DNA of 64,000 nt, from NCBI RefSeq assembly GCF_038002605.1, contig NZ_JBBOCT010000001.1, forward strand, positions 1,922,001 through 1,986,000, written 5' to 3'. This DNA is from Bacillus sp. FSL K6-3431. GTDB lineage: Bacteria; Bacillota; Bacilli; Bacillales; Bacillaceae_C. The stretch's first letter is position 1, and each line of letters opens with the position of its first letter. Positions 1 to 64,000 of this stretch are shown piece by piece. The position numbers and the translations under genes are program-made. The notes beneath the pieces were generated by a model. The model had not been told where the DNA came from and made no database searches. It saw only the letters and a list, made by a program, of their open reading frames with translations.

Positions 1-37
1 CCAGGTTACTTAAGCAAAATTCAATGATCGGATTCAT
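1..37 (-). CDS. yuzB: YuzB-like protein (DUF1450), N-terminal fragment at window edge
   Basis: Only the first 12 codons are inside the window. They read MNPIIEFCLSNL, which matches the start of B. subtilis YuzB as I remember it. A GAGGTG ribosome site at 44-49 is spaced 6 bases from this ATG; another ATG two codons upstream is too close to it. YuzB is a small conserved protein of unknown function. In B. subtilis it lies beside and divergent from yutJ, the arrangement seen here. The identification rests on very few residues plus synteny. Confidence 0.55.
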   Translation of the reverse strand, partial: MNPIIEFCLSNL

Positions 38-277
38 CTGCATCACCTCATTAACAACATAATCCTACTTCTTTGTTGCCAGATAGTCAATAAATTCAAG
101 CCCGCTATGGTAGGAAAATCATACTAATTTTTGTTTTTTCCCATAGTAGGAATCACATAAGATCAGTTGTATATATATGGGGAATCAGCTATACTTTTAC
201 GTGGATATAATAATTTAATATAACTTCTATAAATGTTTCTCTCATACTTCAAGTAGACTGCAAAAGGAGATATTTGC

Positions 278-1345
278 ATGAAAAAATTAGTTTTACTTGG
301 TGGAGGATATGGTAATATGCGTGTGCTACGTGAATTATTACCACATAACTTGCCTGATGATGTATCAATAACACTAGTCGATCGAGTTCCATATCATTGC
401 TTAAAAACAGAATATTATGCCCTCGCTGCTGGAACTGTTTCAGACCAGGAAGTGCGCGTTACTTTCCCAAACGACCCTAAATTGGATATGAAATATGGAG
501 AAATCTCTGAGATAGATTTGGAAAATAAATTAATCCATTTCACAAATGAAGACCAAATCGAATTTGATCAATTAATCGTCGGTCTTGGCTGTGAGGATAA
601 ATTTCATAATGTGCCCGGTGCCGATGTATATTCCCATAGTATTCAAACAATCGGAAAAGCTCGTGATACATATCAAACACTAAATAACTTGCCAGCTAGA
701 TCCGTAGTAAGTATTGTTGGTGGTGGTCTTAGCGGAATTGAACTTGCAAGTGAACTACGAGAAAGCAGGCCAGACTTAACAATTAAATTATTTGATCGCG
801 GTAAAACTATTTTATCTTCTTTTCCCGAAAGAATTAGTAGATACGTGCAAAATTGGTTTAATGCAAACGGTGTCGAGGTAATTAATGAGGCGAATATTAC
901 AAAGGTTGAAAACGGACTCATTTATAATCATGATGAAGCAGTTTCAACTGACGTAGTCGTTTGGACTGCTGGGATCCAACCAAATAAATTAATTAGAGAT
1001 TTGGATGTCGAAAAAGATCGTCAAGGAAGAGTTGTCTTAACACAACATCACAATATTCCCGGTTATGAGCACGTATATATTGTAGGCGATTGCGCCAGCC
1101 TACCATATGCGCCAAGTGCACAATTAGCTGAGGGACAAGCTGAACAAATTGTACAAATGATGCAAAAGCGTTGGAGTGGCAAGGAACTGCCTGAAACACT
1201 TCCAACGATCAAGCTAAAAGGCGTTCTCGGTTCGCTGGGAAAAAAACAAGGGTTTGGATTAATGAATGATCGGGCTATCACCGGCCGTATCGCACGAATT
1301 CTTAAATCTGGTGTCCTTTGGATGTATAAATACCATAAGGGGTGA
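278..1345 (+). CDS. yutJ: NADH dehydrogenase-like FAD oxidoreductase YutJ
   Basis: Type II NADH dehydrogenase-like flavoprotein of 355 residues, the length of B. subtilis YutJ. The N-terminal FAD-binding glycine motif GGGYGN is at residues 8-13. A second dinucleotide motif, VGGGLSG, near residue 147 should bind NAD(P)H. A VGDCA motif near residue 270 is the usual C-terminal FAD contact. Family members pass electrons from NADH to quinone at the membrane, but the substrate of YutJ itself is not known to me. The start follows AAAGGAGAT at good spacing. It is the last core gene before the accessory island; its usual neighbour yutI lies 18 kb to the right. Confidence 0.9.
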   Translation: MKKLVLLGGGYGNMRVLRELLPHNLPDDVSITLVDRVPYHCLKTEYYALAAGTVSDQEVRVTFPNDPKLDMKYGEISEIDLENKLIHFTNEDQIEFDQLIVGLGCEDKFHNVPGADVYSHSIQTIGKARDTYQTLNNLPARSVVSIVGGGLSGIELASELRESRPDLTIKLFDRGKTILSSFPERISRYVQNWFNANGVEVINEANITKVENGLIYNHDEAVSTDVVVWTAGIQPNKLIRDLDVEKDRQGRVVLTQHHNIPGYEHVYIVGDCASLPYAPSAQLAEGQAEQIVQMMQKRWSGKELPETLPTIKLKGVLGSLGKKQGFGLMNDRAITGRIARILKSGVLWMYKYHKG

Positions 1346-1420
1346 GGTTTCGCTCCCTTTCGTAATCGGTCAGATAATGTCTGACTTAGTAAGGTTTGAA
1401 GAAATTCATAGAATCGAAGG

Positions 1421-1454
1421 TCCGCACTTTTTCGTAAAGTTGCGGATTTTTTGT
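1421..1454 (+). terminator. Rho-independent terminator after yutJ
   Basis: Hairpin with arms TCCGCA/TGCGGA extended by CTTT/AAAG, followed by a run of six T. It ends the yutJ transcript. Confidence 0.75.
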
Positions 1455-1478
1455 TGGGGATGTTGGGTAAAAGGAAGT

Positions 1479-1506
1479 AACTCCCGCTCTCATGAACGGG
1501 AGTTTT
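1479..1506. terminator. Hairpin terminator, probably serving the minus-strand yolD-like gene
   Basis: Arms AACTCCCG and CGGGAGTT enclose a 10-base loop, with T-rich flanks on both sides. It lies downstream of both yutJ (plus) and the yolD-like gene (minus). Confidence 0.55.
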
Positions 1507-1622
1507 CTAATCCATAAAATTAACATCAATGATCGACTCATTATCAACTCTATGCACTTCGTCTTTTAAATCTTTAATCCGCACATGCTTATTTATCACG
1601 TCTATAAAATGAATATAACCTG

Positions 1623-1856
1623 TTATTTCTTCCTGCGAACCGTTGATCCATAGAGTAAATTTAACAGATAATGAAAGCCTATAGCAGTATGGATCTCCTC
1701 GTCTATCTCCTCGAACTGGTATTCATCTAATATTGGCCTTTTTATCTTTTCTTTGTCTATACCGTGAGATAATATCTGTTCTTTATGTTCCGGAAGAACC
1801 ATTCTACTCGATTCCCATCTCAAATTGTATCCTGGAGTAAGCTTATTAATTTTCAC
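1623..1856 (-). CDS. YolD-like family protein
   Basis: Small protein of 77 residues with the YolD-like signature: NLRWESSRMVLPEHKE near residues 11-26, then a C-terminal stretch. YolD-like proteins are normally encoded directly after a Y-family DNA polymerase of the UvrX/YqjW type in prophages and plasmids. Here too it overlaps the stop of such a polymerase fragment through a GTGA junction. Their function is unclear; a role with the SOS polymerase is inferred from linkage. Its partner is truncated, so this gene may be a relic. Confidence 0.7.
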   Translation of the reverse strand: MKINKLTPGYNLRWESSRMVLPEHKEQILSHGIDKEKIKRPILDEYQFEEIDEEIHTAIGFHYLLNLLYGSTVRRKK

Positions 1857-2473
1857 TTATAATGCCCCCCTATTTTCCGCGCTCTCTCATTCGCTTGTCC
1901 GGCACCAGTAAGAGACGAAGCTCTGTATATGGCTGTACGACCATATTTGTTCCAAATTGTATCCAATACTACATTAAGCTGCTCTCTATATAAATAATTA
2001 TCAAACAAATCAATCTGATAACTATCAGTGGATTGCAAATTGCCCATTGTTACACCTAAACTTCTTATTGGTTCGCCATCCCAAAATTCTTTAAATAATT
2101 TAATCGCTGCATTGAAAATATCCATATCATAGTTAGTTGGAATTGGTAGCGTGACTTGTCGGTGAAATCCAGTCGGATAATCAAAATCAGCTCCACGAAC
2201 TCCGCACGAAACAGTAGCACCCATATACCCTTTCGTTCTACATCGACGTGCAACTTCTGTGCATAGTTCTAGAAGAACAATTTTTATATCTTTTAAATCA
2301 GTGTAGTCCCTCGGCAGCGTCATATGAAGGCCGATCGCCTTTTGTTGGTTGTGTGATTTTACAGTAACAGGAGAATAATCAATACCATTAGCTGTTTGCC
2401 AAAGTACCTCTCCGTTAATTCCCCACTTTTTCCTAAGTAGATTTAAAGGGAAAGTAGCTAAACCACCAATTGA
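1853..2473 (-). pseudogene. Y-family DNA polymerase (UvrX type), 5'-truncated remnant
   Basis: The reading frame between the TAA at 2474-2476 and the TGA at 1853 encodes about 206 residues. They match the C-terminal part of UvrX/ImpB-type translesion polymerases: a start resembling IGGLATFPLNLLRKKWGING, then a little-finger-like domain ending in LTGAGQANERARKIGGHYK. The catalytic palm with its metal-binding acidic residues (roughly the first 200 residues) is missing and no matching frame lies upstream. An internal ATG at 2323 could in principle give a 156-residue product, but it could not be a polymerase. Linkage to the yolD-like gene fits prophage or plasmid origin. Confidence 0.75.
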
Positions 2474-2799
2474 TTAAATCCCCATCCCTTGTAGATGCCT
2501 TTAAAAATAGAGGCCCCTCTCGATTGAGAAGGGCCTCTTTTCCAACTGGAAATATGTAGTATTTAGGAAAATTAAAAAGCCCCTTAATTAAGAGGCCTTT
2601 AGTTCACCGCATCGATTATATAACAACTAATAAAACCGTCTTTTATTTTGTCCTACAGAAAGGTATAACGAAACAGCACCCTAAATTTGTAGAGTTAATT
2701 TTATAGTACTTAGTATAATCCTGCTGCAATAATATACTATATGCATTTAATATTAAGATGTAATAATTATATGATAATACTTTAAAAGGAGTTTTCATC
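2474..2799. other. Intergenic, two hairpins and the lysE-like promoter region
   Basis: No gene is seen. The stretch holds a terminator-like hairpin at 2511-2541 (GAGGCCC/GGGCCTC) and a weaker AT-rich palindrome near 2578-2600. The last 100 bases are AT-rich leader ahead of the LysE-type gene. Confidence 0.5.
2511..2541. terminator. Hairpin terminator (GAGGCCC/GGGCCTC)
   Basis: Seven-base arms around a 14-base loop, followed by TTTT on the plus strand. It lies just upstream of the truncated polymerase and has no intact plus-strand gene in front of it, suggesting a flank left by a deletion. Confidence 0.5.
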
Positions 2800-3375
2800 A
2801 TGGATATTACATCTTTTTTAATATACTGTTTTATTGTTACTTTTACACCAGGACCTACCAATATCGACATATTATCCACAGTACATAATCATGGGACAAA
2901 AAAAGCGATGGAGTATACGTATGGAGCAACTATTGCTTTTGGTTCATTACTTGCTATTTCTGCTATGTTGAATACAATTCTTATAACAATAACCCCAAAA
3001 GTTTTGATTGTTATGCAGATAATCGGAAGCGTTTATATGCTCTATCTCGCTTATCAAATCTATAAAATGGATACATCAAAACCAACTGTAAACAAGACTG
3101 GTACCTTTATGTCAGGCTTCCTTATGCAGTTTTTAAATCCAAAGGTAGTAACATTTACAATGACTGTAATTCCAAGCTTTATTTTTCCCTACTATACCGC
3201 AATGCCTGCGGTGACAATAGGTGTTATAATTATAACAGTTATTGGATTTTCGGCATTTATTATATGGGTTCTTTTCGGTACAATCTTCAAGAGTTTTTTA
3301 CAAAAGCATGAAAAAATTGTTAATGTAATAATGGCATTATTTTTGGTTTATGCTGCAATCATGATATGGATGTAG
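2800..3375 (+). CDS. LysE/RhtB-family exporter
   Basis: Membrane exporter of 191 residues. About six hydrophobic segments are visible, and the family signature FTPGPTN is at residues 15-21. LysE/RhtB proteins export amino acids or related metabolites across the cytoplasmic membrane using the ion gradient; the substrate cannot be read from the sequence. The start follows AAAAGGAG with good spacing. An AraC-type regulator begins 25 bases downstream on the same strand, so the two probably form a regulated export pair. Confidence 0.85.
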   Translation: MDITSFLIYCFIVTFTPGPTNIDILSTVHNHGTKKAMEYTYGATIAFGSLLAISAMLNTILITITPKVLIVMQIIGSVYMLYLAYQIYKMDTSKPTVNKTGTFMSGFLMQFLNPKVVTFTMTVIPSFIFPYYTAMPAVTIGVIIITVIGFSAFIIWVLFGTIFKSFLQKHEKIVNVIMALFLVYAAIMIWM

Positions 3376-3400
3376 CTATGCCAATTAAGAGGTGAATTAG

Positions 3401-4177
3401 ATGGACAAATTTATCTATAAAAAATCGACAGGTATTACGGCTTTGTCGGCAAGTATTACTAATTTTACGTATAAAAAGCACTCGCACAAGGAGTATGCAA
3501 TAGGTGTAACATTGCGTGGCATTCAACACTATAATTTGGATGGCAGTTTACAATTATCATATCAAAATGGTGTTATGCTTTTTAATCCGGAACAAGCACA
3601 TGACGGAATGGCACATGATGATGCAGGCCTTGATTATGTAATGCTATATATTGAGCCACAATTGCTTTTAGAGGTGATTGAGAAAAAGGATATAGTACGT
3701 TTTTCAACTCCTATTGTGTATGATCATAGACTTAAACAAAGAATATTAAGTCTTTCTGATGCAATTTTAAGCGAAAAAGATGAGGCTTTGTGCAGTGAAC
3801 TACTCTTATCGCTTATAGAAAGTCTTCTTCAAACTAATCTTTCCACAGACTATAAAAAAGATAACCTACTAATTAGAAAAGCAAAGGATATGCTTCATAC
3901 CAACTTACAAAATGTACTTAAACTTGACGATGTATGTAAAGAACTTAATCTGTCGAAGTTTCAGTTTATTAGATTATTCAAGGCTAATACTGGAATTTCC
4001 CCATACCAATACTTTCTTAATTGCAAGATAGAACGTGCAAAGCAGTTAATAGAAAAAAATAGAGATATTTATTCAGCAGTAGCAGAATGTGGTTTTGTTG
4101 ATTTAACCCATCTAAATAAACACTTTAAAAGCATATATGGGACAACCGCATTTAAATATATGTCACATTTAAATTGA
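3401..4177 (+). CDS. AraC-family transcriptional regulator
   Basis: Protein of 258 residues. The N-terminal half (about 15-150) looks like an AraC-type cupin sensing domain, with HSHKEYAIGVTLRG near residue 25. The C-terminal 95 residues carry the paired helix-turn-helix motifs: LKLDDVCKELNLSKFQFIRLFK, then a second helix pair with VAECGFVDLTHLNKHFKSIYG. The start follows AAGAGGTG. It lies directly downstream of the LysE-type exporter and probably controls it in response to the exported compound. Confidence 0.85.
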   Translation: MDKFIYKKSTGITALSASITNFTYKKHSHKEYAIGVTLRGIQHYNLDGSLQLSYQNGVMLFNPEQAHDGMAHDDAGLDYVMLYIEPQLLLEVIEKKDIVRFSTPIVYDHRLKQRILSLSDAILSEKDEALCSELLLSLIESLLQTNLSTDYKKDNLLIRKAKDMLHTNLQNVLKLDDVCKELNLSKFQFIRLFKANTGISPYQYFLNCKIERAKQLIEKNRDIYSAVAECGFVDLTHLNKHFKSIYGTTAFKYMSHLN

Positions 4178-4237
4178 AAAGGCATTTTTAAAATGAAATT
4201 TGATATATTTAACGAATGATAGCGAACAATTACACTT

Positions 4238-4584
4238 AGACTAACTCGGTGTTTTAGTTCGGGAAGAAGAGGCCGTCAACAACAAATAAAAAACCGACCC
4301 ACTCTCAATTTGAGTAGGTCGGTTTTCCTTATTTACTGTACATCTGAAATTTTAACCCACGAATAGATCTCCTTAAGCAAAACTCTATCCGATTTAACTT
4401 GCTATCTTTATATTTTTTACAAAAAAGGCCTCCCAATTAAAAGGAGGCTATTGCAATGTGAAAAAAAGGAGGACTGTATCAGTATTTCTCATAACGTTTT
4501 ACTTAAACCTGTCGAGGCTATTTTATGGGATAATAAAGCATAAAATATCTTTGTTCAACTTACGGGCATGTTAATTGAATAAGG
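4238..4584. repeat. Long direct repeat R1 (first of three related copies)
   Basis: About 345 bases that align end to end with R2 (6131-6491) and in part with R3 (about 9455-9709). In order it contains the recurring boundary motif at 4245-4270, a strong hairpin at 4289-4326, the 3' end of a small minus-strand reading frame (residues QVKSDRVLL...SWVKISD then a stop) matching the C-terminus of the 52-residue gene in R3, a second hairpin at 4427-4449 and another boundary motif at 4562-4585. No intact gene lies inside. R1 and R2 bracket the NUDIX and APH-like genes. Confidence 0.7.
4289..4326. terminator. Terminator hairpin in repeat R1
   Basis: Arms AAACCGACC(C)ACTC and GAGTAGGTCGGTTT form a long stem with T-rich flanks. 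It probably ends the lysE-araC transcript. Near-identical hairpins recur at 6187-6223 and, diverged, at 9509-9542. Confidence 0.7.
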
Positions 4585-4628
4585 AATATTTATATTTTAA
4601 TTAAAATAGAGACCAAGAGGTGTTTTGA

Positions 4629-5105
4629 TTGAGTGAAGAGTATTTTGAAGTCCCAATAAGATGTACAGGGATTGCAATCGTTTTATTAAAAAAGATAGAA
4701 AATGAATATAAAGTTTTACTCTTAAAAAGAGCTACTTCTGTTCTAAGGGGTGTTTGGTGTTATATCGGAGGCTGTATTGAAGAAGGGGAAAAGGCTTGGG
4801 AATCTGCTTTAAGAGAAATTAAAGAGGAAACTGGAATTACCAAGGTATTATTATATACATCTAACAAATTCGACCAAATATATTCACCAAAAGAAAATTA
4901 TATATATGTTGCACCTGTATTTGTTGGATATGTGGAAGAGCAACAAGATGTAAAATTAAATTATGAACATAGAGATCATCAATGGTTATCATTTGATGAA
5001 GCGATAGAAACAGTTTCATTGCCTGGAAATGATGAAGTTCTTATGTCGATCGAAAAACATTTTGTAATGAGAAAACCTCCAGAATTTTTACGTGTTGGAA
5101 ATTAA
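4629..5105 (+). CDS. NUDIX hydrolase
   Basis: Protein of 158 residues with a complete Nudix box starting near residue 47: G, five residues, E, seven residues, REIKEETGI. NUDIX enzymes hydrolyse nucleoside diphosphates linked to another moiety, with the REXXEE glutamates holding Mg2+; the substrate is not evident. The likely start is TTG at 4629 after AAGAGGTG. The gene stands alone between two copies of a recurring boundary motif (4562-4585 and 5123-5146), which suggests an accessory cassette rather than a core housekeeping gene. Confidence 0.85.
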   Translation: MSEEYFEVPIRCTGIAIVLLKKIENEYKVLLLKRATSVLRGVWCYIGGCIEEGEKAWESALREIKEETGITKVLLYTSNKFDQIYSPKENYIYVAPVFVGYVEEQQDVKLNYEHRDHQWLSFDEAIETVSLPGNDEVLMSIEKHFVMRKPPEFLRVGN

Positions 5106-5185
5106 AGTTTCTTATTTAACTTAAGGGGCGGTTTAGTCAATAATTAATAAATTGAGATCAGTTAAAAGTGGAAAGGTGTGCACTG

Positions 5186-6124
5186 ATGGAGAAATTAACT
5201 ACTTCACAACTTGAGAATATATTTAAAGATAAGATTAATAGTCGTAAAATAATTGATGACTCGAAACTTGGAAGGATTATTGAAAGGGTAGAATTTTCAA
5301 ACAGAAAGATATTAATTAAATATGGTTGGGATACTGATTTACAAAAAGAGATTAGTATATACGAAAGAGTCCTAAACAACCCGGACAATTACCCAGTGCC
5401 ACAATTATTAGTAAGAAAAAAAATAAATAATATTCACTTTTTAGCAATTGAGTGGATTGATGGTATTCATCCTGACTTTAGGAACACAATTCATATTGAA
5501 AATGTTTTTACATCCCTCGGAAGATGGGCTGCTGATTGGTCTCATATAATTGAAAATTACAACTACATAAAAAAGGATACCTTATCTAATTTTGAAGTTT
5601 TAGACAACCTACTTAAGAATAACAAAAATACTCTTATTAATATCCTTGGAAGTTCCTTAATAGACTTGCTTAATAACTGTACTCAACAGAGTGAAAATAT
5701 TATTAGAAACATTGAAAAGATGCCTTTGACATTAAATCCAGGTGACATATCCCTCAATAACTTTATTATCAATTCTAATGAAAAGGTCATTTTCATCGAT
5801 TTTGAATCATGTACAGTGAGCCCCATGATCACATTAGTCGAGCACCTTGGTGAAGACTATGAATCAATCCCACACAAAAAAAGTGATATTCATTTAGCTC
5901 TAAAATCTTATTTAAACTCTTGGAACAAATTTGCAAAAGTAAATATTGAGTGGGATGATTTTGTCCATTGTCAGCTTTGTGCAAGAATATATTACAACAT
6001 CGGTAATTTTAATTATTGGATCAAAAGAACTCTTGAAGACAAAAATATTGAAGAAACTTTAGAATGGATCAAACACGGGCAAGAACAATTGCAATTATTA
6101 TTAAGTCCTGATATGAGAGTGTGA
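5186..6124 (+). CDS. APH-type phosphotransferase (aminoglycoside phosphotransferase-like)
   Basis: Protein of 312 residues with a protein-kinase-like fold. The catalytic loop appears as NPGDISLNN near residue 190, where the common form is HGDxxxxN, so the first histidine is replaced. The metal-binding IDFE follows about 15 residues later. Such enzymes phosphorylate small molecules such as aminoglycosides, choline or homoserine; antibiotic modification cannot be assumed. I chose ATG 5186 because AAAGGTG lies 7 bases upstream; a GTG at 5168 would add six residues. The gene stands alone between boundary motifs at 5123-5146 and 6142-6168. Confidence 0.75.
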   Translation: MEKLTTSQLENIFKDKINSRKIIDDSKLGRIIERVEFSNRKILIKYGWDTDLQKEISIYERVLNNPDNYPVPQLLVRKKINNIHFLAIEWIDGIHPDFRNTIHIENVFTSLGRWAADWSHIIENYNYIKKDTLSNFEVLDNLLKNNKNTLINILGSSLIDLLNNCTQQSENIIRNIEKMPLTLNPGDISLNNFIINSNEKVIFIDFESCTVSPMITLVEHLGEDYESIPHKKSDIHLALKSYLNSWNKFAKVNIEWDDFVHCQLCARIYYNIGNFNYWIKRTLEDKNIEETLEWIKHGQEQLQLLLSPDMRV

Positions 6125-6130
6125 AATAAT

Positions 6131-6491
6131 GTACTTAAAGTAACGGGAGCTTTTGTTCAATAAGAAGAGTCCATCAACAACAAATAAAAAACCGACCCAC
6201 TCTCAATTGGAGTAGGTCGGTTTTCCTTATTTACTAACATCTGATCTTTTCACCCAAGAATAAATCTCTTTAAGCAGCACCCTATCCGATTTAACTTGCT
6301 GGATCATTTATATTTTTTCAATAAAAAAATCCTCCTCAGTTATGAGAAGGTTATTGCAAATGTGGAACACGAAGGTTACATCTATTATTGCTCATTATTT
6401 TTCCTTATACCTATCCGAGCTATTTCTAACGCGATAATAAAGATAAAAGAAATATCTTAATTCAACAATCGAGCCATATTGTTGAAGTTTA
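6131..6491. repeat. Long direct repeat R2
   Basis: Diverged direct copy of R1. It carries the boundary motif at 6142-6168, a terminator hairpin at 6187-6223, a truncated minus-strand C-terminal coding remnant (IQQVKSDRVLLKEIYSWVK), and a closing motif at 6468-6491 containing a perfect 9-base inverted repeat, TTCAACAAT/ATTGTTGAA (6461-6486). No intact gene lies inside. Confidence 0.7.
6187..6223. terminator. Terminator hairpin in repeat R2
   Basis: Same hairpin as in R1, with one loop base changed. It is correctly placed to end the transcript of the APH-like gene. Confidence 0.7.
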
Positions 6492-6499
6492 TTCTTAAA

Positions 6500-6530
6500 G
6501 AAAAAGCACCCTTTTTACAAAGGATGCCTG
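6500..6530 (-). terminator. Terminator for the arsR-type/aldo-keto reductase unit
   Basis: Read on the minus strand: arms GCATCCTTT and AAAGGGTGC around GTAA, followed by TTTTTCTTT. It lies beyond the decayed small reading frame at 6534-6682. Confidence 0.65.
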
Positions 6531-6533
6531 AAT

Positions 6534-6682
6534 TTAGTTGCACCATTTTGGTATTTCATCTTCCTTTAAACTTTTTCGTTTGAAATCAATAGCGTGCCAA
6601 TCTAGTTTTTTTCATTACTAAAAGTGATTGTCACTAAATCATTAGGAGGGCCGTGAGAGCCTTCAAATGTTATTACCTGCAC
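6534..6682 (-). pseudogene. Small frameshifted hypothetical gene
   Basis: Two adjacent frames read like one small protein: one ends ...GPPNDLVTITFSNEK and the next reads DWHAIDFKRKSLKEDE...CN then a stop. Adding one A to the run of seven A at the junction restores one continuous frame of about 50 residues starting at GTG 6682. I do not recognise the product. The case rests only on protein-like composition of both pieces, so it may be a chance match. Confidence 0.3.
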
Positions 6683-6741
6683 GAGAACATTAAATAAGAA
6701 AAACGTTCAAATCTGTAATGGAATTAAAATTATTTACTGAC

Positions 6742-7611
6742 TTACTTCATGAAAATTTTCATCAATCTATTGTAAAATGGATTAATCATATAACCAGTGG
6801 GTTTAATCGAATACCTTTTACCCGTGTTAAGTTGGATGATTTTCCCCATTTCTTCATGGGTTAACACAAAATCAAAAATATCGCTGTTCTCTTTAATTCT
6901 TTTTGGATTTGATGATTTTGGAATAATAATAATTCCTCGTTGTAGATGCCAACGTAGAATGACTTGAGCTACCGTTTTCTGATGTTCATGGGCAATGGTT
7001 TTTAAATCCAAATTTTCTAGTAACGCTTTATTCCCCTGTCCCAACGGTCCCCAAGCCTCATGTAAGATGCGGTGATTCTTGAGGTAGTCATGAAGTTCAT
7101 TTTGTGGGAACTCCGGGTGAGTCTCGATCTGGTTAATCATCGGTGCGATTTCAGAATGTTTCATGATGTTTTCAAGGTGTTGAATTTCAAAATTCGCAAC
7201 GCCAATTACTTTAATCCTTCCCTCCATGTATAGTTCCTCCATTGCTTTCCATGTTTCCAGATAATGAGGTGAAGCAAAATGGATGAGGTACATATCAAGA
7301 TATTTTACATTAAGCTTTTTACAGGTTTGTTCAAACGCATTCTTAGTGGCTTTGTAACCGTGATCCGTATTCCACACCTTTGAAGTAATAAAAAATTGTT
7401 CTCGGGGGATCTGACTTTTTTCAATGGCTGTTCCTAATGCTTTTTCATTCCCATAAATTTTTGCCGTATCAAAATGGCGAAAACCTACTCGGATAGCCTC
7501 ACGAATCGCCATTTCAAACTCTTCCTTTTTCTTTATTCTGTACACCCCGAAACCCAATTGAGGGATTTTCACGCCATTAACCGCTTCAATTGTCTTAGTT
7601 TCTACAGTCAT
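6742..7611 (-). CDS. Aldo/keto reductase
   Basis: Protein of 289 residues, typical of NADPH-dependent aldo/keto reductases with a TIM-barrel fold. The catalytic tetrad is visible: Asp and Tyr in FRHFDTAKIYGNEKALG (about 44-60), Lys in FFITSKVW (near 78), His in DMYLIHFASP (near 110). The cofactor-binding IIPKSSNPKRIKEN is near residue 230. The physiological carbonyl substrate is unknown. The start ATG overlaps the stop of the upstream ArsR-type regulator (ATGA), so the two are translationally coupled and the reductase is probably under that regulator. Confidence 0.88.
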   Translation of the reverse strand: MTVETKTIEAVNGVKIPQLGFGVYRIKKKEEFEMAIREAIRVGFRHFDTAKIYGNEKALGTAIEKSQIPREQFFITSKVWNTDHGYKATKNAFEQTCKKLNVKYLDMYLIHFASPHYLETWKAMEELYMEGRIKVIGVANFEIQHLENIMKHSEIAPMINQIETHPEFPQNELHDYLKNHRILHEAWGPLGQGNKALLENLDLKTIAHEHQKTVAQVILRWHLQRGIIIIPKSSNPKRIKENSDIFDFVLTHEEMGKIIQLNTGKRYSIKPTGYMINPFYNRLMKIFMK

Positions 7612-7988
7612 TTTCTAACCCCGTTCCTTTCGCCCTGATATAGGATAGCGTCTGATTCACATTTAAAAAACATTTCCTCGATCTGATCGACAAGACCTTT
7701 AAGTGTCAAGAGCCTGCTTTTGGAGTCCAGATGATAATAATTCATGGTTCCTTCTTTATGCACACTAATGATCTGTGCGTCCTTTAAGATTTTTAAATGG
7801 TGGGATACGGCTGGTCGTGAAAGATGTGTTTTTGCCGTAATCTCCCCTACTCGCATACCGGGATGTTGTAGCCCTTGCATTAGGGTAATAAGGATGGCTT
7901 GCCTGGTTTGATCTCCGATTGCAAATAATATATCCTGATTTTCTTTGAATTTGTTTACCAGATTTTCTTCGACTCCCTGATTAATCAT
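7608..7988 (-). CDS. ArsR-family winged-helix regulator
   Basis: DNA-binding protein of 126 residues. The winged helix spans about residues 25-95, with recognition region VGEITAKTHLSRPAVSHHLKIL followed by the wing HKEGTMNYYHL. No paired cysteine metal-binding motif of the ArsR/SmtB kind is visible, so the signal may not be a metal. It is the first gene of a two-gene unit with the aldo/keto reductase and probably represses it. A GGGGAGAGG ribosome site lies just upstream of the ATG. Confidence 0.85.
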   Translation of the reverse strand: MINQGVEENLVNKFKENQDILFAIGDQTRQAILITLMQGLQHPGMRVGEITAKTHLSRPAVSHHLKILKDAQIISVHKEGTMNYYHLDSKSRLLTLKGLVDQIEEMFFKCESDAILYQGERNGVRK

Positions 7989-8227
7989 TTTTCCTCTCCC
8001 CGATGGTCTATATTTTAAACAAACAAAACCCTTTTCTCCAAATTCATTTCAGAAACTGCTTTTTTCTATTGGATTAATGGATTACTTCCTTCGACGGAAT
8101 AAGAATATCACGGTTTTTATTTTAAAACCACATCGAGAAAGAAAATCGAGATCTTTGACTTTTGAAACATCAAACCTACCATTCGTTGGTATTAAAGATG
8201 CTTCTGTTACAATAGGGTTGTTCCTCA

Positions 8228-8253
8228 ATCGGGCGCGTTTCTTCAAGAAGGAA
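8228..8253. repeat. Boundary motif copy upstream of the nucleotidyltransferase gene
   Basis: Reads ATCGGGCGCGTTTCTTCAAG and on; it aligns with the copies at 4245-4270, 4562-4585, 5123-5146, 6142-6168, 6468-6491 and 9462-9488. The core is CGGGCGC, then a T-rich stretch with TTCAA, then AAGAAG. Confidence 0.55.
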
Positions 8254-8314
8254 ATCGCACCTTTCTTATTGAATTAAAGAAGCAAGAGAAATTATTTTTT
8301 TGGGGGAATGGAAA

Positions 8315-9391
8315 ATGGATGAAAATGTAATAGATCAATTGAAGCAAAAAAATAAAGAATTAATTGAAATCGTAGCACAAAAGGTTCTTAGAGAATATCC
8401 AAGTGATATTGATTTAATAGGAGTTTATGGTTCCTTTTTTACTGGCGATTTTCATGAGAAATCAGATTTGGATTTATTAGTAGTATTAAATGATGATAAT
8501 GGACACGGAATTTCAAGTTGTTTCATATTGGATAATATAGGATATGATATCTATGGTTCACCATGGCAGAAACTTGAAAGTATGGCATCTTATGATCATA
8601 CATTTATCGCGGAGGTTATAGATGTTGATATTGTTTATTACAGAAATCTTCAAAGTAGGAAGCGATTTACGAAGCTCAGAGAAAAAGCACTGGATATCAT
8701 AAACAGTCCCTTGTCTCCGAAGATACTGGAAAAAGTAAAAAAACACCTTGATAATGTGGCCCTTGCTCTTGGGAAAATGATGTCTGAGGAAGAAATAGGA
8801 ACTGTAAAAAAATTATCGGGGGATGTGATCCATCATTTGATAGATACCGTATGTTATCTGAATCATAGTTATTTTAAACTTGGAGTTAAGCGCCATCTAG
8901 AAGAGATACGCTCTATGAAACGTGTTCCAAAACATTTTGAAGTATATGTTAATGGTGTTATTCATGCAACTTCGGTGCCTGCTATTAAAGAAATTTCAAC
9001 TCAATTAGTTAAAACAGTTAAAGAATTGTATGACGAGATTTCAGATGAAACAGTGGAAAAATCAGTTCCAACCAAAGACCAACTTAGAGGAACATATGAA
9101 GAGATTTGGTCAAACTGGTACAATAAAATACGATATGCTGCGGAGCATAAAGATGTATTTCTGGCTTTTTCTTCAGGTGTTAACTGTCAGGATTTTTATA
9201 ACGAAATGCATGCAAATCATGGGACAGTCCGTATCGATTTAATGAAACATTTTTATCATAACGACTTAAATGCCTTTGTCAATGCGTTTGAAGAAGCAAT
9301 GCAACTATATAAGAAAGAATACGCTAAAGTACAAATGCAAGTTCTCGAGTATGATTCTGTTGATGCATTCAGAAAAGATTATCTTGGATAA
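8315..9391 (+). CDS. Nucleotidyltransferase-domain protein
   Basis: Protein of 358 residues. An N-terminal nucleotidyltransferase domain (about 30-110) has the motif YGSFFTGDFHEKSDLDLLV: GS followed by Asp-x-Asp for metal binding, as in MNT and kanamycin-type nucleotidyltransferases. The remaining 240 residues are helical and unrecognised. It could nucleotidylate a small molecule such as an antibiotic, or a macromolecule; the sequence does not decide. ATG 8315 is preferred because GGGGGA at 8302-8307 is correctly spaced; a TTG at 8300 would overlap the ribosome site. It stands alone between two boundary motifs (8228-8253 and 9462-9488). Confidence 0.8.
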   Translation: MDENVIDQLKQKNKELIEIVAQKVLREYPSDIDLIGVYGSFFTGDFHEKSDLDLLVVLNDDNGHGISSCFILDNIGYDIYGSPWQKLESMASYDHTFIAEVIDVDIVYYRNLQSRKRFTKLREKALDIINSPLSPKILEKVKKHLDNVALALGKMMSEEEIGTVKKLSGDVIHHLIDTVCYLNHSYFKLGVKRHLEEIRSMKRVPKHFEVYVNGVIHATSVPAIKEISTQLVKTVKELYDEISDETVEKSVPTKDQLRGTYEEIWSNWYNKIRYAAEHKDVFLAFSSGVNCQDFYNEMHANHGTVRIDLMKHFYHNDLNAFVNAFEEAMQLYKKEYAKVQMQVLEYDSVDAFRKDYLG

Positions 9392-9461
9392 GATAATTTA
9401 AGATATTCAAACAAAGTTTTATCATGAAAATAATAAGATCACAAGAAAACTTTACTCCATA

Positions 9462-9488
9462 ATCGGGCGCTTTTGTTTTAGAAGAAGG
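9462..9488. repeat. Boundary motif copy downstream of the nucleotidyltransferase gene
   Basis: Reads ATCGGGCGCTTTTGTTTTAG and on. With the copy at 8228-8253 it brackets the nucleotidyltransferase gene in the same orientation. Confidence 0.55.
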
Positions 9489-9508
9489 ACAGTCAATTAC
9501 AATCTAAA

Positions 9509-9542
9509 AAAGCGACCCGTCCACATGATGGATAGGTCGCTT
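9509..9542. terminator. Terminator hairpin in repeat R3
   Basis: Arms AAGCGACC and GGTCGCTT around a CATGATGG-containing loop. Diverged form of the R1 and R2 hairpins; it separates the nucleotidyltransferase gene from the convergent prophage-type pair. Confidence 0.65.
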
Positions 9543-9553
9543 AGTCTCATCTA

Positions 9554-9709
9554 TTATATATCTGAAATTTTAACCCAAGAGTAAATCTTTTTAAGTAATA
9601 CTCTATCCGATTTAACCTGCTGGATCGTGTACGCCTTATTTTTAATCGATGCAGGAATCTTAGCTATTAAACCAACTAACCATTGATACTCTTGCAATAC
9701 ATCTTTCAA
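9554..9709 (-). CDS. Small 51-residue prophage-type protein, parent of the R1/R2 remnants
   Basis: A TTG start overlaps the TGA of the upstream gene (TTGA) behind GGGGGAGGAG. The product begins MKDVLQEYQWLVGLIAKIPA and ends SWVKISDI. I recognise no family. It is likely real because it is coupled to the DUF3954-type gene, and because its last 20-25 codons survive, conserved at protein level, in repeats R1 and R2. Coding sequence and terminator hairpin were therefore copied together. Confidence 0.6.
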   Translation of the reverse strand: MKDVLQEYQWLVGLIAKIPASIKNKAYTIQQVKSDRVLLKKIYSWVKISDI

Positions 9710-9903
9710 AACTCCTCCCCCTCTTCCCTTCTCATCCGCTTCACTTTACCCTGATGTGTAACAATTTTATATTCACCATGTGGCGGCAATTCTCTTAATT
9801 TCACCTTCCCATCACAAATGACAATCACGCAACTGGTTGGTATTTCCATTATATCAATCTCTAGTCTATTTGTCTCAGTCAATTCTATATCTTGTATATT
9901 CAT
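9706..9903 (-). CDS. DUF3954-like small phage protein
   Basis: Protein of 65 residues, beginning MNIQDIELTETNRLEIDIME and containing VIVICDGKVKLRELPPHGEYKI. This resembles the small prophage family DUF3954, of unknown function, which has a similar basic-substituted beta strand pattern. The start has AGGAGGGATTCTACT upstream. It lies in the minus-strand prophage early module and is coupled to the 51-residue gene downstream. The family assignment is from memory of the pattern and moderately uncertain. Confidence 0.6.
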   Translation of the reverse strand: MNIQDIELTETNRLEIDIMEIPTSCVIVICDGKVKLRELPPHGEYKIVTHQGKVKRMRREEGEEF

Positions 9904-10315
9904 AGTAGAATCCCTCCTGTATATGGTATAATCAAATTATCGAAGTTTGATTAGCCGGGAGGAATCCTGGCTATTTTTGTATGTATATCCCCTATTGCAC
10001 TTTGCGCACAGGTATATTATCCTATTAATTAAGCAATGCATTTGTAGGAGGTGACCAACTATTAATGACGAAGTTTTGTTCTTGCTACTAGAGTTTAAAA
10101 CTGTAATTGATGAATACTCCAGATCACTTAAAACCTGAAATACAGGAAGACATCCTACTACTCATTCAAGCGATCGACCCCCAACACCAATGATAAACCC
10201 ACAACCTTGTCCACCATAGATATAATCACATTTTGAGTATGCTAATCCTTTGAGCTTTTGATTATCACCTTTACTTTTTGATACAATGAACCAAATTAAT
10301 TTACGAGGTGATATT
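9904..10315. other. Intergenic with a hairpin and a decayed small reading frame
   Basis: A hairpin at 9951-9978 (TAGCC...GGCTA then TTTTT) faces the plus strand. A degraded small reading frame is listed separately at 10061-10193. A plausible sigma-A promoter for the SRAP gene, TTGATT - 18 bases - TACAAT, ends at 10288. Confidence 0.45.
10061..10193 (+). pseudogene. Frameshifted small hypothetical gene
   Basis: An excellent AGGAGGTG (10046-10053) precedes a frame that reads INDEVLFLLLEFKTVIDEYS and soon stops. The next frame continues as DHLKPEIQEDILLLIQAIDPQ to a stop at 10193. One base change in length would join them into a roughly 43-residue acidic helical protein. No usable start codon other than ATT 10061 fits the ribosome site. 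The product is not recognised; decay of a small prophage gene is the simplest reading. Confidence 0.35.
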
Positions 10316-10993
10316 ATGTGTGGCAGATTCACCCTTTTTGCTTCTTTTTCGGAAATAATCGATCGCTTTGATATTCAACAAATGATCGACGAAGACTTAT
10401 ATAACCCGAATTACAACGTCGCTCCATCACAATCGGTATTGGCTGTCATAAACGACGGAACCAACAACCGACTAGGCTACCTCCGATGGGGACTGATCCC
10501 CTCATGGGCAAAAGACATGAAAATTGGTTACAAGATGATCAATGCGAGAGCTGAAACCTTGTCCGAAAAGCCTAGCTATCGTAATGCCTACAAAAATAAA
10601 CGCTGCTTGATCCTGGCTGATAGCTTCTATGAATGGAAACGCCATGATGATAAATCCAAAACACCGATGCGTATAAAATTAAAGTCTGACAACCTTTTTG
10701 CTATGGCTGGCTTATGGGAATCTTGGAAATCTCCTGAAGGTGAATCCATTTATTCTTGTACTGTGATTACAACTCAACCTAACAAGCTGGTTAAAGATAT
10801 CCATGATCGTATGCCTGTTATCCTAAAACCGGAAGACGAACGAATATGGTTGGATAAATCAATTACTGATTCAGATCAACTTAATGATTTATTGAATCCT
10901 TTACCGGAAAATTTAATGGATGCATACGAAGTATCTTCACTTGTAAATTCGCCTAAAAATAATTCAATCGGGTTGATACAGAAAATTTGCTAG
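10316..10993 (+). CDS. SRAP peptidase (YedK/HMCES family)
   Basis: Abasic-site-processing protein of 225 residues. The invariant catalytic Cys is residue 2, directly after Met (MCGRF), which fixes the start at ATG 10316 with CGAGGTGAT upstream; the ATG at 10286 would bury the cysteine and is rejected. Other family residues are visible: NYNVAPSQ near 40, INARAETL near 75, SFYEWKR near 105 and HDRMPVIL near 160. Family members cleave the initiator Met, form a thiazolidine crosslink to abasic sites in single-stranded DNA and shield them. It is the best preserved gene in this part of the island. Confidence 0.9.
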   Translation: MCGRFTLFASFSEIIDRFDIQQMIDEDLYNPNYNVAPSQSVLAVINDGTNNRLGYLRWGLIPSWAKDMKIGYKMINARAETLSEKPSYRNAYKNKRCLILADSFYEWKRHDDKSKTPMRIKLKSDNLFAMAGLWESWKSPEGESIYSCTVITTQPNKLVKDIHDRMPVILKPEDERIWLDKSITDSDQLNDLLNPLPENLMDAYEVSSLVNSPKNNSIGLIQKIC

Positions 10994-11009
10994 GGGAGGA
11001 TTCTCCCCT
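10992..11009. terminator. Terminator after the SRAP gene
   Basis: Perfect arms AGGGGAG/CTCCCCT around GATT, overlapping the SRAP stop codon. Only a short T-run follows, so strength is moderate. Confidence 0.55.
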
Positions 11010-11018
11010 GTTTGTGGT

Positions 11019-11201
11019 TCATTCCTTTTCCACTCCCTCAAAATACTCCTTAACCTTAACTGCCGTTTTAATCCCAATCCCAGGCACTTGCTCAAGCGTC
11101 ATGAGCCTAGCTTCAAAGTGATCTACAGCATCCTTTCTGCCTAACTTGCGCCCCGCATTAAATCCTTTGAGATATACAGGATCGAGTGGGTTTATCTGCA
11201 T
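11019..11201 (-). CDS. Small helix-hairpin-helix protein
   Basis: Protein of 60 residues. Its C-terminal half has a helix-hairpin-helix signature, TLEQVPGIGIKTAVKVKEYF (about 35-54), the motif used for non-specific DNA backbone binding. The N-terminal half, with LKGFNAGRKLGRKDAVDH, is basic. Similar small HhH proteins occur in Bacillus prophages as uncharacterised early genes. A GGAGGGAATCC ribosome site precedes the ATG. Confidence 0.65.
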   Translation of the reverse strand: MQINPLDPVYLKGFNAGRKLGRKDAVDHFEARLMTLEQVPGIGIKTAVKVKEYFEGVEKE

Positions 11202-11302
11202 TGGATTCCCTCCAAGAGAACCTATTTTTTCAATAACTTACCAACGCCAAAACTAATGTCTGCTTTATTCCTACATGTTAAAATTAATAAGAGGTGTTTA
11301 TT

Positions 11303-12127
11303 ATGTTTATATCCCCAATGTTGCTGCATAAAATAGATCAGCCTTTTGATGACGACTCTTGGCTCACTGAGTTAAAACTAGATGGTTTTAGATGTATCTG
11401 GACTAAATTTAATAACAAGGTAAAGTTATATACTCGACATAACAACGAAATCACTTCAATGTTCCCTGAATTAATAGATTTACCGTTGCCAGACGGAACA
11501 GTCTTAGATGGTGAGATTGTCGTTTCGGACTATCAAGGCAAACCCGATTTTAAAGCTGTAATGCAACGATTTAAATCGAAGAAGTCTCCTCACCAGATAA
11601 CCTATGGTGTATTCGATATCGTTTACTACGCTAATGAAAATTTGTCTACTAAACCTTTACTAGAAAGAAAAGAAATTCTAAATCAATCTATAGCGGTTGA
11701 TACCAATTTACTCACTAAAGTTAACTGGACTAACGGCAATGGTATGGCTTATTTAGACTCCGTTAAGCAACTAGACCTAGAAGGCGTTGTACTAAAATGA
11801 GACGATTCAAGTTATCAAGTCAATAAACGCTCTAAAGATTGGTTAAAAGTCATTAACTACAAATATGAGAATGTTTATATTTCTGGTTTGCGTAAAGATA
11901 AATTCGGATTACTCTTAAACTATGAAAATGGGACTTATGCTGGATTACTAGAATTCATGCCGCCCCATAATAGAAAAGAATTATATAATGTTTACTCTGA
12001 TTTAGTTATTAACGAAAATGATAAGTTTTTCTACTTAAATCCCGACTTGAAGGCATCTGTAAAATTTCGTAATTATACTAGCAAAGGGCTGCTTAGAATA
12101 CCAAGCTTTGTGGAGTGGGTATCTTAA
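11303..12127 (+). pseudogene. ATP-dependent DNA ligase interrupted by an in-frame TGA
   Basis: The frame from ATG 11303 (ribosome site GAGGTG) encodes an adenylation domain: motif I ELKLDGFRCIW with the nucleotide-binding Lys near residue 26, motif III DGEIVV, motif IV YGVFDIVY, and motif V DLEGVVLK. Directly after motif V is TGA (11798-11800), and the same frame then continues for 108 codons with a typical C-terminal OB-like region starting DDSSYQVNKRSKDWLKV. The full length, about 274 residues, fits small phage-type ligases such as SPbeta YoqV. A change of AGA or CGA to TGA would explain the stop. Readthrough or sequencing error is possible. Confidence 0.8.
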
Positions 12128-12238
12128 TTTACCTTCTCCACATTTTTTTCGAACTATGGATTAAAAATCTAAACTTCAATTAGACAAGAACACTTTGTTA
12201 CACTCGCCCATATATTGATATAAAGGAGTGATTACAAG

Positions 12239-12659
12239 GTGCGTTATTATGCTAGACAGCCTTCTGCAAGCATGGAGATTATTTCTGATATATCCAAAGC
12301 TATAAATGGTGAATATCATGCAATTCACTGTTACGAAAAACTGGCAAATCAGTCTCCGAATACTGAAATTAAAAATCGTATCCTTGAAATCAGAAGAGAT
12401 GAAATCAGACACCATCACACTTTTGCTCAGATTTATTTTTCATTAACTTCAGCCAACCCCACTGATCACGGAACAATGCCCAAAAGATTATAAAAATGGA
12501 GTGCTAGCCGCATTTATAGATGAACAGGAAACAGTAGATTTTTATCACAATGTTGCAAGAAAACACAATAATGACAACATCAGAAACGCTTTTACACAAG
12601 CCTCTGCTGATGAACAAAATCATGCTGTTTGGTTCTTATACTTTTTAAATCATAGCTAA
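12239..12659 (+). pseudogene. Ferritin-like domain protein, frameshifted
   Basis: The GTG start at 12239 lies behind AAAGGAGTG. The first frame gives 84 residues with INGEYHAIHCYEKLA and RRDEIRHHHTF, i.e. E...ExxH patterns of ferritin/rubrerythrin-type four-helix bundles. It stops at 12493, but a second frame overlapping its end continues with AAFIDEQETVDFYHNVAR and ASADEQNHAVWFLYFL, supplying helices 3 and 4 with the second metal-ligand set, to TAA at 12659. Total length is 421 bases, one more than a multiple of three, so a single inserted base near 12470-12490 separates the halves. The intact protein would be about 140 residues. Confidence 0.75.
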
Positions 12660-12682
12660 TGTTACATAAAGGAGGCGTGTTA

Positions 12683-12934
12683 ATGTCAAATAAACAACAG
12701 GTTGGGCAAAATGCTGACTCTCCCGAAGTATTCGCTGCTAAGCTTGCTGTGTTAGGAGCCGCACTTTCTACATTGGGTGATGGAATTTCGGCAATCGCCG
12801 CAGGTATGGCACTTCAAGAACTAGAACGCTCAAATCAGCAAGATCCCCAAGAGCAACTACCAAAAGAACTAGAAAAAATGCAAAAGCAAATTGATCAATT
12901 AAATTATCAAATTAAGAGAATGGAAAGCGATTAA
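12683..12934 (+). CDS. Hypothetical protein with hydrophobic helix and coiled coil
   Basis: Protein of 83 residues; start ATG 12683 behind AAAGGAGGCG. After a polar N-terminus come the signature SPEVFAAKLAVLGAALSTLG and a second small-residue helix, about residues 12-45, then a Gln/Glu/Lys-rich coiled coil in the C-terminal 35 residues. Proteins of this pattern recur in Bacillaceae without known function. The hydrophobic stretch could be a membrane or amphipathic helix. It lies 24 bases after the ferritin-like gene and probably shared its transcript. Confidence 0.65.
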   Translation: MSNKQQVGQNADSPEVFAAKLAVLGAALSTLGDGISAIAAGMALQELERSNQQDPQEQLPKELEKMQKQIDQLNYQIKRMESD

Positions 12935-12958
12935 TTAATAATTGGAAGCTGTTTTACT

Positions 12959-12985
12959 AAGGGGTCAAAAAAAGACCCTTTTATT
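12959..12985 (+). terminator. Terminator
   Basis: Arms AAGGGGTC/GACCCTTTT around seven A, with a T-rich tail. Ends the ferritin-like/small-protein unit and faces the minus-strand prophage genes. Confidence 0.7.
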
Positions 12986-13036
12986 TTCACTTCGCATAAT
13001 GTTTCACATCTTCGAAATGGTCTAAGATTCTTTTCG

Positions 13037-13447
13037 TCATGCCATCTCCTCAAATCTTCCGTTCTCGTACTTAATAAGGTATAACTTATGTGAATACTTC
13101 TTATGAAACATCTTCTCTTTCATCCTAAACACATCAGTCTTTACTCCCTTTACATCAATTACCTCAATGCTCCCATCCTTCCGATGGACTTCAAAATCAG
13201 CAACATACTCTATCTTTCTATGAGTCTTGCCGTTTTTTTCAAAAGCTTCTTGGAGCAAATACCGTAGCTGCGTCCTAAAGAACAATATTTCTTTGCATTC
13301 CTGCAGCCACTTTAATTGTTGGTAATATTTCGCTTCAGCTTTACTGTCAAAAACAATGCCGTCCAATGTAGTTTTCTTATTGCCGTACTTTGATCGCTTA
13401 GGCTTCGAAACTTCCCTGTACTGATCCACTGTCATTCTCTGTCCCAT
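13037..13447 (-). CDS. DUF1064 phage protein (predicted endonuclease fold)
   Basis: Protein of 136 residues. The pattern KYGNKKTTLDGIVFDSKAEAKYY near residues 19-41, then YVADFEVHRKDGSIEVIDVKG near 83-103, is characteristic of DUF1064. The E..Y, D and E/DxK residues resemble the PD-(D/E)XK nuclease core (FDSKAEA; ADFEV; VIDVKG). Such proteins are common in Bacillus and Lactobacillales prophages in the replication/recombination module; a junction-cleaving role has been proposed and is not proven. It reads intact and follows the dUTPase remnant. Confidence 0.75.
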   Translation of the reverse strand: MGQRMTVDQYREVSKPKRSKYGNKKTTLDGIVFDSKAEAKYYQQLKWLQECKEILFFRTQLRYLLQEAFEKNGKTHRKIEYVADFEVHRKDGSIEVIDVKGVKTDVFRMKEKMFHKKYSHKLYLIKYENGRFEEMA

Positions 13448-13510
13448 GCTGTTCTTTCGCCTCCTGCACCTTTTTAAAACAAACCGGACCGTAACCCCCT
13501 GTCCTTGCTT

Positions 13511-14309
13511 CTAACGTCCTTTAGTAACCGTCCACATCTGCAGCATGTCATTGATTCGTTCATCAATATCCCTCCGATTGTCTAGCATGATTGATTTCAT
13601 TTTACTGATGTAAGCTTGTTCGATCTGCACAAAACTAAATCCTAATAATTCTCCCAATGCCAAGAAGATACTAAATGCTTTTCGATAGTCTTCTTTCATT
13701 TGATGGATTTCTTGTGAATAATTTGTACTTAGCCATATGCCACTCACGTTAGCTATAATCAAATTAAATTCAGTGGTGACATCTTTACTAGTGTCAATTG
13801 CGTATAACTCCACATCTTGATAGTCGATCTCTATACCAACGCTTAAAAAGAAATGCAGACAGTCCACGTATTCTTCTAGGAGTGTGATTTCTAACACCGC
13901 TTATCCCAGTGCAATCACAAATTTCGCAATCAATATATTCGTGACCACCACTACCCTCAGCTTCTTCTTGAACAAATTCGTAATTCAAGTCTCCAGTACC
14001 ATCGCAAGCGTTACACGAAACATCTTCTTCAATCCTCGGCTCCTGATCCTTACTCCACTTTTTAAACCCACGCCATTCATTCGCACATTCGCCAAGTTCC
14101 ACCTGCAACGCTAAGATTTTCCAATCCAAATTATTCTGACCTTTTAGTTCAGGGTGCTCGTCCAAGATCCGATCATCGAGCACCTTCTGCATTTCAAACA
14201 ATTTAATGAGATTCAAATCATCCACATCCTTATCACTCTGTCGAAGCAAGTAGAGCAAAAACTTCCGTTTTTTCTTGAATGACTTTTCGCACTTTAAGCA
14301 TTTATTCAT
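13511..14309 (-). pseudogene. Dimeric dUTPase (dUTPase_2 type) with zinc-finger-like insert, frameshifted
   Basis: ATG 14309 follows CGGAGGTAACCC. The first frame has LFEMQKVLDDRI and LALQVELGECANEWRGFKKWSKDQE, the metal-binding E-x-x-E helices of the all-alpha dUTPase family. It then has an insert with two CxxCxGxG-like pairs (CNACDGTG and CEICDCTG, about residues 100-140). The second half, LLEEYVDCLHFFLSVGIEID and on, is in another frame starting near 13897, so one base was lost or gained near 13880-13900. The enzyme would hydrolyse dUTP to dUMP. A CxxC (CLKC) also sits at the extreme N-terminus. Phage dUTPases with Cys-rich inserts are known to me only by recollection. Confidence 0.75.
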
Positions 14310-14377
14310 TGGGTTACCTCCGTTGTGGGGTTTTATGGTCGTCCTTTAAACGAACTGTGCAATTTAACATTAAATTT

Positions 14378-14407
14378 TTTACACCTTCCCATTATTTAAT
14401 TTATAAT
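14378..14407 (+). promoter_or_regulatory. Predicted sigma-A promoter
   Basis: TTTACA (14378-14383), 18 bases, TATAAT (14402-14407), placed 23 bases upstream of the start of the hypothetical gene at 14430. Confidence 0.5.
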
Positions 14408-14429
14408 GATAGTAAGGGGTTGATTTTTT

Positions 14430-14807
14430 TTGTTGAATGTTAAAAATATAAGTACAACCATCTATGAAGATATTATTATTACTAATTTGACTGGTTACAT
14501 ATCCATTACTGATGTAAATACGTGGTTTAATGCATTTGAGAAAACATGCTATTCCTTTATTAGTCAAGGAAAAAAGTATAAGTTGTTAGTTAATCGTAAA
14601 GGTTATACTCCGGAACATTTTTCTGTTCAAAAATTGTGGAAAGACAAATTTTTCTCAAATAATATAATAGACAACATTATTGCAGTCGCTTTTTTATTAG
14701 AAGAAGGGGATATTTTAAATCACCTTGAAAATTCTAATAACAAGAACAACGTAGTATTCTCAAGTAACTATGACCAATTAATTGACTGGCTTAGTGCTTA
14801 TAGATAA
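14430..14807 (+). CDS. Hypothetical protein, 125 residues
   Basis: Not recognised. The protein starts at TTG 14430 or the adjacent TTG 14433 behind AAGGGG, with a good promoter just upstream. Alternating strands and helices (IIITNLTGYISITDVNTWFNAFEKTCYSF, written here as features: an N-terminal beta strand pair then an amphipathic helix) look globular and cytoplasmic. The overall layout faintly recalls small STAS/SpoIIAA-like domains, but I see no diagnostic motif. It is the only intact plus-strand gene inside the minus-strand prophage module, and AT-rich relative to its neighbours, suggesting a moron-type addition. Confidence 0.55.
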   Translation: MLNVKNISTTIYEDIIITNLTGYISITDVNTWFNAFEKTCYSFISQGKKYKLLVNRKGYTPEHFSVQKLWKDKFFSNNIIDNIIAVAFLLEEGDILNHLENSNNKNNVVFSSNYDQLIDWLSAYR

Positions 14808-14861
14808 TAGATTCTTATCTCTGTGGTGCCAAAAGGAACTTTTTTAGTTCGCATTTTCTGT

Positions 14862-15092
14862 CTACCTAGTCACTTCCATAAACCATTCTTTGTCGTTCGC
14901 ATCCAAGATAATATTGATCAAATCCTCGTTGATCTCCCAAACTGTCTCCTCATACCTGGTTAATTTATAATTCATAACAGGTTCCAAACGCTTGTCCTTT
15001 GGGAAACATACAAAGCTCTTAAAATCCCCTACTGAATCCACAAATCCCACTTTTCCGCTATCTGTTTTAACCCAGTCCCCTTCACGAAACAT
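14862..15092 (-). CDS. Small prophage protein, 76 residues
   Basis: Starts at ATG 15092 behind AGGAGGGTGATTCTG. The N-terminus FREGDWVKTDSGKVGFVDSV has the look of a small SH3/KOW-like beta barrel; the rest is acidic. The function is unknown. It is third in a tight string of minus-strand small genes after the DnaD-like protein, typical of a phage early operon. Confidence 0.6.
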   Translation of the reverse strand: MFREGDWVKTDSGKVGFVDSVGDFKSFVCFPKDKRLEPVMNYKLTRYEETVWEINEDLINIILDANDKEWFMEVTR

Positions 15093-15097
15093 CAGAA

Positions 15098-15205
15098 TCA
15101 CCCTCCTGTAATTCTTTTGTCGAACTCGTCAAGCGCTGCCAGTCTAAATTCCGTGAACCTTGCCGAAAACATAAGCTGCGATAAGTTTGCTATTGTTAGG
15201 TTCAT
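15098..15205 (-). CDS. Very small prophage protein, 35 residues
   Basis: The ATG at 15205 overlaps the stop of the upstream 29-residue gene (ATGA). It reads MNLTIANLSQLMFSARFTEF and ends DKRITGG. Its last codons carry the AGGAGG used by the next gene. No homology is recognised; support comes from overlapping starts and stops on both sides. Confidence 0.5.
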   Translation of the reverse strand: MNLTIANLSQLMFSARFTEFRLAALDEFDKRITGG

Positions 15206-15291
15206 TTTTGTTGCTCCAACAATTCTTTGGCTTCTTCCCTGATAACTTCCTTTTGCCATGCGAGCCATTCAGCTTTACTCATGTTCTTCAT
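15202..15291 (-). CDS. Very small prophage protein, 29 residues
   Basis: The ATG at 15291 overlaps the stop of the DnaD-like gene (ATGA), and GGGAGG lies just upstream. The short helical product starts MKNMSKAEWLAWQKEVIREE. It is recognisable as the kind of tiny protein found downstream of phage replication genes; its role is unknown. Confidence 0.5.
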   Translation of the reverse strand: MKNMSKAEWLAWQKEVIREEAKELLEQQK

Positions 15292-16241
15292 CCTCCCTGC
15301 CTATATTTTTGCTGTATTGCTTCTAGTCTTTTTCTTCTAGCTTCATCAACTTCATCGACTGCTGGATCAGCGACTGACTTTTGATTTTCTTTTTGTTCAA
15401 ACCACTCAGCCAATTGCTCCTGTCTACCAGTGCGTCTTCTTGGGTAGTTTTTCGATTGACTAGCTTTCTCTTTATGTTCAAGTTGAGCAGCATGGGCTTG
15501 TTCAAGAGTTGTTATCTTTTTATCAAACCAGTTTTTCAAAATAGCTTCCGTATAGCTCCAGAACTTCTTGCCGTTTTCAACCGATTGCTTTAAAGATTCT
15601 AAAACTAGTTCTTCGGATAGATCGTCACACCATGCGATGATTTTTTCTGATATGTAACTGTCAATAGTGCCGAATCCGTTTTGTTCGTAGAAAAGAAAGA
15701 CTGCTGACAAATCATTTTGCGGAGCTTCTTCTACTACTACTGTTTTAAGTCCTTTAGTTCTTAGTTCTTTATTAACCTTCTTATTTATGGTGTCAGCCTG
15801 TCGTTTTGGCATCGTATCGTTCGTGTCATTTTCAGCGTTCTGTTCGTAGTTGCTCGGGTCTTGATAAACGTTGTAGTTGCATATGGTTACGACTAATCCC
15901 TTCGTTGTCTTCGTTGTTTCTATCATCGGTTTGCTGTCGTATCCTTCGTCCGGTTCTTCGTCAACATTTCGTAACCACTCTAAAATGTTAAACATTTGGG
16001 ATTTTGTGGGTTTTTCAACACGATAACCAACCTTATGGCTACAGGCTTCAATTAACTCTGGGATAGATACAATCACTTGTCCTCTATCTAAATTCTTGTA
16101 AGGTTTGTACTGTGCCCTCATAAGGAGGTACATCCAAACCTTTAAATAGATAGGTGGCTTCTGCTTCTCCCATATCTCGCTTTCTACCATTTTTCTCGAT
16201 GTCAGGATGTACCCACCTGGATTTTTGGGCCCATGCCACAT
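15288..16241 (-). CDS. Phage replication initiation protein, DnaD-type
   Basis: Protein of 317 residues. The N-terminal 110 residues resemble the winged-helix part of phage replisome organisers (WEKQKPPIYLKVWMYLLMRAQ; VIVSIPELIEAC). The stretch at about 185-255 resembles the DnaD C-terminal domain, with the helix WSYTEAILKNWFDKKITTLE near 238-257 matching the YxxxIxxxW pattern. The tail is Gln/Glu/Arg-rich. Such proteins bind the phage origin and recruit the helicase loader. The start has GAGGTGATTT upstream. It is intact and is the clearest sign that this segment is a phage replication module. Confidence 0.75.
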   Translation of the reverse strand: MWHGPKNPGGYILTSRKMVESEIWEKQKPPIYLKVWMYLLMRAQYKPYKNLDRGQVIVSIPELIEACSHKVGYRVEKPTKSQMFNILEWLRNVDEEPDEGYDSKPMIETTKTTKGLVVTICNYNVYQDPSNYEQNAENDTNDTMPKRQADTINKKVNKELRTKGLKTVVVEEAPQNDLSAVFLFYEQNGFGTIDSYISEKIIAWCDDLSEELVLESLKQSVENGKKFWSYTEAILKNWFDKKITTLEQAHAAQLEHKEKASQSKNYPRRRTGRQEQLAEWFEQKENQKSVADPAVDEVDEARRKRLEAIQQKYRQGG

Positions 16242-16249
16242 AAATCACC

Positions 16250-16432
16250 TCAATTTCGTTTACATATTGCAAATCTATTTTTTATTTTTAATACTTCATA
16301 ATCTGGATAACGCGACATATAATCTAGTACAAGCTGTTTAAGTTGGGCTTTATCTTGCGCCTTCTCCCAGATCCACGCTGGAAGAAGGACGCTTGATGTA
16401 TTATTCAAAAGGTATCTCGCCTTGCATTTCAT
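16250..16432 (-). CDS. Small prophage protein, about 60 residues
   Basis: The frame ends 8 bases before the DnaD-like gene. ATG 16432 is one possible start; TTG 16408, which overlaps the stop of the acidic-tailed remnant upstream, is perhaps better by phage-operon logic. The conserved part is LLPAWIWEKAQDKAQLKQLVLDYM, a helical basic protein. Similar small proteins precede DnaD genes in Bacillus prophages, function unknown. Confidence 0.5.
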   Translation of the reverse strand: MKCKARYLLNNTSSVLLPAWIWEKAQDKAQLKQLVLDYMSRYPDYEVLKIKNRFAICKRN

Positions 16433-16686
16433 CAAAATCAATATTTTCGAAGTCTATATCTGCTGCAGATGGATTCTCCGGCTCTACTGGAGGTTCATCT
16501 TGAACTTCTGTATATTTCAGCTTCAACCACTTCTTCTTTCTTTCGTGTCGGCTTCTTAACGGGTTGAAGTTCAACCATTCTTTTAAGTCCAGTCAATTGC
16601 TGAAGGTTTAATGCGCTAACAGATCCACCAAAATTCTTTTGTGCCATCTCTTGTATAGCTTCAGAATCAAAATTTAAACGAATCAT
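16401..16686 (-). pseudogene. Phage recombination/SSB-associated protein remnant with acidic tail, frameshifted
   Basis: The frame from ATG 16686 reads DSEAIQEMAQKNFGGSVS...LTGLKRMVELQPVKK and stops at 16495. An overlapping frame carries on with DEPPVEPENPSAADIDFENI and ends DEMQGEIPFE, stopping at 16401. The acidic, Phe-ending tail resembles the C-terminal tip of single-stranded-DNA-binding or recombination proteins that dock partner proteins. The N-terminal part is short and I cannot name the family. A strong hairpin lies immediately upstream, so the gene is probably both truncated and frameshifted. Confidence 0.45.
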
Positions 16687-16721
16687 CACGCTGTTAAAAG
16701 AAAAAGAATAAAGAACAAAGA

Positions 16722-16770
16722 AATAGGCAACTTCCTGTTCAAAATCGAACAAGAAGTTACCTATTTTTGT
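16722..16770. terminator. Long bidirectional terminator-like inverted repeat
   Basis: Arms of 18 bases, ATAGGCAACTTCCTGTTC and GAACAAGAAGTTACCTAT, with two mismatches and a 6-base loop. T-rich tracts flank both sides. Confidence 0.7.
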
Positions 16771-16781
16771 TTGAAAAATAA

Positions 16782-17036
16782 TTACGAATTTAAAAACGTA
16801 AGTTTTTCAGTGCCCTCGTATTGTTCCTGAGTCATCTTATTTAAATTCCATTGATAACGATGCGAATTATATTTGAAAATACAGGGGTCAATCCGCTGTT
16901 TCAATTCCTCGAGGTTATGACAGCCTGCGAAATCAACTTCATTTGACTGGTAACTAATGAAAAATGGTTTTCTTTTACGGAAACAGACAAGGAAGTATGC
17001 ATACTCGATGCCATAATAAGTTGATATAACTGACAT
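16782..17036 (-). CDS. Hypothetical protein, 84 residues
   Basis: Not recognised. ATG 17036 is chosen because AAAAGGTG lies 9-16 bases upstream; a GTG at 17045 overlaps that site. The product is mixed alpha/beta with aromatic and Cys residues (STYYGIEYAYFLVCFRKRK near the start) and no export signal. The long hairpin at 16722-16770 directly downstream should end its transcript. Probably the first surviving gene of the minus-strand prophage string. Confidence 0.5.
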   Translation of the reverse strand: MSVISTYYGIEYAYFLVCFRKRKPFFISYQSNEVDFAGCHNLEELKQRIDPCIFKYNSHRYQWNLNKMTQEQYEGTEKLTFLNS

Positions 17037-17719
17037 TACGGACACCTTTTACAGATAAAGTAAAGGGGAAAAAACTACTTAATTGCTATATTGAACCCTT
17101 TTCAATAATGAACGTAATCAAAGCTATATGGCAAAGGGAAATAGATAGAATATATTTGTGACTATAACCATGACTGTTAGATGAAAAAGATGTGACCGTA
17201 AAATGATAACTATTGGTTAACTATATATTTATGTATAATTTATCAAATTTTCCAGAGATAAGAACTAAGCATCCTATAATAATGGTCATTACCCAGAATT
17301 AAGTTTCCAAATAACAGTTCTTGGTTGCCTTTTGAAGATAATGATATAAGAGAATACTTTGAGGGAATTAGCTGTACCTTTTGATACTACTGGTTTGGGT
17401 AGACTATTTTAGAGTAGAGAATACCACCTCAAAAAACGCACAAAAGATACGGCTAAATTTTATATTAAAGAACTCATTGGAATGTTCTGTTTCTTTCCAT
17501 TGTGATCTTTAAGCTGTTTTAAAGAGTGTGGAAATAATCTAGTAAAATCATATGCTTCTTCCTATTGATTCTACTTCTAAAATGTGTTCATTTTAGAAGG
17601 TCATTAGCCGTCCTCAAAAAGAAGTAGGAGCATAAAGTAAACTAACGGAAAAACAAGCACAAATTTCGTGAACTCTTCAATAATCTCTGTAAACTTTCCA
17701 TTGAAAGGAGTGAGTATAA
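17037..17719. other. Gene-poor interval at the island's right part
   Basis: About 680 AT-rich bases. Stops are dense in all frames, apart from a short open stretch near 17330-17390 without a start or ribosome site. I see no tRNA, attachment-site core or convincing promoter. It may be eroded prophage sequence between the replication module and the DUF4183 gene. Confidence 0.4.
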
Positions 17720-18004
17720 ATGGCTATTGTCAAACCTTTTGTGACTGCCAGAAGATTCAGTGCCACAGCAGGTAGCGGAACAGGTACAGGTGCTACGTAT
17801 AATATTCTTGCAACAGCATTCACTGATGACGTTGGTGTAGCTGCTACAGTTTTTCCAACAGCACCTGCATATTATAATCTTTATGTTAATGCTATGATTC
17901 AAACAGCTGATACTTCGACAGTTAGTACTACAGTAATCACAATTCCAGATGGTGACACACTTGATCCAGCGACTCCAATTGTAGTTGAATTTGTTGTAAA
18001 CTAA
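17720..18004 (+). CDS. DUF4183-domain protein
   Basis: Protein of 94 residues behind GAAAGGAGTG. After a Thr/Gly/Ala-rich N-terminus it has the beta-rich DUF4183 pattern: YYNLYVNAMIQTADTSTVS then VITIPDGDTLDPATPIVVEF. DUF4183 proteins are small and often found with exosporium or collagen-like surface genes of Bacillus; their function is unknown. It is convergent with a second, longer DUF4183 gene 88 bases away. A spore-surface role is inference. Confidence 0.75.
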   Translation: MAIVKPFVTARRFSATAGSGTGTGATYNILATAFTDDVGVAATVFPTAPAYYNLYVNAMIQTADTSTVSTTVITIPDGDTLDPATPIVVEFVVN

Positions 18005-18017
18005 TCATATTTCGTGC

Positions 18018-18047
18018 AAATGCTGACATTCTATTTTCAGCATTTGT
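18018..18047. terminator. Shared terminator between convergent DUF4183 genes
   Basis: Arms AAATGCTGA/TCAGCATTT around CATTCTATTT, flanked by T-rich sequence on both strands. Confidence 0.7.
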
Positions 18048-18092
18048 TTATTGTATAACCAACATAACAAGAACATACGGAACCTTTTATAA

Positions 18093-18470
18093 TTACCCAA
18101 TAATTCTAACAAACTGAAGAATGATGGGACTTCCTGCTTCAGGAACATCACCGGAAATAAATATAAGCTTTCCAGATTTAACCGTATATTGATTTTGTGG
18201 CTGTAACATACCATTAATAAAAAGATTAATGAAAGAAACTGTTGCAGGATCTAAAATACCTTGGCTCCCGTATTCTGTTAATTCATCTTCATTAGTATAA
18301 ACCGATTTTATTCCGTCTGATACGGCATAGTATTGGTAATTATCTACTTTGAGAATTCCTTGATTTGTACATTGAAAGGGCACTTTTATATTAATTGTAG
18401 AGGGTGATCTTACCCAGTCATAGACCTTAGGAATAGTAACAATATGCTTTTTGTTCTTATAGGAAGCCAT
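18093..18470 (-). CDS. DUF4183-domain protein, longer form
   Basis: Protein of 125 residues. The C-terminal 60 residues carry the same pattern as the neighbouring gene: ILDPATVSFINLFINGMLQP, then YTVKSGKLIFISGDVPEAGSPIILQF. The N-terminal 60 residues, basic then beta-rich, are not in the partner. No signal peptide is visible, as expected for a protein assembled onto spores from the mother cell. The two genes are convergent, so they are not one operon, and they diverge too much to be a recent duplication. Confidence 0.75.
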   Translation of the reverse strand: MASYKNKKHIVTIPKVYDWVRSPSTINIKVPFQCTNQGILKVDNYQYYAVSDGIKSVYTNEDELTEYGSQGILDPATVSFINLFINGMLQPQNQYTVKSGKLIFISGDVPEAGSPIILQFVRIIG

Positions 18471-19130
18471 TCATATCACGCAACGTTTTTTCAAAGTAAT
18501 CTTATCTAAATTACAAAATTCATTCCATTTATCTAACAACATTATGTTATCCTTCTTTCTTATTCATAGAGTTGTTGTTATTAGTAAATGCAAACAACAT
18601 AAAAAAGGACACTGATATAAGCCTATTTAACAATATGTCTGAACAAATGGACTTGTTCGAGTTTATTAAGCTAATTAATATATAATAAGAAACAAACTAT
18701 ATTAGGTTCCAATTGTTTACGTTTTTTGTTTAGTAAAATTTTTCGGATTTAAGAACCATCTGTTCAACAAAATGGAGAAAGCTCTGTAAGCTGTCAACGC
18801 ATTTTGGGACGTATGTGAATATACCAAACATTCAGTATTAACGAAACAGAGAGCAGGAGGTTTCGTCTGGAATAATTAGCTCGTCCAGCCATTTAAGCCT
18901 CAATTATTTTACAATACAATAAAAAACACCTCATATGAGATGCCTATTTGATGTATATAAACATAACGCTTTTACTTACACCTTTTCTCAAGCTATATAG
19001 AAATGAGCCATTACAAGAATAAAAGCCATACCAACTTTAATAGTCATTCCAACACCATCCTATTCCTATCATTGTTATTCAAAAATTGAACATATGAATT
19101 AAGAAATCAGTTGATGAGAACGTGTGTCTA
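18471..19130. other. Intergenic interval with one minus-strand hairpin
   Basis: No supported gene. A hairpin at 18921-18945 (minus strand CATCTC/GAGGTG followed by TTTTTTATT) could end the transcript of the acidic small gene at 19131-19283. On the minus strand near 19010-19070 a 19-codon frame reads MTIKVGMAFILVMAHFYIA behind a GGATGGTG-like site; a tiny membrane peptide is conceivable, not supported further. Confidence 0.4.
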
Positions 19131-19283
19131 TTAATGATAGTAATACGTGTCTTCAAATTCATGCTCATCTTCATCCTCATCTTCATCCTCATCTTCTTCA
19201 TCTAATTCCGAATGGTCTTCATAGAAAAAGGGTATTTCAGATTCTGATTTGTCCTTGAATAACATAAAGAACTTTCTTAACAT
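19131..19283 (-). CDS. Small highly acidic protein, 50 residues
   Basis: ATG 19283 follows GGGGAGGTG at ideal spacing. The product begins MLRKFFMLFKDKSESEIPFF and then has an almost uninterrupted Asp/Glu run (about residues 28-44) before ending DTYYYH. The amphipathic basic N-terminus and acidic tail suggest a peptide that binds a basic partner or a membrane surface; nothing closer is recognised. The repetitive GAT/GAG codons could also be a slippage-prone tract. Confidence 0.5.
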   Translation of the reverse strand: MLRKFFMLFKDKSESEIPFFYEDHSELDEEDEDEDEDEDEHEFEDTYYYH

Positions 19284-19587
19284 CAAAAACACCTCCCCCT
19301 CATATTTTCACCTTACAAATACAATGTATCATCCTTGTGTTAAGCTCCTTTGAAGTCTTTGTAAAAGTTGTGTTTAGAAAAAAATCCTTATTTGGCTCGA
19401 CTTCATGCATTAATTTATCATTAACATAATAGCTAACCTTTAAACCGGTCGAGTTATTGATTATCAGTTCCTTTAATTTTCTTTATTTCTTCTATCCTTA
19501 TCGCATTTATTAATAAGCAAGCGACTGTTTTATAGATTTTTTTCTTAATACTGTTTATAATGGTTATATGGAAAGGAGTCGATATCA
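19284..19587. other. Divergent promoter region at the island-core junction
   Basis: AT-rich spacer of 304 bases between the acidic small gene and yutI. I see no further gene or strong hairpin; it should hold the yutI promoter. The left edge of the conserved core lies here. Confidence 0.4.
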
Positions 19588-19827
19588 ATGTATGAAGAAG
19601 CAACAATTACAGATCAAGTACAGGTAGTATTAGATAAATTGCGCCCCTTCCTGCTTCGTGACGGTGGAGACTGCGAACTAGTGGATGTAGATGACGGAAT
19701 TGTAAAATTGCGCCTACTAGGAGCTTGTGGAACTTGCCCGAGCTCAACGATTACGTTAAAAGCGGGAATCGAACGTGCACTAGTTGAAGAAGTACCAGGT
19801 ATTGTCGAAGTAGAACAAGTATTTTAA
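19588..19827 (+). CDS. yutI: NifU-like iron-sulfur scaffold/carrier YutI
   Basis: Protein of 79 residues corresponding to the NifU C-terminal (Nfu) domain. The Cys pair is in [16 protein letters not shown] (about residues 47-62); two subunits together bind a [4Fe-4S] cluster for delivery to target apoproteins. The length is normal for single-domain Nfu proteins of Firmicutes. The ribosome site GAAAGGAG precedes the ATG. The complete suf operon lies 12 kb to the right and probably supplies its clusters. In B. subtilis yutI is close to yutJ; here an 18 kb island separates them. Confidence 0.9.
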
Positions 19828-19837
19828 TGAATTACAA

Positions 19838-19866
19838 TCGCGATCCAATTTTGGATCGCTTTTTTA
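19838..19866 (+). terminator. Terminator after yutI
   Basis: Arms GCGATCC/GGATCGC around AATTTT, followed by seven T. Confidence 0.85.
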
Positions 19867-20055
19867 TTGTCTAGCTACAGTGCCTAACGACTAGGAAACT
19901 TCAGGATTCTTCCTACAATAAGTCAACATCGAATCGCTTCCTTCGTGTCCTTTATCTCGGGGCCCACACATGTGGGTCACATCGGTGTTGCCACAGGACG
20001 TGGCGATCTTAACCGATGATCCACTTTTTGTACGTCGCTTAACACGCACTTTCGT
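19867..20055. repeat. Interspersed repeat with a conserved hairpin, copy 1
   Basis: Non-coding block beginning TTGTCTAGCTACAGTGCCTA and containing the nested hairpin CATCGGT...ACCGATG with inner GCCAC/GTGGC around AGGAC. The segment ACAGGACGTGGCGATCTTA has a close counterpart in the block at 42365-42620. Blocks of this appearance are dispersed through some Bacillaceae genomes (recollection). No coding frame is seen. Confidence 0.55.
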
Positions 20056-20060
20056 TTTTC

Positions 20061-21056
20061 TTATAGCCAATCAATTATTGGCAATTTCCTTTTATCAGCA
20101 CCAGCTATCTCATAAAAGTTCTTGAGAAATAATTCATATTCTGTTGAATCCCTGATATAGCGACGTATTTTTTCCTCTAGTTGCTTTTGTTTCCACTCGG
20201 AATCAGCGATGTAATATTCCTCGATACAGGAAAAATAATGAAGTGGAAATAAAAGCCTTGCATATATAAGCCGCCAAGATAACTCAGATAGTGGGCCTAT
20301 CGACAAATATCCTTGAAAAAACTTCTGCATTTCTGGTTGAAATGACCTCGTATGCCGAAAATAACAATCTCTGACCCATTCAGCAATATCTCTTCCTCCA
20401 TGATCAAATACCCAATCAAATGGATTTCTAACTTCAAATGTTCCTGACCATAGATCATCATCGAAGCGTTCATGACAAACAGTTCCTCGTTCAGCATACT
20501 GTGTCGTTATATCTAACTCTGTGTCAGTCACGTATTGAATGGCATTTTCGCAGAGCCCAAGATAATAAGGAAAAGATTCAATAAAAAGTTTTCCAAATTC
20601 CTCATCTGGCTTTTCCTGTTTCACTGAATGCCATACCTTTTCTAGCTGATCCAATCTTTTTATCCAATATTCTTTCCAATCTCCCATTCTGCTCATTGAT
20701 GTAATATTAAATTGTATACCCTTTCCACGCTCATGAAACTTTGCAAGCATTCTTCCTATATTTTTTCCGGATTTGGACGCCAAATTCCTATTTTTCAACA
20801 GGACATAATCTTGCTTTTCATGTGTAATGATAAATTTCCCTTCAGTTTCAGCTACAAAACTTGAGACTTTTATATCTCCATACTTTGCTAAATGGATTGA
20901 TATCTCATATAATTCAATTAATGTATCCTGTTCTATGTGTGTAACAGGGACAATAGTATATAATGAATCGTTCTGAACATAGCGAGTCCAACGCCCATCT
21001 TTAATCGATGACTCAGGTTTCACCTTATAGTATTTTTCCAAAATTTCCAAAGACAC
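20061..21056 (-). CDS. yutH: Spore coat-associated kinase-like protein YutH
   Basis: Protein of 331 residues of the CotS/YutH type, related to APH-like small-molecule kinases. A catalytic-loop counterpart is CHERFDDDLW near residue 195 and a metal-loop counterpart is NPFDWVFDHGG near 215. In B. subtilis CotS-family members are spore coat components made in the mother cell; whether they are active kinases is unclear. The start is GTG 21056 with GGGAGGGA upstream; the GTG at 21071 overlaps the ribosome site. It is divergent from yutG, as in B. subtilis, although the yuxL-thrB-thrC-hom genes normally beside it are absent here. Confidence 0.85.
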   Translation of the reverse strand: MSLEILEKYYKVKPESSIKDGRWTRYVQNDSLYTIVPVTHIEQDTLIELYEISIHLAKYGDIKVSSFVAETEGKFIITHEKQDYVLLKNRNLASKSGKNIGRMLAKFHERGKGIQFNITSMSRMGDWKEYWIKRLDQLEKVWHSVKQEKPDEEFGKLFIESFPYYLGLCENAIQYVTDTELDITTQYAERGTVCHERFDDDLWSGTFEVRNPFDWVFDHGGRDIAEWVRDCYFRHTRSFQPEMQKFFQGYLSIGPLSELSWRLIYARLLFPLHYFSCIEEYYIADSEWKQKQLEEKIRRYIRDSTEYELFLKNFYEIAGADKRKLPIIDWL

Positions 21057-21157
21057 TTTAATCCCTCCCACTCAATAATATGTATGAAGTAAAAGAGTTA
21101 ATCATGAGCAACAATAAATCTAAAAATAGACAATCAATTCAGAAAAGGGTGAAAAAC

Positions 21158-21658
21158 ATGGAAGAAGAAAGAGTTATTAGTGAAGTAGAAAAAACAGCAC
21201 GTCATTTGTTGAAAGAACGAGGAGTAACGATCGAAGATATCGGAGAGCTTGTTATGTATTTACAAAAAAAGTATCATACGGGATTAACAATAGATCAATG
21301 CACATACAATATTGATCGTGTACTTAAGAAAAGAGAAGTTCAAAACGCCATTTTAACTGGGATTCAACTAGATATATTGGCTGAGAACGGAAAACTTGAA
21401 GAACCTTTACAATCCATTATTGCGAGCGATGAAGGCTTATATGGGGTCGATGAAATTCTTGCATTTTCGATTGTCAATGTATATGGGTCCATCGGATTTA
21501 CAAATTACGGATTTATCGACAAACAAAAACCGGGTATTTTGGAGCGTCTGAATGATCATTCCACTGGTAAATGTCATACATTCCTTGACGATATTGTTGG
21601 CGCTATCGCAGCCGCTGCCTCTAGCAGATTGGCCCATAGTATGAAAGGTGCTGAATAA
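21158..21658 (+). CDS. yutG: Phosphatidylglycerophosphatase A-family protein YutG
   Basis: Protein of 166 residues. The conserved stretch EVQNAILTGIQLDILAENGK near residue 65, then DEGLYGVDEILAFSIVNVYG and GFTNYGFIDKQKPG, matches the soluble PgpA-like YutG family of Firmicutes. FLDDIVGAIAAAASSR near the end carries the Asp pair of the PgpA fold. Canonical PgpA dephosphorylates phosphatidylglycerophosphate; YutG lacks its membrane segments, so the real substrate is uncertain. ATG 21158 with AAAGGGTG upstream gives the usual length; the ATG at 21104 has no ribosome site. Confidence 0.85.
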   Translation: MEEERVISEVEKTARHLLKERGVTIEDIGELVMYLQKKYHTGLTIDQCTYNIDRVLKKREVQNAILTGIQLDILAENGKLEEPLQSIIASDEGLYGVDEILAFSIVNVYGSIGFTNYGFIDKQKPGILERLNDHSTGKCHTFLDDIVGAIAAAASSRLAHSMKGAE

Positions 21659-21681
21659 AGAAAAGAACAACGTTCAACAAA

Positions 21682-21713
21682 GAAACAGGCCTAGTATCAT
21701 TTAGGCCTGTTTC
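21682..21713. terminator. Bidirectional terminator between yutG and yutF
   Basis: Near-perfect arms GAAACAGGCCTA/TAGGCCTGTTTC around GTATCATT; shared by two convergent genes, with the yutF stop codon at its edge. Confidence 0.8.
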
Positions 21714-22477
21714 TAGATATGCCAATCTTCCAATGACTGAAGTGTATACGTTGGCTGAACATCCTTATTTTCTAGATGCTCTTTCATTGTTACTCCCGTA
21801 TGCACAAGTAATGTATCCATACTAATTCCAATTCCCGCCATTATATCGGTATCGTAATTATCACCAACCATCAGGGTCTCTTCTTTTCGCATTCCTAATT
21901 GCACAAGTGCTTGTTCCATAATAATTGAATATGGTTTGCCAATGAATGTTGGCATAGTTTCTGTCGATACAGAAATAACAGATGTGATAGCGCCATTCCC
22001 CGGCATTAACCCTCTTTCTGTTGGCAAGGCTATATCTCCATTCGTAGAAATAAATTTTGCCCCTTCCCTAACTGCAAGACAAGCTTTTGTTAATTTCTCA
22101 TAATTAATTTCCCTGTCAATCCCAACAACTACTACATTTGGTTGATCATTAGTAATTATTATATTTTTTTCGAGTAATGCCTCTTTAAGTCCCTCTTCCC
22201 CAATCATAAAAACACGTGGATCTGGGATCGTATCCGCGATATAAGTCGCAGTAGCCATCGCTGTAGTAATGATATGACTAGCAGTGGCTTCAATACTAAA
22301 GCCACTTAAATGATCTACAACTTGTTCAGCTGTTTTAGAAGAATTATTTGTCACATACAAATATGGAATATGATTATCATCAAGCTTACGAACAAAAGCG
22401 ATTGCTCCCTTAATAGCTTCAGATCCTCTATACATCGTCCCATCAAGATCAATTAAATATCCTTTATACTTTTTCAC
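21713..22477 (-). CDS. yutF: HAD-superfamily phosphatase YutF (NagD-like)
   Basis: Protein of 254 residues. HAD motif I YLIDLDGTMYRG (residues 6-17) carries the nucleophile Asp and acid/base Asp. Motif II is in LYVTNNSSKT near 40. Motif III Lys is in IGKPY near 180, and motif IV is MVGDNYDTDIMAG near 203-215. The C2-type cap lies between motifs II and III, as in NagD, a nucleotide monophosphate and sugar phosphate phosphatase. The exact substrate of YutF is not established to my knowledge. The likely start is GTG 22477 behind GGGGGAACC. Confidence 0.88.
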   Translation of the reverse strand: MKKYKGYLIDLDGTMYRGSEAIKGAIAFVRKLDDNHIPYLYVTNNSSKTAEQVVDHLSGFSIEATASHIITTAMATATYIADTIPDPRVFMIGEEGLKEALLEKNIIITNDQPNVVVVGIDREINYEKLTKACLAVREGAKFISTNGDIALPTERGLMPGNGAITSVISVSTETMPTFIGKPYSIIMEQALVQLGMRKEETLMVGDNYDTDIMAGIGISMDTLLVHTGVTMKEHLENKDVQPTYTLQSLEDWHI

Positions 22478-22509
22478 TTGGTTCCCCCTAATTTCAAAAA
22501 AAAAACTAA

Positions 22510-22947
22510 TCAGTTTCTGAATGCAGAAACTGGTCCGAGTTCATTCACTAAATATGTACGGATACATGTTGGGAATTGCTCAAGCATATTCATTTTGGTC
22601 GTCAAAACATCTAATAAAACCTGATGTTCTACATTGGTATATTGCTGCACAAGCATCTTCCTGTAGGAAATTATTGCCTTCAAAACAGATTCTAATTCGG
22701 CATTTATCACTTTTTCATCCATAAGAATATCCACGATATCTTCATAACTGCCTGGGTCACGCATGATGAAACCATCTATCATTGCATTTCCAGTATCAAG
22801 TACAGCCTCAATTAACGTCGTAGCTAAACGTTCTAGCGCTAATTTCTCCAATTCTGAATCCCATGTTTTATTATTTTTAATGAGCTCAAGCTGTTTCTCC
22901 ATATAAATTAATATTTCCTCAATTTTATCGCGATCAACAAAATACAT
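22510..22947 (-). CDS. yutE: DUF86 (HepT-like) protein YutE
   Basis: Protein of 145 residues; ATG 22947 is preferred because GGAGG lies 8 bases before it, while the ATG at 22962 overlaps that site. The fold is the all-helical DUF86/HepT family, with RLATTLIEAVLDTGNAMIDG near residue 35 and ISYRKMLVQQYTNVEHQ near 105. In HepT ribonuclease toxins the last motif is R-x4-H-x-Y. Here, as RKMLVQQY, the catalytic His is Gln, and no MntA-type nucleotidyltransferase antitoxin is adjacent. A non-toxin housekeeping role seems likely. The position after yutF matches B. subtilis. Confidence 0.82.
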   Translation of the reverse strand: MYFVDRDKIEEILIYMEKQLELIKNNKTWDSELEKLALERLATTLIEAVLDTGNAMIDGFIMRDPGSYEDIVDILMDEKVINAELESVLKAIISYRKMLVQQYTNVEHQVLLDVLTTKMNMLEQFPTCIRTYLVNELGPVSAFRN

Positions 22948-23075
22948 ATGTCCTACCTCCATTTGGATCTATCTCTTCTATCTTACCAAAAAAAATGATA
23001 TATGGCTTTATAGGTATTTTCCGAATGCTTTTCATCATAAAGGGACAATCTACCTTTAAAAGGTGGTTAACCAAA

Positions 23076-23372
23076 ATGAATAAGCATGATAAAAATAAAG
23101 AAATCCACTACACGGATATGTCCAATGTTGAAACTGATAGGAATTATATTATTCCTGAAGAATTTCCTGAAGGAGGATACGGGGCAACAAAAGGTGAAAA
23201 TACACCTGTTGAGAACAAATCTACTCCTTGGGAAGAAGGACAACGGTCATACAGTGCTTACAACTATGAATTTAAATCTATGCACGAGAACAAACCTAGA
23301 AATTTCCCTGGAGCTCATCCTACACATGATAATCCAGACGAAGAAATTGAGCCACCATATCAAAATAGTTGA
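23076..23372 (+). CDS. Small hydrophilic cytosolic protein, conserved in Bacillaceae
   Basis: Protein of 98 residues; ATG 23076 behind AAAAGGTGG. It is rich in Asn, Glu, Pro and Tyr, with IIPEEFPEGGYGATKGENTP in the middle and a disordered tail ending NPDEEIEPPYQNS. No catalytic motif, membrane segment or signal. I recognise the pattern from other Bacillaceae as an uncharacterised protein, sometimes labelled cytosolic. It is convergent with yutD. Confidence 0.65.
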   Translation: MNKHDKNKEIHYTDMSNVETDRNYIIPEEFPEGGYGATKGENTPVENKSTPWEEGQRSYSAYNYEFKSMHENKPRNFPGAHPTHDNPDEEIEPPYQNS

Positions 23373-23374
23373 AG

Positions 23375-23404
23375 TGTAGACTGGAGATGATCATCTCCAG
23401 CCTA
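23375..23404. terminator. Bidirectional terminator between convergent genes
   Basis: Near-perfect palindrome with arms GTAGACTGGAGAT/ATCTCCAGCCTAC. Confidence 0.7.
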
Positions 23405-23425
23405 CAGTATTCATTCGTTTTAAAA

Positions 23426-23701
23426 TCATTTTTCCACTTTCTTCATAACGAAGTAAGCACATCCAAAGTTACAATACTCATACAGATATTCTGTTAAAGT
23501 GCCTATTTTTGTATCGAATGAAGCTTTTTGATTTTGGTCCGAAAAAAAACCTTTTAAACGTAATTGACCATATCCCCAGTCACCAACAATATAATCATAT
23601 TTCGATAATATATCGCTGTATCTTTCACGAATGGCTTCTTCGTTAAATCCGTCACGGAACTCATTAACCAATTCATACTGTTGATTATTAATTACCATCA
23701 T
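23426..23701 (-). CDS. yutD: YutD (DUF1027)
   Basis: Protein of 91 residues. Typical DUF1027 features: YELVNEFRDGFNEEAIRERY in the N-terminal third, then YDYIVGDWGYGQLRLKGFF, and a C-terminal YCNFGCAYFVMKK with a Cys pair. The function is unknown; it is widely conserved in Bacilli at this position. ATG 23701 is chosen; a GTG at 23716 would add five residues but lies within the likely ribosome site GGGTGAAGG. Confidence 0.85.
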   Translation of the reverse strand: MMVINNQQYELVNEFRDGFNEEAIRERYSDILSKYDYIVGDWGYGQLRLKGFFSDQNQKASFDTKIGTLTEYLYEYCNFGCAYFVMKKVEK

Positions 23702-23821
23702 TTTTCCTTCACCCACTTCTTTTCTTTCTTCCTAATATAAATTATAGCCTATCAACCAACATTTTCTAAGTAGAAAATTAATTTTCTTGTGCACCCTATG
23801 TACAGAGGGAGGTGTCCATCC

Positions 23822-24472
23822 ATGAAAATAAGATGGGTTGTCATATTGTGTATGATTGTAGCATTATTAAGCGCATGTGGCACAACTGATGATAAAAGAG
23901 ATCTTACTAAAAATACGAAAGATGTAGAAGATCATAATGAATTATATCATAATGATCAATTTGGATTTGTTCGCCAAGTAAAAAACTCTACACAAAATGA
24001 TACTGATAACAAAATAGGAATAAGGCCAATAGATAGAGAAGACACAGCCGACACTATAAGTAAAATGGCTGTTAGACTAAATAATGTCGAAGATGTCAAT
24101 GTGCTTGTAACTGATCAAGAAGTATTAGTTTCCTATCTAATTAATGACGATGGGAAAGACATTCGTTTTGAAACAGCAGACCAAGTAAAAAAAACGGCAG
24201 CAAGTGTAGTTCCACGCTGGTACCATGTATACGTAACAGATGATCCAGCATTATCACAAGATGTCAGAAATATCGCATCAATGACATCCACCATTAGCGA
24301 TAAAGACAATACAGTTAGAAAAACAGTAAAATTAATGCTTGAACGTTCTCCTCAAGGAAGAACATTAGGTAACGGTGAAAATGCAAATGGCGAAACAGCC
24401 GATCAGATCAATCCTGAATTAGAAAAAACTAATTACCAGCAACAATTCGATCGAAATCAAAAGCGTCCTTAA
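23822..24472 (+). CDS. yutC: YhcN/YlaJ-family sporulation lipoprotein YutC
   Basis: Lipoprotein of 216 residues. A signal peptide with lipobox LLSACG places the modified Cys near residue 20. The mature part has the YhcN/YlaJ pattern: VNVLVTDQEVLVSYLIND, then PRWYHVYVTDDPALSQDVRN, and a low-complexity C-terminus. Family members are made during sporulation and found in the forespore inner membrane; their role, possibly in germination, is poorly defined. ATG 23822 follows GGGAGGTG; the frame extends further upstream without a better start. In B. subtilis lipA and lytH follow; here lipA is absent. Confidence 0.82.
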   Translation: MKIRWVVILCMIVALLSACGTTDDKRDLTKNTKDVEDHNELYHNDQFGFVRQVKNSTQNDTDNKIGIRPIDREDTADTISKMAVRLNNVEDVNVLVTDQEVLVSYLINDDGKDIRFETADQVKKTAASVVPRWYHVYVTDDPALSQDVRNIASMTSTISDKDNTVRKTVKLMLERSPQGRTLGNGENANGETADQINPELEKTNYQQQFDRNQKRP

Positions 24473-24504
24473 TCAGGACTCAGATAAGACAGTGGCTACA
24501 GGTT

Positions 24505-24590
24505 TGGGAACATCGGCGACAAATAAAAAGCGTAGGATCAAGTAGCTAATAGTACTCCCCCGCCTATGTGTCAACGCCGATGTTACCTTT
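24505..24590. other. Structured non-coding element between yutC and lytH
   Basis: Nested complementary segments: outer AACATCGGCG/CGCCGATGTT, middle CGTAGG/CCTATG (one G-U pair) and inner AGTA/TACT, forming one long interrupted hairpin of about 75 bases. It stands where lipA lies in B. subtilis. No T-run follows the outer arm, so it is not an ordinary terminator. It may be a mobile hairpin element or an untranslated RNA structure in the lytH leader. Confidence 0.45.
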
Positions 24591-24621
24591 CATATAGTGG
24601 CCGAAAAGAGGTGAATTTTCT

Positions 24622-25590
24622 GTGCACAAATTGTTGCTAGCTTTACTCCTGTTCTTATTTTTTCCATGGCAAGTTAATGCAGTATCATTAACAGACGCTG
24701 AAATATTGGAGAAAAGGATCACTTTATATAAAAAGACAGAAGCTACGTCACAAATTCCTTGGTATTATATAGCCGCTATCGATCAATTTGAGCGAAGTAT
24801 TCGCCATGTACGCAATGATTTGCCAAAACCTGATGGATTTACTGGTTATTATATAACTCCAGAACAATGGGTAGGTCCTACAAATCCTAATCCACAAGAC
24901 GAAAATTTACTTTCAATTGGACTATTTGGCGGCAAAGGACAGGACGGAGATGGGGACGGGAAAGCGAATAAAGATAATGATGAAGATTTACTTTATACAC
25001 TTGCAACATATATTTCCCAATACGGGGTGAATGATCAATCATTTCGGATTGCGTTATGGGATTATTATCAACGAGATAAAACGGTCAACGCGATTATGAC
25101 AAATGTAAAGTTATTTAAGACATTCAATCGGATCGATTTAATCGAAAAAGCCTTTCCCATCCCGAAATCTCATCATTATTCGTATAATAATACGTGGGGA
25201 GCTGGAAGAGGCTGGGGTGGCCGAAGAATCCATGAAGGCACGGATATTTTCGCTAGTTATGGCACGCCCGTTTACGCTGTTGCTTATGGAGTCGTTGAAT
25301 TAAAAGGGTGGAATAAATTTGGAGGTTGGCGCATCGGCATCCGTGATATAAACAATACGTACCATTACTACGCTCACTTAAATGGTTATGCTAAAGATAT
25401 AAACATTGGAGATACTGTAGAGCCTGGTACAGTAATCGGAAGCGTTGGAAGCTCTGGCTATGGTCCACCAGGCACATCTGGTAAATTCCCGCCACATCTT
25501 CACTTCGGTATGTATAAAGACAACGGAATCAATGAATGGTCTTTTGATCCTTACCCACATTTAAAAAACTGGGAACGTAGTAAAAATTAG
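24622..25590 (+). CDS. lytH: Sporulation M23 endopeptidase LytH
   Basis: Protein of 322 residues with an N-terminal signal sequence (hydrophobic LLLALLLFLFFPWQVNA). The C-terminal M23 domain has HEGTDIF near residue 213 (His and Asp metal ligands) and HLHFG near 298 (third ligand region), with YHYYAHLNGY between. A calcium-loop-like acidic run, GQDGDGDGKANKDNDED, lies near 110-126. In B. subtilis LytH (formerly YunA) is an L-alanine-D-glutamate endopeptidase acting on spore cortex side chains under sigma-K. The start is GTG behind AAAAGAGGTG. A 52-bp tandem array follows. Confidence 0.88.
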   Translation: MHKLLLALLLFLFFPWQVNAVSLTDAEILEKRITLYKKTEATSQIPWYYIAAIDQFERSIRHVRNDLPKPDGFTGYYITPEQWVGPTNPNPQDENLLSIGLFGGKGQDGDGDGKANKDNDEDLLYTLATYISQYGVNDQSFRIALWDYYQRDKTVNAIMTNVKLFKTFNRIDLIEKAFPIPKSHHYSYNNTWGAGRGWGGRRIHEGTDIFASYGTPVYAVAYGVVELKGWNKFGGWRIGIRDINNTYHYYAHLNGYAKDINIGDTVEPGTVIGSVGSSGYGPPGTSGKFPPHLHFGMYKDNGINEWSFDPYPHLKNWERSKN

Positions 25591-25695
25591 ATAGAAGGAG
25601 CTGTCCGATAAGTATGAAAATCGGTAAAACGGCTTTCTACTAATTTTTCATCTTGCTCTGATTAAAAAAAAGTGTAAGTTGATTGGAGTGGGGGC

Positions 25696-26004
25696 GTTCA
25701 ATTGACCTTGGGAGTGCCTTTTTCGCAGTGAGCGGAAATCGGTAGATGTTCAATTTACCTTAGTCCTGCTTTTTTCGCTAGGAGGGGCAATCGGGAGGCG
25801 TTCGATTTACCTTAGTCCTGCTTTTTTCGCTAGGAGGGGCAATCGGTAGACATTCGATTTACCTTGGTCCTGCTTTTTTCGCAGGGAGGGCAATCGGGAG
25901 ACGTTCGATTTACCTTAGTCCTGCTTTTTTGCAGGGAGGGGCAATCGAAGTGCGTCCAATGACCAGGTCGTGCCTTTTTCGTGATGAGGATAAAGAGGGG
26001 CTCC
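25696..26004. repeat. Tandem array of a 51-52 bp unit, six copies
   Basis: Units start near 25696, 25748, 25800, 25852, 25903 and 25954. Units 2-5 are almost identical; the outer two are diverged. Each contains GTTCGATTTACCTTAGTCCT or a variant, then CCTGCTTTTTTCGCAGG-like bases that can form a small hairpin, then AGGGGCAATCGG. The array is non-coding in all frames and fills the gap between lytH and the NhaC-type gene. Confidence 0.85.
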
Positions 26005-26048
26005 TAAAAAGCCATTATATGACTTTTTGGACACCCCTCCTTTTTTTC
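25995..26048. terminator. Long hairpin terminator next to the tandem array
   Basis: Arms AGGGG(CTC)CTAAAAAG and CTTTTTGG(AC)ACCCCT around CCATTATATGA, followed by seven T on the plus strand. Probably bidirectional, serving lytH and the NhaC-type gene. Confidence 0.65.
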
Positions 26049-26077
26049 AATACATATCATTTTGTTGACATTTCACT

Positions 26078-27646
26078 TTACATTTCAAGTTGTTTCTTTT
26101 TATTTTTTTCCATCACTGCTGTAAAAATTACTAACAGCAGTATGATTGTTAGCAGACCAAATACAGTGCTGCCCGACATTCCCAGTACTACATAGCCAAT
26201 CCCCGAAATCACTGCAGCAGTTACGGCATATGGAAGTTGTGTAAGTACATGATCCATATGATTACAACCTGCACCTGTCGAAGAAAGAATCGTTGTATCT
26301 GATATTGGTGAACAATGGTCGCCAAACACAGAACCGGCTAGCACAGCAGCCATTGCAGGCAATAATAATGATATATCAGTGACAGCAATTATTTGTCCTG
26401 CAATCGGTAATAAAATACCAAATGCCCCCCAAGATGTTCCTGTAGAAAAGGCCATTAATCCTGCACCGAAAAATAAAACTACTGGTAGAAATATTGGATT
26501 TAATTGAGATTTTTCAACAAGGCTAGCCAAATATATACCTGTCCCTAACTCATCAATGAGGGAACTAATTGCCCATGCGAAAAGTAAAATAAGCACAGCA
26601 GGCACCATTGATTGGACACCTACCTTTAAACCAGTAACAATATATTTTGATTCCAAAGATTTATGTTTTATTTGTTGACGGAAAAATAAAGCGATAGTTA
26701 CAACTAAACCGAATAACCCACCATATAAAAGCGCCGCAGAGACATCGGCATTAGCGAATATATCCATAATAGATGCTTTACCTTCTGTTTCTTTTAACCC
26801 GCTCCAAATGATAGCGCCAACCGTTCCAATAAAAAGTGCCGCAATCGGCCACAGTAAATCCCCCACTGCTCCCTTTTCACTGACAGGCAGGTTTTCTTTC
26901 ACTTCACCTGGAATCGCTTTGTCTGGGTCGTATGGGGTACCTGTGGCTATTGTCCGTTCCTCATGTACCTTCATGCTGCCAAAATCAATATTTCGAATCG
27001 CGATAATAAAAACAAGTGCTAATGCTGTCCATACGTATAAATTCATTGGAATCATTTGAAGAAAGGCAGACAATGGTGAAATGTCGGTAATGTTGTGGGT
27101 AACAAACACAGTACCAATAATCCCAATAATAAACGCGCCCCAGCTTGAAATAGGTGCTACAACACAGACTGGCGCGGAAGTTGAGTCAATAATATAAGCA
27201 AGCTTTGCTCGTGATACACGATGACGATCCGTTATTGGACGCGCAACCTGACCAACTGCTAAAGCATTAAAATAATCATCGATAAAAATGATAATCCCAA
27301 ACACTGCAGCTAATACTTGTGCTCCAGCCCTACTTTTTACCTTTGTCATCGCCCATTCTCCAAAAGCTCGGCTTCCACCTGCAATATTAATAAGCGTTGT
27401 AATTGCTCCTAAAATAAATAAAAATAAAACAATATAAATATTCCATGTGTTCAAACTACCATTTTCAATAAAAATCCCTTTAATTGTTTTCCATAATGTG
27501 GATACAGCACTAATAGGACTTCCCTTTTCCAAAAGCAAGGCTGATGTTATAATCCCTGTTCCTAGGGAGAGTAAAACTCTTTTTGTTATGATGACCATTA
27601 CAATCGCCAAAAGTGGCGGAAGTAATGAAAAAATTGAATTCTCCAT
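26078..27646 (-). CDS. NhaC-family transporter, predicted lysine transporter (LysW-like)
   Basis: Polytopic membrane protein of 522 residues with about 12 hydrophobic segments. NhaC-type sequence includes FIDDYFNALAVGQVARPITD near residue 127 and TGTSWGAFGILLPIA near 410, with GDHCSPISDTTILSSTGAGC near 450. By family it would be a Na+/H+ antiporter or Na+-coupled carrier. The leader carries a lysine riboswitch, and comparative studies of the LYS element proposed riboswitch-controlled NhaC proteins (LysW) as lysine transporters; I therefore predict lysine transport rather than pH homeostasis. The ATG follows AGGAGGAAAA. Confidence 0.85.
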   Translation of the reverse strand: MENSIFSLLPPLLAIVMVIITKRVLLSLGTGIITSALLLEKGSPISAVSTLWKTIKGIFIENGSLNTWNIYIVLFLFILGAITTLINIAGGSRAFGEWAMTKVKSRAGAQVLAAVFGIIIFIDDYFNALAVGQVARPITDRHRVSRAKLAYIIDSTSAPVCVVAPISSWGAFIIGIIGTVFVTHNITDISPLSAFLQMIPMNLYVWTALALVFIIAIRNIDFGSMKVHEERTIATGTPYDPDKAIPGEVKENLPVSEKGAVGDLLWPIAALFIGTVGAIIWSGLKETEGKASIMDIFANADVSAALLYGGLFGLVVTIALFFRQQIKHKSLESKYIVTGLKVGVQSMVPAVLILLFAWAISSLIDELGTGIYLASLVEKSQLNPIFLPVVLFFGAGLMAFSTGTSWGAFGILLPIAGQIIAVTDISLLLPAMAAVLAGSVFGDHCSPISDTTILSSTGAGCNHMDHVLTQLPYAVTAAVISGIGYVVLGMSGSTVFGLLTIILLLVIFTAVMEKNKKKQLEM

Positions 27647-27689
27647 TTTTCCTCCTATTGTTTAGAGGAGCCGCAGACAGATTTAAACA

Positions 27690-27945
27690 CACAAAAAGAG
27701 CAATGATAGAGATCTACCATTACTCTTGTAATGTACAGGTACTCCATCGTGATCTGTAGCTCCCCATTTTGATTCGTTTAACAAAATCAAATAATGAGAG
27801 TGGTACTCTTATTTAGAGCAACACCAACGATCACGTATTGACATACATTCTCGCTTCGGCAAAAGAACCTTTCAGCTATGATCATAGTTGTCATCCTCAC
27901 GCAGCTTACTGATTTATTTTGCACCTCTACCCCATCCGATTTGAT
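27690..27945 (-). promoter_or_regulatory. Lysine riboswitch (L box) with terminator, leader of the NhaC-type gene
   Basis: Read on the minus strand, the aptamer begins near 27940 with GGTAGAGGTGCAA and TCAGTAAGC. It continues with GCCGAAGCGAGAA and GTTGGTGTTGCT and closes with GGGGAGCTAC near 27760, all hallmarks of the L box. A terminator hairpin follows at 27697-27725 (arms AGAGTAATGGTAG/TATCATTGCTCT, then TTTTT). Lysine binding should favour termination and lower transporter synthesis. The organisation is a standard transcription-attenuating switch. Confidence 0.92.
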
Positions 27946-27999
27946 AAGGTTTGATTCATTTATAATTCTAATATAACATTTTTCCAGCATACTAGCAAT

Positions 28000-28761
28000 T
28001 TACTCCGGTTTAGTTGGCATTTGGATGGATGGTCCAGTATTACCACTTCCATTATAAAATTGTGGAACCGCTCCTTCCAAGACTCCAATTGCGATTGGAA
28101 TACTTTGCGTCACCTTCGTCATTGTTGATTCAAAAGGAATAATAATTTGCACATGTACCACGATTTGTATAGATACTACAATAAAAGCACTATTAATTCC
28201 ATACGGTTCCATATCATAATCTATATTCGTTTGTACATCTCCGATCGCCGTAAATTTGATTGGAATTCGTGGTCCCAGATTTCCAAGTAACACATTATTC
28301 GTTGCTTGCCCAAGTGGAACGGAATATACAATCCCATCATCTTCGGCAGTTTTATCCATGTCTATTTCTATATTCGCTTCAGCTTCCAACGCTTGTAGAT
28401 TTCCCCTTTCCGCTTCCTTTAAGTTAGCTTGCACAAGGGTTTCGATATCTGACTTAATCCGTGAGATAATAACAGTATCAAAATTCGTCGATGTTCCTCC
28501 CGCACCATTCGGTACTGTTTCCGTTACTTCTTTTATATCCTTCACATTTGGGACAACTTCCTTTACAGCATTATTGATCACCATTGGCGCGATTTTTCTC
28601 GTCTGTGATTCGGCATACCTGACCAATGTCGGCTTAATACCTTTATTTACGATCCACAGCCCTGCGGCCGTAGAGAATATAAAAAATACCAATGATAGCA
28701 ATAAGACATAACGGAACGGCAAAGGCCCGCGCCGTGTCCTTCGAGCGCGAAATACTGCCAA
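28000..28761 (-). CDS. yunB: Sporulation protein YunB
   Basis: Protein of 253 residues. A basic Arg-rich N-terminus precedes one membrane anchor (YVLLLSLVFFIFSTAAGLWIV, about 18-38; described as one segment) and an extracellular part with NTVIISRIKSDIETLVQ near 95 and VPLGQATNNVLLGNLGPRIP near 148. In B. subtilis yunB belongs to the sigma-E regulon and its mutants are impaired in sporulation; biochemical function unknown. The start is TTG 28761 behind AAGGGGGG, and this ribosome site lies inside a long inverted repeat (28764-28807). Confidence 0.85.
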   Translation of the reverse strand: MAVFRARRTRRGPLPFRYVLLLSLVFFIFSTAAGLWIVNKGIKPTLVRYAESQTRKIAPMVINNAVKEVVPNVKDIKEVTETVPNGAGGTSTNFDTVIISRIKSDIETLVQANLKEAERGNLQALEAEANIEIDMDKTAEDDGIVYSVPLGQATNNVLLGNLGPRIPIKFTAIGDVQTNIDYDMEPYGINSAFIVVSIQIVVHVQIIIPFESTMTKVTQSIPIAIGVLEGAVPQFYNGSGNTGPSIQMPTKPE

Positions 28762-28763
28762 TA

Positions 28764-28807
28764 AAATCCCCCCTTAACAGCTAATATATGCTGATAAGAG
28801 GGGATTT
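28764..28807 (-). promoter_or_regulatory. Long hairpin enclosing the yunB ribosome-binding site
   Basis: Arms of 18 bases (minus strand AAATCCCCTCTTATCAGC and GCTGTTAAGGGGGGATTT) match at 16 positions with a loop of about 8 bases. The 3' arm contains the AAGGGGGG Shine-Dalgarno of yunB and ends 2 bases before its TTG start. It may be a translational switch, a terminator for yunC, or both. Confidence 0.7.
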
Positions 28808-28875
28808 AGCGCTACAAAGTGAAACATCTATCTAGACTTATTACTGTTTCCACGATTAAAGTACATAATGTTCAT

Positions 28876-29181
28876 TTAATTTACCATTTTAAGCAATGCA
28901 TCTTTTCCTTTCATACCAACCTTAATCCCCAACTTTTCAGCTGCCTTTGTAACTGATTCCAAAGGTGCTTCCAATAACTGATCTATCGTCCTAACTCCCA
29001 ATGCTCTTCCCGCGATAATCTCACGATCCGCAAGTAAACGATTAAGCAATCCCACATCTAATGCACCACACATTATATATCCATTATCATTAGATACAGT
29101 AAGCAATGTCGTCTTTGGCAAGCTTACTGAAGTGGCAATAAAGGTGAACCCACCGATGTTAATCGGAACAACTGAAACCAT
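28876..29181 (-). CDS. yunC: YunC (DUF1805)
   Basis: Protein of 101 residues, the same length as B. subtilis YunC. The pattern is a small beta-rich domain: INIGGFTFIATSVSLPKTTLL near the start, GYIMCGALDVGLLNRL in the middle with the conserved Cys-Gly, and a C-terminal helical half. The function is unknown; structures of the family show a compact alpha/beta fold. ATG 29181 is favoured, with GGAAGGAGTG upstream; the TTG at 29199 lies in that site. Confidence 0.85.
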   Translation of the reverse strand: MVSVVPINIGGFTFIATSVSLPKTTLLTVSNDNGYIMCGALDVGLLNRLLADREIIAGRALGVRTIDQLLEAPLESVTKAAEKLGIKVGMKGKDALLKMVN

Positions 29182-29238
29182 CTTATTCACTCCTTCCAAT
29201 ATTCATATGTATGAATATTGGAATCAATAGTTTACTGA

Positions 29239-30612
29239 TTATGATCCATAAAGTTTTTTCAATTTCCATTCCATTACATCACGAAGGAACTCTGGCATAT
29301 AATATTGCTTCATTTCCGAACGTTGCATTTCTGGAAAAAACTTTCCAAATGTAAACATATCAATTGTACCAAGCTTATAAATCCTTTCAGGATCCAGTGG
29401 TTTTCCCGCAATTTCCACTTCAAGCTTGCTACGATTTATTTCAATTCCATAATAAATAAATTTACCCATTACACTTCCACGAAAACCAAGACCTTTTACT
29501 TCTAACGATGGCCAATGATCACTCTCTGCATGCAATAGAATTTCTTTAAGCTCCGCACCTGTCAGTTCAACGGTACACGGATTGATCGGATGTGGAAGCA
29601 TTTGGTGTAGGTCATATTTTGTTATTTCCCCTTTTTTTAAGGGCGCTAAAACAAGTCCTGAGTTGATGAGCGTACAATCAGCATTACACCACTCGTGTAT
29701 CGCTTCACATAAAATCTGCGGAGTTGGCGATGGAATTGTCCAATCAAAAGCCAATGTTTCAGGAATTACAGCAACTTCTGTATTTAATTGTTCTTTACCG
29801 ATCTGAGCGTATGATTGTATTTTATTTTCTTCATTATTAGATGGTGGCAGGTTGGATGTTTTAATGAGACTTGCTTTCACTTTTACGTTTGTCCTTTGTT
29901 TTTCCTCCACCTTAACATAGCCTACATATTGCCCATATTTTCCAGCTGCAGCAAGTGTCGTGCGATTTATTTGTTTCCCCATATGTAAAATATGATGTGT
30001 ATGCCCGCCTAATATTAAATCGATGTTTGGATGAAGTTCTGCTATTTTCTCGTCATCATAAATGCCCAAATGTGATAATAAAATAATGATATCCGTCTTC
30101 TCTTTCAATTTGTTCAATTGAATATCTAATTCCGTCAATGGTTCTGATAGATCCCAGCCAAGCTGCTCATATAATTTCCGATAATAAGCGGTTATTGCTG
30201 TGACACCAATTCTTGTACCTTGTTTTGTTTCATATATTTGATAGGGTAAAACCCAGTCTGGCCTCTCCCTATTCAGATAATATAAATTTGCTACAATTAC
30301 ATCAAAGTTCGAAGCATTGTATAATTCATCTAAAGCATTGTGTGGCAACGTGATTCCTTCATTATTACCAATCGTTACAGCTGTATATCCTACATCATTC
30401 AACAACCCCACATTACCTTTTCCCATAGTCGCTTCTGTAAACGGATGCCACCGATCAGCAAAATCTCCAATGTCAAAAATGAAAACATCTTCCCCCATTG
30501 CTTCATGATGAGCTTTTCGCTCTTTTAAATAGTCAGCTATTCTTGGCCAGTTTTCAAAATGGCTATGAAGATCATTTGTATGGTATATATGAATTACTTC
30601 CTTCTCTTTCAT
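29239..30612 (-). CDS. yunD: Metallophosphoesterase/5'-nucleotidase-family protein YunD
   Basis: Protein of 457 residues, two domains. The N-terminal metallophosphoesterase has the metal-binding motifs YHTNDLHSHF (residues 10-19), DIGDFADR near 47, GNNEG near 82 (commonly GNHE in the family, so the His is Asn here), and GGHTHHI near 200. The C-terminal 5'-nucleotidase domain holds LINSGLVLAPLKKGEI near 315, the substrate-binding region. No signal peptide is seen, so it is cytoplasmic, unlike secreted UDP-sugar hydrolases. The physiological substrate is undefined. The position next to yunC matches B. subtilis. Confidence 0.85.
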   Translation of the reverse strand: MKEKEVIHIYHTNDLHSHFENWPRIADYLKERKAHHEAMGEDVFIFDIGDFADRWHPFTEATMGKGNVGLLNDVGYTAVTIGNNEGITLPHNALDELYNASNFDVIVANLYYLNRERPDWVLPYQIYETKQGTRIGVTAITAYYRKLYEQLGWDLSEPLTELDIQLNKLKEKTDIIILLSHLGIYDDEKIAELHPNIDLILGGHTHHILHMGKQINRTTLAAAGKYGQYVGYVKVEEKQRTNVKVKASLIKTSNLPPSNNEENKIQSYAQIGKEQLNTEVAVIPETLAFDWTIPSPTPQILCEAIHEWCNADCTLINSGLVLAPLKKGEITKYDLHQMLPHPINPCTVELTGAELKEILLHAESDHWPSLEVKGLGFRGSVMGKFIYYGIEINRSKLEVEIAGKPLDPERIYKLGTIDMFTFGKFFPEMQRSEMKQYYMPEFLRDVMEWKLKKLYGS

Positions 30613-30707
30613 TTATACACTTCCTATCGGTATCAACAATTCTAATTAACTGTACAGTTTTTTACTAAGACTGAATAAATACCCTACTTTATTTTGCTCG
30701 GATGCAT

Positions 30708-31553
30708 CTAAAATAAATTGAGCTGTTTTGCAGCAAGGCCATCGTACTCTATACCCAGTAAATCAATTAGTTGTTTTGCATTATTCGCTGCATCTCCGCC
30801 AGAGTTATTATTGAACATAACAAAAATATCTTCTGTTTCTTTTTGGATTTTAAGCAAGTTCTCTTTCCATTCAAGGAGCTCCACCTTATTATACCGATAT
30901 AAATAGCGAACTTCACGCCAATTTTTTCCGTTAGGCTTCATCCATGCCGCTATATTGCGGCCGTGCATGCGGACAAGCGTTTTTGTTTTATTTGTAGGAG
31001 TTAATACCGTTGGAACTGAACCTATCCCAGCCTGTGGTTCGTCACAAATACTATGAATCCAGTTCTCTTCCTCCATAAATCTTAATGTACTTGATTTGTA
31101 ACGGGGATAAAACCATGTCTGGTTACGAAATTCTAATGCAAGCGGAATATCGCCCATCTTCTCTCGACAATAACGTAAATAGCTCACATTTTCCTTTGTA
31201 CAATCGAACCACGGAGGAAATTGGAACAGCACCATTGCTAACTTTCCGCTCTTTATATATGGATCTAACGATTGATTAAATGCTGAAAACATTTCTTCCT
31301 TTGTAGAATAAGGAATCTCACTCCGCTGGTGTCCTGTCATTCCTTGATAGGCCTTTACGACAAAGTGAAATTCCGGCGGAGTGTCTTTAATCCACTTTAT
31401 TACATTTTTTTCAGGTTGAATGGCATAGAAGGAAGTATCTACTTCAACTGTAGGAAAATGAGCCCCGTATTCTTGTAGTTTATCACGAGTGACAGTTCGA
31501 TTTCCATAGAGCGATTCATGATCTCCCCAACCGGTTACGCCAATATAAATCAT
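30708..31553 (-). CDS. yunF: DUF72 protein YunF
   Basis: Protein of 281 residues with the TIM-barrel-like DUF72 pattern: YIGVTGWGDHESLYG at the start, VEVDTSFYAIQPEKNVIKW near 35, FHFVVKAYQGMTGH near 60, LEFRNQTWFYP near 138 and FVMFNNNSGGDAANNA near 252. The function is unknown. ATG 31553 is chosen with TAGGTG upstream; the GTG at 31562 lies too close to it. yunE, present between yunD and yunF in B. subtilis, is absent. Confidence 0.85.
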   Translation of the reverse strand: MIYIGVTGWGDHESLYGNRTVTRDKLQEYGAHFPTVEVDTSFYAIQPEKNVIKWIKDTPPEFHFVVKAYQGMTGHQRSEIPYSTKEEMFSAFNQSLDPYIKSGKLAMVLFQFPPWFDCTKENVSYLRYCREKMGDIPLALEFRNQTWFYPRYKSSTLRFMEEENWIHSICDEPQAGIGSVPTVLTPTNKTKTLVRMHGRNIAAWMKPNGKNWREVRYLYRYNKVELLEWKENLLKIQKETEDIFVMFNNNSGGDAANNAKQLIDLLGIEYDGLAAKQLNLF

Positions 31554-31748
31554 GTTATTCACCTACTTTTAAGTACTTATATTAGGTTTTCAGTTTAAAC
31601 AATGGAATACGTGTCATTGTAAATATTAGTATTTATTTCCATGAATAAGCACTTCTATTTATTTCTATAGGCCATAATGATATTCTACTGCCACCATGGA
31701 GGTTTGATAAACCCCATGAGGCTCTTCAACTAGCGCTTGTTACAAACA

Positions 31749-31783
31749 AAAACCCGTCAGGCAATTATCGCCGGACGGGTTTA
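31749..31783 (-). terminator. Terminator of the suf operon
   Basis: Minus strand: arms AAACCCGTCCGGC and GCCTGACGGGTTT with one mismatch around GATAATT, then TTTTTG. Lies 10 bases past the sufB stop. Confidence 0.85.
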
Positions 31784-31792
31784 GATGTGATA

Positions 31793-33190
31793 TTAACCGA
31801 TAGAACCTTCCATTTCGAATTTAATAAGACGGTTCATTTCTACGGCATATTCCATTGGTAGTTCTTTTGTAAATGGCTCGATGAAGCCCATAACGATCAT
31901 TTCAATCGCTTCTAACTCAGGGATTCCACGGCTCATTAGGTAGAAGAGCTGTTCTTCGGAAACTTTAGATACTTTTGCTTCATGCTCAAGTGAAATATTG
32001 TCATTCAATATTTCATTGTATGGAATTGTATCTGATGTTGATTTATCATCTAGGATCATCGTGTCACATTCAATATTAGAACGAGCACCATGCGCTTTAC
32101 GTCCAAAGTGAACGATTCCGCGATATGTCACTTTTCCACCATGCTGTGACATTGATTTTGAAACGATTGTAGAAGATGTATTCGGCGCCAAGTGCATCAT
32201 TTTTGCTCCTGCATCTTGATGCTGGCCTTTTCCAGCTAAAGCAATCGACAATGTCATGCCGCGTGCTCCTTCACCTTTTAGCAAAACAGCTGGGTATTTC
32301 ATCGTTAATTTAGAACCGATGTTACCGTCAATCCATTCCATTGTCGCGCGTTCTTCACAAACTGCACGTTTTGTAACGAGATTGTATACGTTGTTTGCCC
32401 AGTTCTGAATCGTTGTATAACGGCAATATGCATCCTTTTTGATAATGATTTCAACAACGGCACTATGCAATGAGTTTGTTGTATAAACCGGCGCAGTACA
32501 CCCTTCAACGTAGTGAACAGATGCCCCTTCATCAACAATGATCAACGTACGCTCAAACTGTCCCATATTTTCAGAGTTGATCCGGAAATATGCTTGTAAT
32601 GGCGTATCTACCTTTATGCCGGGTGGCACGTAAATGAATGATCCACCTGACCAAACTGCAGAGTTTAGTGCTGAAAATTTATTATCAGAAGGCGGTATAA
32701 CTGTCGCCCAGTGTTCACGGAAAATATCTTCATTTTCTTTAAGCGCTGAATCTGTGTCCTTAAAAACAATTCCCATGTTCTCAAGATCTTCTTTCATGTT
32801 GTGGTAAACAACTTCTGATTCATACTGCGCAGAAACACCTGCAAGGTATTTTTGCTCTGCTTCTGGAATTCCTAATTTATCAAATGTTTGCTTGATTTCT
32901 TCAGGTACTTCATCCCAACTTCTTTCTGTTTGTTCGGATGGTTTTACATAGTATCTAATTTCATCAAAATTGAGTGAATTTAAATCTCCACCCCATTGTG
33001 GCATTGGCATTTTATAAAATTGCTCAAGTGATTTAAGCCGGAAATCGAGCATCCATTGAGGCTCATCTTTGATTTTTGAAATTTCTTCAACAATTTCGCG
33101 TGTCAATCCGCGCTCTGAACGGAACACGGAAACGTCTTTATCACTAAAACCGTATTTGTAATCCCCAATTTGAGGTGCTTTTTTAGCCAT
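31793..33190 (-). CDS. sufB: Fe-S cluster assembly protein SufB
   Basis: Protein of 465 residues, full length for SufB. The conserved core runs from [18 protein letters not shown] near residue 190 to [20 protein letters not shown] near 375 and [21 protein letters not shown] near 403. Together with SufC and SufD it forms the scaffold on which Fe-S clusters are built in the cytoplasm. It is the last gene of the sufC-sufD-sufS-sufU-sufB operon. The ATG has GGAGGAATG upstream. Confidence 0.95.
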
Positions 33191-33212
33191 ATGTCATTCC
33201 TCCATTCACATA

Positions 33213-36173
<2,961 letters not shown>

Positions 36174-36190
36174 TTCCATCCTCCTAACTC

Positions 36191-36973
36191 TTATGCTTCT
36201 TGGCCGACTGTTTCATCTTCAATGCCAAGTTCCGTTTTGATCCAATCATATCCTTCAGCTTCTAGACGTTGCGCCAATTCCGGACCACCGGATTTAACAA
36301 CACGTCCTTGCATCATGACATGTACTTGGTCAGGAGTGATGTAATTAAGTAGGCGTTGATAGTGGGTAATGATCAAGCAACCGAAATCACTTGAACGCAT
36401 TTCATTAATACCTTTAGATACGACTTTCAATGCGTCAATATCAAGACCTGAGTCAATTTCGTCAAGGATTGCAATTTTAGGTTCAAGTAAAAGAAGCTGT
36501 AAAATCTCGTTACGTTTCTTTTCCCCACCTGAGAATCCTTCATTTAAATAACGTTGAGCCATATCCGGGTCCATTTCCAGTAATTCCATTTTATTATCCA
36601 TCTCACGGATAAATTTCATTAAGGAAATTTCTTTTCCTTTATCACGTCGTGCATTGATAGACGAACGCAAGAACTCGGCATTTGTTACGCCGGTAATTTC
36701 ACTTGGATACTGCATAGCAAGAAATAGACCTGCGCGTGCACGCTCATCAACGGCCATTTCCAGTACGTCTTCACCGTCGAGCATAATTGAACCTTGTGTT
36801 ACCTCATAATTAGGATGTCCCATAATTGCAGCGGACAAAGTAGATTTACCCGTTCCGTTTGGTCCCATTACTGCGTGAATTTCTCCACCTTTTATTTCAA
36901 GGTTTACACCTTTTAATATCTCTTTTCCTTCGATCTCCACATGCAGATCTTTGATAGTTAATGTTGAAGCCAT
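36191..36973 (-). CDS. sufC: Fe-S assembly ATPase SufC
   Basis: ABC-type ATPase of 260 residues, soluble. Walker A GPNGTGKSTL near residue 36, signature FSGGEKKRNEI near 148, Walker B IAILDEIDSGLD near 167 and the switch His in ITHYQRLL near 204. ATP hydrolysis drives conformational change of the SufBC2D scaffold. First gene of the operon; ATG 36973 has GGAGGTATG upstream. Confidence 0.95.
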   Translation of the reverse strand: MASTLTIKDLHVEIEGKEILKGVNLEIKGGEIHAVMGPNGTGKSTLSAAIMGHPNYEVTQGSIMLDGEDVLEMAVDERARAGLFLAMQYPSEITGVTNAEFLRSSINARRDKGKEISLMKFIREMDNKMELLEMDPDMAQRYLNEGFSGGEKKRNEILQLLLLEPKIAILDEIDSGLDIDALKVVSKGINEMRSSDFGCLIITHYQRLLNYITPDQVHVMMQGRVVKSGGPELAQRLEAEGYDWIKTELGIEDETVGQEA

Positions 36974-37196
36974 GATCATACCTCCGTTATATAGAAAGTC
37001 ATTTTCTTATTTTGATGAGTTCATTCTCAATTTATTCTCATTATTATCTTATACCATATTAAAATTATTATCAACTAGGAATGAGTGGGAACAAGATATA
37101 CCTTATTTCCATTTTCTTTATAAAAGATGTTTCGATAAATTACCAAATCATAAACGGGTGCATTTGCATTTTTGAACAAACACTTTATAGAAGAAC

Positions 37197-37230
37197 AAAA
37201 GACCAAGAGTAATTCACTCCGGTCTTTTGC
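37197..37230. terminator. Hairpin terminator upstream of the suf operon
   Basis: Arms AAAAGACC/GGTCTTTT with inner GAGT/ACTC. It separates the suf promoter region from the small reading frame at 37255-37407. Confidence 0.6.
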
Positions 37231-37254
37231 TCATAAATATATATTAATGGGTGA

Positions 37255-37407
37255 TCAAGTATGAAGCTTTTTTTCAATGCTAGACACAAGCCTCTGACAT
37301 TCTTGATGCTCTTCATCGCGCCTTTGTTCAACTTTCATTCTCAATCCATGCTCTTGCTTGTAAGTTTCATAACCTAGACCATGCGCACCGTGCATAGCTT
37401 TTTCCAT
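37255..37407 (-). CDS. Possible small protein, 50 residues
   Basis: Reads MEKAMHGAHGLGYETYKQEH and continues as a charged helix rich in Glu, Arg and His to LVSSIEKKLHT. Codon use looks protein-like, but the only ribosome site is a weak AAGTGGA adjoining the ATG, and the frame extends a little upstream without a better start. A terminator-like hairpin lies just downstream. It may be a real small gene or a relic. Confidence 0.35.
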   Translation of the reverse strand: MEKAMHGAHGLGYETYKQEHGLRMKVEQRRDEEHQECQRLVSSIEKKLHT

Positions 37408-37679
37408 TCCACTTGTGTACTGCAATTGCAGGGTATTAATAAAAAACCAATCCTTTCATTTTTGGAGACCAGCAGTCCCAGTTTGTGAAGCAATTTATAT
37501 TTTTCATATCATATTATATACTAAACAAACATTTTTATAAAATGGAAATTCATCAATATTATGTGCAATTTGTTCTGGTAACGACCGCCATCAATGAGTT
37601 AGTAGCTGCATATAGGTGAAATCAACCATTTTAAAATCCGGACATTTTGACCTATGATTAATCTCGGAAAATCAATTAA

Positions 37680-38339
37680 TTAATTTCTTCTAATTTTTTT
37701 AGCAATAAGATTGCCGATCGATTGGACCAATTGAACCATGATAATCAATGTAATGACTGTAACAATCATAATTTCTGTCTTAAATTGGTTATAACCATAA
37801 GTGATAGCTAGATCACCTATTCCTCCGCCCCCAACCGTACCCGCCATGGCTGAAGCACCGATAAGCCCAATAGTAGCAATCGTTAATGCTAATATAATGG
37901 AGCTTAATGCTTCCGGAAGTAAAAACCTCCAAATGGTTTGCCACGGTGTAGCTCCCATTGCTTGTGCCAATTCAATTGTACCTGTATCAACTTCTAACAG
38001 GGAGTTCTCAATTAATCGGGCAATATAAAAGGCTGTGTATAAAACGAGCGGAACAATTGCGGCAGTAGTGCCAATCGATGTCCCAGCAACAAGCCGTGTA
38101 AATGGAATAATCGCAACGATGAGAATAATAAAAGGAATAGATCGAAAAATATTAATAATGATATTTAGAATATTAAATAAAGCTTTATTTTCTAAAAGTC
38201 CGCCTTCTCTTGTTACAACAAGTATGATACCGACTGGCAAGCCGATTATAATGGAGATGATTAGTCCCACAGCAACCATATAGAATGTTTCATTCAATGC
38301 AGTAAAGAACTCGGGCCAGAACCATGGATCAAAATGCAT
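37680..38339 (-). CDS. metP: Methionine ABC transporter permease MetP
   Basis: Membrane protein of 219 residues with five or six transmembrane segments. The conserved cytoplasmic loop contacting the ATPase reads LAQAMGATPWQTIWRFLLPEAL near residue 125. The GTVGGGGIGDLAITYGYN stretch near 167 is typical of MetI/MetP. Works with MetN and MetQ to import methionine. Its start overlaps the metN stop by 11 bases, so they are coupled. Confidence 0.93.
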   Translation of the reverse strand: MHFDPWFWPEFFTALNETFYMVAVGLIISIIIGLPVGIILVVTREGGLLENKALFNILNIIINIFRSIPFIILIVAIIPFTRLVAGTSIGTTAAIVPLVLYTAFYIARLIENSLLEVDTGTIELAQAMGATPWQTIWRFLLPEALSSIILALTIATIGLIGASAMAGTVGGGGIGDLAITYGYNQFKTEIMIVTVITLIIMVQLVQSIGNLIAKKIRRN

Positions 38340-39372
38340 CTTCCGTTACCTCCTTTACAATCGCGTCATGATTTTTCATATATTGTACAGCACGCATAAT
38401 TTCTTCACTATCACCTTTCATATTGATGAGCAAATTTCCAAATGGTATTCCTTGTAGTTCTGTGATCATTCCGTAAAATACATTTAGATCAACTGAAAAG
38501 TTTTTAGCGGTATCTGATAAAAGTGGTGTACTTGTTGAACTTCCTTTAAAAATAACTCTAAAAGCTCTATCTGTACTAATCTGCTTGTTCTCCAAAATCA
38601 TTGTTTTAATCGATTGAGGTATATCATCGTTTAAAACAGTGCGAACGAAACTTTTTGCAATCTCTGTTTTAGGTTCAGTAAAAACATCAATCACTGATCC
38701 TTGCTCTACAATTTTTCCACCTTCAATGACAGCGACTTTATCACAAATATCCCTAATTACATTCATTTCATGTGTAATCATGAGAATAGTTATATTAAAT
38801 TCAGTTCTGACCTTGCGTAACAACTCTAAAACGGACTCCGTAGTACTAGGGTCAAGCGCAGATGTCGCTTCATCACATAGAAGTATATCAGGATCAGTCG
38901 CTAACGCCCGTGCAATACCTACTCTTTGCTTTTGACCGCCTGAAAGCTGTTCAGGATAATGGGACATCCGATCCTCCAGGCCCACAAAGGATAGTAACTC
39001 CGCTACTTTTTCTTTTATGAATGTTTTAGGTTTACCTTGCAAAATAAGTGGCATTGCTACATTTTGAAAAATTGTTTTCGAATGTAACAAATTGTAATGT
39101 TGGAAAATCATACCGATTTTTTTTCTTTGGTCACGTAGTTCCTTTGGAGAAAGAGTGAGTAAATCTACGCCATTAATAAGAATTTTTCCAGATGTTGGGC
39201 GTTCTAATAAATTCACACATCTAATTAATGTACTTTTACCTGCTCCACTAAAACCAACAACCCCAAAAATCTCCCCTTTATTAACAGAGAGATTAATTCC
39301 TTTTAATGCTTCAACTCTCTTTTCTTTCTTTTTTCCAAAGACTTTATATACATCATCTAGCTGAAGCATCAT
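38329..39372 (-). CDS. metN: Methionine ABC transporter ATPase MetN
   Basis: Protein of 347 residues. Walker A GFSGAGKSTLIR near residue 38, signature LSGGQKQRVGIARAL near 138, Walker B DILLCDEATSALDP near 158. The C-terminal 90 residues are the NIL regulatory domain that binds methionine and slows transport when the cell is replete. ATG 39372 (the first of two adjacent ATGs) follows AAAGGAGAT. metN and metP form a pair downstream of metQ, from which they are separated by a terminator-like hairpin. Confidence 0.94.
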   Translation of the reverse strand: MMLQLDDVYKVFGKKKEKRVEALKGINLSVNKGEIFGVVGFSGAGKSTLIRCVNLLERPTSGKILINGVDLLTLSPKELRDQRKKIGMIFQHYNLLHSKTIFQNVAMPLILQGKPKTFIKEKVAELLSFVGLEDRMSHYPEQLSGGQKQRVGIARALATDPDILLCDEATSALDPSTTESVLELLRKVRTEFNITILMITHEMNVIRDICDKVAVIEGGKIVEQGSVIDVFTEPKTEIAKSFVRTVLNDDIPQSIKTMILENKQISTDRAFRVIFKGSSTSTPLLSDTAKNFSVDLNVFYGMITELQGIPFGNLLINMKGDSEEIMRAVQYMKNHDAIVKEVTEDAF

Positions 39373-39471
39373 TTTATCTCCTTTAGTCATTCATTAAAAT
39401 TGTTTACGTTTCACTGCCTACCTCTATTTATAACTAGGTCCGGACGAAATATCAATACTTTTACTCATAAT

Positions 39472-39504
39472 TTTAGCCTGTTTATAAGGAAAACAGGCTA
39501 AAGT
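39472..39504 (-). terminator. Hairpin between metQ and metN
   Basis: Arms TTAGCCTGTTT/AAAACAGGCTAA around ATAAGG. T-rich on the minus-strand side, so it may partly terminate after metQ and keep the binding protein in excess of the membrane components. Confidence 0.6.
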
Positions 39505-39515
39505 GTTAGTATTTT

Positions 39516-40370
39516 TTACTTCGTTTGTTTATAATGATCTAAGAAAGAAATTGGTTCTCTTACTGGAACAGCAGCACCTTTAAATTCTTCCTCAATAAAT
39601 TCTTTCACTTTATCCGCGTGGTAAATTTCCACTATTTTCTGTAATGTCTCATCGTCTTTTCGCTTTGTTTGTGCAGCAATAATGTTCACGTATGATTTAT
39701 TACTTGCATCTTCCCTAAATATTGAATCATGCGTAGGATTTAAGCCTGACTTGATCGCCATATCCGAGTTAATAACCGCAACTGCTGCATCATCAAGACC
39801 ACGTGCCGCTTGGCCTGCATCTACAGGAGTGATTTTAAGGTTTTTAGGGTTATCTACAATATTTTCCGTGCCGCCAGTACCATCAAATCCGTCTTTTAAT
39901 GTAATTACTTCTGCTTTTTCTAAAAGTAATAACGCTCTGCCTAAGTTGGTAGGGTCTTTAGGTAAAATAACCTGGTCCCCGTCTTTCAAATCACTCACGT
40001 CAGTAATTTCTTTCGAATACATCCCCATTGGCCAAATGGAAGTCGTTCCAATCGCTGATAAATCAAGTTTCCGATCTTCTTTAAAGCTATCAAAATATAC
40101 AACCGTTTGAAACGCGTTAATATCAATTTCACCATCAGCTAATGCAAGATTAGGCTGAACATAATCATCAAATTTTACAACTTCGATTTCAATTCCTTCT
40201 TCTTTCGCAAGTTCTTTCACTAGATTCCAAGTTGGAATTTCTGCTGAACCTACTCCAACTTTAATGACATCACTATCTGATTTACTTTTCGATCCACATG
40301 CAGCTAATACTAAAATAACTCCTAATAAAATGATCGTAAATATATTTCTTACATTTTTGCTCGATTTCAT
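39516..40370 (-). CDS. metQ: Methionine-binding lipoprotein MetQ
   Basis: Lipoprotein of 284 residues. Signal peptide with lipobox VLAACG puts the modified Cys at about residue 25. The mature protein has the NlpA family core: VKFDDYVQPNLALADGEIDINAFQ near 65 and KDPTNLGRALLLLE near 135. It captures methionine outside the membrane for MetNP. First of the three transporter genes in transcription order, downstream of a flavin oxidase gene and a SAM riboswitch. Confidence 0.93.
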   Translation of the reverse strand: MKSSKNVRNIFTIILLGVILVLAACGSKSKSDSDVIKVGVGSAEIPTWNLVKELAKEEGIEIEVVKFDDYVQPNLALADGEIDINAFQTVVYFDSFKEDRKLDLSAIGTTSIWPMGMYSKEITDVSDLKDGDQVILPKDPTNLGRALLLLEKAEVITLKDGFDGTGGTENIVDNPKNLKITPVDAGQAARGLDDAAVAVINSDMAIKSGLNPTHDSIFREDASNKSYVNIIAAQTKRKDDETLQKIVEIYHADKVKEFIEEEFKGAAVPVREPISFLDHYKQTK

Positions 40371-40474
40371 TATTTTCCCTCTTTTTTTATATTATTTTAT
40401 TTTGATCTTTCTTTAGAGTAGTTTAGGAATCCTATCCCTAAGCGAAGCGTAGGTGAGACCTACCAATCAGGTGG

Positions 40475-40505
40475 GGTAGAATCCCCACCTGATCCTCCGA
40501 TGTTG
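40475..40505 (-). terminator. Hairpin between the flavin oxidase gene and metQ
   Basis: Arms ATCAGGTGGGG/CCCCACCTGAT around ATTCTA. The T-run after the 3' arm on the minus strand is poor, so it may attenuate rather than fully stop transcription into metQ. Confidence 0.55.
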
Positions 40506-40520
40506 TAGCTTACTGTAAAT

Positions 40521-41672
40521 TCACTTATCAAAACGACTTGGATCAAACATGCTTATGTCTATGTCCGGCGTTGTATCCGTTGATAGCTCTGCTGCAATCT
40601 TCCCCATGATCGGTGCAAATTTAAATCCATGCCCAGCCATTGGTCCAAGCAGTGTTACATTTTGCAAACCTGGTGCTGCACCAAGAACAAAATGTTCATC
40701 AGGCGTATTTGTATAGAAACATGTCTTAGCTTTTACAGGTTCTGGAATGAGATCTGGCAAGTACTTCCTTACCTTTACAGTAAGGGGTAACAAATCTGCA
40801 TCATGAATCTCCCTATCTACTTCATTAGGGTCGTCGAATATCGCTCCACCATGATGAAATGCAACCTTTACCGTTTTCCCATCAATTGATGGGAACCCAT
40901 AGAAACCTCGACCTTTGCTTACCCTAGAAAAGATAGGGAATTTCTCTGGTGTGAACTGCTCAGGATTTCTAGCATTGTACCATACTAAAACTTGGCGTTC
41001 GAGTGAAACAGGTAATTTTAGCTGTGGGAGAAGCTTGGATGTCCATCCACCAGAAGCAACAATTACTTTTTTTACCCTAATTTGTTTATCTCCATATGAA
41101 ATAGAGACACCATTTTTATCCGGTATAATTGTCGTTACTGGACTATCTGTATAAACAGTTCCCCCTAATTCTTCGCCCCGATTTACCGCTGTTTCAATTG
41201 CAAGCTCGGGTTTTAAAAAACCAGCTAATTCCTCATAAACGGCAATTTGATTTTCTTGAAAATTAATTTGTGGATATACTTTGCTGGCCTCAGAAGCATC
41301 ATATATTTTATGAGGAAGATTATACTGTTGGACACTTTCTTGCACAGTAGTCATAAAATCGTCTTCTTTTGGTCCGAACATCGTTCCACCGGTTTCTACA
41401 TAAAGTTCAACACCGGTTTCGTTCTCCAATTCGCGCCAAAGATCCCTAGCTGCTTGGAGTAGTGGAACATATGCAACACCTTCACCATATGCTGTACGAA
41501 AAATTCTCGTTTCACCATGTCCAGCGCCTTTATCATGTCCTGGTCTATATCGATCAAACCCTACAACATTAACTCCCATCCGTGCAAGCTGCCAGAATGC
41601 AAAACTCCCCATGGACCCTAATCCAATTACTGCTACATCTGCATCAACTTTTTGCTCATGATATTCGCTCAT
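40521..41672 (-). CDS. FAD-dependent amine oxidase, sarcosine oxidase/N-methyltryptophan oxidase type
   Basis: Flavoprotein of 383 residues. The Rossmann motif VAVIGLGSMGSFAFW is at 14-28. The MSOX-type stretch GAGHGETRIFRTAYGEG is near 50, and CFYTNTPDEHFVLG near 320 contains the Cys that carries covalent FAD in this family. GPMAGHGFKFAP near 348 is also diagnostic. Members oxidise N-methyl amino acids such as sarcosine, giving formaldehyde and peroxide, or related amines. The gene is directly behind a SAM riboswitch and ahead of metQNP, so a substrate linked to methionine or one-carbon metabolism is inferred. Confidence 0.85.
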   Translation of the reverse strand: MSEYHEQKVDADVAVIGLGSMGSFAFWQLARMGVNVVGFDRYRPGHDKGAGHGETRIFRTAYGEGVAYVPLLQAARDLWRELENETGVELYVETGGTMFGPKEDDFMTTVQESVQQYNLPHKIYDASEASKVYPQINFQENQIAVYEELAGFLKPELAIETAVNRGEELGGTVYTDSPVTTIIPDKNGVSISYGDKQIRVKKVIVASGGWTSKLLPQLKLPVSLERQVLVWYNARNPEQFTPEKFPIFSRVSKGRGFYGFPSIDGKTVKVAFHHGGAIFDDPNEVDREIHDADLLPLTVKVRKYLPDLIPEPVKAKTCFYTNTPDEHFVLGAAPGLQNVTLLGPMAGHGFKFAPIMGKIAAELSTDTTPDIDISMFDPSRFDK

Positions 41673-41747
41673 TTTGATGATCTCCCCATAATTAATTGTT
41701 TTATATGTGCTGTAATATCTAAGAATTAATCTGCTTATTCTTTATAA

Positions 41748-41916
41748 ATAAAAATGCCCCTCTGCATAAATGAGCAGAAAGGCATCGAAATAAACAAACC
41801 TTCCTCTCATCTCCCAAAGCATTAAGCTTTGTGTGATTTGGCACCATTTCACTATTGTGACGGTTGCCGGGCTTCAAAGGGCACATTCCCTCCACCTCTC
41901 TGGATAAGAGCAAAAC
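41748..41916 (-). promoter_or_regulatory. SAM-I riboswitch (S box) with terminator
   Basis: Minus strand, from about 41914: CTCTTATCCAGAGAGGTGGA, AGGGA, GAAGCCCGGCAACC, ATGGTGCCAAATC and the closing AGATGAGAG near 41803 match the S-box consensus in order and spacing. A terminator follows at 41751-41786 (ATGCC...CTGC/GCAG...GGCAT then TTTTT). S-adenosylmethionine should stop transcription into the flavin oxidase gene and probably metQNP. Confidence 0.95.
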
Positions 41917-42032
41917 TTTATTAAATTTTATGATCAAGTTATCTATTATTGTGATTTTAACATGCAGACTTACAATCGTCAATGACATAATTATAGTTTT
42001 TTCGACAAAATCCTCAGAATCCTATTAAGCAT

Positions 42033-42341
42033 TTATACATATCGCTTAACTAAATCGTGTAAATAAGGTACTGATTTACACGCATAAATCTTTTCATCTA
42101 CTTGCCCATCTTTTACAATTAACATGCAGGGAACACTTTCAATAGAAAAAAGCGCAGCCATATCAGGATAATAATTTAGATCAGTTTTTCCAAATGGAAT
42201 ACCTTCTATCATATGTTCGACTATGCTAATCATTTTTCCAGCAACCTGACAGGTGCCACAAAGCGGAGTGTAGAAATAAAGAACAGCTGTCCCTTCCTTT
42301 TCCAAAACTTCCTTTATATCTTCATTAGACCATTCTATCAT
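42033..42341 (-). CDS. yusE: Thioredoxin-like protein YusE
   Basis: Protein of 102 residues with a thioredoxin fold. The redox motif CGTC sits in FYTPLCGTCQVAGKM near residue 27, and the cis-Pro region is in IESVPCMLIVKDG near 70. No signal sequence, so cytoplasmic. The likely partner and role are unknown; in B. subtilis it lies beside yusF and gcvH as here. Confidence 0.85.
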   Translation of the reverse strand: MIEWSNEDIKEVLEKEGTAVLYFYTPLCGTCQVAGKMISIVEHMIEGIPFGKTDLNYYPDMAALFSIESVPCMLIVKDGQVDEKIYACKSVPYLHDLVKRYV

Positions 42342-42364
42342 AATAACTAGTTCATCCCTTTATA

Positions 42365-42625
42365 GAAGTTGTTCAAAGAGTCCGGTAAAAATGGCAGTCG
42401 AATTTCGTTGTCAGCATGCTTCTCCGTTCGTATAAGAAGAAATCTTCTACCTAAAATCGCTCACGTTCCTGTGAACGACACAGAAGACAACACATCCTGT
42501 GCAAGTGCTGTGGTGCTCGAAAGCTGCTCTTCCTAGAACTTCGACGGACAGGACGTCCTATTGCCGACACTGCACAGGACGTAGCGGTCTTAGTCGGCAT
42601 TGGCCCTTTTTATCCTCATTTTGAA
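42365..42625. repeat. Interspersed repeat with hairpin, copy 2
   Basis: Non-coding block between yusE and yusF. Contains GTTGTTCAAAGAGTCCGGTA, many short inverted repeats (e.g. CACGTTCCTGTGAACG), and a hairpin GCCGACA...TCGGC that holds ACAGGACGTAGCGGTCTTA. That core matches 19867-20055. I see no coding frame. Confidence 0.6.
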
Positions 42626-42632
42626 CTTAAAT

Positions 42633-42977
42633 TTATAAATATTTCGCGTCAACATCCATATTTGCCCTCAATAGCATTGTTGCTAAATACTGATAGGGCG
42701 CCGTTGCTACTTCTTTATATGTCCGATCAATATATAGATGATGTGCCATTGGAAATTCACGTTTTAATACTTTTCTGAGCTTTTCACCCGATTTATCGGC
42801 GTCAACTAAAATATATACTTCTTTATCATCCAAAACTTCAACTAACTCGTCAAGTTTTGAAAAACTAATTGTTCCATTTGTACAAATGATGTCTACAGGT
42901 TCTTTGACAATCCTTGCAACCCTTTTTTTATCAGACAAACCTTCAACAATAATGACTTTATTCGGGGCTGTTTTCAT
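42633..42977 (-). CDS. yusF: Toprim-domain protein YusF
   Basis: Protein of 114 residues consisting of little more than a Toprim domain: the acidic EGLSDKKRV near residue 12 and the VDADKSGEKLRK motif near 58-70 (Asp-x-Asp) for Mg2+. Related to the catalytic part of RNase M5 and small primase-like nucleases. The function in B. subtilis is not known to me. My memory of B. subtilis YusF is slightly longer, so a C-terminal difference is possible. Confidence 0.8.
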   Translation of the reverse strand: MKTAPNKVIIVEGLSDKKRVARIVKEPVDIICTNGTISFSKLDELVEVLDDKEVYILVDADKSGEKLRKVLKREFPMAHHLYIDRTYKEVATAPYQYLATMLLRANMDVDAKYL

Positions 42978-43065
42978 TGCTTCAACTCCGGTTAATCAAA
43001 TTTTCACAGAAGGAACCTCGACTAACACATCCAATTTCTACAGCTGTATAAAGCTTATGGGAGTG

Positions 43066-43098
43066 AAAAAATGCATCTCAGCTATTGCTAAGATGCAA
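43066..43098 (-). terminator. Terminator after gcvH
   Basis: Minus strand: arms TGCATCTTAGC/GCTGAGATGCA around AATA, then TTTTTT. Confidence 0.8.
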
Positions 43099-43105
43099 GT
43101 CTTTA

Positions 43106-43489
43106 TTATTCTTCATTCGTCATGTCTGCATATTGTTCAGCAGACATCAGATTGTCCAACTCACTATGGTCGGAAGGCTCTACTACGATCATCCATGCTT
43201 TTTCATACGGAGACTCGTTTACGTATTCCGGATTATCTTCCAACTCTTCATTAACCTCAATTACTTTTCCGCTTAGTGGTGAATATAATTCAGAAACAGT
43301 TTTAACAGACTCTACGCTTCCGAATGGCTCATCAGCTGTAACTACATCACCTACCTCCGGAAGTTCAACAAATACAATATCTCCCAGCTCGGATTGAGCG
43401 AAGTCAGTGATACCGATACGCATATTCTCGCCTTCTGTTTTAATCCATTCATGTTCATCAGAATAGCGAAGTTCTTTTGGCAAATTCAT
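43106..43489 (-). CDS. gcvH: Glycine cleavage system H protein
   Basis: Protein of 127 residues. The lipoyl-lysine is in [14 protein letters not shown] near residue 63, and the N-terminal [20 protein letters not shown] is typical. GcvH carries the aminomethyl group in glycine cleavage and, in B. subtilis, is the required relay for lipoate from octanoyltransferase to other enzymes. Since lipA is missing from its usual place next to lytH in this window, the lipoyl synthase must lie elsewhere or lipoate is salvaged. Confidence 0.95.
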
Positions 43490-43573
43490 TCCATAACCCC
43501 TCCATAATATCTTCTATAGTTAATGTACATAAAGATTTTCACTAAATCAAGAAAAGCATTTTAAACCGAAGAT

Positions 43574-43933
43574 TTAATTCGTCCATGCTCCCGAAAAATC
43601 CGATTCTTTAAAACCTACTGTTACTTTTTTTCCGTCTGTGACAATAGGACGCTTTATAAGCATGCCATCAGAAGCCAGTATTTCGTAAAGCTCTTCCTCT
43701 GTTGCATTCGGTAATTTATCTTTTAACTCGAGCTCGCGGTACTTTTTCCCACTTGTATTAAAAAATTGCTTTAATTCAAGACCGCTATTTTCATGTAGCT
43801 GCTTTATTTCATTGCTCGATGGAGTACTTTCTACAATATGTATTTCGGTAAATTCAACATTATTATCCTGCAGCCACTTTCTTGCTTTACGACAAGTACT
43901 GCATGGAGGATAAGTATATAACGTAACAGACAT
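43574..43933 (-). CDS. yusI: ArsC/Spx-family reductase YusI
   Basis: Protein of 119 residues of the ArsC/Spx thioredoxin-fold family. The redox Cys pair CSTC is in YTYPPCSTCRKARKWL at residues 5-20; KRPIVTDGKKVTVGF near 95 is the conserved C-terminal block. Spx family members with CxxC can be transcription regulators or reductases; true arsenate reductases need additional Cys or Arg residues that cannot be confirmed here. ATG 43933 lies behind GGTGAGG; upstream in-frame codons lack a better start. Confidence 0.85.
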   Translation of the reverse strand: MSVTLYTYPPCSTCRKARKWLQDNNVEFTEIHIVESTPSSNEIKQLHENSGLELKQFFNTSGKKYRELELKDKLPNATEEELYEILASDGMLIKRPIVTDGKKVTVGFKESDFSGAWTN

Positions 43934-44020
43934 TTCCTCACCAACTCCCCTTTTTTTTCCCCTGCAAACAGGAGGCTTATCTACTATACAGTATACTTTA
44001 TTATTCGGCAGAGTTTTCAA

Positions 44021-44362
44021 TTTACCTTTGTCAAAACAACTAACATTTTTATTTACTTTGCATATTGTAAGTTAATACATATAGAGATACTATCCTTAGC
44101 ATTCAGAATGATTGTCCAGTTTTATAACATCAACTTATGCAATTCTTTAGTAGGATCTCTGCATAAAATAACTTTTTCTATAGTGTCATCAGAGTACACA
44201 GAATCCTGATTTTCTACAAATTCATACTTTATTTTAAGTCGCGACTTCAAAGCCCCTTATGTCAGAAAGGTGATTTGATATCCCTTTTGAATAGCCCTTT
44301 AGATACTATCACGATGTCATGATAATATTCAATCAAGGTCTCTCAGTCGGAAATCCCATCAC
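44021..44362. other. Eroded interval between yusI and the oppF-like remnant
   Basis: No intact gene. On the minus strand, 44122-44260 has an open, protein-like stretch (LKSRLKIKYEFVENQDSVYS, then VILCRDPTKELHKLML and a stop) without a convincing start. It may be the decayed end of a further ABC-transporter or unrelated gene. Confidence 0.35.
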
Positions 44363-44575
44363 CTATTTTCTATTTTCAAGTAATTGTACATGTGGGGACC
44401 TTGTACGAGACATACAGACGAATAGTGAATGAAATGGTCTAGGCACTTCACCTTTTAGAATAATCTGTTCACTCTTTTCTGTTACTGTATCAGTATCAGG
44501 AGTAGCCAATAATAATGCTTGATTATATGGATGAAGAGGATTTGTGTACACATTATTACTCCCGCCAAATTCCAC
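44363..44575 (-). pseudogene. Fragment of an oligopeptide ABC transporter ATPase (OppF/DppF C-terminus)
   Basis: The 70-codon stretch reads EFGGSNNVYTNPLHPYNQAL, then ILKGEVPRPFHS and a scrambled Cys-containing end. This matches the conserved region after the ATPase domain of Opp/Dpp ATP-binding subunits (VYxNPxHPYTQALL; ILxGxVPSP). The Walker and signature motifs are absent and nothing upstream restores them. It is a remnant of a lost transporter operon at the left edge of the coat locus. Confidence 0.7.
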
Positions 44576-44718
44576 TAGATTACCAAGTCTCTAAAGTAAG
44601 CTGAGGTAGGTATCAAAGTTTGTCAAATAATATATCGGCAATATAATAGGCTTAAAATATTAGGAAGTTTTCACCTTCTCTTAGTTTCGACTAATAAATA
44701 GATTGGTTTTATAGGGAG

Positions 44719-45396
44719 TTACACCTGGTGTAGCGTTTTAATGTGATGAAGATTTAGATAAACGGGATGTGTTCTTGCTGTTTGAATCTCTATGATTTGT
44801 TCTTCGACATTATTTATTTTTCCTATATGGTTATTATTTTCACCGATGTTAAACACAACGACTTCATTTTCGAACTTTTTAACTTGAACTTCAAAAGTTC
44901 TTGCTAGTGAAACATTAGTCGGTTGAATAGGAAAATTACGGTTATCTAGATCGTATGGCCGTTGATTGTTAGAATAAGGAATCAGCCACTTTAGATGATG
45001 TAACGTAATATACATGGTTTTATAAATAGGAGAATGAAATACAAAATAATTGTTCATGATGCTCGTAATATACCCATGTAAAGGCTGATTGCTTGTTACA
45101 TAAATTTCAACAAACATTCCTTTAGACTGTGTTAGAACCTTTCTTAAAGACAATTCATCTTTATTTTCCTCCGAAACTATGCTAGGAGATTCTGTAGGAC
45201 TTTTTATCTCGTCTTCATTTTTTTGATCCACCCTTAAATTTTGAATATGGACTAAGGGAATGTAGACAAAATCCGTTCCGTTAAATAAAACAATGATGTC
45301 ATTACCTATATCAACGATTGTCCCATTAATAAACTTCTTTCCGGAGACTTCTATTTGAACAACTTCCCTTATAAGGTTTTGAATAATTTTATTCAA
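44719..45396 (-). CDS. CotB-type coat-associated protein (DUF2642-like domains)
   Basis: Protein of 225 residues. At least two Sm-like beta barrels of the kind found in the N-terminal part of CotB and in DUF2642/YuzF proteins: VVQIEVSGKKFINGTIVDIG near residues 14-33 and MFVEIYVTSNQPLHGYITSI near 95-114, each ending in a Tyr/Leu-His-His-Leu-Lys strand. TTG 45396 with AGGAGGGG upstream is the likely start. It begins 16 bases after the ArsB-type transporter gene and shares its operon. A spore-surface role is inferred from the domain and the neighbouring cotB and cotH genes. Confidence 0.7.
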   Translation of the reverse strand: MNKIIQNLIREVVQIEVSGKKFINGTIVDIGNDIIVLFNGTDFVYIPLVHIQNLRVDQKNEDEIKSPTESPSIVSEENKDELSLRKVLTQSKGMFVEIYVTSNQPLHGYITSIMNNYFVFHSPIYKTMYITLHHLKWLIPYSNNQRPYDLDNRNFPIQPTNVSLARTFEVQVKKFENEVVVFNIGENNNHIGKINNVEEQIIEIQTARTHPVYLNLHHIKTLHQV

Positions 45397-45411
45397 GTTC
45401 ACCCCTCCTTT

Positions 45412-46767
45412 TTAATAAAATAGCCACATTACCCAAAAATATAGACTGAACAAACTAACGATTAAACCTATTGGGATAACAAGTATTGTTACTTTTAGGT
45501 ACTGACTCCAAGTTACTTTAATTGCATGCTTTTTAAGAATAAACATCCATATTAGTGTCGCGAGTGTTCCTACCGGTGTTAATAAAGCCCCAATATCGGC
45601 TCCAATGACATTTGCCAGGTATGTGATATGCACAAATGATGGTTCTAAATCCATGTCCACAATTGACAAAGTACTAATCATAACGGCTGGTAGATTATTG
45701 AAAGTATTGGATAAGAATGTTGATAAGACTCCCATCACGAATGTAGCATTTAATGGATCTTGTTCTACTATTTCTTTTAGTAAACGAACAATAAAATCAT
45801 TTATACCGATATTCTTAAGTCCGTACACGAGAACATACATGTTAAATGCAAACAATAAGATATGCCACGGAGTCTTTTTCAAAATATCAGTAATGCCAGT
45901 TCTCATTTTAAGCCATCTAAAAACAATTAAAATAAAGGCACCTAATAAACCAATCCACTCGATTGAAATTCCTAATGGAGATAGGGCAAAAAAACAAGCT
46001 CTTGTAGCTACTACAATACTCAGACTGATTTTAAACATACTCCAATCAATATTTTCAATATCGCTTCGGATTTCAAGAGGATGGGAGTACATATATTTAG
46101 AGTTGTCATTTTTCAATCTTAGTTGAATCGGTGAAATTTTTTTGGGAATATTCTTTTTAAAATATAAAAACATTAGTAGGAAAATTGATAAAATCCCTAT
46201 CATCGAGGGAATAAACATCATATTTATATAACTGTTTAAACTTAATCCGACTATTTCTAACGCAATGAGATTGGAAATGTTACTGACAGCGATCGGAGCG
46301 CTTGCTGCAGTTGCAATTAATGCACCAGATATTAAGTAAGGAAATATTTGATGAGGCTTGAATCGCAAGATCGTGACCATATGAATGATGATGGGGGTTG
46401 TGATAAGAATACTACCGTCATTATTAAATAACATCGTCATAAAAAAGCAAAGGAGATTCGTATAAAGATAGAGTCTTACCCCGGATCCTCTTGATCTGTT
46501 AACAATATTTATAGCGACCCACCTAAAGAATCCTATACTATCCAGTACAATTGTCATCATAATCGTTGATAATATAGTTAGTGAAGGTCCTCTTACAATC
46601 TCCAATATTCCTATAATATCTGTCCAGGAAACAATACCTGTAATTAAAACTATTGCAGCACCGATAGTCGTTGGGACTGTTTCGTTTATTCCATATGGCC
46701 TCCAAAGCATTAATAAAATCGTTAATGTAAAAACAATTAACATAATAGTAACAGAGGAATCAAGCAT
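45412..46767 (-). CDS. ArsB/NhaD-type transporter within the coat operon
   Basis: Membrane protein of 451 residues with about 11-12 hydrophobic segments. ArsB/NhaD (IT superfamily) features: LLCFFMTMLFNNDGSILITTP near 107 and LSTFLSNTFNNLPAVMISTL near 345, the paired re-entrant Asn-containing motifs, and IGADIGALLTPVGTLATLIW near 393. The family moves arsenite, sodium or dicarboxylates; arsenite is not implied because no arsR or arsC accompanies it. Its start overlaps the stop of a 46-residue membrane peptide gene, and it is cotranscribed with CotB-type genes on both sides. Confidence 0.8.
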   Translation of the reverse strand: MLDSSVTIMLIVFTLTILLMLWRPYGINETVPTTIGAAIVLITGIVSWTDIIGILEIVRGPSLTILSTIMMTIVLDSIGFFRWVAINIVNRSRGSGVRLYLYTNLLCFFMTMLFNNDGSILITTPIIIHMVTILRFKPHQIFPYLISGALIATAASAPIAVSNISNLIALEIVGLSLNSYINMMFIPSMIGILSIFLLMFLYFKKNIPKKISPIQLRLKNDNSKYMYSHPLEIRSDIENIDWSMFKISLSIVVATRACFFALSPLGISIEWIGLLGAFILIVFRWLKMRTGITDILKKTPWHILLFAFNMYVLVYGLKNIGINDFIVRLLKEIVEQDPLNATFVMGVLSTFLSNTFNNLPAVMISTLSIVDMDLEPSFVHITYLANVIGADIGALLTPVGTLATLIWMFILKKHAIKVTWSQYLKVTILVIPIGLIVSLFSLYFWVMWLFY

Positions 46768-46900
46768 GGAAATCCGCCGCCTTTTGTTTAGAAATAACAG
46801 GTTTTGCTGATTTGATTACGTTTTCCTGCTTATATGGTGATTTTAAAAATAGTTTATAAAATAATCCTCCAATTATGGAAAAATAAAGGATCATAATCAT
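46760..46900 (-). CDS. Single-span membrane peptide, 46 residues
   Basis: ATG 46900 follows AAAGGAGGGGG, one of the strongest ribosome sites in the window. The product begins MIMILYFSIIGGLFYKLFLK, a single membrane span, followed by a basic tail ending KQKAADFHA. Its stop overlaps the transporter start by eight bases, so translation is coupled. It begins 23 bases after the upstream cotB-like gene. A small subunit or assembly factor of the transporter is the simplest inference; no homolog is recognised. Confidence 0.7.
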   Translation of the reverse strand: MIMILYFSIIGGLFYKLFLKSPYKQENVIKSAKPVISKQKAADFHA

Positions 46901-46923
46901 GTTTTCCCCCTCCTTTCTTATTA

Positions 46924-48156
46924 TTATTTCCCGAATCGTTCTTGTTTCAATTGATGATACATTTTTTCAGCATGCTTCATTAAAGCATAGTATTGATTCT
47001 CTAACATTACTTTTTCTTCTTGTGGACTCATTTTTTTTATAGGATTATGAGTGGCTTTTACATTAGCAGCTTCCGATTTCCCTTCTACATTCCTCCTAGT
47101 CAATTTAAAATTTTTACTATGATTGCACCTCGGACTAGCAGTCGTCTTAGATAATTCAGAATACCCTTCTTTTTTTAAAGATTTTATGACATTAGCAGGT
47201 AATCCTAAATCCTCAACAGAATGGTTTTGGGATGTAAATGCTTGCTGATCATTACATTTGGGATTTACCCTAGTTCGATGTTTTCTATTTTCTCTCTTAT
47301 TATATTGAGGTTCGATAAAGATATATTGCTCCTCGTTCATAGCGCTATATTGATTAGATTCTAATACATCCTGGCAACCTTCATCGTGAGAAAATTCTTC
47401 ATCCCTTTTTAATACATTATGTTTTTCCGATTGCTGAAAAATAGATTCTCCAATAAATTCAATTTTTGAGATGACATTTCGATCACCATTATTAAAAGAT
47501 TCAACATCCGTTTCCTCGCTATCATTACTTAGCTTAGAAGGAACTTGATCATCTTTTTCCAATTCATTTTCGTTTGTTATTTGTATGTTTTTTTCTACAT
47601 CTTGATTCACTTGATGAGTATCCCTTGCTTCTTCATTCTCAGAAGAGTCCAGCTGTTCTTTAGACTCATCATTTGTATCAGAAAGAGAATCTTGCACAGC
47701 TTTTTCTTGACTGGTGTCTCCTTGTCGATCTTCAATTTCATATATCCCTTTACATATGTTTGAAATATAGGATTTTTGAATATATAGTTTTTCGTCATTA
47801 TTTATTAAGATGATGTGATCTTCGGATATTCTGCTTAGCAACCCCACTAGCGTCTGATTATTAAGACTATTGATAGTGACCCAGCTGTACCTTAAAGCAC
47901 TCAATATGTCTGTTAAGTGATTTCTATCTAGATGAGGAACAATGTTGGACGATGCGCGAAAATCTTTAGCATTCTTTGACAGTGCGTAAATCTGTTGAAG
48001 TGCAAAATAAAAAACGTTGTGATCCACCTCAACTATTAGGTGGTCTTGTTTAACATCCAGCAAAAGTCCTTCTACAAATTGGTCGTTATTAAGAAAGATT
48101 CCAACTTTGAACCCTATAAGGATGCTGAGTACATCAACAAGATTTTCCTTTTCCAA
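46924..48156 (-). CDS. CotB-like spore coat protein, long form
   Basis: Protein of 410 residues. The N-terminal 130 residues hold two CotB-type barrels (LIGFKVGIFLNNDQFVEGLL near 12; WVTINSLNNQTLVGLLSRIS near 88). Residues 150-290 are acidic and disordered, rich in Glu, Asp, Ser and Asn. The C-terminal 120 residues turn basic, with many Lys, Arg, Ser and Asn, as in the CotB tail. TTG 48156 with GGGGAGG upstream fits better than the TTG at 48198. Structural component of the outer coat; in B. subtilis CotB is phosphorylated by CotH on Ser residues of its C-terminus. Confidence 0.75.
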   Translation of the reverse strand: MEKENLVDVLSILIGFKVGIFLNNDQFVEGLLLDVKQDHLIVEVDHNVFYFALQQIYALSKNAKDFRASSNIVPHLDRNHLTDILSALRYSWVTINSLNNQTLVGLLSRISEDHIILINNDEKLYIQKSYISNICKGIYEIEDRQGDTSQEKAVQDSLSDTNDESKEQLDSSENEEARDTHQVNQDVEKNIQITNENELEKDDQVPSKLSNDSEETDVESFNNGDRNVISKIEFIGESIFQQSEKHNVLKRDEEFSHDEGCQDVLESNQYSAMNEEQYIFIEPQYNKRENRKHRTRVNPKCNDQQAFTSQNHSVEDLGLPANVIKSLKKEGYSELSKTTASPRCNHSKNFKLTRRNVEGKSEAANVKATHNPIKKMSPQEEKVMLENQYYALMKHAEKMYHQLKQERFGK

Positions 48157-48224
48157 TTTAGAGTTCCTCCCCTCTAAATAATTTGTCGCAACTAACAAAT
48201 AGCAGCGACAAATTTAAGAAGCCA

Positions 48225-48779
48225 CTATTGATTTTGTATTGTTATATCTTTTTGGTATTTATTTGTGTTTTCTTTATTACTTTCCTCAGACTTATTTGCT
48301 GTTTTCTCATCATCATTTGATGATTTATTTTCTGATTTATCAGCCTCTTGTTTTTCAACTTTAACTCCATAGCTTATGTTACGGACATGAAACATTGAAA
48401 GACGGACTATTTCTTCATTCGAGACAACTACCATAAAATCATCATTAACATCGTCCAGTACACCCTCTAGCGATTCTGGTCCACCACGGTTAACTTTTAT
48501 CCAGTGATATTTTAAGCTATCACAAACACTTTTAAAATCTTGAGCTCTTACGAACTCAAAGTCCTCAGGAATTTCAAGTTCAAATTTCAATCCTTGTTTC
48601 GCATTATCAGATAGGCTCTTAATATGCTGTGTATTATAATAAATAACTCCTTCATCTTCGGTTAGCACCGTAAGATGATCCTCTTCTGCTGCCAGAACTT
48701 TTCCAACACGAGACTCAGGTCCACCCCTATCGATTTTAATTACTTTATCTACTAATGAAAGCATTAATTCTTTATTCAT
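48225..48779 (-). CDS. cotB: CotB-like spore coat protein, short form
   Basis: Protein of 184 residues. Two CotB barrels each start with a near-identical motif: VIKIDRGGPESRVGKVLAAE near residue 13 and WIKVNRGGPESLEGVLDDVN near 92. The remaining 45 residues are polar, rich in Glu, Lys, Ser and Asn (SENKSSNDDEKTANKSEESN). This is the closest match to CotB in the window, though shorter than the B. subtilis protein because the Ser/Arg-rich tail is brief. ATG behind TGGAGG. It is followed by the long CotB form on the same strand. Confidence 0.8.
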   Translation of the reverse strand: MNKELMLSLVDKVIKIDRGGPESRVGKVLAAEEDHLTVLTEDEGVIYYNTQHIKSLSDNAKQGLKFELEIPEDFEFVRAQDFKSVCDSLKYHWIKVNRGGPESLEGVLDDVNDDFMVVVSNEEIVRLSMFHVRNISYGVKVEKQEADKSENKSSNDDEKTANKSEESNKENTNKYQKDITIQNQ

Positions 48780-48932
48780 CTTTTTTTAACCTCCATTCAT
48801 ATTTTCCTTATATCTATATGTGTCATGGGATGACAAAGTAACTTTCATACGCCTATTTTAGAGTACAAGGTTAAAAATGGGTTTACTTGTCGTCCCTTTT
48901 ATTGGAGGTAATTGAAATGCTAAATCTTTTAA

Positions 48933-50003
48933 CTACACTATCCGCGAAAGCTCATTAGTTAAATAATGATTGCGATTTCGAATAAATTCTAATATGAACT
49001 CAGGTTCTTTCTCGAATTCTTCAACTCTATACTTCATATAAGGATCTTTTATAATGTATGGATTTAATTCCCTATATGACAACTCGATGCAGGGACCTTG
49101 ATTTGCTGCTGTAAATTGATTTTGCAGTACACTTTCCATGATGTTTTTATACATGCTTCTATAATGAGGATACTTAAAAAGTCTAGCAGTTAGAGTATTG
49201 TAACCATCTATAGGAATGTAGTCATATTCCAATGGTGTTCCATGCCTATCTCTTCCCCATGTTCCGTCATAATCCCATGGAGTTATTTCATAAAGCTTTG
49301 TATTATCGTCTCTATACAAAGCATAATTGTGTACAAATCCATCGAAATTTTGCGTGCAAACGACACCAGCTAACCATAATAAATACTTTTCTATATTAAT
49401 AATCTTTGAAATTTCTTCGTAAAACTCCGCATCTGTTAACGTATTAACCTTAATCAGTAAGTTAAGCAAGGATGCCTTCCCTTCCTCATTACCATACTTT
49501 TCTGAATACCCTTGAGTTAGATCCGCTTTAACTTCATTTTCTGCTGTTAGCAATGAAAAATTGGCATCATTATCAGTAGCATAATATATGCTACCATCTG
49601 GCAGTTTTCTTTTGGTTAACAGATATTGATCAAAAGACTCTAATTGTAAATAGATCCCATTAAAGACCCCGTTAATATACAAAAGAATGTGTTGTGATTG
49701 AGGTGACAAGACTCCAATGTCGCTAAAAAAGTCTAATGAAAGTTTATTACGAATGAGGGAGGGATCATTAAATTCAGCGTTAAGATGAATTTCATGTGCT
49801 CCATTCATAAAAAAAGGTTTTTTAAAAAGGATATTATATGATTTTTTTTCATGGTTTCGAATGGAGTGCCCTCTGTAGGAAACATCGATTGCATATTTAT
49901 CACCGCCTATCCATAATGTGCCTGAAATATATTCATCACTCCAAATATCCTGCCTCAAAGTTTTAAAATCTTTTGGATTCATATAAATGTTATAACTTAA
50001 CAA
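48933..50003 (-). CDS. cotH: Spore coat protein kinase CotH
   Basis: Protein of 356 residues, about the size of B. subtilis CotH (362). Conserved blocks: KKSYNILFKKPFFMNGAHEI near 58, EFNDPSLIRNKLSLDFFSD near 77, GSIYYATDNDANFSLL near 141 and NYALYRDDNTKLYEITPWDY near 228, ending with the metal-binding DYDGTWGRD. CotH is an atypical protein kinase that phosphorylates CotB and CotG in the spore coat and directs assembly of the inner part of the outer coat. TTG 50003 follows AAAAGGAGAG at good spacing. It is divergent from the Gly-Ser-Lys repeat gene, the position cotG has in B. subtilis. Confidence 0.92.
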   Translation of the reverse strand: MLSYNIYMNPKDFKTLRQDIWSDEYISGTLWIGGDKYAIDVSYRGHSIRNHEKKSYNILFKKPFFMNGAHEIHLNAEFNDPSLIRNKLSLDFFSDIGVLSPQSQHILLYINGVFNGIYLQLESFDQYLLTKRKLPDGSIYYATDNDANFSLLTAENEVKADLTQGYSEKYGNEEGKASLLNLLIKVNTLTDAEFYEEISKIINIEKYLLWLAGVVCTQNFDGFVHNYALYRDDNTKLYEITPWDYDGTWGRDRHGTPLEYDYIPIDGYNTLTARLFKYPHYRSMYKNIMESVLQNQFTAANQGPCIELSYRELNPYIIKDPYMKYRVEEFEKEPEFILEFIRNRNHYLTNELSRIV

Positions 50004-50040
50004 GATAGTACTCTCCTTTTATATACATTTATCCTTGTTA

Positions 50041-50068
50041 AATTTTATGCTTCTTCCTTATATACAGT
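50041..50068 (-). promoter_or_regulatory. Possible sigma-K promoter for cotH
   Basis: Minus strand: AC at 50068-50067, 17 bases, then CATAAAATT (50049-50041), one base from the sigma-K -10 consensus CATANNNTA. Late mother-cell expression would fit a coat kinase. Confidence 0.35.
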
Positions 50069-50182
50069 GACAGTATGACGTAAACATGTATTTTTCCAGA
50101 AATACAATAAAGTCTAAACAGATCAACACCATATCTCATATTCTGAATAGTGACATAAAAAAATAAGAAAGTGGTGAAGGTT

Positions 50183-51172
50183 TTGGCTGAGACTATGACT
50201 ATTGATATTAATAAACTTTTCCTAATTGCTACAGAAAAAGGGCTATCAGGATATATGCATAATAATCCAGTAGAATACGATGAAGCACCTAGAGTTTATG
50301 CAAAGAAGAAAGGGCCTGGAAAGAAAGGATCTGGCGGGAATAAAGGATCTGGTGGAAAGAAAGGATCTGACGGGAATAAAGGATCTGGCGGGAATAAAGG
50401 ATCTGGTGGAAAGAAAGGATCTGGCGGGAATAAAGGATCTGGTGGAAAGAAAGGATCTGGTGGAAAGAAAGGATCTGGCGGGAATAAAGGATCTGGCGGA
50501 AAGAAAGGATCTGGCGGGAATAAAGGATCTGGTGGAAAGAGAGGATCTGGCGGGAATAAAGGATCTGGTGGAAAGAAAGGATCTGGCGGGAATAAAGGAT
50601 CTGGTGGAAAGAAAGGATCTGGCGGGAATAAAGGATCTGGTGGAAAGAAAGGATCTGGCGGGAATAAAGGATCTGGTGGAAAGAAAGGATCTGGCGGGAA
50701 TAAAGGATCTGGCGGGAATAAAGGATCTGGTGGAAAGAAAGGATCTGGCGGAAATAAAGGATCTGGTGGAAAGAAAGGATCTGGCGGGAATAAAGGATCT
50801 GGTGGAAAGAAAGGATCTGGTGGAAAGAAAGGATCTGGCGGGAATAAAGGATCTGGTGGAAAGAAAGGATCTGGCGGGAATAAAGGATCTGGTGGAAAGA
50901 AAGGATCTGGTGGAAAGAAAGGATCTGGTGGAAAGAAAGGATCTGGTGGAAAGAAAGGATCTGGTGGAAAGAAAGGATCTGGTGGAAAGAAAGGATCTGG
51001 TGGAAAGAAAGGATCTGGTGGAAAGAAAGGATCTGGTGGAAAGAAAGGATCTGGTGGAAAGAAAGGATCTGGTGGAAAGAAAGGATCTGGTGGAAAGAAA
51101 GGATCTGGTGGAAAGAAAGGATCTGGTGGAAAGAAAGGATCTGGCGGGAATAAAGGGCATAGGAAAAAATAG
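50183..51172 (+). CDS. CotG-like protein made of 46 hexapeptide repeats
   Basis: Protein of about 329 residues. A 48-residue unique N-terminus (DINKLFLIATEKGLSGYMHN; VEYDEAPRVYAKKKGPGKK) is followed by 46 perfect or near-perfect copies of GSGG(K/N)K and a short end GHRKK. Every repeat supplies one Ser and one or two Lys, making a long, flexible, strongly basic chain with regularly spaced Ser. In B. subtilis, CotG is a repetitive Ser/Lys-rich protein encoded divergently from cotH and phosphorylated by it. Location and composition suggest this gene is the CotG equivalent; there is no sequence homology to the CotG repeat itself. Start is uncertain: TTG 50183 or GTG 50171, behind GGTGAAGG-like bases. 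Confidence 0.8.
   Translation: MAETMTIDINKLFLIATEKGLSGYMHNNPVEYDEAPRVYAKKKGPGKKGSGGNKGSGGKKGSDGNKGSGGNKGSGGKKGSGGNKGSGGKKGSGGKKGSGGNKGSGGKKGSGGNKGSGGKRGSGGNKGSGGKKGSGGNKGSGGKKGSGGNKGSGGKKGSGGNKGSGGKKGSGGNKGSGGNKGSGGKKGSGGNKGSGGKKGSGGNKGSGGKKGSGGKKGSGGNKGSGGKKGSGGNKGSGGKKGSGGKKGSGGKKGSGGKKGSGGKKGSGGKKGSGGKKGSGGKKGSGGKKGSGGKKGSGGKKGSGGKKGSGGKKGSGGKKGSGGNKGHRKK
50327..51154 (+). repeat. Coding tandem array, 46 units of 18 bp
   Basis: Two main unit types: GGATCTGGTGGAAAGAAA (KK) and GGATCTGGCGGGAATAAA (NK). The 5' two thirds largely alternate the two; units 32-45 are all KK type. Single variants: Asp in unit 3 and Arg in unit 12. Read length and slippage make the copy number the least certain part of this sequence. 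Confidence 0.95.
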
Positions 51173-51305
51173 GGTAGAGTTAATAAGTTACTACCATTAT
51201 AAATAATAATTGAAACGCGAAATATTCTTCATTAACATCTCGAATGACCTATAATGACGCCTGTTGTTCAATAAATTTGTTTCGAATACGCTTACCGTAT
51301 GCAAC

Positions 51306-51340
51306 AAAATAGGATGTTCATGGTGAACATCCTATTTTTC
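51306..51340. terminator. Terminator after the CotG-like gene
   Basis: Arms AAATAGGATGTTCA/TGAACATCCTATTTT around TGG, then TTCTTTTTTT. About 135 bases past the stop codon. Confidence 0.8.
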
Positions 51341-51352
51341 TTTTTTTAAACA

Positions 51353-51398
51353 ACAAAAAAGCCGACCACTCTAAACTAAACTAGTAGTCGGCTTTTAT
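51353..51398 (-). terminator. Terminator of the fadN-fadA-fadE operon
   Basis: Minus strand: arms AAAAGCCGACTACTAG and CTAGAGTGGTCGGCTTTT-like (GCCGAC/GTCGGC core), followed by T-run. 10 bases past the fadE stop. Confidence 0.8.
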
Positions 51399-51406
51399 TA
51401 AATTGC

Positions 51407-53191
51407 TTATACTACATATTTCTCTACATCAATCAAACGGTCTGCCGCTTCTCGTTTCTTGACAATAACGTTGATCGGTGTGTGACGCGTTAATTTACGG
51501 AGAGCAGAGTTCATCATACGGAATGTATCTCCTTCTTCTATTGCTGCAAGACACTCTTTTGCAAATTGTTCTACCTTCACAATCGAGTCTTGACAGAAGA
51601 TTTGTGTGTAAAGGAGCTTTTGATTACTCTTTGCTAATCCCACCTGGCCAATTGCCTTTTCAGTTCGCAGAACTACAGATTCCATTGCATAGGCAAGTGA
51701 AATAATATCAGCTAATTTCCCAAGAATTTCTTGTTCCTTTTCAAGTGCTTGCCCAAATTTTTGAGCACCCAGTCCAGAAATCATCAGTGCAACTTTTTTT
51801 GCGCCTTTCACTAGTTGCTTCTCTTGATCAAGCGGTTCACTTCCGGGTTCTTCAGGCATGAGCATCATCAATTCTTCTTGCAAACTTTGTGCTTTTTCTA
51901 GTAAAGGTAATTCACCTTTAAATGCCTTTTTCAGAAAAGTACCTGGAACGAGTAATCTGTTGATTTCATTTGTACCTTCGAAAATCCGATTGATACGTGA
52001 GTCTCGATAGGCTCTTTCAATTTCGTATTCCTGCATATATCCATAACCACCGTGGATTTGCACGCCTTCATCAACCACATGATCGAGAACTTCTGATGCA
52101 AACACTTTATTCAAAGAACATTCAATTGCGTACTCAGCAATCGAACGTGCTACTTCCGATCCATTTTTCACTTGCTCCTCAGTCAATTGGCTCATGCGAT
52201 CTTCAAACAAACCAACTGTCCTGTAAACTGAGCTCTCTGCAGCGTATATCTCCGATCCAAGTGTACCGAATTTTTCTTTCGTCAAATTGAATTGGGAGAT
52301 TGGTGTTTTAAACTGTTTCCGCTGATTTGCATATTGCAAAGTAGTTTCAAGTGCTCGTTTAGAACCACCAACTGCTCCTACTCCAAGCTTATAACGCCCA
52401 ATATTTAAAATATTAAATGCAATTCTATGCCCTTTACCCGCATCCCCTAGCAAGTTTTCTACGGGAACTTCTACGTCTTCCAATATTAACGTCCGCGTTG
52501 ACGAGCTTTTAATTCCCATTTTCTTTTCTTCCGGACCTGTCGATACACCTGGGTATGCTCGTTCAACGATAAACGCAGAAAACTGTTCGCCATCAATCTT
52601 AGCGTATACAATAAATATATCTGCGAAAGCAGAGTTTGTAATCCATTGTTTTTCACCATTTAATATATAATGTGTCCCAGCTTCATTTAATTTTGCTCTC
52701 GATTTTGCACCAAGCGCATCTGATCCAGATCCTGGCTCTGTTAAGGCATAAGCAGCTAGTAATTCGCCCGTAGCTAATGATGGCAAATACTTTTGTTTTT
52801 GTTCCTTACTACCAAACAAAACAATTGGCAGGGAACCGATTCCTACATGTGCCCCGTGAGAAATCGAAAAGCCACCAGCTTTCGCCAGTTTCTCGGAGAT
52901 TAATGATGAACTCACTTTATCAAGTGCTAGCCCACCATATTCCTCAGGAACATCTGCTCCTAAAAGCCCCAGCTCACCTGCTTGTTTCAATAATTTTACG
53001 GAGCGATCAAATTCATGATTTTCAAGATGCTCCACTTCAGGCATGACTTCATTATCAACGAAGTCCTCCGTCGTTTTTGCGATCATTTTATGCTCATCTG
53101 TATAATCTTCCGGTGTAAACATTTGTTCAGCAGCAATATCATCAATTAAAAATGCTCCACCTTTGATCAACTTTTTCGTTTCATTTGTCAT
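51407..53191 (-). CDS. fadE: Acyl-CoA dehydrogenase FadE
   Basis: Protein of 594 residues, long form like B. subtilis YusJ/FadE. The FAD and substrate region is in AYALTEPGSGSDALGAKSRA near 150. RDSRINRIFEGTNEINRLL near 400 holds the catalytic-base region. The C-terminal 150 residues extend beyond classic acyl-CoA dehydrogenases. It introduces the trans-2 double bond in fatty-acid beta-oxidation in the cytoplasm. Last gene of the fadN-fadA-fadE operon. Confidence 0.92.
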   Translation of the reverse strand: MTNETKKLIKGGAFLIDDIAAEQMFTPEDYTDEHKMIAKTTEDFVDNEVMPEVEHLENHEFDRSVKLLKQAGELGLLGADVPEEYGGLALDKVSSSLISEKLAKAGGFSISHGAHVGIGSLPIVLFGSKEQKQKYLPSLATGELLAAYALTEPGSGSDALGAKSRAKLNEAGTHYILNGEKQWITNSAFADIFIVYAKIDGEQFSAFIVERAYPGVSTGPEEKKMGIKSSSTRTLILEDVEVPVENLLGDAGKGHRIAFNILNIGRYKLGVGAVGGSKRALETTLQYANQRKQFKTPISQFNLTKEKFGTLGSEIYAAESSVYRTVGLFEDRMSQLTEEQVKNGSEVARSIAEYAIECSLNKVFASEVLDHVVDEGVQIHGGYGYMQEYEIERAYRDSRINRIFEGTNEINRLLVPGTFLKKAFKGELPLLEKAQSLQEELMMLMPEEPGSEPLDQEKQLVKGAKKVALMISGLGAQKFGQALEKEQEILGKLADIISLAYAMESVVLRTEKAIGQVGLAKSNQKLLYTQIFCQDSIVKVEQFAKECLAAIEEGDTFRMMNSALRKLTRHTPINVIVKKREAADRLIDVEKYVV

Positions 53192-53203
53192 ATTGATTCC
53201 TCC

Positions 53204-54382
53204 TTATGATAGTAATTCGAATACTCCCGCTGCACCCATTCCACCACCAATACACATTGTGACAATGCCGAATTGAATATTCCGACGTTTCATTTCATGG
53301 GCAAGCGATAATGTTAGCTTCGTTCCTGTACATCCAAGCGGATGCCCAAGTGCGATAGCACCACCATTAACATTGACTATCTCTTCATTGAGTCTCAACT
53401 CTCTTATTACTTGAATCGATTGGGAAGCGAACGCTTCATTCAGTTCAAATAAACCGATATCTGAAAGCTCAAGACCAGCCATTTTTAACACTTTGGGAAT
53501 CGCCTTTACAGGACCAATTCCCATAATTTCCGGTGGCACACCAGCTACTGCGAATGATCGAAATTTTACCAATGGTTTTAATCCAAGAGATTCTGCTTTT
53601 TCCCGATCCATTACCATGACAGCTGCAGCACCATCACTCGTTTGCGACGAATTTCCTGCAGTTACTGACCCCGTCACAGAAAAAGCTGGTCGTAATTTAG
53701 CGAGGACATCTAGGTTTGTATCAGGACGAACACCTTCATCTTGAGCAAAATTTATCTTATTTTCTTTTATTTTATTGTCCGAACCGACATGTCTGTTGAT
53801 CACATCTACTGAAACGATCTCATCCTTAAATTTTCCATTCGCTATCGCTTCTGCAGCCTTCTGATGGCTTTTCACAGCAAATGTGTCTTGATCTTCTCTT
53901 GAAATACCGAATTTTTTCGCTACTTCCTCCGCAGTATGCCCCATGCCCATATAATAAGCTGGTGCCGTTTCAGCAAGTTTAATATTTGGTCGAACGACAT
54001 GCCCCATCATTGGAACTAAACTCATTGATTCCGCTCCACCGGCAATAACAGTATTTGAAGCGCCGAGCATGATTCTTTCTGCGGCATAGGCTATAGACTG
54101 CAAGCCTGACGAGCAATAGCGATTAATTGTAATGGCTGGCACTGTATCTGCTAGCCCAGCCAATCCGCCAATATTCCTCGCCATGTTTAAACCTTGTTCA
54201 GCTTCAGGCATGGCACAACCAAAAATTAGATCATCAATATTTCCTTCATAATGACCCGCACGCTTCAGTGTTTCTTTGACTGTTAAGGCCCCTAAATCAT
54301 CGGGTCTTGTCGTAGCGAGCGTGCCCTTTTTCGCTCTACCAACAGGCGTCCTTGCACCAGCAACAATAACCGCTTCACGCAT
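53204..54382 (-). CDS. fadA: Acetyl-CoA C-acyltransferase FadA
   Basis: Thiolase of 392 residues. The nucleophilic Cys is in [17 protein letters not shown] near residue 92, the His in [15 protein letters not shown] near 349, and the second Cys in [15 protein letters not shown] near 379. It cleaves 3-ketoacyl-CoA with CoA, releasing acetyl-CoA. Sits between fadN and fadE with short gaps, on one transcript. Confidence 0.94.
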
Positions 54383-54411
54383 ATAATCACCCTCCTCTTC
54401 ATCTCACACGA

Positions 54412-56796
54412 TTAATTTCTAAGTGGTTTTCCTTTTATGAGCATATGCTGCATACGTTGTTGTGACTTCGGCTCAGCTACAAGGCTTAAAAACGCTTCTC
54501 TTTCAAGATCTAATAAATACTGTTCATCTACTTCTGTTCCAAATGGCACTTTCCCACCAGCAATAACATATGCAAGCTTTTTAGCAATTTTCAGATCATG
54601 TGCTGATATATATCCAGATAAATGCAACGTTTCTGCACCGAGCAATAAGGTAGCATAGCCAGATTCACCAGTAACTGGCACCTTTTGTCGAACAGGTGCC
54701 TTATAACCTTGATGGTGCAATCCAAGTACCGCTTGTTTAGCATCGTAAAGTAAATGATCTCCATTTACGCTAATGCCATCATTTTTGTTAAGAAAGCCAT
54801 TGTCGAAAGCTTCATCTGCGGAAGTCGATACTTTCGCCATCGCAATTGTCTCGAATACCTTATTGGCAACTTTTTGCAAATCAAACTCTATTCCTTTTGG
54901 CATTCCTTGTAATGTTTTAATATATAGTTCTTTATTGCCACCACCACCCGGAATGAGGCCGACACCAGCTTCAACGAGTCCAATATATGTTTCCATTGAT
55001 GCTTGAATGCGCGCCGTCGGTAGACACACTTCTCCACCACCACCTATTGTCATGGCAAATGGCGCAGCAACGACTGGTTTTTTGCTGTATTTTATTTTCA
55101 TCATTGCCTGCTGGAATTGGCGAATGACCATATCCACCTCAAAAATATCATCATCTTGAGCGGCCATTAATATCATTGCTAGATTGGCACCGACACAGAA
55201 GTTTTTCCCTTGGTTACCGATCACGAGTCCTTTATAATTTTTCTCGGTTTCATTAATCGCATAATTGATCATCTGAATAATATCAAAGCCAATGGCATTA
55301 TTAGGCGAATGGAATTCGAGTAAAACAACATCATCACCAATATCTATCAAACTAGCACCTGTATTCTTTTTCAGTAATTTTCCTTGTTTTTTCAAAAGCT
55401 GCAAATCTATCACTTTAGGATTTCCGACAATTTCCTCGTATTCTCCATTTGCATAAACCAAATTAACTCCATCCACCTCTTTATAGAAGGTCGTATTTCC
55501 TTGTTCGAGCATTGTTTTTACCCATACTGGGACCTTAATACCGTCTTCTTCCATCTTCTGTACAGATTTTTTAACACCAATCGCGTCCCATATTTCGAAC
55601 GGCCCAAACTTCCAGCCAAAGCCCCATTTCATCGCTTGATCAATCGAAGTGATGTCATCCGCAATATTTCCGAGTAGTTCTGCGGAAATAGCGAGGACCG
55701 GAGCAGTAATATTCCAAAGTAATTTTCCCGCGCGATCATCCGAGTGTACAAGCGCTTTCATTTTATTCGCTATTCCTTTTGCCTGTTTAGCGATTTCCAA
55801 GCCAGGCGTTTTCAGTTTTTTACGCTCTTCATATTCCATTGTTTCTGGATTCAATTCAAAGATTTCTTTCCCTTTCTTCAAATAAAATCCTTGACTTGAT
55901 TTGCTACCCAGCCAGCCTTTTTCTTGCATTTTCTTCATAAATTCTGGTACGGCAAAAACTTCTTTCTCTTCCCCACTCACCTGTTCATATACATTGTTAG
56001 CAACATGAATAAATGTATCTAAACCAACCACATCTAAGGTTCTAAATGTGGCACTTTTCGGACGCCCAATCAGTGTGCCCGTGATCGAATCAACTTCTCC
56101 AATACTATAGCCACCTTTTAGCATTTCTCTAACAGTTACAAGCAGGCCATATGTTCCAATCCGATTTGCAATAAAATTAGGCGTATCTTTCGCAATAACA
56201 ACACCTTTACCAAGCGTATCTTCACTGAATATTTGCATAAACTGAAGTACTTCTTTATCTGTTTTTTTAGTCGGAATTAATTCCAATAATTTTAAATAAC
56301 GAGGTGGATTGAAGAAATGCGTACACATAAAATGCGTTTGAAAATCTTCGGAACGTCCTTCAGACATTGCCTCCACGGAAATACCCGAAGTATTAGAACT
56401 GATTATACTACCAACTTTCCGGTTTTGATCAACTAGTTCAAATACTTTTCTTTTTACATCTAAATTTTCAACAACTACCTCAATAATCCAGTCTACCTCT
56501 GATAAACTTTGAAGATCATCCTCCAGATTCCCCGGGGTAATGAGTGCTAAATTCTCCTTTTTCGTAAGTGGGGATGGCTTTTGCTTTAATAATTTCAACA
56601 ATGCATTTTCTGCTAACCTATTCCTCACTTTCTTATCTTCAAGTGTTCGCTCTTTAGACATTTCTTCCTTTGTTAGCTCCTTTGGCACGATATCTAAAAG
56701 TAATGTTGGAATACCTATATTAGCCAGATGAGCTGCTATTCCAGAGCCCATAACACCTGATCCAAGGACAGCGGCTTTTTTAATGCTGTAAGTCAA
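54412..56796 (-). CDS. fadN: 3-hydroxyacyl-CoA dehydrogenase / enoyl-CoA hydratase FadN
   Basis: Bifunctional protein of 794 residues. The N-terminal dehydrogenase has NAD-binding VLGSGVMGSGIAAHLANIG near residue 10 and catalytic His in THFFNPPRYLKLLELIP near 157. The C-terminal crotonase-like domain (about 490-700) has VVAAPFAMTIGGGGEVCLPT and GLVEAGVGLIPGGGG. It carries out hydration and dehydrogenation in beta-oxidation. TTG 56796 behind AAGGGGG is the likely start; longer starts would run through the FadR-type operator at 56820-56837. Confidence 0.92.
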   Translation of the reverse strand: MTYSIKKAAVLGSGVMGSGIAAHLANIGIPTLLLDIVPKELTKEEMSKERTLEDKKVRNRLAENALLKLLKQKPSPLTKKENLALITPGNLEDDLQSLSEVDWIIEVVVENLDVKRKVFELVDQNRKVGSIISSNTSGISVEAMSEGRSEDFQTHFMCTHFFNPPRYLKLLELIPTKKTDKEVLQFMQIFSEDTLGKGVVIAKDTPNFIANRIGTYGLLVTVREMLKGGYSIGEVDSITGTLIGRPKSATFRTLDVVGLDTFIHVANNVYEQVSGEEKEVFAVPEFMKKMQEKGWLGSKSSQGFYLKKGKEIFELNPETMEYEERKKLKTPGLEIAKQAKGIANKMKALVHSDDRAGKLLWNITAPVLAISAELLGNIADDITSIDQAMKWGFGWKFGPFEIWDAIGVKKSVQKMEEDGIKVPVWVKTMLEQGNTTFYKEVDGVNLVYANGEYEEIVGNPKVIDLQLLKKQGKLLKKNTGASLIDIGDDVVLLEFHSPNNAIGFDIIQMINYAINETEKNYKGLVIGNQGKNFCVGANLAMILMAAQDDDIFEVDMVIRQFQQAMMKIKYSKKPVVAAPFAMTIGGGGEVCLPTARIQASMETYIGLVEAGVGLIPGGGGNKELYIKTLQGMPKGIEFDLQKVANKVFETIAMAKVSTSADEAFDNGFLNKNDGISVNGDHLLYDAKQAVLGLHHQGYKAPVRQKVPVTGESGYATLLLGAETLHLSGYISAHDLKIAKKLAYVIAGGKVPFGTEVDEQYLLDLEREAFLSLVAEPKSQQRMQHMLIKGKPLRN

Positions 56797-56819
56797 ATTA
56801 TATTCCCCCTTCACTAGCT

Positions 56820-56837
56820 TGAATGAACACTCACTCA
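56820..56837. promoter_or_regulatory. FadR operator ahead of fadN
   Basis: TGAATGAACACTCACTCA is an imperfect palindrome agreeing with the Bacillus FadR (YsiA) site TGAATGAMTANTCATTCA at nearly all positions. It lies 24 bases upstream of the fadN start. Binding of FadR should repress the operon until long-chain acyl-CoA releases it. Confidence 0.75.
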
Positions 56838-56930
56838 TTTTTACAATAAAAAAATATAAATGAATGTCTGATTATTATTAATATATCGGATTTTCTATTC
56901 GCTTGCAATCAAAATTTATAATGGTCTTTT

Positions 56931-57851
56931 TTATTTTTCAGTAAAAATGCTCTTTAACACGAATATGACGTTAGCCGGCCGTTCCGCAAGTCTGCGCATA
57001 AAATATCCATACCAATCTGTACCATAAGGCATATATACGCGCATTGTATAACCTTGTTTCACAAGGTCAATCTGCCTTTGAGATCGTATTCCATACAACA
57101 TTTGAAATTCAAATCTCGCCTTTGGAATACCATTTTCCTGCACAAATAGTTTTACGAAATCAATGATTGTTTCATCATGTGTGGCAATCGCTGTATAATG
57201 TCCGTTTAATAGATGCGTTTTAATCAGCTCTTTAAAATTATCATCCACATCCACCTTTTCTGGGAAAGCTACTTTTGGTGATTCTTTATACGCACCTTTA
57301 ACTAAACGAAGATTTGGTGAAAATGCCTCTAAATCAAGCAGATCTTTTTGCGTTCGATATAAATAGGCTTGGATAACAGTCCCAATATTTTCATATTCCA
57401 TTTTTAACATTTTGAATATATCTAATGTTTTTTGACATCGAGAAAAATCCTCCATATCAATCGTAATAAATACATGATTCATTTTCGCCACATCCATAAT
57501 CTCGCGCATATTTCTCATAACAATCGCATTAGAAAGATCCATGCCCATTGATGTAAGCTTCAATGATAATTGGGAATCAAGACCTTTATTAGCGATCGTT
57601 TGAATAGCCATTATTGCGTTATCTTTCATTACGCTCGCTTCTTTTTCATTGTCTACAAATTCACCTAAATAGTCGATCGTAACAGCAAGTCCCTGTTTAT
57701 TTAAATCTTTAATCCTATCTATTGCTTGCCCAAGAGATTCCCCTGCAACAAATCTTGAAGCACCGAACCTGAGTCCGTATTTTTTAGCCACTTTTGAAAA
57801 TGTTTTATTTTTCGATAAAAATAAAAAGAAATTGCGCATTGCTTTTTCCAT
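56931..57851 (-). CDS. fadM: Proline dehydrogenase (FadM/YusM type)
   Basis: Protein of 306 residues with the PRODH TIM barrel. GLAVTIDYLGEFVDNEKEAS near 55, VFITIDMEDFSRCQKTLDIF near 128 and MRVYMPYGTDWYGYFMRRLAERP near 270 (the flavin- and substrate-contacting C-terminal helix with paired Arg; shown here as two motifs YMPYGTDWYGY and RRLAERP). It oxidises proline to pyrroline-5-carboxylate with FAD, passing electrons to quinone. ATG 57851 with AGGAG upstream is preferred to TTG 57860. It lies just upstream of fadN on the same strand, but the FadR-type site lies between them. Confidence 0.87.
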   Translation of the reverse strand: MEKAMRNFFLFLSKNKTFSKVAKKYGLRFGASRFVAGESLGQAIDRIKDLNKQGLAVTIDYLGEFVDNEKEASVMKDNAIMAIQTIANKGLDSQLSLKLTSMGMDLSNAIVMRNMREIMDVAKMNHVFITIDMEDFSRCQKTLDIFKMLKMEYENIGTVIQAYLYRTQKDLLDLEAFSPNLRLVKGAYKESPKVAFPEKVDVDDNFKELIKTHLLNGHYTAIATHDETIIDFVKLFVQENGIPKARFEFQMLYGIRSQRQIDLVKQGYTMRVYMPYGTDWYGYFMRRLAERPANVIFVLKSIFTEK

Positions 57852-57944
57852 GCTACTCAACTCCTCTCAACTATCATATAAGATGGTATAAAATTGTACG
57901 CCGCAGGCATGCTAAATGTTGAATATATGAAAGGAGGAAATCAT

Positions 57945-58220
57945 TTGCAAAATCAACAAATGAATCAACAAAATCAAGGTCAACAAATTGTCATGCCACA
58001 ACCACCTCATGTCATTACTACAAAAGACTTTGCTTATATTAATGATATGCTAGCGTGGAACTTGCTAGCAATGAAAAAAGCACATTTCGCTGCTAGCCAA
58101 TGCCAAGATCAGCAAATTAAAACAGTAATTAATTCATGTGGGCAAATGCATCAACGCCATTATGAAAAATTACTTGGACATTTGCAAGAAAAACAACAAT
58201 CCAATACGTTCATCCAATGA
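57945..58220 (+). CDS. CotF-family spore coat protein, first copy
   Basis: Protein of 91 residues. The Gln/Asn-rich N-terminus precedes a helical CotF-like region: TKDFAYINDMLAWNLLAMKK near residue 30 and CQDQQIKTVINSCGQMHQRH near 58. TTG 57945 follows AAAGGAGGAAATCA, a very strong ribosome site; longer upstream starts lack one. CotF-type proteins have a ferritin-like four-helix layout and are found in the spore coat. The second copy follows 16 bases downstream, so the two are cotranscribed. Confidence 0.8.
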   Translation: MQNQQMNQQNQGQQIVMPQPPHVITTKDFAYINDMLAWNLLAMKKAHFAASQCQDQQIKTVINSCGQMHQRHYEKLLGHLQEKQQSNTFIQ

Positions 58221-58236
58221 TAAAGGAGGCCTATCC

Positions 58237-58569
58237 ATGCAAAACCAAAAAATTCAAAATCCTTCCATGCAAGTGCCTAAAACTCCTCAGATGAATGAGC
58301 GGGACTTTATTAATGATATGTTATCTACTGAAAAATATCTGACAGATGCTTACGCAACCGCTCTACATGAAGCTAGTCACCAGCATCTTTACGATGATAT
58401 ACTTACCATTTTCAATGAAACACAACAAGCACAGCGGGATCTATTCGTCGAAATGTTTCAAAAAGGCTGGTATAAATTAGAAGCTGAAGATCAACAAAAA
58501 ATTCAACAATCATATCAACAACATGCCGGATATGCCAATCAATTTCCATACAATGCGTCCATGCAATAA
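58237..58569 (+). CDS. CotF-family spore coat protein, second copy
   Basis: Protein of 110 residues. DFINDMLSTEKYLTDAYATA near 26 and QHLYDDILTIFNETQQAQRD near 52 are CotF-like helices, followed by EMFQKGWYKLEAEDQQKIQQ and a Gln/Asn/Tyr-rich tail. ATG 58237 follows AAAGGAGG. It shares the overall layout but little close identity with the preceding gene. In B. subtilis the yusN gene occupies this position after yusM. Confidence 0.82.
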   Translation: MQNQKIQNPSMQVPKTPQMNERDFINDMLSTEKYLTDAYATALHEASHQHLYDDILTIFNETQQAQRDLFVEMFQKGWYKLEAEDQQKIQQSYQQHAGYANQFPYNASMQ

Positions 58570-58570
58570 C

Positions 58571-58624
58571 CAGTGCCAGGCACCGAAACAATTCTGTATT
58601 GTTTCGGTGCCTGGCACTTTTTTA
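58571..58624. repeat. REP-like palindrome, possibly acting as terminator
   Basis: A perfect inverted repeat with 20-base arms, AGTGCCAGGCACCGAAACAA and its complement, around TTCTGTA, then a T-run. The GTGCCAGGCACC core is a palindromic word that I have seen repeated in several Bacillales genomes, of the REP type. It also serves as terminator after the coat genes. Confidence 0.65.
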
Positions 58625-58679
58625 ATTGCATAAAAGCACTTACATTCCTATAATATAGTTATAGAAATGAGGGAAGAAA

Positions 58680-60092
58680 ATGCTTTCACCACAGATTTCG
58701 GAAAAACTAATCTCCATTGTTGGCAAGGAAAATTTCGATGATTCCCAAGTTGGTAAATTAGTATATTCATATGATGCATCACCACAGTTTCAATCGATGC
58801 CTGATGCTGTCATATCTCCACGCTCCACAGAAGAAATTTCTGAGGTTTTACGCTTTTGTAATCAACATAAAATTCCTATCGTTCCACGCGGATCTGGAAC
58901 AAACCTATGCGCGGGCACGACACCAACTGAAGGTGGAATCGTATTACTTTTTAAATATATGAACAAAATTCTTGAAATTGATGAGGATAATTTAACCGTC
59001 ACTGTCCAGCCTGGGCTTATTACATTAGATCTGATTCATGCTGTAGAAGAGAAAGGTTTATTTTATCCACCTGATCCAAGCTCTATGAGCATCTCAACTA
59101 TCGGCGGTAATTTAAATGAAAATTCCGGTGGGTTACGTGGACTAAAATACGGTGTCACCCGTGATTACGTCTTAGCGCTTGAAGCAGTCCTGCCTAATGG
59201 GGATATTATTCGAACGGGTGGAAAATTAGCAAAAGATGTGGCCGGATATGATTTAACTCGTTTATTTGTCGGCTCTGAAGGTACGCTTGCCATTATTACA
59301 GAAGCAACATTAAAGCTTATACCCATGCCTGAAACCAAAAAAACATTACTAGCGCTTTATCAAGATCTTGACGCTGCAGCACGTTCTGTTTCAAAAATAA
59401 TTTCGAATAAAATTATCCCTGCTACGCTAGAATTTTTGGATCAGCCGACACTTGAAGCAGTCGAGGATTTCGCGAAAATTGGACTGCCGACAAATGTGAA
59501 AGCAGTTCTTTTAATTGAACAAGACGGCCCAGCTGAAGTTGTTGATCGCGATATGGAAATGATTGCTGCCATTTGTCGAGAACAAGATGCTGAATCCGTT
59601 GAAATTGCGAAAGATCAGCATACAGCCGAGTTGTTAAGTACTGCAAGGCGTTCTGCATTGTCAGCACTCGCAAGACTTAAACCTACGACAATCCTAGAAG
59701 ATGCTACTGTACCTAGATCTGAAATAGCCAAGATGGTTGAGGCTATCGAGAAAATCGCGGTGAAATATGATGTAAAAATTTGTACATTCGGACACGCTGG
59801 CGATGGAAATTTACATCCGACTTGTCCTACTGATATACGAGATCTTGATGAGATGTCGCGCGTTGAACAAGCATTTGAAGAAATTTTCGCCGCCGCGATT
59901 GATCTAGGTGGTACAATCACAGGCGAGCATGGTGTTGGGCTCGTAAAAGCACCTTATCTTGAATGGAAACTTGGTCCAGAAGGTATCACTGCAATGAAGG
60001 CGATTAAACATGCCTTCGATCCAAATAACATCATGAATCCTGGTAAAATATTTGCGAAAGAAAGCCGAAAAAGAGTGGTGGTAACACGATGA
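58680..60092 (+). CDS. glcD: Glycolate oxidase FAD subunit GlcD
   Basis: Flavoprotein of 470 residues of the PCMH/VAO family. FAD-binding region IVPRGSGTNLCAGTTPTEGG near 65-84, PPDPSSMSISTIGGNLNENS near 132, and the C-terminal GHAGDGNLHPTCPTD near 375 with His ligands. GEHGVGLVK near 418 is also conserved. With GlcF it oxidises glycolate, or possibly D-lactate, feeding the respiratory chain. It ends in an ATGA overlap with glcF. B. subtilis has the related pair ysfC-ysfD. Confidence 0.9.
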   Translation: MLSPQISEKLISIVGKENFDDSQVGKLVYSYDASPQFQSMPDAVISPRSTEEISEVLRFCNQHKIPIVPRGSGTNLCAGTTPTEGGIVLLFKYMNKILEIDEDNLTVTVQPGLITLDLIHAVEEKGLFYPPDPSSMSISTIGGNLNENSGGLRGLKYGVTRDYVLALEAVLPNGDIIRTGGKLAKDVAGYDLTRLFVGSEGTLAIITEATLKLIPMPETKKTLLALYQDLDAAARSVSKIISNKIIPATLEFLDQPTLEAVEDFAKIGLPTNVKAVLLIEQDGPAEVVDRDMEMIAAICREQDAESVEIAKDQHTAELLSTARRSALSALARLKPTTILEDATVPRSEIAKMVEAIEKIAVKYDVKICTFGHAGDGNLHPTCPTDIRDLDEMSRVEQAFEEIFAAAIDLGGTITGEHGVGLVKAPYLEWKLGPEGITAMKAIKHAFDPNNIMNPGKIFAKESRKRVVVTR

Positions 60093-61414
60093 TTGCAACA
60101 GATGAGCAGCAAAAAATTCAGCAACAGTTTGCAGAACAAATGGATATGGACGAACTCCTTAATTGTATGCGCTGCGGATTTTGTCTCCCGGCTTGTCCAA
60201 CATATATCGAAACGAATTTTAATGAAAAACATTCCCCTCGTGGACGGATTGCTCTGATGAAGGCAGTTGCAGACGGCATGATTGATTTCGATGATGACGT
60301 TGAAGAATCTCTGGACCTTTGTCTTGGGTGCCGTGCATGTGAACCTGCATGTCCTGCCGGAGTAAACTATGGAATGCTGTTAGAAGATGCACGGGATATT
60401 ATTTCACAAAATAAAAAACACAGTATGCCTGTTAAAACAGTACGAAACACCGTATTCGAAGGTCTATTTCCTCATCAAAATCGGATGGTTAACCTAACTG
60501 GATTACTTGGCTTTTACCAGCGTTCTGGTTTGCAAAAAACAGTGCGCAAAATTGGATTCATGAAGCTGTTCCCAGAAAACCTTGCACAAATGGAACGCGT
60601 ATTACCAGAAGTTCCGAAAAAGAAAGACATGAAAAATCGTCCAGTATTTTTACAAGCCCAATCAACTAGAACAACGACTGTCGCCTTCTTTTCCGGCTGT
60701 CTCATGGATACAATGTTCATGAAAACAAATGATGCGACAATGAAATTGCTACAAATGGCGGGATGCGATATCGTTATTCCTAAAAACCAAGGCTGCTGCG
60801 GCGCATTACATGGGCATAGCGGTGAAAAAGCGAAAGCAACCGAGCTTGCAAAGAACAATATTACAGCATTTGAAGAAACAAATGCCAATTATATCGTGAC
60901 AAATGCCGGTGGCTGCGGTGGTTTTCTTATTGGCTATGATCATTTATTAGCTGACGATCCTGAGTGGAGCGAACGAGCGAAAGTATTTACTGGAAAGTTA
61001 AAAGACATATCTCAAATTCTTGTTGATCTTGATTTTCATCGAAAGCATGCTCTTCGTTTGCCGGGCGCTATTTTCACCTATCAGGATTCATGCCATCTGC
61101 GTAATGTCATGCATACGGCGTCTGCTCCTAGGACACTGCTCGATGCCATTACCGATGCTAGATTCCGCGAAATGACCGATGCGGAGCGCTGCTGTGGGTC
61201 AGCTGGCATCTACAATATTGTTGAACCAGAAATGTCTATGCAAATTCTTGATCATAAAATGATACATGTCCAGTCCGTTCAACCTGGAATTATTGTGACA
61301 GCTAACCCAGGATGCCTCTTGCAAATGAAGCTTGGTATCGAACGTGCTGGAATGCAAGGTAAAGTGAAAGCAGTTCATATTGCAGATATATTATTGGAAG
61401 CAGCATTAAATTAG
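60089..61414 (+). CDS. glcF: Glycolate oxidase iron-sulfur subunit GlcF
   Basis: Protein of 441 residues. Two ferredoxin-type 4Fe-4S motifs: CMRCGFCLPACP near 24 and CLGCRACEPACP near 75. Two CCG domains follow, with GCCGALHGHSG near 233 and RCCGSAGIYN near 370, which bind a further cluster in heterodisulfide-reductase-like proteins. It transfers electrons from the GlcD flavin toward the membrane. The start codon overlaps the glcD stop. Confidence 0.9.
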   Translation: MIATDEQQKIQQQFAEQMDMDELLNCMRCGFCLPACPTYIETNFNEKHSPRGRIALMKAVADGMIDFDDDVEESLDLCLGCRACEPACPAGVNYGMLLEDARDIISQNKKHSMPVKTVRNTVFEGLFPHQNRMVNLTGLLGFYQRSGLQKTVRKIGFMKLFPENLAQMERVLPEVPKKKDMKNRPVFLQAQSTRTTTVAFFSGCLMDTMFMKTNDATMKLLQMAGCDIVIPKNQGCCGALHGHSGEKAKATELAKNNITAFEETNANYIVTNAGGCGGFLIGYDHLLADDPEWSERAKVFTGKLKDISQILVDLDFHRKHALRLPGAIFTYQDSCHLRNVMHTASAPRTLLDAITDARFREMTDAERCCGSAGIYNIVEPEMSMQILDHKMIHVQSVQPGIIVTANPGCLLQMKLGIERAGMQGKVKAVHIADILLEAALN

Positions 61415-61417
61415 CAA

Positions 61418-61453
61418 GTTAACCCGGCGAGAAATTCTCCTCGGGTTTTTGCT
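61418..61453 (+). terminator. Terminator after glcF
   Basis: Arms AACCCG...GAG and CTC...CGGGTT around AAATT, followed by TTTTTGC. Confidence 0.75.
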
Positions 61454-61611
61454 TGTTTAGGCAATTAAAAATAAATAAGAATATAACGAAAAGGTTGTCT
61501 AAATATTAGCTTAACCTGGATCATGTTAAAAAAAGTGATGTTTTTATGAATGTAATGTTAAGTCGCCTTTACTTTTTGTTTATTATATCATACAATGAAA
61601 TCAAATCAAGA

Positions 61612-61629
61612 TGTTAACTCAACTTAACA
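61612..61629. promoter_or_regulatory. Candidate operator of the XRE regulator
   Basis: TGTTAACTCAACTTAACA is a palindrome with 6-base arms directly before the ribosome site of the XRE gene; a half-site ATGTTAAGT occurs at 61555-61563, on the other side of a TATCATACAAT-type -10 region. Autoregulation is inferred. Confidence 0.45.
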
Positions 61630-61644
61630 ATAAGGAGGTTAGTA

Positions 61645-61860
61645 GTGGTCATTCAGAATCGTGTCAAGGAATTGCGTGCTCGGTTTAATTATTCACAAAC
61701 AGACTTAGCGGAATTAGTTGGAGTCACACGACAGACAATTGCTGCGATTGAGAAAGGTGATTATGTTCCTTCACTATTACTTGGTCTTGCGATCTGCAAA
61801 TCTTTCAATCTGCCCATGGAAAATGTATTTTGGCTTGAAGAAAAGGAGGAAGTAAATTGA
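61645..61860 (+). CDS. XRE-family regulator (small, YozG type)
   Basis: Protein of 71 residues made almost wholly of a helix-turn-helix: RARFNYSQTDLAELVGVTRQ (helices 1-3) and TIAAIEKGDYVPSLLLGLAI (helices 4-5). Such short Cro/C1-type proteins of Firmicutes often pair with a small membrane protein in one operon. GTG 61645 follows AAGGAGG. It overlaps the next gene by four bases. Confidence 0.85.
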   Translation: MVIQNRVKELRARFNYSQTDLAELVGVTRQTIAAIEKGDYVPSLLLGLAICKSFNLPMENVFWLEEKEEVN

Positions 61861-62324
61861 AAAAATCTTTTATATCCATGATTTTAAGTCTTTTGACTAT
61901 TGGCATCGCTGGATGGTGTCTAGGCTCCCTTTATAATACGCAAGTTCAATTTTCCCATGTACTGAAGAACCCGGAGCCACCTTGGGAAATATCATTTTAT
62001 ATAATGCCTTTCATCTTTTTTATCTTATTTGTGATCATTCTATTACTCATTTATATTCGGCGAAAAAAATACAAGCAAAAAAGTTCATTCTTGCTTTTTC
62101 CTTTCGAATTTTCTGAGGAAGATGAGCGTGAAAAGCAAGTATCAGGTGAGGCATGTAGAAGAGCATTCATTTCAACATGGGTTGCTGCTCCAATTGCAGC
62201 CGCATTGCTTGCATTCTATCCACTTTTCCAGGAAAAGTTTATTCACTTTCCACTTCTATTAATATTACTTATTCCTACAGTGCAAATTATCACCTATTAT
62301 TTGCATATTCGAAAAGTCCATTAA
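61857..62324 (+). CDS. Membrane protein coupled to the XRE regulator
   Basis: Protein of 155 residues with four hydrophobic segments: about 7-27, 48-70, 108-125 and 130-148. Between spans 2 and 3 is a cytoplasmic loop with FPFEFSEEDEREKQVSGEA, reminiscent of DUF2178/DUF3169-type membrane proteins. The TTG start overlaps the regulator stop (TTGA). The function is unknown; the pairing suggests a regulator whose signal or target is the membrane protein. Confidence 0.7.
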   Translation: MKKSFISMILSLLTIGIAGWCLGSLYNTQVQFSHVLKNPEPPWEISFYIMPFIFFILFVIILLLIYIRRKKYKQKSSFLLFPFEFSEEDEREKQVSGEACRRAFISTWVAAPIAAALLAFYPLFQEKFIHFPLLLILLIPTVQIITYYLHIRKVH

Positions 62325-62356
62325 AAAATCAGCGGCATCTTTGCTGCTGATTTTTA
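62325..62356. terminator. Terminator between convergent genes
   Basis: Arms AAATCAGCGGCA/TGCTGCTGATTT around TCTT, with A-rich and T-rich flanks on the two sides. Confidence 0.75.
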
Positions 62357-62406
62357 CCATTTATTAGACTATTTCAAGAAGCAAAATGAAACCTTTCTAA
62401 AAAGTT

Positions 62407-63516
62407 CTATGTGACAACCTTTGTTTCTTTTTTCCTATTTTTAAAAAATGCGATAATAAGAAGAAAGAGCGGAATGATTATTTGAAAAGGAAGATGAAGA
62501 AACACTGGGACGACCTTCAAACCTTCCTGAAGATGTTCCGCCACATTACTTGCGATAATGATGGACATAAATAAGACGACTAAACCAATTGGAAACGCGA
62601 GTTGCGAAGGTTGTTTTATTTTGAATAAGTCCGCAGCCCCAATCACAGCAGCATAAAAAAATATACTGATTTTAATAAAACCAAGAACAATCATTGCAAG
62701 CATAAAAAAAATATCAAGTCGTTCCAAAAACTCTGCAAATTGTATCGTTTGGACTGTGCTAAGTAATGGGAATTGTGTTCGAGAAATAAGGGAAACGCCA
62801 AGAACACTAATATTAATCGCCATAGTAATTGCTAGATTTATTCCACTTAATCCCAAGGCTAATAAACCTGTAATTCTTGCTTTTTTAGGATTATTTAAAT
62901 AAGGAAAAATCATTCCAAATACTACTATTTCTCCAAACGGAAAAAACAAGACCTGACCAAAGGCTACTTTAAATAATGGATAAATACCTTCTTCCAATAT
63001 TGGCTTTAAGTTATTAATATGAATGATGCCAGAAAAAATAATTAGCACAAATCCACTAATAGCGAGAAAATAAATAAAGAAAAAAGCTAGCTCTCCCGTT
63101 CTCGCTAGCACCTCTATGCCTTTACGTACTGTATAAACAACAACAAACATCAAAAGTGCGTGGTTTATCGATAACGGTGTTTCTGGGTATGCAATAATAG
63201 CCAGCATTTCCCCGAAATCCCGTAACACCCTAGAAGCAAGATATAAAAAATATATCACATAGAGCAAGGCGAGTATTCTACCAAAGGTTTTTCCTATTAA
63301 CTTTTGCACAAAAGTGGTTGGTAAGGAATCGGGATAATATAAATAAAGGCGGTGATATATTAAAAACATGCCAAAACCGCCTACCATGCCTAGCAAAATG
63401 GCGAGCCAAGCATCCCGATTTGCCTCCATAGCAATCGGGACCAATAAGGCACTTCCCAGTTCAAACAATATTATGAGGACAAACAATTGGTATGGGCTAA
63501 TTTTCGCTTTCTCCAC
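62407..63516 (-). CDS. Spore germination permease (GerAB/GerKB family)
   Basis: Membrane protein of 369 residues with about ten spans, of the APC-superfamily-related germination permeases. The start KISPYQLFVLIILFELGSAL and GTFGRILALLYVIYFLYLAS-like segment near 75-95 are typical; PFGEIVVFGMIFPYLNNPKK near 195 is a conserved block. It acts in the spore inner membrane as the B subunit that senses germinants. It lies 21 bases downstream of a GerAC-type gene, so the unit is a gerA-type operon whose A subunit lies outside the window or elsewhere. Confidence 0.88.
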   Translation of the reverse strand: MEKAKISPYQLFVLIILFELGSALLVPIAMEANRDAWLAILLGMVGGFGMFLIYHRLYLYYPDSLPTTFVQKLIGKTFGRILALLYVIYFLYLASRVLRDFGEMLAIIAYPETPLSINHALLMFVVVYTVRKGIEVLARTGELAFFFIYFLAISGFVLIIFSGIIHINNLKPILEEGIYPLFKVAFGQVLFFPFGEIVVFGMIFPYLNNPKKARITGLLALGLSGINLAITMAINISVLGVSLISRTQFPLLSTVQTIQFAEFLERLDIFFMLAMIVLGFIKISIFFYAAVIGAADLFKIKQPSQLAFPIGLVVLFMSIIIASNVAEHLQEGLKVVPVFLHLPFQIIIPLFLLIIAFFKNRKKETKVVT

Positions 63517-63537
63517 GACTGTATCAACTTCTTCCGC

Positions 63538-64000
63538 TCATTGGTTATTTTCTATTTCATTTAGGAATGACTTGTTTCGTAAACCGCTGCGGCGCACATA
63601 AGTATCTACCTTCACGTTCACTTTCAGTTCCGGAAAATAATCGTTATTCCACTCTTTTTTTAATTCCTTCCATACTTTTGGATCTGAACGATGTACAGCT
63701 TCCCCAAATCCAAAAATGTCTGCTTGCTCTTTTTGCATATGTTGGACAGAGTTTTCTATCTGTCTCTTAATTTCTTCTTCCAATTTTCCTTCTATTTTTT
63801 TTATCTCATATGGGTCGTTAAGATTTACAGGTATTGTCAATCCACTAATATCTCCTTCAGCTCGAACATGAATGGAAATACTTGGCGTTTTGTTTTTGAT
63901 ATGGGCGGAAACATCAGTTTTTTGGCGAATTACTTGAAAAGTGATTGCCTCTTCTTTTTCTTTCCACTTAATAAAGATGCTTGTATTCTTGATTCTATCC
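63538..64000 (-). CDS. Ger(x)C-family spore germination lipoprotein, C-terminal part
   Basis: The frame is open to the window edge, so the start and lipoprotein signal are outside. The visible 153 codons match the C-terminal domain of GerAC-type proteins: a beta-rich stretch with FIKWKEKEEAITFQVI, then IEGKLEEEIKRQIENSVQHM and QADIFGFGEAVHRSDPKVWK. It is the C subunit partner of the adjacent GerAB-type permease. Confidence 0.85.
   Translation of the reverse strand, partial: DRIKNTSIFIKWKEKEEAITFQVIRQKTDVSAHIKNKTPSISIHVRAEGDISGLTIPVNLNDPYEIKKIEGKLEEEIKRQIENSVQHMQKEQADIFGFGEAVHRSDPKVWKELKKEWNNDYFPELKVNVKVDTYVRRSGLRNKSFLNEIENNQ

Follow-up and report, generated by a model that had tools for sequence, protein, structure and literature searches.

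A probable CotG-type protein with a glycine-serine-lysine hexamer array, encoded divergently from cotH in Bacillus sp. FSL K6-3431

The rapidly changing repeat gene divergent from cotH in Bacillus sp. FSL K6-3431 probably encodes a CotG-type phosphoprotein of the spore surface, in which a short head related to that of CotG is followed by 46 basic, serine-bearing hexamers. We do not rate this reading higher because the direct match of the head to B. subtilis-type heads is weak. The original prediction, made from the 64,000-nucleotide stretch of DNA analysed here (hereafter the window), took the gene for a non-homologous replacement of CotG. From the sequence comparisons below, the product appears not to be wholly non-homologous to CotG, and would be a relative rather than an unrelated substitute. 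The features discussed are as follows (positions in the window).

43943 to 51399: block of about 7.46 kb that the close relative G006 lacks at this site (alignment L239)
44719 to 45402, minus strand: 227-aa gene of the conserved cluster, with a match in 86 of 159 other loci
45412 to 46767, minus strand: ArsB-like transporter gene, with a match in 55 of 159 other loci
46924 to 48198, minus strand: second CotB-like gene, 424 aa (DUF2642, E 9.9e-8), with a match in 60 of 159 other loci
48225 to 48779, minus strand: CotB-like gene, 184 aa, with a tblastn match in 92 of 159 other loci (L057, E 8e-27)
48933 to 50003, minus strand: cotH, encoding a CotH-family kinase (Pfam PF08757, PDB) in which the motifs NFDGFVHNY and WDYDGTWGRD are kept
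50042 to 50068, minus strand: sigma-K-like match in the cotH direction, AC-N17-CATAAAAT
50118 to 50144, plus strand: sigma-K-like match in the cotG direction, AC-N17-CATATTCT
50195 to 51172, plus strand: CotG-type repeat gene, 325 aa from ATG, identified by its head profile match
50195 to 50284, plus strand: conserved head MTIDINKLFLIATEKGLSGYMHNNPVEYDE, NNP type of CotG head, from profile matches
50327 to 51154, plus strand: 46 tandem hexamers GS(G/D)G(K/N)(K/R), uninterrupted, in 18-bp DNA units, with Gly at every third residue

The cotH locus of the window

As predicted, cotH is recognisable by homology: its product covers the full PF08757 profile (E 3.9e-80) and matches a solved relative, 'Spore coat protein H' (5jd9/5jda), at E 3.3e-120. 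It is the sole CotH-family match in its own 5.5-Mb genome (E up to 0.001). Residues D221 and D244 are presumably the catalytic aspartates known from B. subtilis CotH.

The cotG-type gene starts 191 bases from cotH. An alternative GTG start at 50171 gives an open frame of 333 aa on the plus strand; the ATG at 50195 agrees with the starts in several relatives (MRIDVEQLL..., MKIDVEQLL...). In the product, some 30 residues of head and a short basic linker precede the hexamers, which are followed by a basic end; it contains 47 serines in 325 residues. The predicted number of 46 hexamers proved exact (28 GSGGKK, 16 GSGGNK, one GSDGNK and one GSGGKR). The repeat is also, as had been stated, basic, Ser-bearing and unlike that of B. 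subtilis CotG: the net charge of the protein is +80, the repeat GSGG(K/N)K being found and the HKKS type absent. A C-terminal tail of the YWKDGN type, sought with a loose pattern, is likewise absent, the protein ending in GNKGHRKK.

At the DNA level, the array has a TRF score of 1309 to 1407 and hence is not a product of chance; its 18-bp units fall into 6 distinct types, and since 27 of the 46 are identical, it is homogeneous. Two other long open frames cross it, of 308 aa (plus strand) and 304 aa (minus strand), and look like by-products of the repeat, the reading frame of the cotG-type gene being picked by the putative homology of the head. A chance open frame over the array was considered and rejected because the head is conserved. 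Elsewhere in the window, a 52-bp unit is repeated 4.5 times in tandem (25715 to 25947). In public assemblies, contigs end within the open cotG-type frame at several loci (L121, L125, L126, L128, L130, L131, L133, L136, L139 and L142), as if the assemblies broke in the cotG-type repeat.

Both CotB-like genes, on which the original prediction was silent, lie downstream of cotH. We use the name CotB because of the position of these genes and their homology to the cotH neighbour of B. subtilis-type loci, and not from annotation. Two B. subtilis-type loci (L057 and L183) have good-score matches to three of the four neighbour genes. As relatives of these neighbours occur near cotH elsewhere, the window gene stands in the cotG position in its full context, divergent from cotH and with CotB-like neighbours, which agrees with the position first assigned to it. 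The ArsB-like gene, where it occurs near cotH, may be found on either side of the cluster.

Head types and CotH lineages

With the window CotH as query, matches were obtained in 2 of 16 genomes of the genus (its own and one distant match, E 7e-13); at the level of the family the count is 10 of 34, and at that of the order 100 of 397. One set of loci was taken around the strong matches. A contig search with the single CotH gave no relative, and alignment A1 supplied a second set of 80 named loci, these being the best of 281. Including the window, 160 cotH loci were examined, some genomes occurring in both sets. A head was found at E<0.01 in divergent position in 117 of them, and comes in two types: the classic head, with consensus YxxxDIQxAVxxxxxxGLxxFMxQxP, and the NNP head, with consensus DxxxLLxxAxENGVxxFxxNNPxE.

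The 43 loci without a head comprise 37 on other CotH branches, 5 with weak classic heads (E 0.04-0.07) and L061; some of the 43 (L089, L098, L176) are cut by a contig end. A head-bearing gene lies elsewhere in the locus in L056 (E 5e-6) and, weakly, in L077 and L160, and is seen in L068 and L079 only by profile rounds blurred by repeats; eight loci of one family (L108, L112-L118) have no head-bearing gene in the locus. A CotG-type partner beside cotH is thus common but not universal. Two successive head-bearing CotG-type genes stand upstream of cotH in L053, L054, L157, L163 and L167, and L013/L188 has one additional head-bearing gene, on the other strand and farther off.

Head types follow the CotH tree, which was built by a quick method on 155 of the 160 rows (identical or short ones were dropped). 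The window CotH belongs to a clade of 47 rows (SH-aLRT 98) that includes Neobacillus, Viridibacillus, Ureibacillus, Rossellomorea and others, and 7 of the 8 other rows of its own family (two being one genome) fall in another CotH clade. NNP heads are present in 48 of the 49 loci of the window's clade, and classic heads in 65 of the 70 loci of the classic clade; 33 of the 48 NNP loci trained the NNP profile, and 15, including the window, did not. The nearest CotH, among the best 80 of 281 loci, is that of Paucisalibacillus globulus (58%), and the join of the two in the tree has a support of 92, below the starred level. The two clades differ at ten CotH columns, Gly247 within WDYDGTWGRD being one of them; at 4 of these 10 the window CotH departs from its own clade.

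The window head (about 28 residues) matches a profile of NNP-type heads at 40.9 bits (E 1.6e-9 over 7,127 six-frame segments), whereas the best of 20,000 shuffles of this head reaches 13.3 bits; that profile has 33 rows from other organisms, the window and L151 being left out. When each training head and its near copies were dropped in turn, the worst case, L120, still gave E 0.008. A single-sequence query with the head in a large protein database yielded one candidate and none at E up to 1. Later iterations of the head profile grew into the repeats and were blurred by repeat matches, and are used only where stated.

A separate true CotG elsewhere in the genome, which would have told against the original prediction, was also looked for. 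When the whole of its own genome is searched with an NNP profile of 17 rows (A2), the window gene comes out at E 2.3e-9 and the next best match at E 1.05, so that there is no second NNP-type head below E 1 by a search that a headless CotG would escape. In 15 other genomes of the genus, the same profile gives E 0.04 or worse.

The relation to the classic head is more distant. With the window and its visible kin (L048, L049 and L061) kept out of it, a classic-head profile ranks the window gene best of the window's segments, but at E 0.23 (7,127 six-frame segments); on the window head itself this profile reaches 13.8 bits, whereas the best of 20,000 shuffles of that head gives 9.4. Over whole genomes of the genus, the classic profile A3 places the window gene first in its own genome at E 0.65, which is no better than chance, as matches in relatives without the cluster reach E 0.14. 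The two head profiles nevertheless align with each other with a probability of 95.6 and a score of 30.3, whereas the best of 100 column-shuffled decoys scores 10.9. We take the window head as homologous to the CotG head by way of its NNP-type kin, the direct match being weak; the link to B. subtilis CotG would rest on these intermediates, on position and on neighbours.

Beyond the head, CotG bodies were compared. Of the 129 loci in which a head was matched at E<5, 115 were used, bodies shorter than 40 aa or containing masked letters being dropped. Ser and Thr make up 11-67% of all 115, and charge per residue ranges from -0.06 to +0.54. A loose pattern finds a C-terminal CotG tail in 30 of 74 classic bodies and 0 of 41 NNP bodies; as tail patterns miss visible tails in L178, L185, L192, L193 and L199, such counts are lower bounds. 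Many classic CotGs end in a YWKDGNMW-like motif and the corresponding CotBs in VVKTIDYxWK-like motifs. By loose patterns, neither a CotG nor a CotB tail is present in any of the 38 NNP-clade loci having both genes, while among 36 classic loci 20 have both tails, 14 have one and 2 have neither. This joint absence may reflect contact between the CotG and CotB tails, or one evolutionary event. In the window's clade the tail of the CotB-like proteins is shorter and carries a slight negative charge; in the classic clade it is longer and Ser-richer, a difference that is not decisive.

Kinship of the repeat and alternative readings

The repeat had been predicted to be independent. In Paucisalibacillus globulus, however, the gene beside cotH has the same hexamer type (KKGSGGRKSSGGKRSSGG). 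A survey of cotH-divergent genes in related genomes, as had been proposed, found runs of at least 10 Gly-X-Y triplets, mostly Gly-Ser-(Lys/Arg), in 37 of 50 other NNP-head loci as against 1 of 66 classic-head loci, the triplets being counted on head-bearing frames only. The NNP loci have 2,032 such triplets, of which 84% carry Ser at X and 61% Lys or Arg at Y. Given the shared hexamer and the occurrence of these triplets across the clade, the window repeat is, as far as sequence comparison goes, not independent, and belongs to the Gly-Ser-basic type of its CotH clade. The proteins of Neobacillus, Viridibacillus, Ureibacillus, Rossellomorea and Paucisalibacillus resemble the window protein in their NNP head, CotH clade, Gly-Ser-basic repeats and lack of tail. 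Most of these relatives have (GSK/GSR)n repeats, in which almost all X positions are Ser, and a Pfam Collagen match, whereas the window protein alternates GSG and G(K/N)K and has no such match.

The window array keeps the triplet phase (GSG-G(K/N)K), with Gly in every third position through 94 successive Gly-X-Y triplets, and its repeat contains no proline. Of 10 NNP-type proteins tested, 8 exceed the Pfam Collagen cut-off (L173 lies just below, and L120 has no match). The window protein gives no Pfam Collagen match at E up to 1; an NCBIfam scan of it gives a weak match to the collagen-like adhesin SclB (26.8 bits, far under the cut-off of 325). We tentatively put forward a scenario that is possible though doubtful, in which one old docking head would be common to CotGs, and a distinct CotH lineage would have co-evolved with collagen-phase (Gly-Ser-Lys/Arg)n CotGs. 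This CotH would be a kinase of collagen-like serines, giving a phospho-collagen-like coat scaffold of which (GSGGKK)46 would be a proline-free variant. In the open-access literature, nothing was found in a title or the start of an abstract that joins CotG or CotH with collagen.

How does the gene compare with systems already described? According to PMC7821199 and PMC9765600, CotH phosphorylates CotG and CotB, B. subtilis CotG being phosphorylated in its repeats; CotG touches CotB through its N and C termini, and its repeats serve as spacers. Citing Saggese 2016, the same papers state that in most species of Bacillus there is a CotG-like protein that agrees with CotG in chromosomal organisation, in having repeats and, as a rule, in its positive charge, so that repeat proteins of this kind at the cotG locus are a class already in print. 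The window gene resembles these modular proteins in being divergent from cotH and in having central tandem repeats, positive charge and a Ser per repeat; it differs in that the citing papers describe no homologous primary sequence, whereas we find a shared head and a Gly-Ser-basic repeat. Repeats of this class are described as randomly coiled, and the composition of the window repeat suggests that it may be disordered too. With B. subtilis CotG and its close kin (L057, L177, L183, L186, L196) it shares position, neighbours, CotH partner and, by profile-profile comparison, head family. It differs from B. subtilis CotG in having GSGG(K/N)K in place of an HKKS-type repeat and no YWKDGN-type tail, and its partner CotB-like protein is short and tailless, unlike the B. 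subtilis type. The collagen-like spore proteins of the BclA type (PMC9610443) also have long repeats with Gly every third residue; the window protein differs from them in giving no Pfam Collagen match, in having no repeat proline, and in its CotG-type head and cotH neighbour. For the leader and the C-terminal domain specific to BclA, this comparison extends to the Pfam and NCBIfam scans.

Three other explanations have to be weighed. An unrelated protein with an independently arisen repeat may have replaced CotG at the locus, as first proposed. This would account for the lack of resemblance to HKKS-type repeats and for the weak direct match to the classic head, both in the window (E 0.23) and genome-wide (E 0.65), and would accord with the statement of Saggese 2016, as cited in PMC9765600, that CotG-like proteins are not homologous to CotG. 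If the head is homologous, however, that statement then applies to the repeats. The NNP head match at E 1.6e-9, a match between NNP and classic profiles above all 100 decoys, the same hexamer type in Paucisalibacillus and the Gly-Ser-Lys/Arg triplets of 37 of 50 other NNP-head loci make the replacement improbable. Hence 'non-homologous' and 'independent' are the two terms of the original prediction that we would drop, the former with the reserve that the kinship is weak when tested directly; that a basic, Ser-bearing repeat protein acts here as CotG does remains likely.

We also consider it unlikely that the array forms a triple-helical, BclA-like fibre, with filaments on the spore surface and CotH incidental. 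The 94 successive triplets speak in favour of such a fibre, as do the Collagen matches of 8 of 10 related proteins and, far under its cut-off, the SclB match. Yet the window protein has neither a Pfam Collagen match (E up to 1) nor proline in its repeat, and combines a CotG-type head with a cotH neighbourhood. Moreover, Gly fills half of the Y positions of the array, and a triple helix of this composition is expected to be unstable. As for the long open frame being a by-product of the DNA repeat rather than a gene, the homogeneity of the array and its long frames on both strands would allow it; since the conserved head occurs in the cotG-type frame only, and gene position and head are kept across many genera, we hold this to be very improbable. 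A CotG-type protein with a CotG-related head thus remains our preferred reading.

History of the block and proposed role

The block missing from G006 carries the ArsB-like, 227-aa, two CotB-like, cotH and cotG-type genes. In the alignment with G006, window base 51400 is followed by base 43942, with 159 bases between. All 16 genomes of the genus have the fadE-type gene that adjoins the block (at 83-92% in the 15 others), and two further relatives have no match to the block beside their fad genes (L240, and L241, whose sequence ends there). GC content is 0.325-0.335 over 44-50 kb as against 0.342-0.426 around it, a modest difference. Given the absence from the single close relative that was aligned, and the CotH tree, lateral acquisition of the cotG/cotH-cotB block seems likelier than its loss in the others. 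As G015 has CotB-like, ArsB-like and 227-aa genes at another place, with no CotH match (L242), partial loss is also possible.

Putative promoters were sought in the intergenic regions with a sigma-K consensus. Of 160 regions, 84 have a match in one direction or the other, as against 13% of mononucleotide shuffles; only 27 of the 160 have one in the cotG direction.

In the mechanism that we propose, the mother cell would make CotH, the CotB-like proteins and the CotG-type protein from sigma-K promoters late in sporulation. The head would dock the CotG-type protein to the coat, and is the likely docking part because it is what stays conserved. The array would be the likely substrate of CotH, which we infer to phosphorylate the repeat serines, one per hexamer. 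By simple arithmetic, 47 phosphoserines would add about -94, taking the net charge from +80 to about -14, and this offset would allow a polycation that otherwise aggregates to assemble into a spacer or scaffold. Duplication at the DNA level would expand the repeat while the head stays.

The question would then shift from unrelated proteins taking the same job to one head keeping the job while its repeat is rewritten. The head offers a short candidate docking peptide common to CotG-type proteins, and the predicted kinase-substrate pair seems to move as a block. Finally, the HKKS, RRTS, GSK, GSS and GSGGKK repeats form a natural series in which to ask which property matters for the coat: serine spacing, charge or glycine.
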